Assembly (NCBI GenBank): GCA_900073065.1
Contig: FJOG01000013.1
Coordinates: 1,321,773 to 1,353,936 of the forward strand
Direction: 5' to 3'
From: Phialocephala subalpina
Taxonomy: Eukaryota > Ascomycota > Leotiomycetes > Helotiales > Mollisiaceae
Length of the DNA: 32,164 bases
Position numbers and translations under genes: made by a program. Positions 1-32,164 of this stretch are shown piece after piece. The notes beneath the pieces are model-generated. The model was not told the origin of the DNA and made no database searches. It worked only from the letters and a program-made list of their open reading frames with translations. Numbering within the stretch: the first letter of the stretch is position 1; the number at the start of each line of letters is the position of its first letter.

Positions 1-520
1 ATATTTTTATTTTTATTAATAAATAATGATTTATTATCTAATTAAAGGATCTTATATTAAGCCTTTTTATAAATAACTTTTATATATTTTTAATTTTACT
101 TTTTACTTTTAATATTTTAAATAATAATTAATAATTAATAATTAATAATTAATAATTAATTATATATTTTTATTTTATTTTATTAATTTACTTTAATTTA
201 TTTAAAGTTTAAGAAGATTTTATTTAATTTATTTTCAATTAAAAAATTTAAATTACTTTTTTGATTTTAATTTGCTTAGAAAAACTATTGCTATTATAAT
301 ATAATTTATTATTCTAATATATAAATAAAAAATTTAAATTTAAAATATAATTATATTAATTTAATAAAAACAATGAAAAAAAAAGTTATAAATATAATTT
401 AATATATAGTAAAGTCAAATACCAAGTTTTATATTAAACGAATAATTGGTCGCGTTATAATTAATTATTTAAAATAAATATTCGCGAAATTTTATGTTAC
501 GGTCTTATACACGTGACCTT
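1..520. repeat. AT-rich, RIP-like block
   Basis: The first ~520 bases are almost entirely A and T, with only scattered G or C, and no reading frame of useful length. Base composition changes sharply to normal near position 500-530. In Pezizomycotina such blocks are usually transposons destroyed by repeat-induced point mutation (C to T in repeated DNA). No transposon protein can be recognised, so the identity of the ancestral repeat is unknown. The block continues off the left edge of the window. Confidence 0.75.
121..160. repeat. 7-base tandem repeat (AATAATT)n
   Basis: About five consecutive copies of a 7-base unit, AATAATT, lie inside the AT-rich block. It is a simple microsatellite-like array with no apparent coding role. 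Confidence 0.8.
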
Positions 521-973
521 ACATTCCCTATATAGCATCTCTATAGCCGAGGTTTTCTTGATATCAAAACATCAACCATCAATATTATCATCACTACAAC
601 CAACCGTAACTTCCGTTACATTTTAAGTGTGCATTAAGTGGGAGTATATATTGACAAGGGAAATTGGTTACTGGGGAAAATGTCTAGGCAAGGTATAGAC
701 ATTCGGATCTCACGAATGTTCAAGCTCAACTTGGAGATTGAGCAGGCATCGATGTTCGGATTGGATTGGGGCGTGGAGATAATTTGATTGTTTGATACTG
801 GTTCGGACATTGAGCTCAAAACAATGTCCAGGAATGTTCAAGGGCAGTCGGCACTCGCGAATGTGCAAGTTCCAAGCAGAACATTGAGGAGCCGCAAATG
901 TCAGAGAGCTGCAGAGCGACAATTGTACCTAGCAAATTTTCAAATCCGACTTGAGATATTCAGCAAGTTGAGT
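521..973. other. Intergenic, no gene seen
   Basis: Sequence of normal composition between the AT-rich block and the 3' end of the minus-strand gene ending at 974. Short open frames here (for example 788-1261 on the plus strand) run into the antisense of the neighbouring gene and show no protein-like features. It would hold the 3' UTR of that gene. Confidence 0.5.
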
Positions 974-2020
974 TCATGGTGCCGTCACAGCAGCCATGAC
1001 CTCAATTACGCTGTCGAACTCCTCTTTAGGCGTCCTGCCCATACCACACTCTGTCGAGATCGCGAAGTTGTCCACGAACTTCCTCGCGACTTCGATTCTC
1101 TTCTCCGTGCCTTCCAGGTCCCAAGCATGTGCCAACCCAAGAATCAACTCACTCTCCGGTCCGAGCTTGAGATCCTTCAACGGCGCAAAATACGCATCAT
1201 CGACCCGGCCTTTCGGCACAGGCACATGAATCCAATCGAAATCCCTTCCTATACCGGCTGAGATGCTGTTTGCAAGCTCGACTAACAACAAGAGGTCTTT
1301 AGGCTCGATGAAATGCTTGTGTCCCCCATCTCCGTAGCAAAGATGAACACCCATCGGTACATCTCCATCAACACATTTCATAACCCTCACAGCCCGCTCA
1401 ATGACCCCTTCTTTGACAGGTGAAAACCATGGGTCGGAGAGGAATGGAGGTGTCCAATCTGGTTTTGTCTCGAATTTCGAAAATTCAATAAGTCCGATAT
1501 CCATCGCCATATCCCATTGAATAGCTAGATCTTCCTTGGGAATACTGTCTTGAATCCGGCGAGCGGCTGCTATCAACGCTTTCTCGTAGAATGGCTCGAC
1601 TTGGACTTGGTATTTTGGAAGTATGAGGCCGACTATGACGTTTGCGGGCGTTGGAAGACAGACTTGGAATCGTACTCCCTTTTGGATGACGCCGGAGTCG
1701 CGGAGGCGGCAAAACTCTTTGTACGAGTCCAAGGCAACGGAGTCGTAGCGGCAGTTGATGGGTTCGATTGTCCATGGGCTGGAGGGTTCTTCGTGGACTT
1801 CTCGCCCGTACCAGTTTGTTAGGAAGGGCTTGAAGCTTTCCCGTTGCCAGACTACGAAGTTGAAGCGGTCTCCTGTTTCGCCGTCGGGGATGCGGTGGAG
1901 TTGGGTGGGAAAGGTGGTGGAGAGGCGGGTGAACACTTCTTTGTTGGTTTCAAGGCAGACGCTGCCGACTATGTGCACATGGCGAGGTCGGTTTTCTGGC
2001 GCTGAGTTGGTTTCTGACAT
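974..2020 (-). CDS. UROD/MetE-like superfamily protein
   Basis: Single-exon gene of 348 residues starting at an ATG (2020-2018) and ending in TGA. The N-terminus has a glycine-containing opening strand (HIVGSVCLETN) followed by RIPDGETGDRFNFVVWQ. Mid-protein are PTPANVIVGLI and WDMAMDIGL, then GVHLCYGDGGHKHFIEP, and a C-terminal LGLAHAWDLEGTEKRIEVA and STECGMGRTP. This order of barrel-strand motifs, ending in a conserved Cys near the C-terminus, is that of the cobalamin-independent methionine synthase/uroporphyrinogen decarboxylase-like TIM barrel. At ~350 residues it is half the length of true MetE and lacks the N-terminal barrel, so it is probably not methionine synthase itself; fungi carry several such stand-alone homologues of unknown substrate. 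No signal peptide or membrane segment. The family call is fairly secure, the reaction is not known. Confidence 0.8.
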   Translation of the reverse strand: MSETNSAPENRPRHVHIVGSVCLETNKEVFTRLSTTFPTQLHRIPDGETGDRFNFVVWQRESFKPFLTNWYGREVHEEPSSPWTIEPINCRYDSVALDSYKEFCRLRDSGVIQKGVRFQVCLPTPANVIVGLILPKYQVQVEPFYEKALIAAARRIQDSIPKEDLAIQWDMAMDIGLIEFSKFETKPDWTPPFLSDPWFSPVKEGVIERAVRVMKCVDGDVPMGVHLCYGDGGHKHFIEPKDLLLLVELANSISAGIGRDFDWIHVPVPKGRVDDAYFAPLKDLKLGPESELILGLAHAWDLEGTEKRIEVARKFVDNFAISTECGMGRTPKEEFDSVIEVMAAVTAP

Positions 2021-2420
2021 GGCTTTGGATACGGAGTTGTTTTGCTTGATGCTAGTAGCTCGAGTTAGTCTTTATAGCTCCTCTTGGTCAAATAGTCAAG
2101 ATATTAAAGATGTTTATGTCAAACTTCAAGTTCACATCAGAGGCAGATCTCCATGAAATCCTTCGCTGAGGTAAGACGTGATTTCGCTCCCTGTATTGCT
2201 CGTATCGACTTGGCCTCTCGTTCAATGCACTCGCCTTCTAAGCTTCAGTGCTGATCTGCATTTCGTGTAGTACGAAGTTTGCGTTCCACTCATTGGCGGA
2301 TTTATGCGACTCCTTCAGGCAATCTTTTGGTACAAGGGCCGGTCTGAGGCTGGGGTATGGAGACATCGATTTATATCATGAAACTCTTGTGAGCTAGAGT
2401 TTTCGAATGTTGATGATTTT
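2021..2420. promoter_or_regulatory. 5' region of the UROD/MetE-like gene
   Basis: About 400 bases between the start of the 974-2020 gene (transcribed to the left) and the decayed coding region to the right. It must hold the promoter of that gene. I see no clear TATA box or repeated operator-like motif. Confidence 0.4.
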
Positions 2421-3126
2421 TCACGCTGGTTTGACCTTGATCTTCTTTGCAGCAGTGCCTTCTTCGCTTGCCTTTGCGAGCTCCTTCGCCCTCTGTCGCT
2501 TAAGAGCTGCCTCTATGAGTCGACTTTCGAGCTTTGGTTTCAGATCATTCTCTTTGGCAGCTGGTGGTGGAGTTACAAACGGCGTCATGACTTGCGACTC
2601 CAGTCGACATTGTTCGGAAGCTTTCCTGGTAGCCCTATGATCGATCCTGCGCATCTGAGGCTCGGCGGATTGTCCTTTCTCTGATGGTATATTCTCCCCG
2701 GGTCGTTCCTGCGACGGACATTAGCGCAGTATTCTTCCCACTCAAAAACCAGAGTTTGAGCGTCTTTTGCACATCTGAGCTGATGTCGGAAAAGCTTGGC
2801 TTGCTCGTTGACGTCGAGAGAAGGCTACAATTCTAGGCCATCTAGATGTCTCCCGCTGGGTATTGTGGGCGAAGTTGATGGGGTCGAAAAAGACGTTTCT
2901 TCCGCCGGCGATTCGACCCGTAGTGTCTTTTGGGGTAGCTTTGAGAGCTTCATCCTTCCTTGGTTGTGTACACTTCCCCACTCTTAAGCATCTTGTCCTG
3001 TATGTCGACCACCTTCCCTCGGAACAGCAGCCACAATATCTGATCGTCGAACGCAGGTCTATAAGTCGAGAAGTCGACCTCGTTGTAAAAATCTCCAAAC
3101 ATATTATTCAATTTGTTTTTCTCCAT
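2421..3126 (-). pseudogene. Decayed gene, copy A of a duplicated family
   Basis: Several protein-like stretches on the minus strand cannot be joined into one frame. A 58-codon frame opens at an ATG at 3126 (MEKNKLNN, then FSTYRPAFDDQILWLLFRGK) and stops at 2950. Downstream, around 2725-2805, is a stretch containing FRHQLRCAKDAQTL, preceded by an intron-like TTGTAG acceptor. A third frame (2421-2680) encodes a Lys/Ala/Glu-rich tail ending AAKKIKVKPA. The middle stretch matches part of the segment at 4209-4574 (FRSQLRSAKDPKAL), so these are two diverged copies. Frame breaks between the pieces suggest a pseudogene, but undetected small introns remain possible. Function unknown. Confidence 0.35.
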
Positions 3127-3441
3127 TGTCGTTTATAGCTCTGAGAAGAGAGCATATTTGATGACCAGTGACTTTAGAAGGGCTGCAGTTCGAGGCAGCC
3201 ACTCAATTGGCTTGAGCAAGGAAAATTTGTTAGCCCAGCAAACAGCGATCAGTGCCTTTTTTCCTTGCACTGCTGGAGAAGGAGAAGGGTCATCTTGCGC
3301 TGATGGTAGAGATTGACTCTGCGGGAGGGGCGACCGACCTGTCCTTGAAGCCTTGCAAATTTGAGAGACTGGTACTGCTATAGTCCTGTTGTTTGTTCCC
3401 TAACCATTCATCGGTGGGCTGAGCGGAAGGGTAGGTGATGG

Positions 3442-3699
3442 TTACGATGCGGTCGCGACAGGGAAGTTTTGACGAATTGTCTGCGTATCCGGTGGCTGCG
3501 GAGGGTGGGAGAAAACATGGGCTATGCTAATGTGATGGCTGAAATATAATCAGTAAATGTCTCTGGAGGAGATCGAGAAAATGTACCTCAAGACATCTGG
3601 TTGTCTGAAGGATTCTCCACAGCCATGAATCGGGCAAGTAAATGTGCTGTGCGGATTCCGATAAAAGCTGGCAGATGCATTGAGTTTCGGCGGATTCAT
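3442..3699 (-). CDS. Possible small C2H2 zinc-finger protein or fragment
   Basis: An ATG at 3699 opens a frame that reads TFTCPIHGCGESFRQPDVL and reaches a donor GTACAT after 3587. A 48-base intron (3539-3586, acceptor TTTCAG) joins it to a second exon (3538-3442) that continues SHHISIAH before a stop. The splice completes a textbook C2H2 finger: C-x4-C-x12-H-x4-H. The product would be 69 residues. Directly downstream another minus-strand frame contains ITYPSAQPTDEWLGN, which looks coding but is not in phase, so this may be one exon pair of a larger decayed gene. The finger itself is convincing; the gene boundaries are not. Confidence 0.4.
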
Positions 3700-4208
3700 G
3701 ATAATGATTCTGCTCTACCTTGCAGAGACGGTGAGGGCTGAAATATATTCGAAAGACATGGTTGGAAATCCGAAGAAGATAACGGTTCTTGTAGGTGTGT
3801 ATGGACCTAATCCCAAGCTGTAAACCCTGAAATTACGTCAACGCCAATTCTCGGGGTCGACGCGACCGCGTCAGGTCCAGTGAGTTAGGCTTTTACAGCA
3901 TCGCCGTTCAGGAGAAACTGAGTTGGATCGGTTCGCAGATTGAGATTGAAGATAGTCGAATGCTTCGTGTTGGGTATCAAATTTCTTGAAATTGCCCCGT
4001 CGAGCAGCTGACTTATTTTGCTTCAGGGCCTGTATTTCTGCATCTCCCTTGAGAGCTCTCTTTCATTGAGCCTGGCGTCGTCGCTCTTCTATCATACTTT
4101 TCAAGTCCTCTAATGGCCGACGTGCTTGAAGTGTGTTTTAATTGTCTGTTATTACTATTGAGTCCAGGCTCCGACTTTCTGACGTTCCTTATGGAGGCAA
4201 GCTGCAGC

Positions 4209-5264
4209 TCACTTTGTTGAGAGGCTCTCCTGGGACAGACATTCTTCTTCGATCCGAGATTTGCTGGGCTCTTGACTTTCAGACCGCTGCCAGGAAGGAG
4301 GCTGCATTGGAAGTTCGTGATATGGTGCTGTTTTCGATATCAGAATGGCGCATGAGTCAAAGGACGTGAGAGAGGCCGGTATTTCTTCTGGGGGATTTAT
4401 CTCAAGGAATTGCAATTCCAAAGGAGGTTCGACATATATCTTCTTTGTAGGTTCCGACGAGACAGAATCACTCTTTCCGTAAACTTCAGCACATAATTTT
4501 GCCATTTCGTGCGCAAGGGCTTTGGGATCTTTCGCAGACCGCAGTTGAGACCGAAATATGTTCAACCTACGCAAGTTCGTAGTTAGTATGTACCTCTCAA
4601 TTTATATCCGTAAGTACAGCTGGATTGCTCAGGAGCATTGAGACATGCACGGGCATAGTGGGCTATGGATTTTGGAGGCTATGGGAGAGAGTGGTTCGAA
4701 GGGGAAGTTGGAACTTACTGAGTATGACTGTCTGCTGAGTTCCATATGTATATTGCTTGATCGTGACTATTCGGTATGCTTCGTTGTGCCGTGGCTGTCT
4801 CTGCCTGCGAGGTCGTGTTCCAAACCTTGACATGTCTTTCCCACCAGCCGAATTGATATAGACACTGCAATCTCCTTGTTATTCGGGGTTCGTTGGCGAA
4901 TACTGAACGAGCGAGAACTCTATCATTTGTTTTCGAAGCAGCGTTTCAGCCCAGACGGGCCATTCGTTGGTAGTACTCTGTCGAGAGGTTAGTATCTGTT
5001 TGACTGGTGGTGTTGTCTGCTTAGCTACTGACCTCAACCCATCCTGCTGTGAATCCCATTCTTCAGTTCTCCTGGTCCATTGAATTTGTTGAGAGGTGCT
5101 TGCGGAGACATCGAGAGTTGATAGGTAAACGCGTCTGGAATGTAATCACTCGTGTAGCCCCTTCTCCAAACCTTGGCCTCGTCGAAGATGCGATAGATAG
5201 GAAAAACGAAGAATACAACTTCATGACAAGGAGGAAAAGGAAATACTGTAAACAACAGTCTCAC
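4209..5264 (-). pseudogene. Decayed gene, copy B of a duplicated family
   Basis: The clearest piece is the exon 4209-4575, which begins after a well-formed intron 3' end (branch-like TACTAAC then TTGCGTAG, near 4576-4590) and reads LNIFRSQLRSAKDPKALAHE, then a Pro/Glu/Ser-rich tail that stops at 4209. Upstream on the same strand lie a stretch near 4900-5000 (TTNEWPVWAETLLRKQM) and one at 5034-5264 (VFPIYRIFDEAKVWRRGY), each in a different frame and ended by a stop. The exon shares the pattern FRxQLRxAKD and a downstream LCAEV/YCANV with copy A. No domain recognised. Either a multi-exon gene I cannot assemble or a pseudogene. Confidence 0.35.
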
Positions 5265-5667
5265 CGTGTTGCCGATCAGGAGTGCGTGACGTCAAGGCGG
5301 CTTCCTTCTTCTAGCTTTATTAGGATCTACTCCTCCAAGGAGGTGCTCAAGGGGGTGAGTTTGATATCCCGAAGTCGAAACAGGTCTTGAATCGAGAAAA
5401 TAAGACTTTGCTTCAAATTTGGATATTCTGCGAGCGCGCTGCTAGGTCAGTGCCACTGATTCGAATCATTGTTTGAGCGTTGAAAGTTTTGCTTTTGCTG
5501 TTATTGGAGACCGCGATGTGACACGGCACATGCTTGACTTGATATCCACGAGACTACGACAAGCTGAAGAAACTATTGAAAAACGAAAAGACTATTGAGA
5601 CGAACTTTGTAACAGAGTTTTGAGTTTTGCATAGGAAAGACATGAGAAAACAACGGGTAAATGAAAG
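5265..5667. other. Intergenic, no gene seen
   Basis: About 400 bases between the decayed coding region and the stop codon of the zinc-finger gene at 5668. It holds only the 3' UTR of that gene as far as I can tell. Confidence 0.4.
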
Positions 5668-6829
5668 CTAAATCCCAATGCGCCTCTCAACCTTTCTCTG
5701 CTTACGAATCCTTTTCGTCTCGTCATCCATAGCACAAGTCTCTACTTGAATGTCTGTCATTTTGTGCTTCCTCTTCATATGTCTCCTGCAATTGTCTTCT
5801 CGTGAAAACGGTGCTCCGCCCCATAGTATTGAACGTTTGCAATTGGAGATCGTGCAGTAGTACTTCTCGGCCCGAGTGTGACAAGAATTGATGTGCCGGT
5901 CAAGTTCTCGTTTTGTAGCGTGCCGAGCGGGGCATGTAGGGCATTGGAAAGCTAGGTTATGATACCTGCAGTGGTGGCTGTGGTGAAATTAGATACAGCC
6001 CAACGAAGTAAGAATGGAGAACGAACTTGTAGTCACTATTGGTGACAAATGTCTTGCAGCACGACGGCCATGTACATGTTATTCTGTTGGCGTCGGTTAA
6101 AGATGTCGGAGCCGGTGGGCTTGGTGCTTTTAAGGTCCCATGCCGGATTTTTGATGAGCCTGACTCGAGGGAAACTTCGGGCTTAGTAGAGAGGTCCGGT
6201 TTGTCCACGGCTAGAGGTATTCTTATAAGGGAAGCCAAAGGGGAATAATGAGAGCCGTGCAGAAAGGAGTCGGAAGCGGGAATAGAGGAGGCAGACGTTG
6301 AGCTAAAATTATTGTCTACTTCGGCGGCGGTAGAGATGTTGGTGATAGTTTCGGATTTGTAGAGAGTACTTGTGTCAAGATCAATTGAACCGGCCGTGGG
6401 TACAATCGTTGGGCTGTATAGGAAATGGGGGAAGCCGATAGAATCACCAGATGGAAAGAGAGTCGAGCCGCTATCAATGAAATGGGCCGTCGAGTGTGAT
6501 GGTGTGAAATCTGGGAAAGCTGTATGATTTGGAAAAGTGGAATCGTTTATAAGGTTGTTAAAAGACTCAATATGATGAGGATCCAGAAAGAGGTCAAAAG
6601 CCTCAGTACGGAAGCTAGCTTCTTGCCTACTAGAATCCAAACTCCACTCGCCGTTATGCGAGTGGGGTGGTGGGGTAGAGTAGGAGTTCGCCGAGACCAG
6701 GAAGGTTGATGGGAAGGGCCTGGAACTGCTGTTCCTGCCGGGAGAGGTACTGGCTGTCGTTGATCCGCACAGATGACAGGGCGAATTTAAAAGACAATGA
6801 TTTGTTTGAAATGTTGTGTCGTCGAACAC
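5668..6829 (-). CDS. C2H2 zinc-finger protein, 5' end unresolved
   Basis: Two exons: 6829-6027 and 5965-5668, separated by a 61-base intron (5966-6026, donor GTTCGT, acceptor CTGCAG). The splice restores the frame and completes the first finger. The N-terminal two thirds are Ser/Thr/Pro-rich and low in complexity, as in transcription-factor activation regions. The C-terminus carries a zinc-finger cluster: ITCTWPSCCKTF with H after 12 residues; FQCPTCPARHATKRELDRHI with spacing C-x2-C-x12-H-x4-H; and YYCTISNC ... RRHMKRKH with a longer loop. A basic tail follows. Probably a nuclear DNA-binding regulator. The 5' exon contains no in-frame ATG at all: position 6829 is only the most upstream point I mark. 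An ATG at 6952 is in frame but is separated by a TGA at 6901-6899. An upstream exon is missing or the gene is damaged. Confidence 0.7.
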
Positions 6830-8757
6830 ATCAGAAAATGGGCAAGCGATTGCTGGTCCTTTTAAGCAGAGTCCGCCGGTGGCGAGGCGGACCGCTGCTC
6901 AGGTTGAATCGGCGTCGAAGCCGAAATTTCCCAGGCGGGTCGCTAATCCCATAAGACGGGTGGGGAGAGGTGCGCTGTGATCATAGTGTCAAAATGAGGA
7001 TCGGAGGGGGAACAGAGCTTAAGACGACACATTTGAAAATGAGGCCTCCGGTCACGCCAAGAGTGAGGCTTCCCGCGTGTCACTCCCAGTTTCTGACAAG
7101 GGTTCCTGTGGAGCCGCAAGCGAAGGAATGTGAGGCTTCCCGCCACTCCATGTCCAATTGATGATCATAGAATGAGACTTTGCCTCGTCTTAGGAAAGCC
7201 ATTCCAATGATGATCCCTGAGTGAAAAATGAGGCCTCCCAAAGTTACGGATTAGAGATCGGAGGCCTAGCTCTGTCAACACATTCTTTGTTCCAAAAGAC
7301 TGGCGCTCTGGCACGTAACTGTCACTTTTTCTTCTTCACCTCGGTGGAGCTTTTCTTTCTCTTGCACGACATTGCTTGCATTCTATTGTCAGACCCAAGG
7401 AGGCTCTCATTACCCCCCGCATTTGAGAAAGGAACATGTATACATTTCTTATCAGTTCTTGCACGTTTTGCCGTTCTGATTGTCAAGCTGAGGAAGGGTC
7501 ATTTTAGAGCAAGTTGGACCAACCAATCAGCACCCGAACTTCTTGTAGAACTACTGCTTCCTTTCCTTCACCGCGTTGCTTTAATTCATGAAGAGTTCTA
7601 GGCGAATGCTCCTACTCAATAGACCCCAAGCAGTGATCTGTTCCGCGGGGCCCGATCGAGCACGTCGGTGACCGGCCACAAACGGAGATGTGGTGGTCCA
7701 GCCTGCAAAGTAATGGTGCTGGGAGATGTCTTCAGGCTGAGACATAATCTCAATGGTGTTTAGTAGAGCTTCTTCCTGCTTGAGGGTATCGTACGGCTCC
7801 CCTTAATTAGATTCTGTACTGCTGGGCTTCCAAGCAAAAGGTTGAGTCTGAGGATGGTTCTCGGACTTCAAGCTGCAGGAGTGGCAAGAGTGACTATTGC
7901 TTTGTTTCTTCCTTCACCTGATCGCGATCGAAAGGTGTCGAAATAAGCATCCTCAGTTGGAAAACCCAACCTCGAGGGTACTTTGTGATGTGCGTCGTCA
8001 CTTCCTCAGAAAGTTTTGCTTCAGCTGCCACAAGGCAAGAGTACATGGTACGGCTCTCTTCCCCAGGTTCAGAGCGGGTACTCCGTAATCTTACCCCACA
8101 GTAGCAGCTCGTCTATGCTGTTTAAGATTGCATTTGTCTCACGTTTTCCAGATCTTGTGCAACATCGGTAGAGGGATTGTCCTCGCTTGCTATTGAAAAT
8201 CTGGGGAAGCTGCAACCAGATGTCTCAAAATGTTGCCGTACTGCTTCTGCCTTTCGCTGCAGACTGGCCACTTGCAATCAAAATTATATGTGCCTAATAG
8301 ATTGCGATAGTGGCGGTTTTTCAATCTCCCAGACTCGTAGGGACTTTTCTTCTCATCCCCCAATCGTGCTCTTTCGCTGGCCTGCATTGACGCCCTTACG
8401 AATTCGCCGTACAAGCGCAGCCCAGTGCCGAGTCAAAAGAGGACAAACCTGGGAGATTGACAAATAAAATGGCACAAACTGCTCTCAGTGTCGGATGGCA
8501 CAGCAGGATGTCTTAACTTTATTCTGCTTCTGTTGAGCTTTGTGCTTGGATAATCTGCGCGTCTGAGGAACATAGAGAAGTACCAATTACTCCAAAGTTG
8601 AGCAACGTCCGACGACACTGGTGACTTACCTCCCTTCCTAATGAGAAATCGAAGATAAAAGACAGCTGCCCTCCCACGACATTTCCATTTAACACAATCA
8701 TCTCAATCAATTAAGTCTCGGCAAGTTCTCAAATACAACCCACCAACTCCACCCAAA
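6830..8757. other. Long gene-poor interval
   Basis: About 1.9 kb without a convincing gene. Open frames such as 7221-7601 lack an ATG start and any recognisable protein feature. The left part (7038-7240) contains four copies of a TGAGGC(T/C)TCC motif, listed separately. The right part (8600-8757) is the promoter and leader of the secreted protein at 8758. Confidence 0.5.
7037..7239. repeat. Four dispersed copies of TGAGGCYTCC
   Basis: Two copies of AATGAGGCCTCC (around 7038-7049 and 7227-7238) flank two copies of GTGAGGCTTCCCGC (7063-7076 and 7130-7143). All are in the same orientation within 200 bases, upstream of the minus-strand zinc-finger gene. They could be binding sites of a regulator or a remnant of a local duplication. 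Confidence 0.5.
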
Positions 8758-9211
8758 ATGAAGTACATTCTCGTCCTCGCCATCCTCGCCATTGGCCAAG
8801 GCGCCCTCTCCCACGGTGTCCACGGTGCCCGCCCCAATCGCTACCTCGCCCAAGTCGAAGACATGACGCCCACTGCAACCTGCAAAGAGAAGAAACAGTA
8901 TTGCGGCTACATAGCTTTGGACAATGGTACCCCCTCCACCCCCTTCATGCTGATCAAGCTGAAATTTCTGCAGGCTACACCCCTGAGGATCTAGAGGAGG
9001 CTCAAGCCGCGTATGGAATGTACCTCTCGGATCCCAGCAATGCCATCTTCAAGTGTGTTGATGGAATCAATCTTATGCCTGTTCAACAATGTGGCCTGAA
9101 GGGGTGCGCTCATGTTCCGCTCATTGGTGGACTGACTGGCGATTATTGCTCGGTTATCAGTGAGTTGATGTTCTCTGAGCCTTGATGGAGATTGACACAA
9201 GAATAGTGTAA
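8758..9211 (+). CDS. Small secreted six-cysteine protein (effector-like)
   Basis: Three exons: 8758-8926, 8974-9159 and 9207-9211, with two 47-base introns (donors GTACCC and GTGAGT; acceptors CTGCAG and AATAG). The product is 119 residues. Residues 1-18 or so are a signal peptide (MKYILVLAILAIGQGALS). The mature part has six cysteines in the order TCKEKKQYCGY, FKC, QQC, KGC and GDYC, consistent with three disulfides. The pattern C-G-Y ... DNGYTPEDL ... IFKC ... QQCG-x-KGC ... GDYC recurs in small secreted proteins of plant-associated ascomycetes, many treated as candidate effectors; that comparison is from memory. Reading through the last intron instead would extend the tail by ten residues to 9185. 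Secretion is well supported, function unknown. Confidence 0.75.
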
Positions 9212-9663
9212 GGTCCAGGCCCATACAGAGACATTCAGTAGGTGCGAGGCAGTGCTGGAGGAGGTTGTAGAAGGGCAGCGCGCAGGAGGAAGTTTTGGCT
9301 TCATTTCTCTGGGACACTTGCTCGCCAACCTCGAATCTCTTGATCCATAGGAGGAGCACAGAGATCCAAGTGTCTCACTATTGATAAATTCAATTTCTTT
9401 CCTTTCCATCGTACTGCTGATGCAAAACTACTTGTGAATTTTGGAGATAGTTCACCTGTGGTCATATCTCAGCCCCATCTCTTCATCAGCCCATCCCAAG
9501 ATGTGAGACTCGCCACTAGCAAGCAACCTCGTGTCAGTCTCCCGATATTGATTCCCCCACAAATACCTGAGTGAATCCATCGAGTACATGGCAATATCTC
9601 AACCACATCCAGAAAACACACCAAAATCCAAAACTATCCATTATTTTTGGGTACTCGCTCATC
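9212..9663. other. Intergenic, no gene seen
   Basis: About 450 bases between two plus-strand genes. It contains the 3' UTR of the secreted protein gene and the 5' region of the next one. No repeats or clear regulatory motif. Confidence 0.45.
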
Positions 9664-10194
9664 ATGAGTTGCCCATCCAAAAAGTATAGACACCTAGGCA
9701 GCGCATCCTCAACAGACTGGCAATCCACTCTAGTCACAGAACTCTCTGAAGAAGGAAAGCATCTCGATGAGACAGCAGCTGGTTATGTTGTCGCACGCGA
9801 GCTTGATCTTGCACCAGGATCCACGGAGACCAGGTCTAGTTTTTTGAAATTAAAGAGAAAAAAGACATCAAGCAAAGGATATCCTATCAGAACAAAGGCA
9901 TTAGATCCACCTTTGAGAAGAAGACATACTTCGCATCATGAAGGAGGATTGTCGAGATATGGCAATAGTGTTGCTGCAGAGTATGTGGACTCTGCGACCG
10001 AGACGATGGCGACAGGTGTGAGCAATACAAGACTTGGAGCTCAAGGAGATAGAATAGGAAAGACTGGGGAACGGGGAACGTGTCCGAATAAATTGAAGGA
10101 GCAAAATCAGAAAGGGGAAGAGAAGAACTCGGCTTCAGTAGAGAAAAGCAGCAATTTGATGGTGAGAATTGCAAACTTTAGGTTTGGCAAGTAA
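9664..10194 (+). CDS. Hypothetical protein, Ser/Lys-rich
   Basis: Open frame of 176 codons from the first ATG (9664) in a frame that is open from 9571. The product begins MSCPSKKYRHLGSASSTDW and is hydrophilic, basic and low in complexity (KLKRKKTSSKGY, PLRRRHTSHHEGG, KLKEQNQKGEEKNS), so probably largely disordered. No signal peptide, membrane segment or known domain. Its length without introns supports a real gene, but composition alone cannot prove it. Confidence 0.4.
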   Translation: MSCPSKKYRHLGSASSTDWQSTLVTELSEEGKHLDETAAGYVVARELDLAPGSTETRSSFLKLKRKKTSSKGYPIRTKALDPPLRRRHTSHHEGGLSRYGNSVAAEYVDSATETMATGVSNTRLGAQGDRIGKTGERGTCPNKLKEQNQKGEEKNSASVEKSSNLMVRIANFRFGK

Positions 10195-10494
10195 AATGCG
10201 AGCGACTCTCTCCGTTCGTGTACTTGAGATGGCAAATTCATCAATCGATTCAAAACAAAGATCTTTCAAACATAATTGAGGTCGAACTTGCTCATTTCCA
10301 ACAAAAACCACACTTTGTATATTTAGCCTTCCTCATGCAGCTCCACGGCGCGACCCACACCCAGCCGCCTTACACAGCCCCGCCATCGAGCACCCTCAAC
10401 CCCCACCACCTCATTATCTTATCTTTTTCCCTTCACTTCTTTATTCCCTTCACCCTCGAAGGCAAGCTCTGTCCCGAAGAAATCAGATTCCAAG
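10195..10494. promoter_or_regulatory. Upstream region of the 10495 gene
   Basis: About 300 bases. The last 130 are strongly pyrimidine-rich (CCCGCCATCG, then TTATCTTTTTCCCTTCAC), a composition common in fungal core promoters and leaders just before a start codon. Confidence 0.45.
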
Positions 10495-10923
10495 ATGGCT
10501 CGATTATTTCGCAGAGCTGCGTACGTCGAGCGACGACCAGATGTGGCGACGAGAACAACAGCCCTGCCACCTCCTCCTCGCAGGAAAGGGAAGACGGATA
10601 AGAAGAGCGTAGTCTTGTACGTCAAATGCATCCTACAATGAGGTGACATGAGCTGATGAAAATGTAGCGAGAAACAAAAAGTCGAGAAGGACGACGATGA
10701 GATCGCATTGTTAGACGAGGAGATGATGATGGTTGAGGAAAATGAATTGAAACCCGAGCAATCTGGCAGGATTGTGCGAAGGCATTTGAAGAGGCAGGTT
10801 GTGATGGAAGAGGTGTATACGGAGAAGGAAATATACGAGGAAGAGGGATTCGAGTACAGGATGCAGAAGAGGAGTTGGTGGATGAGGACTCTGACGGCGT
10901 GTATGCCGAGTGAGGATCTATGA
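10495..10923 (+). CDS. Small conserved-looking hypothetical protein
   Basis: Two exons, 10495-10616 and 10668-10923, around a 51-base intron (donor GTACGT, branch-like GCTGATG, acceptor TGTAG). The product is 125 residues. It has a basic N-terminus (MARLFRRAAYVERRPDV), a Pro/Lys linker (PPPPRRKGKTDKK), an acidic middle (KDDDEIALLDEEMMM) and a C-terminus with an aromatic-basic patch (YRMQKRSWWMRTLTACM). There is no signal peptide or membrane segment. I do not recognise the family. The clean splice and the pyrimidine-rich leader support a real gene; an alternating basic-acidic pattern suggests a small adaptor or nucleic-acid-associated protein, which is only a guess. Confidence 0.65.
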
Positions 10924-11231
10924 TGGGAGGAAGAAGTTTGAATTGGAATCGTTTGCTTGAAGGATACTTCGATACATTCATCCGCTAGGATTAGCGCATA
11001 GGAAGAGTTTTAGAAGCGAGCAATGAATAACTAGTCGGGTCTCGCGCGAAGCAAAACCATCTCGGTTCGTGAGAACGTATGGCTTTGAACACACAGATGA
11101 TATGGCAGAATAGTGCATTAGCCAGAGGGATTCATGCATATTAGATTAGATATCCATATATCTTTCGTCATGGAGTCACTAGACTCGCTCAGGTTGGCCC
11201 TCTGTCGCGGCCTCAGCATCCAAGCTTCTGC
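10924..11231. other. Intergenic between convergent genes
   Basis: About 300 bases between two 3' ends (plus-strand gene at 10923 and minus-strand gene at 11232). It would hold both 3' UTRs. Nothing else seen. Confidence 0.5.
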
Positions 11232-12580
11232 TCAGAGAAACTTCTTTGGATCCAACATATCGATCTTAGCACTTTTTGCTTTACCATCAAACACAAACTC
11301 GCTCATCAACTTGCCTGTCGCGCAGCTGTTTTGGATACCCCAGCACGTGTGGCCAGATGCGAGAAACAGTCCCTTGGTACGAGTCGATCCTATCAGAGGA
11401 CCACCCCCACCTGAGACTGAGGGAAGGTAGCATGCTTGTTTCGCAAGGACATCTCCTTCGCGCATAGGCGTTGATATAGAGCCGCAGTAATCGATGATAT
11501 CTTGACATCTGTCTTCGTCACAGACAACGAGGTCACTGGTTTTCGGTAGGGGGATATGGGTATCTCCTTCCCCTGTGGGAAATGATTAGGCACTTTCACA
11601 TCAACATGGGGGTGGAACATTTACCACAAGCATATACGGTTCCGTCTGGTCGCGCATACATTTCGGGAGACACGGTGAGGCCATGCCGCCTCTTCTTCAC
11701 GTCCCCGCCACCCGTCCTGCCGAAGTCCTTCGGTAGGTCAACCTCGCTGAATACGGCGTAATTCGAGACATCAGCCTTGATCACGACACTGTGTGCCCTC
11801 ATAGCATCAATTGGCGCCTCCGGGTATACATGAGATGTCCAAGGCCCAGCCGATAATATCACATCCGTAGCTGGCAGCGTTTCGATATGCTTCGTCTCCT
11901 TGTCCTCGTATGTGACGCCTCGAACACCACCGCCAAAAGAATCAATGGCCGTTACTGATCCAAATATAATCTTCACTCCAGCTTCCTTCGCCAGATCTGC
12001 CATCGAAGTCGTGAATTGGAAAGGATGCACTTGTGCCGTCGTACTTGGGTCGCCCATCGTGGAATAACCCTTCACAGCTTCGGCGTCGAACCAATCCAGA
12101 TCCTTCGGTATGCCAGCAGCGATCGTCTTGCCCTTCTTCTCCTTGTCTGTCTTTGGCAGCTTCTGCCATTCCTCCCCACTGCCCTTTGCCGCACCTCCAT
12201 TGGTGTCCCCAAATGTCCGTCCTTTAGCTCTCAATGAGCCGCAATGCACAGCTCGATATCCCCATCTCTTCGCACCATCATGTTCTTGCGCCAGTTCCGC
12301 GTGAAGCTTGTAGGATAACGGTACGATACTCGCAGGGTATGCCCATAATGCTAGTAGTCCTCCAGCCTTTCCTGAAGCTCCAGATGCGATCGAAGTAGCT
12401 TCAATGATCGTGATCTTGTGGGTAGAGGGGTTGTACGCGGGGTGGCGAGTGAGGAAGTAGGCTGTTGTGCATCCTATGATTCCGCCTCCTGTTTGTCTGC
12501 GAGTTAGTTTCTGATTGGATTCACAATGGGATATGCGTACCCACGATCACAATGTTTTTCTGTTGTCCTTCCGAGGTCAT
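11232..12580 (-). CDS. FAD-dependent oxidoreductase, Tda3-like
   Basis: Three exons: 12580-12541, 12488-11625 and 11572-11232, with two 52-base introns (12489-12540 and 11573-11624). The product is 414 residues. The first splice creates the Rossmann dinucleotide-binding motif IVIVGGGIIGCTTAYFLT (residues 10-27, GxGxxG), followed by the acidic strand end ITIIEA and the run SGASGKAGGLLALWAYP. The centre has TDVILSAGPWTSHVYP, and the C-terminus LFLASGHTCWGIQNSCATGK, the FAD-contacting segment of D-amino-acid-oxidase-fold (DAO) enzymes. This set resembles the fungal homologues of yeast Tda3, a putative oxidoreductase linked to endosome-to-Golgi traffic. No signal peptide or membrane segment. Family assignment is strong; substrate unknown. 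Confidence 0.85.
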
Positions 12581-13127
12581 AGTTGAGAGCAGACGTCGAG
12601 ATGTTCTTGTTATGAGATGCATGTGTTAGAGGAGAGGTGGGATGATTGAGTTGAAAATACCCAGTGCAGTGTCATGCAAACAGGGATATCCTAGGCATTT
12701 AGGCGGCATGGCCAGCGCCACTTTTAGGCCTCACTCACTACAAATTCAGCGTGCCTCCCAGCTTTCTGGTTCAACAAGCTGTTGTCTCCAGCGCATCAGG
12801 TACACTGGGATTCAAAATGTCCCCTTCTTCGATTAATTAGGGGCTGCCATTCCGCTACAAGTGAGCGCGAGATGAACGAATGTTTTCTTGAGAATAATAT
12901 CAGCTTTATTGATATTACCATGATACACGTTGCGGGACGTGTCAAGCCCCTGAATCTGCTGCTTTCCTACATAAGCCTTGAGCTTCAACATGCACTCCTG
13001 CTTGATTTGGCAGACACGTACATCTAGTGAGGTCCTCTTTCGTTGAGAAACGAAGTTCAAAAGAGAAGGAAAAGAAAAGAGTTGATTGCTTGAGATCCGC
13101 GGAGTTGGCACAAACCAGCCCTTCGAG
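12581..13127. promoter_or_regulatory. Intergenic; promoter of the Tda3-like gene
   Basis: About 550 bases between the start of the Tda3-like gene and the 3' end of the bZIP-like gene, both on the minus strand. Minus-strand frames here (12833-13312) extend past the bZIP stop but are not in phase with its splice. No clear motif. Confidence 0.4.
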
Positions 13128-14530
13128 TCATCTCGAAGAGAACAGACCAGGTCTCTGGCATCTATTGTCCATATAGTCAGTTGCCTGTATTCGAGACCCC
13201 AATTGAAATCGAGTTTAATAGCCACTATTAGGCTGAACTTACATGTTCTCGTATCATCGCTTTCTTCCGTTTGAAATCCTGGCTGAAATCCAAATCTGTG
13301 ATCGCTTTCCAAAGACTTTCAACGCTCATCTGAGTCTGATCGCCAGGCGGCGATGCTTCCTCCTCACATGTTTGTTGTCGAAGAACCTCTAAATTCTGTG
13401 CCGTTTTCTGCTTGGCTCTGATGATTTCTTCAACGAAAAATCCCTCAGCAGAATGCATGATCTGCTGCCGATAGAGTTGGGCATCCCGAGTCGTCCAATT
13501 CTTAATGCCTTCCTGTAGAGAAGCGAGCAAAGCGGGTAGAGAACGGCTTCGACTTCTTGATTGAGCCCAGTATGGCAAGCTATCTTCTTTGAAAGTTGCA
13601 GTGTAGTACTGTGTTGCCATGTCATCGACGCTCTCAAACCCAGCTTCTTCGATGGCTCGTATGATACGTTCGAAGCAAACTTCGAGATCTTCAGACTTGG
13701 AGTTTGGATTAGGTAAATCTGTGGAATGACAAAATTCGGCTCTTGTGTATAGATTGGCTTCAATTGTTGTTTGATGATTGTTTTTCTGTTCTGGCTTATG
13801 TTGACATCCCACCGAGATGAATGCTTGAGAGCTTTGAATGTCTATCGAGTTGTAGGACTTATTTTCTTGATCCATAGTGCTCAACTGAGGTTCCAAAGAT
13901 TGATATGTTTCCGAAACAAAAGGCAAGACTTCAGACAAAGGTCTCATCTGCGATGGCTGACCCGCTTGGACTCGAAATTGTGCTCCCTGTTCGAGGTTCT
14001 CAAATGCTAAAGTCGAGTTATTTTCGTGGAGATACTCTCCATGAGTATTCAGTGGCAAATCTGGTAGAGGCTCCGTGCCAAGAGTCTCGAAAGAGGGATG
14101 CCACATTCGTGCAACGCATTGTTCCAATTCTGGTCTCGCGCTGGTTCTTTCTGCCGAGCTAGGTAGCGAGAAGACCTTGGAAACCGCGAAGCCATCAGTC
14201 TGATCTGTTGAGAAAGGGCTATGAAGTATTTGATCTTCCCAAGGCGATCTAGCCGAGGTAGTAGGAGTCGAAGAAGCTGAGCATTTTGATGAAGTTCGTT
14301 CGGGTGTGCTTTGCTGCCTCATGTTTGTCAGAGATCCCGTTGCTAAACCTTTTGCAACTATGTCAGCTATGACGCAACAATTCTAAATTCAACTTACGTT
14401 GTCGATGCTTGTGCTGTGCTAGTCGGTTCCTTCTTTTCTTCAACTCGTGTGGATCTTGATACAGAGGCAAATGCCAACCCCTTGCAGAGATGTTAAGAAC
14501 CGAGCTGTCTTCTCCCAATGTTCCTGTCAT
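13128..14530 (-). CDS. bZIP-like transcription factor
   Basis: Three exons: 14530-14398, 14348-13243 and 13184-13128, with introns of 49 and 58 bases (donors GTAAGT, acceptors AAAAG and TACAG). The product is 431 residues. The first splice joins a basic region, ELKKRRNRLAQHKHRQRL, which matches the bZIP DNA-contact pattern (N-x7-R). No regular leucine heptads follow; instead the chain turns Ser/Thr/Pro-rich (TPERTSSKCSASSTPTTSA). Many fungal secondary-metabolism regulators share this short bZIP-like basic region without a classical zipper. The C-terminal half (about residues 250-410) looks helical and folded (ERIIRAIEEAGFESVDDMA, RQQIMHSAEGFFVEEIIRA). Probably nuclear. It lies about 3.2 kb from the RiPP locus, so it is a candidate regulator, which is inference. 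The short last exon is the least certain part. Confidence 0.75.
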
Positions 14531-15607
14531 ATTCAAGATAAACAGCTGGACTCTGTTGAATGACGTTCAAGCTCTTCTAGTGCTTTAGGAAGTGCTGTTG
14601 AGCTTTGGAAGCGAAAGCGTAACCGTATCTTGAACACAACGTGGACTTGACCTACCGCCATTGCTTGAGGCTGTGGATAAATAGTGAGTGTTGCAGGAAG
14701 ATACGATAGATTCGGACACAATGGCACCCCCACAATTTTCCGAGCTAGTTAGGTGCATTAAGAAGACTCCATAGAAGTACCGAGTGGGAATCACCCGAGA
14801 TTCTCGGGTGATCTGTTGGACTCAAATCGAGGCTCTGGCTCCACCTCACACAAGATCAGTCAGCCACCATCTTGCTCAATCAGAACGAATGGGGAACTAA
14901 TGCCAGCAGTAGCAGGAGATCCACTCCTGGATGTTGTATGTCGGAGCCAGTTGGCCTTCAAAGTAGAGTGAATAGCCAGTAATGCGAGTAGCAGGTCATA
15001 ACCGAGTCGGAAAGGATTCTAGGCAAAATGTTGTGCGTCGGTGGAGCGAGTGCGTTGGTGCAACCTACAAAAGATGGCCTCGTGCCGCAGCTCCAGAATT
15101 ATTATTTTGGTAATTGCGTGGCTTTTCGGCTCCACGATACCTGAAAATGTGTGCCGAGACCGTTTCGTGTTGTACAGATCTTCGATTTCTCAGCATGAAA
15201 ATCGAATTGAACTAATCGCAAGCAGTAATGCCGGAAGTCTTACTTGGTCATGCGTTCGTCTACCTTTGTGTGACCTGCCAGAATTGCCAGCCTCTGTTCA
15301 CCGCCGGTAAGGCAATGACTCTTGGCCAAAAGCACGGAGCGAAGAGCTGCTACAGTAGCAAGCGAGCAATGTCAACGGCTTGGAGTGGAATCTTGCATGC
15401 CATGCATATGTACAAGCGTGAAGAATGGATGCAAGAACATGATAGTGGTATTCGTGAAGATACCAAGAGACAACGAGAAAGGAACAAGCAGTCACCATTC
15501 AAAGTAGAAAGCTCGATTAATAGTTTGATGAATTTGGCAATGTTAAATGAGAACCACAATGGTGTGCTACCAAGGAGGAAACTCAGCGAATACCTCGTAG
15601 TGTTATG
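14531..15607. promoter_or_regulatory. Intergenic; bZIP-like gene promoter
   Basis: About 1.1 kb between the bZIP start and the 3' end of the DOMON-b561 remnant. No gene is apparent; plus-strand frames from 15041 are antisense to, or run into, the remnant. A perfect 11-base inverted repeat is present at 14791-14813. Confidence 0.5.
14791..14813. repeat. Perfect 11-base inverted repeat
   Basis: ATCACCCGAGA and its exact reverse complement TCTCGGGTGAT are separated by a single base. The dyad sits about 260 bases upstream of the bZIP-like start codon. The symmetric CCCGAG/CTCGGG halves would suit a dimeric DNA-binding protein; a hairpin role is less likely at this position. Confidence 0.7.
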
Positions 15608-17000
15608 TCACGGGGTTGAGATGAGGATTCTCATCATTCTTGCCACACTTGTCCTTCTCCTCACTTCCTCATCCTCGTCATCACTCGTCGACACAGTAAA
15701 TCGGTTGTTGTCAGTGTTTGACCACATCGGTTTTGCCGTAAAATTGCCTCGCTTCGTCTGCACCAAACATGTCCATCCAGTCAGTCCCGCAACTTCCAAG
15801 CAGATGAAACACACCAACAGTACGACCAGTGTACTCCCTTTTTGATAACCACGAAGAAGCAATCCACTGACAACATTGCTCGACCTAGTACCCATAACGA
15901 ACCTCCCAAGCCAGACGTGCACGTGGGATACCAATGTCCGTCGATGCAATCTGACAAATATCTTGTGATGCCACCATCCCAAGAAGCCCTGTATCGCGAC
16001 TGAGACTACAATGACAATTCCAACCCATTGATAGAATGTGTTGGGCTTCCGATTTTTCAATAAACCGAGTCCGAGTCCAATCATGAGCAGGAAAAAAGCG
16101 CAACTTTGTATGACCCAATGGTAGATGAAAGAGTTTGGATGTCCAGCTCGAAGGCTGACAACACCGAAAGGGAACGTGAACAAGAAAGCGATGGCCAAGG
16201 CCATGAAAGTAAGAACCTAGACCCACTGCCAGCTTCATGACCGACTCTTCGAAAGACATTGGCGTATCTGAGGCACCAAGACTTGAGATTTGCGGCCTGA
16301 CGGAAGGTAAAGAAGGTGGGAAGGTTGCAGTGCTGATAGAGAGACTCATGCCGAGGTAAAGATTTCCCCATCCTCCAGCACAAGCATGGTGCTTGTGCAT
16401 ATCGAGGTGGGCGTCGTTTGAGGAGACATCGAATTTCTGTTTGGGGTTCCATGCCCATATCCAAGGTTGAGATTTCGATTGAACAGAGATATCTGTTCAC
16501 TGCCAGAAGTGACAGGAGTAGCAGATCAAGTTGACCCAACCCGTGTATGATGGATTTTCCGGATCTTGGCCGTAATGACTGTCGGCTGGGAGCCCATGAG
16601 GATCTGACCACACGGAGATCCATACCACTAGGGACATTTTCACGGGTGAGAAGCGTTGGCTGGTGATGGCCATCTGCCGTTCGGATGCTCACTATAGGAG
16701 CTTCATGACTTCGCAGATCTCCTATATGATGAACATGAGTGCTCCATCCATCATCGTACCGGGTTCAATTGCTATCCATCCTAAATCCGAACTTCTATGT
16801 CGTGGGATAGTGATCGTCAAGAACAAGTCGTGGGCATTGCTCGAAGTATTTTGGAACATTAAAGCACCCGTGCAGAAGTTGATCTCTTCCTCCACCGAAT
16901 TCGTGGACCGTTTGCATTACTGTACTGATTCTCTATTCGTAGCAGAGATCCAGTAGACTTCCAGAAGCGACAACAGCAGAGATGAGATGAGCGATTTCAT
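15608..17000 (-). pseudogene. Broken DOMON-cytochrome b561 gene
   Basis: Pieces of a secreted DOMON domain joined to a cytochrome b561/ferric-reductase membrane domain follow in the right order on the minus strand. A signal peptide starts at the ATG at 17000 (MKSLISSLLLSLLEVYW). The DOMON fragments are FCTGALMFQNTSSNAHDLFL and GWIAIEPGTMMDGALMFII, then IVSIRTADGHHQPTL, TGWVNLICYSCHFW, and PWIWAWNPKQKFD with HLDMHKHHACAGGWGNLY. A 198-residue frame (16204-15608) carries the helices MALAIAFLFTFPFGVVSL, WVIQSCAFFLLMIGLGLGLL and WVGIVIVVSVAIQGFLGWW, with haem-ligand-like His residues in GWWHH and SHVHVW. The frame is broken by TAA at 16919, a one-base shift at about 16723, a second shift near 16640 and TGA at 16499. 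I cannot explain these with introns. Intact family members are extracellular redox proteins anchored in a membrane. Confidence 0.7.
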
Positions 17001-17683
17001 GATGATGATACGAAGTCGAAAGGGTTCGAAGAAGAACAACCAAGACCAAGAAAATCTTGAACATTGGAATTGGCGAGAAGCTAGAAGCCTGGAATACAAG
17101 ATCAGCTCACGCCGGGTAGGAGTTGGTCGCCATAACGCTTGGAGATTTGATCCTGTTGATTATTGAACATGGATACACGACAGTGCAAACGCGGACTACT
17201 TTGCATAATCTCTTGGGAAAATTACTTCCATTATGTATGAAGCACAACAGGAATGAGTTGTCATAGGATGACTATGCATTGTCGCTACGAAGTCGGTGAG
17301 AGAGGTCCAGATGACGCCAAGACCCCTCCCTCGCTTCATTCAGGGGTTGCCTCGCTTAATGAGGGGTAATGTCCACGGGTAATTTGTGCTTAAGCTTTGA
17401 GCACACTTCGAGAAAGCTACGCACTCTCTCTGACCAACTTCTTCGAGCAGGGTTGCGTTTGAAAATTTCTTGAACGCATAAATGATAAATTCATCGAGTG
17501 ACTGGGTCAATGTTATAAAATCCGAGTTTTCCATGCATCACACCTCGCACTCTTCTGGCTTGCCTTCTTCCAAAGCCTTACCCCGACCAGTCCCCCCCCC
17601 CCTTTGACTACCGAGTCCCATTCATCTATCAAGAGCAATCATTTCATCTATCCTGGAGTAGGACGAGTAATGCTTGCAGGTAT
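17001..17683. other. Intergenic, no gene seen
   Basis: About 680 bases between the DOMON-b561 remnant and the first UstYa-like gene. It contains two short CTCGCTT motifs each beside AGGGG/CCCCT runs (17321-17366) and a cytosine run near 17591. No coding signal. Confidence 0.45.
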
Positions 17684-18775
17684 TCAAGGACCATGAACAT
17701 GACCAGTCGCCGCTCCTATCTTGTCTCCTTCACCCATTGGAAAAGCAGGACCTATTGCGTCGGTCAGCATTTTCAAGCAGACCGCAAAGATAAGACGCAG
17801 CTGATGCTTTACTCACCTAACGTTGGATGCACCAGCCAACCAGGTTGCAACATATCAACCGATCTTTCTCTTGTCCACTGATCCAACTTCTCCCAGTTAA
17901 CGCATTGATGAGTCGTAGCATTAGCGATTGGAATCAGGTTCGTCGGAGACCACTCGAAAGTGATCAAGCCCACATCGCCATGACACATCGCACTCTGCCT
18001 GAGAAAGTCGATGCAATGCTCATTGTGTAATCTATTCATTTCTCTCTGGGAGTCATCGATGTCTGGAAAATAATGGTCCTGATACATATACTGGTGGATT
18101 CTCTTCTAATGTCATAGATCAGCAAACGTTAAGTTGGATGATGGAAAATTTCATTACCAGGCAGTGGATCTCGTGGTAGACGTTGAGAGTTCCAATGAAG
18201 TTCTCTTCTCCCGGTATTCGTACTCCAATTTGCTCTCTACCCAGGTGCTTCATTGTGTCTGAGTCCACACGAATGTTCTCGACTACAAGTAGTGTCAGCA
18301 GCTGGTGGCAGCTAAGTCCCCCAGAAGGGAATGGTGATCGAGTACGTACCGTTCAACAGATCATGCCAAGCACGATCCAACTCCTGGCTCGGCCTCCCTG
18401 AATATATGCTATCTTCTTGTATTGTGTCTCCGAGCTTGAACTTCCTTTCTTCCCAAAAAATTGCTTCGCGTGCGACTGCTGTTCTCATCAGCGAATATCC
18501 TGCATCAGCGAACAGATTGTACTAGATGGTGCCATACAGTGAATCAAGTCTGGTCCATGAATAGACAGTGAATTAATTTGGAGTGCCACAAAGTACATGA
18601 TCAGAGTCCAAAGTCCAAGGATAACCAACTGCGCCAGGACCATCATCTTATGACGTTGCCAGAAGGAGGCTTCGTATTGATACCGCGTCTGCCCTTTCTC
18701 AAGAAAACCTTCTTTAGAAGTAGCATCTTCTGACGTTTGTACCGCAAAGTATTGGTCGCTTTGACGCCCTTTCAT
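17684..18775 (-). CDS. UstYa-family (DUF3328) oxidase, copy 1
   Basis: Five exons: 18775-18538, 18478-18350, 18282-18158, 18105-17817 and 17751-17684, giving 282 residues. Introns are 52-67 bases with standard ends. The start is placed at the ATG before MKGRQSDQYF because the frame upstream of it looks non-coding. Residues 1-42 are a hydrophilic N-terminal tail; 43-65 form one membrane helix (MMVLAQLVILGLWTLIMYF); the rest is the lumenal domain. It carries the two family motifs, HEIHC (159-163) and HNEHC (191-195), followed by FLRQSAMCHGDVG and WLVHPTLG, plus YSGRPSQELDRAW. UstYa proteins of ustiloxin, phomopsin, asperipin and cyclochlorotine pathways catalyse oxidative cyclisation or hydroxylation on peptides, and the HxxHC motifs are needed for activity. 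Its neighbour at 19525 is a paralogue, and the precursor gene is at 21552. Confidence 0.9.
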
Positions 18776-19524
18776 TTTCGAGAATATCGTAAAGTATGCT
18801 ATAATGACGGAGAGAGGCTGTAACAAAGTCAAGCAACCTTCAGAATTGAAGATTGAATGATTGCTAGAATTGGAAAGAAAATTTGAGAGAGTCTTTGACA
18901 TGCGTAGGGTCTGGAGCTCGAGTTTCGACCGATGTGACGATTCTGGTCGCCGTGTCACATGGTGATGAATACGAGTTGAACTAAGGTCGGCTTTCACACT
19001 GCAGCTGCTGACCTTACATTAAGTCATGTATTCTCATTATATAAGTGACAAGGGAAGGTACATTGTGTTGCTGCTCAGCTGCCTGTCAGCTTCCACAATG
19101 TGCTCCATGTGGCTGGCTGCACAACTCGTGATGCAAGAACGTTGGGTGTAACGCCGAGGCTGGTAATGCTGCAAGTAAAACTGTGAGACAAGATGTTCTG
19201 ACACCTATTGAGCTGCATCTTCCCGCTCGACCTGTAACATGTCTACGGTGACACCAGGAAGGCGGTCAACGGCTATGGAGATACCACGTGATTCCATCCC
19301 CTGAGACTTCCGAGGACCTGTGGGGAAAGGAAGGGTTTCGAACAGGTATTTTAACCTTGGGAGCAAAAAGTAAATCGAACATGACAGTGTGTACTTCCGA
19401 GTAATTGTACGTAGGCGCTCGAGGACTTTGAAATGATTATGAGGAGTGAACGCTTTATTGACGTGGTGAATAGTCGAGAACATAACTTCAATGCATTGCT
19501 TCCCGCTGGAGTACAACTGTCTGA
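18776..19524. promoter_or_regulatory. Promoter of UstYa-like copy 1
   Basis: About 750 bases between two minus-strand UstYa-like genes. It holds the promoter of copy 1 and the 3' UTR of copy 2. AGAACGTTGGG at 19136-19146 resembles AGAACGTTTGGG found 57 bases upstream of copy 2. Minus-strand coding-like sequence up to 18997 is an open frame but lacks protein character. Confidence 0.4.
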
Positions 19525-20541
19525 TCACTCCATCACACCTTTCGACTCATCTTCACCATATACAGGTCCTAGCGTGGGATGAACAAGTAGCCCCGGCTCA
19601 AACATATCAACAGTCCGCTCATCCACCCACTCCGTCAATTTCTCAAAGTCTATACATTGATGAGATATCGCTTCAGCCTTGGGTTTCAAAGTATCATTTA
19701 CCCAGCTATACGGCACTATTCCAACATCGCCATGGCACATCGCCGTTGCTCGTAATTGATTCAGGCAGTGCTCTGCATGGATTCGGTTGGCCTCGAACTC
19801 CGTATTGTCTGCGTCCGGGAAGTAGTGATCATGGTACATGAACTTATGAAGCCACCTCTGCCTCATTCATCAGTCAACATTTCTCAAAGAAATTTAAGGC
19901 TCAATGACTGACTACACAATGTATCTCGTGAAATACATTCAAAGTCCCGACATATCCTGAGCCATCTGGAAGGAGGACAGCGTCCTCTTCACGACCAAAA
20001 TATCTCACTGCTTCCAGTGGGAGACGAATGTTCTGATCTATAAATGTTGATCACGTACGTTTAGCAAAGATCCCGCAAAGACATTTTGAGCAGGACTTAC
20101 TCCCAAGAAGTTTTCCCCACGCTTCTTCGAGCTCTGGTCGGGGATAGCCTGAATATGGACCGACACCATCTCCAAGATCGAAGACTTGTATTTGCCAACG
20201 TAGTGCTTCATTCGCAGGAGCTGTCATTGGTCAGCATGGAAGAATCCAGACACACGCTGAACGCATTTTTTTGGGAGGAGACTGAACGATACGAACGTAC
20301 AATAAAGGATATTTTGAATCTGCTGTGCAGTTTTCGACCAAGGTTTCAGGACGAGTAGAACAAGCGTTGAATACGCCAAGAACATAGAGAGATGAACACA
20401 GAAAGATTGAATGTATCGTCTCCAGAGCGGTTCGCGATCTATGTTTGTGGCAGGTTCGTCATTGAGGTGTTCTTTGCACAAGAGAGTAGTTTCAGAGGAA
20501 GCCCAGCCTGAAGGTCTTGGAGTGCCTTCTTCTTCATCCAT
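19525..20541 (-). CDS. UstYa-family (DUF3328) oxidase, copy 2
   Basis: Four exons: 20541-20301, 20220-20101, 20037-19913 and 19857-19525, giving 272 residues. The first three introns sit at the same positions and phases as in copy 1, and exon 3 is exactly 125 bases in both. The fifth exon of copy 1 has no counterpart; here the last exon reads straight through to the stop (LVHPTLGPVYGEDESKG). A cytoplasmic tail of about 46 residues precedes one membrane helix (FCVHLSMFLAYSTLVLLVL, about 47-65). The lumenal domain begins YSPANEALRWQIQVF, has YSGYPRPELEEAW, and carries HEIHC (157-161) and HAEHC (189-193), then LRATAMCHGDVGIVPYSW. Both catalytic motifs are intact. It is adjacent to and divergent from the repeat precursor, as expected for a peptide-modifying enzyme of the same pathway. 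Confidence 0.9.
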
Positions 20542-21551
20542 TGGAAGTGACCGTTCTTAAAAAATTGCGTTTGTGCTAATGCCAGACGAGTAATATGAGA
20601 ACGTTTGGGATGACGATCTATGTCGACAGCAGGTGAAATGTGTAATCGATCGAGCTATTCGGATCGGTAGTTGATGTCCATCAGTACCGTGCAATGTGCC
20701 GTTGCGGGGCCCTCAGAAACAGTGATGATAGATGTATGTATCACATATCGCTCGGATAGCCCCGGTAATATTGACCGGCTTTTGACATTCTTGGTTGGGT
20801 ACGGAAATCTGCTGCTATGCACTGTCAATGTGCCACCATCCATACATATGCTGTTCACGCCGAGAGCGGAAAGTAGTGATCCAATCGAGCGCAAATCATA
20901 TTTGAGCATGATTGAGGTTGTTCCGAATTCTCAGCGAAATGTGAAGAGTCGATGAAGTGGATGAGAATCATGTGACTGTACATGCTTTACTGCATCCCCA
21001 TGAATTTCGGTGTCTTTGACGACAAAATAACATAATTTGGAAATTTGTTACATATAAGAAATTATAAAAGGAAGCGCGCATTCTCGTCAAACCCTGAGGA
21101 TACTATTTTCAATGAAGCAGTAGCAAATTCCACGTGACCAGTGGTGGACGACTTCGGTGCTATGTTGGCAGCTGTGGGGAACATGACAATGCAGGGACAG
21201 AAACACAACTTAATCATAATACCAAATACACAGTCAAGAACCTGACCTTGAGGCGGTCTGGGTCTGCGAGCATGATCAAGGACTTGCACAACTTCGGTCT
21301 GCCCTTGAAGCAGCTCTAACTCGAGAAGCAGTCCACAGCGCAGATAACCGCTCCGTCTTAGTACATACGAGGTGGTACAAAAATTCAAACCGTGACCCGG
21401 AGCTCGTAGTAAACGTCAGACAGCAAGTGATAAAAAGAAGATAAATATCCAGAAAAGGCTCAAGGCACACACGCTGGGCAATCCAGAAACACAAATACAT
21501 CACCCGAACTTCAACACTCGCTATCTTCCTAGTTCTACCTAAAAAGTCAGA
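20542..21551. promoter_or_regulatory. Divergent promoter, UstYa copy 2 / RiPP precursor
   Basis: About 1 kb of non-coding DNA shared by the start of UstYa copy 2 (left, minus) and the precursor gene (right, plus). AGAACGTTTGGG lies at 20598-20609. A TATA-like GATAAATATCC lies about 105 bases upstream of the precursor ATG (21439-21450). A shared divergent promoter would let one regulator switch on enzyme and precursor together, which is inference. Confidence 0.5.
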
Positions 21552-22002
21552 ATGCGCTTTTCTTTGATCCTTCTCCCAGCCATGGTTGCTCTTACTACAG
21601 CAGCTGCTATTCCTAGTAAGTACACTTCGAGGTTCGCTCATGTAGCTTTGACTGACTCGGTGCAAAGATGGACTTATAGGACTTGCCGTTCGTGCTGATG
21701 CTGATACTGCCACGCTGTACAAGACCAACAAGAGAGCCGACGCAGATACTGCTACTCTGTATAAGACGAACAAGCGAGCAGATGCCGATACAGCAACTTT
21801 GTACAAAACCAATAAGCGAGAGCCGGCCGACGCCGATACGGCCACTCTGTACAAGACGAACAAGCGTGCCCCAGCTGATGCCGACTCAGCCACACTCTAC
21901 AAGACCAACAAGCGAGTAGATGCCGACTCCGCTACTTTGTATAAGACCAACAAACGAGTTCCCGCCGATGCTAACTCTGCCACTCTTTACAAGACCAACT
22001 AA
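21552..22002 (+). CDS. RiPP precursor peptide, seven KEX2-separated repeats
   Basis: Two exons, 21552-21615 and 21680-22002, with a 64-base intron (donor GTAAGT, acceptor TATAG); 128 residues. An alternative acceptor 12 bases earlier (CAAAG) is also in frame and would add four residues. Residues 1-19 are a signal peptide (MRFSLILLPAMVALTTAAA). Residues 27-128 are seven repeats of 14-16 residues, each ending ATLYKTN; the first six are followed by Lys-Arg and the seventh ends at the stop codon. The consensus is ADADTATLYKTNKR. Lys-Arg is the cleavage site of the Golgi protease Kex2. Signal peptide, Kex2-spaced repeats and neighbouring UstYa genes together define the dikaritin/KEP class of fungal RiPP precursors. 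The likely product is a cyclic peptide built from a core around the Tyr of TLYKTN. The core differs from those I know (ustiloxin YAIG, phomopsin YVIPID, asperipin FYYTGY). A mating-pheromone precursor is less likely. Confidence 0.9.
21694..21999 (+). repeat. Seven coding repeats of the RiPP precursor
   Basis: Units of 42, 42, 42, 48, 48, 42 and 42 bases. Leaders differ (ADAD three times, then EPADAD, APADAD, VDAD and VPADAN), while the core ATLYKTN is identical in all seven. Codons vary: Leu uses CTG, TTG, CTC and CTT; Tyr uses TAC and TAT; Thr and Asn also alternate. Identical amino acids with differing codons indicate selection on the peptide, not recent DNA duplication. Confidence 0.95.
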
Positions 22003-22713
22003 GGTCCAGGCGAGCTTCGAGCACAGAGTCGTTCTAGGCGCTGTCTGGGCTCAATTGGGGGAGTGATTTGGTGTGAAGTGATTTGACAGGCTGGCCTTAG
22101 AATGAGGGAAACTTTCTTATGTCTGGATGTTTTCGATCGTTGGGGAGGTTGGGTTCAGAGGAGATGGATTGCGGTCAGAGGATACACACACTCGCTTGAA
22201 AGTAGAAATGGAGTGTCGTTCATTTGAACATTGCACAAAGATTGCGAATATTACTGCGACGTGAAGGATGTGTGACATTTCGTTCGTGTGATGTAAGAAA
22301 GTTGAAGATGATTCGGGTTTGAAAGAAACGTGGAGGGCATCGAGTCTCGGGTCCCGAGTCGAGAAAGGGGGTGGGGTATGCTCGCTTAAAGACCCCTTTT
22401 CTGTTCGCCACTTGCCCTACTTTTGCTCCTTTCGCATACTTCCCTCGACGCCTTTGCGTGAGGATGAAGCTTGAGAGACCTGACCATTTGGATAATAGGA
22501 TGCTGGATCATCCTGGTAATCATGCCTCGCAGTAGATCGATGTCCCAAGCTGATGTGGTGATTGAGATCTCCGTCGACGGCCCCCTTTCCGTGGCAAAAT
22601 AATCGCCTAGGGCAAGTATTCAACCAAAGATATTGTCCCAGGAACTTCTCAATTTCGAGCTCATCGATCCCCGATGTATCAAAGACATGTTTAATCCCGT
22701 CTTCCTTCCATTC
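22003..22713. other. Intergenic between convergent genes
   Basis: About 710 bases between the precursor stop and the HET gene stop. It contains a dispersed element (22351-22388) that resembles one at about 31002-31034, including CTCGGG-T-CCCGAG, a perfect 6-base dyad at 22346-22358. No gene seen; frames at 22417-22857 are shadows or lack support. Confidence 0.45.
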
Positions 22714-24873
22714 CTACACCAAACAGATGATCTCTTTCTTCAGCAATCCATCTCTCCATCGCGTAGCAGCAAAATTATCCTCGCCCTCCCACATGAGTTC
22801 GCGTACATAACACGGTCCAACGAGTTTGTACGTCCCAAACATATCCGTCGGTCGTAAAAGCAGTGGCATTCCGCAGCCAAACACAACCACAAGAACATCA
22901 CCAGGCTCAAGAATTCCAGGTCCAAGACCACAGCTACCGCCGAGAGTGGTGAAGAATTCCCTTCCTCCGCTATTGATATTCATCTCGGCGAGATAGGCAT
23001 GCCCGTCCGGCGGGCGAAGTTTCATCTGTTCAACTTCAGGGTCGAAATAAGGGTCATTCGTTGCTTTTTTGTGGAATTCGGGATCGGTTTCAGCGCACCA
23101 GGCTAGAAAGTCTTGCTTGATACGTTTTGGGATCCGATACATGCCATTCACCAATGTCCAAATGAAGAAACGCCAATGATTCTCGTCTATTTCCACATTG
23201 GCTGATTGTAGAGCGTCCTGGTAGATCTCGTAAAGGCTTCGGACGGTGTGGGAATTAGGTCCAACAGACTTTCCTTCGAGACTTGCATCTCTGGGTGTAA
23301 ACTGCTGCGAGTGACGATCGACTTTGTCAACTAGCAGAGCCTCGACGGAGAGCTTGTTACCCGACACATCCATGATGATCTCTTTCCGATCAACTTTCAG
23401 GCCTGTGAAATCCGGGTGGAAAGGCGAGCAAGGCGTTATGTTTCTGTGCCATTGAGGCACCCACGATGGCAGTGATGCAGAGGAAACGAGATCATCTTGT
23501 GCATTATCGACGAAACACAGCAGATCTAATCCTTGGCTCTCGAGCAAGATTTTCTCGGCCATGCGGAGGTGTATTACTGATAGACTCAAGGTATAGTCGG
23601 CATCGATCAAGCCCTGCAGTGAAGGGTGCCCCAGGAAGGCAAAAATATGGTCTTGCGGTATCGTTGCGTGGAGAAGGCGACTAGATTCGAGAATAGTTAG
23701 AGATATTAATGCGTCACTTCCATAGTGGTAGTTGGCAAGCTCTCGCAATATCCATACTTCTTTATCGTTGATCCACGATTCATGCCGTCCTATCTTCGAC
23801 CAGACGGAGTCGAATAAATCACTAGTCATTCCTGTCCCTGAGCTATCGCCCACAATCAGGGTCTCCGCACAGATTTCAGCGTAAAGGGCAATCTCGCTCC
23901 ATTGGATCGATGCTTTTCCAACGAATGCTTTGGCCTGTGCCGACCTAGACAAATTTCAAAGTCAGTGGGCGGGTTTCATCCGTTTCGGTATGAAGAGCTG
24001 TATGGTTGAGAAAAGTGATGAGAAATGAATTAGGTTGGGAGTAAGTCAGACTGGAGCCTCTACGGCCCGAGAAGCTGAGACTTACAGGGTAATATCTCAT
24101 GATATGTGCTTTATTGAATATTTCTAGGTGAAGAGTTAAGTGTCCGGGGATTTGCGGGACACCAACGGTTGCAGACTCTAGAGATATGAAAGAGAGTGTG
24201 AAACATACAAGCCGACTTCCATAACTACCCAACAACGTGAAAACCATGGGCGCTTGAAGAAACCCTGCAAGCATCGCCGTCGCCTTTTCTCGGACCACAA
24301 CACAAGCTCAGGAGGCATCGACGGTATTCGACGCATGCTCTCAAAGATATGCTGATCGCTCGTCCTGTCCATGTCCATAATTCGTGACTGTATGCACCGA
24401 TTCAGCTGCTTCATCATCGCAAACGAAGTCTCCGCACATCCTGATTCAGTCATGGCACAATCGTCATGCTCGTCATGCTCGTCATGCTCGCCCAGCCAGA
24501 TTAAGGTACAGCTCCCATGCTCGTATATATTGCTCATAAATCCAACTTGATGGCCCTTCTCCAAGTCGTCGCTTTGGTTGATGCAAATACCATCTGCCCA
24601 AAGAAGTCTCGGCTCAGCCTGCTGTCGGAATCGTCGCAGAGCTTGAAACAAAGTCTTTGTGATGGACATCGAATCGCCATTGCAGGTAATCTCGTGGGAC
24701 ATTGTCGGATCTTCCCATGCGTAGGAGATTGGTTCGTAGCTAGGCGCGGTGTCGAGCTCATAGGTGAGCAATTCGCATTGTATGGGGTCCTCGAAAGCGC
24801 CTGGTAGCAACTTCAGCGCCCTGAAGTATCGCCCGTGCGGTAATGAACTGTGCGCGAATGTAGCCTTCGTCAT
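22714..24873 (-). CDS. HET-domain (heterokaryon incompatibility) protein
   Basis: Two exons, 24873-24209 and 23944-22714, giving 631 residues. The HET domain spans about residues 45-225: it opens YEPISYAWEDP, has LLWADGICINQSDDLEKGHQ and SCTLIWLGEH, and ends WFSRCWVVMEVGL. These three blocks are the diagnostic HET motifs. The intron is 264 bases, long for this window; it has donor GTATGT and acceptor TCTAG and restores the frame, but a small internal exon might be hidden in it. The C-terminal part contains DFTGLKVDRKEI and a closing DVLVVVFGCGMPLLLRP, typical of the tail of this family. A GTCATGCTC microsatellite (about 24463-24490) encodes a short Glu-His-Asp run. HET proteins trigger cell death after fusion of unlike hyphae; many copies in fungal genomes have unknown roles. 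It converges on the RiPP precursor gene. Confidence 0.85.
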
Positions 24874-25645
24874 TTCGATGCTATGAGTTGATTCTCAATT
24901 ACCTGTGCTGCGAGCGGTGCGTTGATAGTTAATAAGAAAGAAGTTGGGGGTTGTCGCCTGGAAAAAGAAAGGGAAAGACTGCATCTTCCTTCTGCAGGTT
25001 GGTGAGGCTGCTGCGCATGCATCAGAACGAATCACAGTGTCTGAATCCGGTGAGCGTTTACTGTGTTACAACAGATAGAGTTCGATGAAGAGCGCACGCA
25101 ATACGGACCACAAGAAAGCAGCGAGGTCGAATTATGAAGCAAATGCCCTGACTTCATAATGATCATAAGCCCTCCAAATCATGACATACAACCTAGAAGA
25201 ACCTTGCAAACGAAATTCAAAGGCAACTCGAATGCTAGAACAGACTCTTCAAATAGCAGCAGGAAGAAATAAATGACTAGGAACAGAAACGATAAATAAC
25301 ATCCTGTCCAAATAACTCATGTTCAAAAGTGAAGAACTTTCTTCCAGTTGGTCCAAGGAAAGAGAGCAATCAAAACAATCCCGACGCGCGGGTGACCTCC
25401 TCATTGCTTACCTCATTCCACCTGACTTTCAAATCAAACAATCAATCTCTCATCCGCTTATCGATAACACATCCCCTGCAACCCACCGGCTCGACCAAAT
25501 GCCGAGGTCTTCGCACGAGCTGTTGATCTAGACTCACCTGCTTCATAATAACACTCGAAACGCTTTACAAACCAAACATCAGATTCCTCGCATGTCACTG
25601 ACTTCTTCAGCCTAAGCTTTCGCAACGCAAGAGTACATAAGGTTC
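24874..25645. promoter_or_regulatory. Divergent promoter, HET / glutathione peroxidase
   Basis: About 770 bases between two divergent start codons. No gene is visible. Frames at 25319-25531 lack support. The last 60 bases before the peroxidase ATG form a short leader. No clear regulatory motif. Confidence 0.45.
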
Positions 25646-26554
25646 ATGCGCCTCCCGCCACGCTACTTTCGACCTCTGTCTAATTTGAGATTCACGACTC
25701 GTGCTAGAAGCTTCATACCTGCTTCTCGACCATATCTTCGAACTACACCGCAACAGCAACACAGGACATTGTTCACAGCAAGAACAGCAAACATGGCATC
25801 AGCAACATCATTCTACGATTTCAAGCCACTCGACAGTACGTCCTTCCTCTTCCATTCCTCCATTCCACCCTTCAATTGATGATGGGAGAAATTACCCCTC
25901 CATCCATCATACGATAGATAGCTAACCCCACCTTCTGCAAAATAGAGAAAGGCAACGCCACACCCCTCGAATCCTACAAGGGAAAAGTAGTCTTGATCGT
26001 CAACACGGCGAGTAAATGCGGATTCACGCCACAATATGAGGGTCTGGAGAAATTGTATAAGAAATTGAAGGAGACACATGGGTTTGTTTCCCCAATCCCC
26101 CGTCCGCCTGCAAGCTTTGGCAATGGCACAATGTCTCAATTCCATCCGCACATCTCATTCACCCACCCCTATACGTCCAGAAAATAACCAAAATACTAAT
26201 ACACCCCCTCCCCACAGAGACGATTTCCAAATCCTCGGCTTCCCCTGCAACCAATTCGGTTCCCAAGAACCCGGAACCGACGACGACATCCAATCCTTCT
26301 GCCAAGTAAACTACGGCGTCTCCTTCCCCATCATGGGCAAAACCGACGTAAACGGCGATAAAGCCAACCCCCTCTTCGAATGGCTCAAAGAAGAGAAACC
26401 AGGATTGTTGGGAATGAAGAGGGTTAAGTGGAATTTTGAGAAATGGTTGGTGGGGAGGGATGGGAAGGTTAAGGGGAGGTGGGCTAGTACTACGAAGCCG
26501 GAGAGTTTGGAGAAGCCGATTTTGGAGGAGTTGGCTGCGAAGAGTGAGTTGTAG
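25646..26554 (+). CDS. Glutathione peroxidase-like thiol peroxidase
   Basis: Three exons: 25646-25835, 25946-26081 and 26218-26554, with introns of 110 and 136 bases; 220 residues. The peroxidatic Cys is in [15 protein letters not shown] (Cys88), the family block [13 protein letters not shown] follows (Cys119), and the likely resolving Cys is in [20 protein letters not shown] (Cys137). The catalytic Trp/Asn block reads [14 protein letters not shown]. These are the marks of the Hyr1/Gpx3 group, non-selenium enzymes that reduce hydroperoxides with thioredoxin and can relay oxidant signals. The first 49 residues are Arg-rich and lack acid residues ([15 protein letters not shown]), like a mitochondrial presequence. 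A second in-frame ATG (25793; [10 protein letters not shown]) gives the cytosolic-length form. Dual targeting by alternative starts is inference. Confidence 0.95.
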
Positions 26555-26896
26555 GTGGGATGATTGATGATGGGATGGGATATCGGTGGGAGGAGGGTTA
26601 TTGGGGTGGCATAATTTGATTCGGGATGTACGGACATTCACAATCAGGATTTGAGATATCAGTCGCTCCTCACTACGGACATTGGGGATTTGCTTCGCTT
26701 CACGATATCTCTCCTTCAGAGCTCTCCGCTCATGAAAATTGCATTTTACTTTTCGGGTCTGGTTAGACAATGAATCATAATGAAATCACATGTGTTGATT
26801 TTCCCATCCGAGCCATCCTCGGCACCTGTGATCTAGCTTCGGTACCCAGGTACAAACTACTGATCGTCATCCTTAGGTTCTGCCATTTTCGGACAA
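26555..26896. other. Intergenic between convergent genes
   Basis: About 340 bases between the peroxidase stop and the stop of the minus-strand dehydrogenase. It would hold both 3' UTRs. Nothing else seen. Confidence 0.5.
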
Positions 26897-28240
26897 TCAA
26901 ATTAGTTTCCAAACCCCATCCTGCTCCTCGATCCCCACCTCCCTTCCCTCATCCAATGCCCTCCGTCCCGCCTCAAGAATAGCAGTCGTAGCCACCGTAT
27001 TCCTCAACGTCGGCAGTCCCCTCTTATCCAGTTCCTCCAATGCGCCCGGTCCTTCCTTATTCACCTTCACACACCCATCCACAAACTTCTCAAAACTCAC
27101 GTATCCATATCCACCCTGTCCAGCAAAGTTGCCTTCTTCATCAGGAGCATAACGCATGTAAAATGGGTTATACCACATCAATTGTCCGACATTGTCGTCT
27201 GCGACATCGTATCCGCGCTTTGCTTGATCGATTCTAATCTCGCCTTTTCCGCCCATGTAGTGGAAATATTGGTTTGAGTGTACACCTGCTTTCTGGGGTG
27301 CGGTCCAGGACGCTGTGTATACGGCCGTGGCTCTCTTTTCGGGATCGGATTTCAGGACCCAGTGTACGAGGAGGGAAATCGTGTCTTCGGTAGCAGGGTC
27401 ACAGCCTAGTCCTACAGCTACGCCTTTACTGGCAGAGGCGGAGACTTTAACGGGAGTGTAGCCTCTTTGCTGGACCATGGATTCGCAGATGTCGATGTGG
27501 TGACTATTTAGGTAATAGCTGATATCTGAATCCACCCCAGCCCAAGCTTTGAAGGTCTCGAGTTGGGATTTCGGCTGGGACATGTAGCTGTAGAAGTAAT
27601 TGAAGTCTCCGAGCGATTGGGCTTTGAATCGTGCATCCGCGTATGCGGGATCATAGCGTTTGTGATGCTCGATGTAAACATAAACACCATTTTTCTTAGC
27701 TGCTGCGAGGAGAGCTTGGTGGTGTTGGAGGGTCTTGACAGCAGGTTTGGTGATTAGAACGTGGATTTTACGTTCGATAGCGTAGAGGGCGATGGGGTAG
27801 TGGGTTGTGTCTGGGGTGAAGATTGTGATTGCGTCGCCGGGGGAGAGAGCGTCGATGGCGGTTTTGTAGGATTCGGGGTCGGTTTTGTCATCGGAGGGGT
27901 AGGATTCGAAGGAGGTGTCGAGGTTGTTGTAGAATTGGGTGATGTTCTTGTTGAGATGTTCTCCTGGAGGATTGTCAGTTACTGGTTTGGGGACGACGCG
28001 AGGTCAAAACTCACGAATGGCGGGGTACTTCTTCCCACTGACTCCTACCATAGATAATTTTCCTACCTTGCCTCGTCGTCGAAGATCAAACATCGTCAAG
28101 CCGACGACGCCGACCTTCTTGTCTGAGCCGGAGGCACCCCCACCAACGAATCCTGTGGTATACTCTCCCGTTCCCACCATCAGGACATTCAATGGCTTAG
28201 AGCCATCTGCAGGCTTTGGATGACTTGCGACTTCAGCCAT
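26897..28240 (-). CDS. Gfo/Idh/MocA-family NAD(P)-dependent oxidoreductase
   Basis: Two exons, 28240-28015 and 27963-26897, around a 51-base intron (donor GTGAGT, acceptor CTCCAG); 430 residues. The N-terminal Rossmann strand is [20 protein letters not shown] (GxGxxxxxF), followed by [11 protein letters not shown]. Later blocks [20 protein letters not shown] and [14 protein letters not shown] correspond to the cofactor-binding and Lys-Pro segments of the Gfo/Idh/MocA fold, and [12 protein letters not shown] to the following conserved strand. The C-terminal half ([19 protein letters not shown]) is the usual substrate-binding sheet. Such enzymes oxidise sugars, polyols or related compounds, so a role in sugar catabolism is likely but the substrate is unknown. 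Codons are C-rich at third positions, suggesting good expression. The DapA-family gene at 29760 diverges from it. Confidence 0.88.
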
Positions 28241-29759
28241 GATGACGGTGTCTCAATTGCAAGCTGCAGTGTCGAGCTCAACCTGTGTCAATGGGCGTGG
28301 AGAAAGAAGGAAGAGGTGTTATGGATATGTACAAGGACATCATGAGATTAACACGCGTGGAAATTACGTCGAGTCGCGCTCTCAAGGAAGGAACAATCGA
28401 TTATCCGGGTTCTGGCGGGGACAACGGGAAAATAGAGGGGAAGAAGTCCACCAAGCCCCTCGCTGTGCAATACTCCGGCGCCGAAGGCCAGGTTTCAGTG
28501 CTGGTGCTGGAAGATGGGGGAAATTGGGGCGGAAGAACAGCAGTTGGGCCCAGAATCATGGCATGGCATGCTGGAAAGAGTCAATATCAGGACCAGAGAA
28601 AGTCCGTTATCCGTTGGTCACTCAAGCTGTGTGTGATGTCCCAGATACGGCTCTTTGCAGGAGTTGGGATCCCACCAAATAATTATCTGTGAACATTGCC
28701 TCCTATCGTGAGCCCAGCCAAAAAAAAAAAGGAGGCGCACTGGGGTAGCGCGGCTCGCTTATGGAGGGGAATCCAGTGTCACGATACTCATACCCCGCCA
28801 TCTTCTGTTTTTTTTCCCTCACTTCTTTTCATCCAATGTCTCACAGCATGGGGAATCGTTACCATCCACCGCGACACCTGGATACAACTATTCTTCCGGC
28901 AATTGTATGCAGCATCTGGCTGATCATAAGCTACCGACCAAAGTATTAATATGACTACCTTATATGCGGGGCACTTATCACTGGCACACGATAACAGCCT
29001 GTAGCACCCTGGGCCGAGCGGATCTTACCCCACGCTTGAGAAGGCTGATCGGATGATCAACGTTCGTCTGGTTGGTGGAAGAATTCGAAGCCAGAGCTCC
29101 GTCGACAAATCGTCACTCATCCCCATTCGACGACCATCTTGGTCCAACTCGAATATCACATTTGCAGATGTCCATCCCGGTGAGAGGTCCTGACCCTGCA
29201 TCCATATGTTGTCTTCCAGACCATCAATGAGTCTTCAACTTTCCATACAGCAGGCTTTTCCCTGAAGCTCCTCTGTGGAAACAAACCCAAAACAGCCTCG
29301 AGCAGGAGAGAATTCCTATTTTCAGCCATCTGGCATCGAGGGAGAGTAAACTATACTTCGGCGTTTCCCCGATATCTTGCCCGCTATTCACACTACTGTG
29401 GCAACCAAAAAAGGAACCAAGACGCCTTGCTCGGAATAATATCATACAGCCACTTGCCCCCACCATCGTCAGACATATGGATGCAGTCCATATCCGGGAA
29501 ATCCCTCCCAGGGCTTGAATTTCTCTTATACATACCGTACCCATCTTGTCAGAGACACAAGTTCTGACTTCGAGACGACCTTCCGTTCTCGGCCTTCACT
29601 TTTTTGTTAAGTGTCTCATTAATTCCTTTTATATATTGAGCTCCTTCCTCTTTCTCATCTTACTGCATCCTCTCTATTTCCATCTACATAATACCACAAC
29701 TTCCTTTCCTCACCTCTAGTACAACAATCGTTTTGACAACCATAGACGCAACCTCCATC
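28241..29759. promoter_or_regulatory. Long divergent intergenic region
   Basis: About 1.5 kb between two divergent metabolic genes. Two overlapping open frames (28239-28692) carry no recognisable protein features. A TTTTATATATTGAG TATA-like box at about 29627-29640 lies ~125 bases before the aldolase ATG, followed by a strongly pyrimidine-rich leader (29640-29730). A CTCGCTTA motif next to GGAGGGG is at 28754-28770. Confidence 0.5.
29627..29640 (+). promoter_or_regulatory. TATA-like box before the aldolase gene
   Basis: TTTTATATATTGAG sits about 120-130 bases upstream of the ATG at 29760 and is followed by a pyrimidine-rich stretch of about 90 bases, a common core-promoter and leader arrangement in filamentous ascomycetes. 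Confidence 0.6.
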
Positions 29760-30749
29760 ATGGCAGCACACAATGGAACATACGGAGCAAACGGGCACAC
29801 GACCACCCGCCGGCCACTCCCCTGCGGCATCTACGCCCCAACAATGACCTTCTTCATCCCCGAAACCGAAGAACTCGACATCCCCTCCATCAAAAAACAT
29901 GCCATCCGCCTCGCAGAAGCCGGCCTCGTCGGCCTTGTCACCATGGGCTCAAACGGAGAAGCTGTCCACCTCTCTCGCGCCGAAAAAGTCCTCGTCACAA
30001 AAGCCACGCGCGAGGCCCTCGATTCCGCCGGTTTTGACAAAGTCCCCATCGTCGTCGGTGCCACCGAAGGCTCAGTCCGCGGAACCATCGATCTGATCAA
30101 AGAGTCTGAAGCTGCTGGTGGAGAATACGTCTTGTTGCTTCCTCCAAGCTATTTCCGCGGCTTGATGGATGAAGATGCAGTGTATAACTACTTCATCGAA
30201 GTAGCGGATGGTAGTCCGCTCCCGATAATACTGTATAATTACCCCGGTGCTGTGGCGGGCATAGATATGGATTCCGACCTCCTGATCAAGCTCGCCAAAC
30301 ATCCCAACATTGTCGGCACGAAATTCACATGCGGGAACACTGGAAAGTTGACCCGCGTAGCACTCGCAACCAACGCCAAGACTTCCTTCAGCGAAGGATC
30401 AGGATATATGGCATTTGGAGGCATGTGCGATTTCACAGCTCAAACTTTGGTGTCTGGTGGTTCGGGAATCATTGCTGGAGGTGCAAACGTTATGCCGAAA
30501 GTCTGTGTCAAGATCTGGGATCTGTATGTGGAAGGCAAACGGGACGAGGCTTTTGCGATGCAGAAGATTCTTAGTAAGGGTGATTGGGTATTGACCAAAG
30601 CTGCTATTGCGGGAACGAAGAGCGCTATCCAGAGTTATTATGGATATGGAGGTTATCCTCGTAGGCCGTTGAAGAGACTTGACGAGGTCAAGACGCAAGG
30701 CATTGCGGATGGAGTGGCGGAGGTTATGAAGCTCGAGAAGAGTTTATAG
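29760..30749 (+). CDS. DapA-family (DHDPS/NAL) class I aldolase
   Basis: Single exon, 329 residues from the ATG at 29760. A TTG nine codons earlier is in frame but would not start translation in a fungus. The fold marks are GIYAPTMTFFIP at the N-terminus, TMGSNGEAVHLSRAEK (about 61-76), PIVVGATEGSVRGTIDLIKE, LLLPPSYFRGLMD, and the catalytic pair: Tyr159 in ILYNYPGAVAG and the Schiff-base Lys188 in NIVGTKFTCGN. Length fits the dihydrodipicolinate synthase/N-acetylneuraminate lyase family. Fungi make lysine by the aminoadipate route, so this is not lysine synthesis; fungal members act as 2-keto-3-deoxy sugar-acid or 4-hydroxy-2-oxoglutarate aldolases. Divergence from a Gfo/Idh/MocA dehydrogenase fits a small sugar-acid catabolic unit, which is inference. 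The codon bias is strong in the 5' half. Confidence 0.9.
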   Translation: MAAHNGTYGANGHTTTRRPLPCGIYAPTMTFFIPETEELDIPSIKKHAIRLAEAGLVGLVTMGSNGEAVHLSRAEKVLVTKATREALDSAGFDKVPIVVGATEGSVRGTIDLIKESEAAGGEYVLLLPPSYFRGLMDEDAVYNYFIEVADGSPLPIILYNYPGAVAGIDMDSDLLIKLAKHPNIVGTKFTCGNTGKLTRVALATNAKTSFSEGSGYMAFGGMCDFTAQTLVSGGSGIIAGGANVMPKVCVKIWDLYVEGKRDEAFAMQKILSKGDWVLTKAAIAGTKSAIQSYYGYGGYPRRPLKRLDEVKTQGIADGVAEVMKLEKSL

Positions 30750-31501
30750 GTGGAAGAATGTAGGTGGTGGTTAAAGTGAGAGTTTGTTGGGTACATAATT
30801 TTGGTTGGACTTTGGGTTTGCGGGTTTTGGTAAATTGGTCAAGCATATATTATGGGGTCCATCAGGTCATGAACTCGATGATGGCTTAGACGACGAATCT
30901 TAGATTGATTTAGGAATGAGAATGGCACACCAGGCACAACGTCTTTACTGTTACCGGGGTCAATGTTCGATGTTGTTAACTCTGTGCCTAGCGACCCCAC
31001 CGTCTCGAGTTGAGAAAAGGGGCGCCCTCGCTTATCGAGAATCTCCGTTGTCCCAAAGCCGAACGACATGTGTCCCTCGAGCTGGGAAAAGGAGAATGCC
31101 AGAGTCAAGAAGGGTGCTTTGAGATTTATTCTCTTCATTTCGATCTCTTCATTTCTAGAATTTCCTTCTTGTGTTTCTAATCATCACAGGCGCGGTAGTC
31201 AGGTCCACGCAGATGCAAGGTAGCAAGTACTTGCATGCATTTGATCTCGGCTAAAGTCAGATGCATGCAGTATGGAAGTCTATATTGCGCCGCATCTCAT
31301 ATGAATCTACACGATCTCTTGGAGAAGATTGGGTTTCATTTATCAAAGCTGCGAGTGAGCATCAAAATCCCCAGGTCGCACGACCCCAATCCTACTTCAA
31401 TTGTCGATCAATCCTCCACCTTCTGTTTTCTGTTCTCTCGCATCCAGTGTCCACACATGCAATTTTCTTTCCACCAGCTTCGCCTGTCCAAACTTGACAA
31501 C
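30750..31501. other. Intergenic, no gene seen
   Basis: About 750 bases. It holds the 3' UTR of the aldolase gene and the promoter of the small secreted protein. A dispersed element (31002-31034) resembles one at 22351-22388. Open frames from 31235 run into the secreted protein but lack support upstream of its ATG. Confidence 0.45.
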
Positions 31502-31927
31502 ATGGCTCTCTCAAATCCCATTCTCCTCACATTGATCCTCGTTCTCCTTCCTGCTTTCACTCTCGCACATCCTGTCGAGGTTCTCGCATCAGCAACATGC
31601 TGCATTTTAATCACCACCGCCAAAAACACACCCATCACAACAACACAATACATCCCCACCCACTACCCACCAGCTCCCTGCACCATCATCCTAAATCATA
31701 AACGACAAACGTTCCTAACCACGGCCAAGAGCCCCGTTAGCACAACCACAGTCGATTACCCACACTACCCACCAACCACCCTCCCTCAAAAGCTCGAAAC
31801 AACGCCTCCCATTTCGTTGCTCACTTCGTCACAATCTATAACAAAGATCTTCTCAATGACAGAAATTTCCGTCCGCTACAACATCATCGCTCCTGCTCCT
31901 ACAGTCACCGGCCATAAGTTCCCTTGA
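31502..31927 (+). CDS. Small Thr/Pro-rich secreted protein
   Basis: Open frame of 141 codons from the ATG at 31502. The first 22 residues are a strong signal peptide (MALSNPILLTLILVLLPAFT, then a likely cut after LA). The mature part is rich in Thr, Pro, Ser and Ile (TTAKNTPITTTQYIPTHYPP), with three Cys near its start (CC and APCTII), and one Lys-Arg at ILNHKRQTFLTT that could be a Kex2 site. Two short YPP-containing segments (YIPTHYPPA and DYPHYPPT) look like diverged repeats. No known domain. The frame is open far upstream, so the ATG was chosen for the signal peptide. Secretion is likely, function unknown. Confidence 0.55.
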   Translation: MALSNPILLTLILVLLPAFTLAHPVEVLASATCCILITTAKNTPITTTQYIPTHYPPAPCTIILNHKRQTFLTTAKSPVSTTTVDYPHYPPTTLPQKLETTPPISLLTSSQSITKIFSMTEISVRYNIIAPAPTVTGHKFP

Positions 31928-32164
31928 TTCGCTTATTTTACACCAAAAGCCACATGTAACACTTGAAGTTTTACCTACATTTAGGTGTAAATACAAGTAA
32001 TTTGAGTTGTAGGATCTTTTAATTGGATCATTGCGCGTATTTTGACTGAATTTTATCAAAGTGGCGGGTGGATTCCTTGAAGTTTTGGGGTCGTAAATAA
32101 AGAGGTTGGGAAAATAAGCTCTTTTTACTAGTAAACTCGGTTAAATTTTGGCTTTCTCGACTTT
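31928..32164. other. 3' flank, no gene seen
   Basis: About 240 bases of moderately AT-rich sequence after the last stop codon. It would hold a 3' UTR. The window ends here. Confidence 0.4.

Follow-up and report, generated by a model that had tools for sequence, protein, structure and literature searches.

A gene for a seven-copy peptide precursor and two neighboring UstYa/DUF3328 genes likely work together as a small dikaritin-like RiPP cluster in Phialocephala subalpina (Helotiales, Mollisiaceae), a root endophyte (PMC5148876). We analyzed a 32,164-nucleotide stretch of contig C112 (C112:1321773-1353936; hereafter, the window) and searched the whole assembly (68.1 Mb, 119 contigs). The repeat architecture of the precursor, its seemingly selected core, the adjacent UstYa genes, and the precursor's relatives make the RiPP reading well supported and a mating pheromone unlikely. 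The precursor family is already known, and this locus adds a new example to it, not a new class. Within the scope of our searches, the novel elements are the YKTN-tailed core, a gene that apparently lacks annotation, and a small cluster whose contig gave no tyrosinase or S41 peptidase match.

A predicted two-exon gene encodes a seven-copy repeat precursor

The initial annotation had described seven repeats with an invariant ATLYKTN core and Lys-Arg spacing, and the spliced reading frame confirmed both this layout and its placement at 21552-22002 (+). In our sequence-based model, two exons encode 128 residues (Table 1). The N-terminus is a predicted signal peptide, with a mean hydropathy of 2.0 across residues 3-19. 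The array, detected independently by Tandem Repeats Finder, carries the identical core in all seven units, which are separated by six Lys-Arg pairs. Unit 7 ends at LYKTN, without Lys-Arg; with the stop codon directly after this last copy, the free C-terminus of the peptide is probably Asn. The stretch before the core is variable: A, V, EPA, APA, or VPA stands ahead of DA(D/N), with DAN instead of DAD in one copy. Three of the seven units open with X-Pro, and the other four open with AD or VD, not with X-Ala or X-Pro.

Table 1. Predicted features of the precursor gene and its UstYa neighbors (window positions)
Feature	Position	Strand	Remarks
UstYa_B	17684..18775	-	5 exons (18775-18538, 18475-18350, 18282-18158, 18105-17817, 17751-17684), 281 aa
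UstYa_A	19525..20541	-	4 exons (20541-20301, 20220-20101, 20037-19913, 19857-19525), 272 aa
Region between divergent start codons of precursor and UstYa_A	20542..21551	.	1,010 bases
Precursor exon 1	21552..21615	+	ATG at 21552
Predicted signal peptide	21552-21608	+	Hydrophobic N-terminus MRFSLILLPAMVALTTAAA; from hydropathy and position
Precursor intron	21616..21679	+	64 bases; GTAAGT...ATAG (GT-AG), one CTGAC branch-like site inside
Precursor exon 2	21680..22002	+	Spliced frame; includes stop codon TAA (22000-22002)
Repeat array in exon 2	21694-21999	+	
Unit 1	21694..21729	+	ADADTATLYKTN; preceded by V-R
Unit 2	21736..21771	+	ADADTATLYKTN
Unit 3	21778..21813	+	ADADTATLYKTN
Unit 4	21820..21861	+	EP-ADADTATLYKTN
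Unit 5	21868..21909	+	AP-ADADSATLYKTN
Unit 6	21916..21951	+	VDADSATLYKTN
Unit 7	21958..21999	+	VP-ADANSATLYKTN; stop codon directly after

At least 11 substitutions are needed among the seven 21-base copies of the core, and all are synonymous. Of the eight columns that vary, seven fall on third codon positions and one on a Leu first position. When changes are treated as independent, the probability that all would be synonymous is ~3e-7 for uniform changes and 2e-5 if all were transitions. Such synonymous-only change suggests purifying selection on the peptide itself, and the ATLYKTN core thus looks to be under selection.

The precursor was not returned from the public protein collection in searches that each scored ~7,990 candidates sharing most words. 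The gene probably lacks an annotation or has one that differs greatly in length; its seeming absence from the public protein set illustrates how annotation can hide such genes.

A structural, cell-wall, or repellent-type repeat protein is another reading; repetitive secreted proteins of this sort, such as the Rep1 repellent, are also cut by Kex2. The short polar units with one Tyr each, and the UstYa neighbors described below, make such a role barely credible.

Two UstYa/DUF3328 genes adjoin the precursor gene

UstYa_A is divergent from the precursor gene, and UstYa_B lies beyond UstYa_A. In a splice model predicted from sequence, UstYa_A matches PF11807 with an E value of 6e-50 (170.5 bits; cut-off, 25) and carries the motifs HEIHC and HAEHC. 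UstYa_B matches the same family with an E value of 1.5e-56 (192.2 bits; cut-off, 25) and carries HEIHC and HNEHC; in a protein search, its spliced model was identical at 281 of 281 residues to PAC_09217 of P. subalpina. The two proteins are 42% identical across 243 columns. The intergenic region between UstYa_A and the precursor gene is a probable shared promoter. The chance that a random point falls 1.1 kb or less from a UstYa place is ~0.0015, a figure that uses 33 UstYa places grouped by eye from PF11807 matches. Across the whole genome, the 56 such matches in 33 places represent a large UstYa repertoire for one endophyte.

DUF3328 proteins are described as a binuclear copper family in which the HxxHC pair is the metal site, and CctR site mutants are reported to be inactive (PMC12435403). 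In an alignment of 31 proteins (UstYa_A and 30 of the 81 UstYa_B hits, chosen by us), every His and Cys of the HxxHC pair (four and two residues, respectively) was invariant. With another choice (38 of the 81 hits), the His/Cys at 193 and 194 were conserved at 90% or more. Two HxxHC motifs were present in 62 of the 81 hits, one in 14, and none in 5. An AlphaFold2 model of UstYa_B (mean pLDDT, 72.1; pTM, 0.57; moderate confidence) has a long helix at 43-71, which, as expected, fits a membrane anchor, and places the HxxHC motifs on helices 155-170 and 181-205. This modeled layout is in line with that of CctR as described in PMC12435403. A sequence search at E 0.1 found no solved structure of a UstYa_B relative.

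These two genes greatly strengthen the earlier proposal that the precursor has the Kex2-type layout of dikaritin pathways. In the survey of Umemura 2020 (PMC7329392), DUF3328 genes peak adjacent to repeat-precursor genes, and Tyr occurs in 65.6% of repeats with a DUF3328 neighbor vs 38.2% of those without. UstYa proteins are also described to hydroxylate, to halogenate, or to serve non-RiPP pathways (PMC12048977, PMC12435403), so their presence does not entail cyclization.

A RiPP cluster that has fallen silent or is decaying would account for the seeming absence of the precursor from the annotated proteome and for the lack of other identified tailoring genes. However, the seven copies are intact, core changes are only synonymous, the splice signals are intact, and each of the two UstYa genes has both HxxHC motifs. 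We consider such a relic very unlikely.

The UstYa neighbors also bear on whether the gene encodes an alpha-type mating pheromone precursor, which would have a similar Kex2-repeat layout; X-Pro also follows KR in three of the seven copies, which may fit that reading. In contrast, the ATLYKTN core contains neither Cys nor Trp, and Leotiomycete pheromones are described as having two conserved Cys residues (PMC6339444). In Umemura 2020 (PMC7329392), 98.6% of 216 pheromones have no DUF3328 neighbor, and type G-2, which includes a Phialocephala, has one in 1 of 138 cases. On core chemistry, UstYa neighbors, and these published statistics, we ruled out the pheromone as extremely improbable. A genome scan for the pheromone core WCxxxGQxC gave 6 matches, the same number as the reversed control, and four were stop-free. 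The one match that we inspected, L014, held no repeat precursor, and the pheromone gene was not located.

Relatives of the precursor share a published repeat motif

A single-sequence search returned a Chaenotheca gracillima protein (P0001) and one metagenomic protein. A profile built from these two and the window precursor returned five further relatives, including Akanthomyces muscarius LMH87_005652 and a protein of Nemania serpens. All seven relatives (Akanthomyces, Nemania, Chaenotheca, and metagenomes) have DADxA(T/S)xY-type repeats, with at least one D-A-D-x-A-x-x-Y unit adjoining basic pairs in each. The initial annotation had named close homologs with a pheromone or structural role as evidence that would count against it, and no such role appeared among the seven. 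P0001 is publicly labeled a transcriptional activator, likely a mislabel of a DADxA(T/S) repeat precursor.

We compared 15 four-residue tails from eight proteins, the window precursor among them, counting each distinct tail once per protein. Val occupies the third position, counted from the aromatic, in 8 tails, Thr in 3, and Ile in 1; Ala, Arg, and Gln each occur once. The search expression behind this count overlooked at least one tail (YQVT, P0001) and included one that spans a basic pair (YKRA, P0087). Twelve of these 15 tails thus have a beta-branched residue two places after the aromatic.

In Akanthomyces, the precursor LMH87_005652 and the UstYa gene LMH87_005650 are two locus tags apart, and in Chaenotheca, the precursor and UstYa M4579_007183 are both on contigs of 7,026 bases. 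Judging from locus tags and equal contig sizes, the precursor-UstYa pairing apparently recurs in these two genera, the two of the seven relatives for which context was seen. As for pairing of UstYa_A-like with UstYa_B-like proteins elsewhere, 5 of the 81 hits score higher against UstYa_A than against UstYa_B, in a collection biased for this count by the use of UstYa_B as the query. One of them, Hypoxylon trugodes P0059, is on a contig equal in size to that of a UstYa_B-like hit. We set this pairing aside as thin.

Le Marquer et al. 2019 (PMC6339444) printed DADAATXYV[A/V]D (KEP motif 3), a repeat motif conserved in Pezizomycotina; the portion of that paper available to us assigns it no product or enzyme. 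Like this motif, the window precursor has a DAD[T/S]AT-x-Y unit between KR pairs and a signal-like N-terminus, and the profile search joins it to relatives with YVVD, YAVD, YKAD, and YPVG tails. The pattern DADxA[T/S]-x-Y before KR is present in the array, with the single DAN copy as a variant. The window precursor differs in its post-Tyr tail, which is KTN in all seven copies rather than V[A/V]D, and in the X-Pro before three units. Therefore, the initial view that the core is unlike known ones applies to the YKTN tail, new as far as searched, but not to the DADxATxY unit, which falls within the motif printed in 2019. That motif, with no enzyme assigned in the text available, is now tied to a specific UstYa-family gene pair.

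In the open-licence listings and text passages covered by our searches, we found no product assigned to a TLYKTN core. Term searches of the main text of papers on the P. subalpina genome and transcriptome found no DUF3328, and in the genome paper neither RiPP nor ustiloxin. Umemura type G-6 is described as Tyr- and Asp-rich (PMC7329392); 10 of its 19 listed genera are also among the named UstYa_B hits, as counted by eye, and we do not claim that this type and the window motif are identical. Further clusters have been reported by lichen and Venturia surveys (PMC12048977; PMC9632046).

The surrounding region fits a minimal cluster

None of the at least 53 tyrosinase matches listed genome-wide, and none of the at least 9 S41 peptidase matches listed, is on contig C112. 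We scanned 22 of the window's 67 stop-to-stop frames (≥100 aa), together with three spliced proteins, against Pfam. The matches (HET, DAO, glutathione peroxidase, GFO_IDH_MocA, and DHDPS) include no obvious RiPP enzyme. Among methyltransferases, transporters, and zinc-finger regulators, the scanned frames gave only a zinc finger below the cut-off (5671-5988).

The HET-domain match is in frame 24178-24894 (-), which contains a 9-base repeat, TCGTCATGC, at 24461-24490. The adjoining frame, 22714-23955 (-), has no Pfam match and may continue the HET-domain gene. The first kilobase of the window (1-1000) is 26% GC, vs 45-52% in the other 1-kb steps, and contains TAATTAA-type arrays; it is possibly a repeat-mutated transposon remnant.

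By the broad definition of a dikaritin, the locus has a predicted signal peptide (by hydropathy), several cores separated by Kex2 sites, and clustered UstYa/DUF3328 genes with HxxHC(x)nHxxHC. Since neither a tyrosinase homolog (UstQ/PhomQ) nor an S41 peptidase was found on the contig, the locus falls outside the stricter phomopsin-like gene set as given in PMC6514808. Its predicted gene content fits a dikaritin cluster of a minimal kind, with membership under the broad definition alone.

Other repeat precursors are located beside UstYa genes

A scan of 22 stretches, covering 19 of the 33 UstYa places (one stretch, L044, stops at a contig end), identified at least five repeat precursors beside UstYa genes when only unbroken frames were considered. 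A search with P0085 for a second member of the DADxA(T/S)xY motif in the genome found only the window's precursor.

Four of the scanned stretches have the following units. In L010 (1498-1995, -; C34:1607464-1607799), a precursor with (E)DA(D/N)(A/T)GMSF(Y/H)KE units is beside a UstYa gene whose HQLHC and HLDHC pieces are in L046. It shares the D-A-(D/N) spacer with the window precursor, and its core, GMSF(Y/H)KE, differs. On C112, ~71 kb to the right of the window cluster, LEYNDNNAVEKRDLPA units are located between two UstYa matches (L038, 6844-7113, -). Contig C43 carries both ADL(S/G)ALVDDELYASYDK units ~1 kb from a UstYa match (L041, 2841-3224, +) and a Tyr-rich, three-copy DVGIYSYYA(V/T/P)PRKDKDKR array ~1.5 kb from a UstYa match (L026, 6786-7052, +).

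Predicted processing of the precursor

We propose that the precursor protein enters the secretory pathway, where Kex2 would cut at Lys-Arg and Kex1 would trim the basic pair. A Ste13-like dipeptidase may remove the X-Pro dipeptides EP, AP, and VP from three copies, a step with suggestive support. All seven copies would then give one 12-residue peptide form, (A/V)DA(D/N)(T/S)ATLYKTN. UstYa_A and UstYa_B, predicted copper oxidases, would cross-link it oxidatively at the single Tyr in the Golgi. The product is likely a small cross-linked peptide and probably ring-shaped.

Among 27 complete repeat units found by pattern expression, which are non-independent and leave out the first window unit (12 residues, after V-R), 25 have an even length. 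The odd-length units are one in P0085 with an internal RR, which would be 12 residues if cut there, and a true 13-mer in Chaenotheca. Because the units are non-independent and the first window unit lay outside the count, we take this even-length ladder as a hint of Ste13 trimming rather than as proof.

The same X-Pro dipeptides are relevant to an alternative in which the precursor yields linear, unmodified secreted signaling or effector peptides and the UstYa genes serve something else. In the sections of Le Marquer et al. available to us (PMC6339444), Ste13 signatures are taken as a hormone-like sign and are reported absent from cyclic-tetrapeptide, epichloecyclin, and ustiloxin-type precursors. 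Because of this link to hormone-like peptides, X-Pro in three of seven units points away from a cyclic peptide. In addition, 6,120 of the 7,878 repeat precursors counted by Umemura 2020 have no DUF3328 neighbor, and 1,758 do (PMC7329392). Against linear peptides, two UstYa genes adjoin the precursor gene, one of them divergently; the pairing is apparent in two other genera; and each unit has a single Tyr, with an aromatic residue also in the relatives. We give the linear alternative a small chance and favor the cross-linked peptide.

The cross-link itself may be unusual. In ATLYKTN, Thr is the second residue after Tyr. We take the Ile of phomopsin to sit at the same third tail place as that of ustiloxin. 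In both compounds, Ile is reported to be linked to Tyr (PMC9233826, PMC6514808). By chemical reasoning, an ether formed at the Thr beta carbon would amount to an unstable hemiketal. With Thr where ustiloxin and phomopsin link Ile, another partner or another link would be expected. Leu, Lys, and Thr close to the Tyr are the candidate partners.

A broader reading is possible but doubtful: DADxAT-x-Y-x-(V/T)-x precursors would be widespread and represent a chemically uncharted branch of fungal UstYa RiPPs, cyclized by a pair of enzymes that needs no tyrosinase. In this reading, the product from Phialocephala would be a ring peptide, released into conifer roots, with a new type of Tyr cross-link, since Thr cannot hold a stable beta-carbon ether.

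The locus is appealing as a two-UstYa system with an unusual tail and no clustered tyrosinase. It could help reveal whether such UstYa pairs can function when no tyrosinase is clustered with them, and which peptide an endophyte of conifer roots may secrete.

Comparison with known systems

The ustiloxin cluster (UstA, UstYa, UstYb, UstQ) likewise combines a repeat precursor with two DUF3328 proteins, and UstA is presumed to yield 13- to 14-mers on Kex2 cleavage (PMC6514808). The residue two after the aromatic is beta-branched in ustiloxin (Ile in YAIG), as it is in most window-family tails. In contrast, the window has no identified tyrosinase, methyltransferase, or other tailoring gene, its core and flanks differ, and Thr replaces Ile.

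Epichloecyclins (GigA) are similar in that they come from an endophyte and have KR-separated repeats. Their cyclization is reported to occur on Tyr and a modified Lys (PMC9233826, PMC6514808). They are nonapeptides, reported to have a link between Ile and Tyr, whereas the window unit has no Ile.

The asperipin-2a cluster (AprA, AprY, AprR, AprT) is likewise small; its four listed genes include a DUF3328 cyclase and lack a tyrosinase (PMC6514808), indicating that a tyrosinase is not always within the cluster. It has one DUF3328 protein and a bicyclic FYYTGY core with Tyr ether links, whereas the window has two DUF3328 proteins and one Tyr per unit. By analogy of gene content, asperipin-2a is a nearer model for the predicted Phialocephala cluster than are the phomopsin-type clusters.
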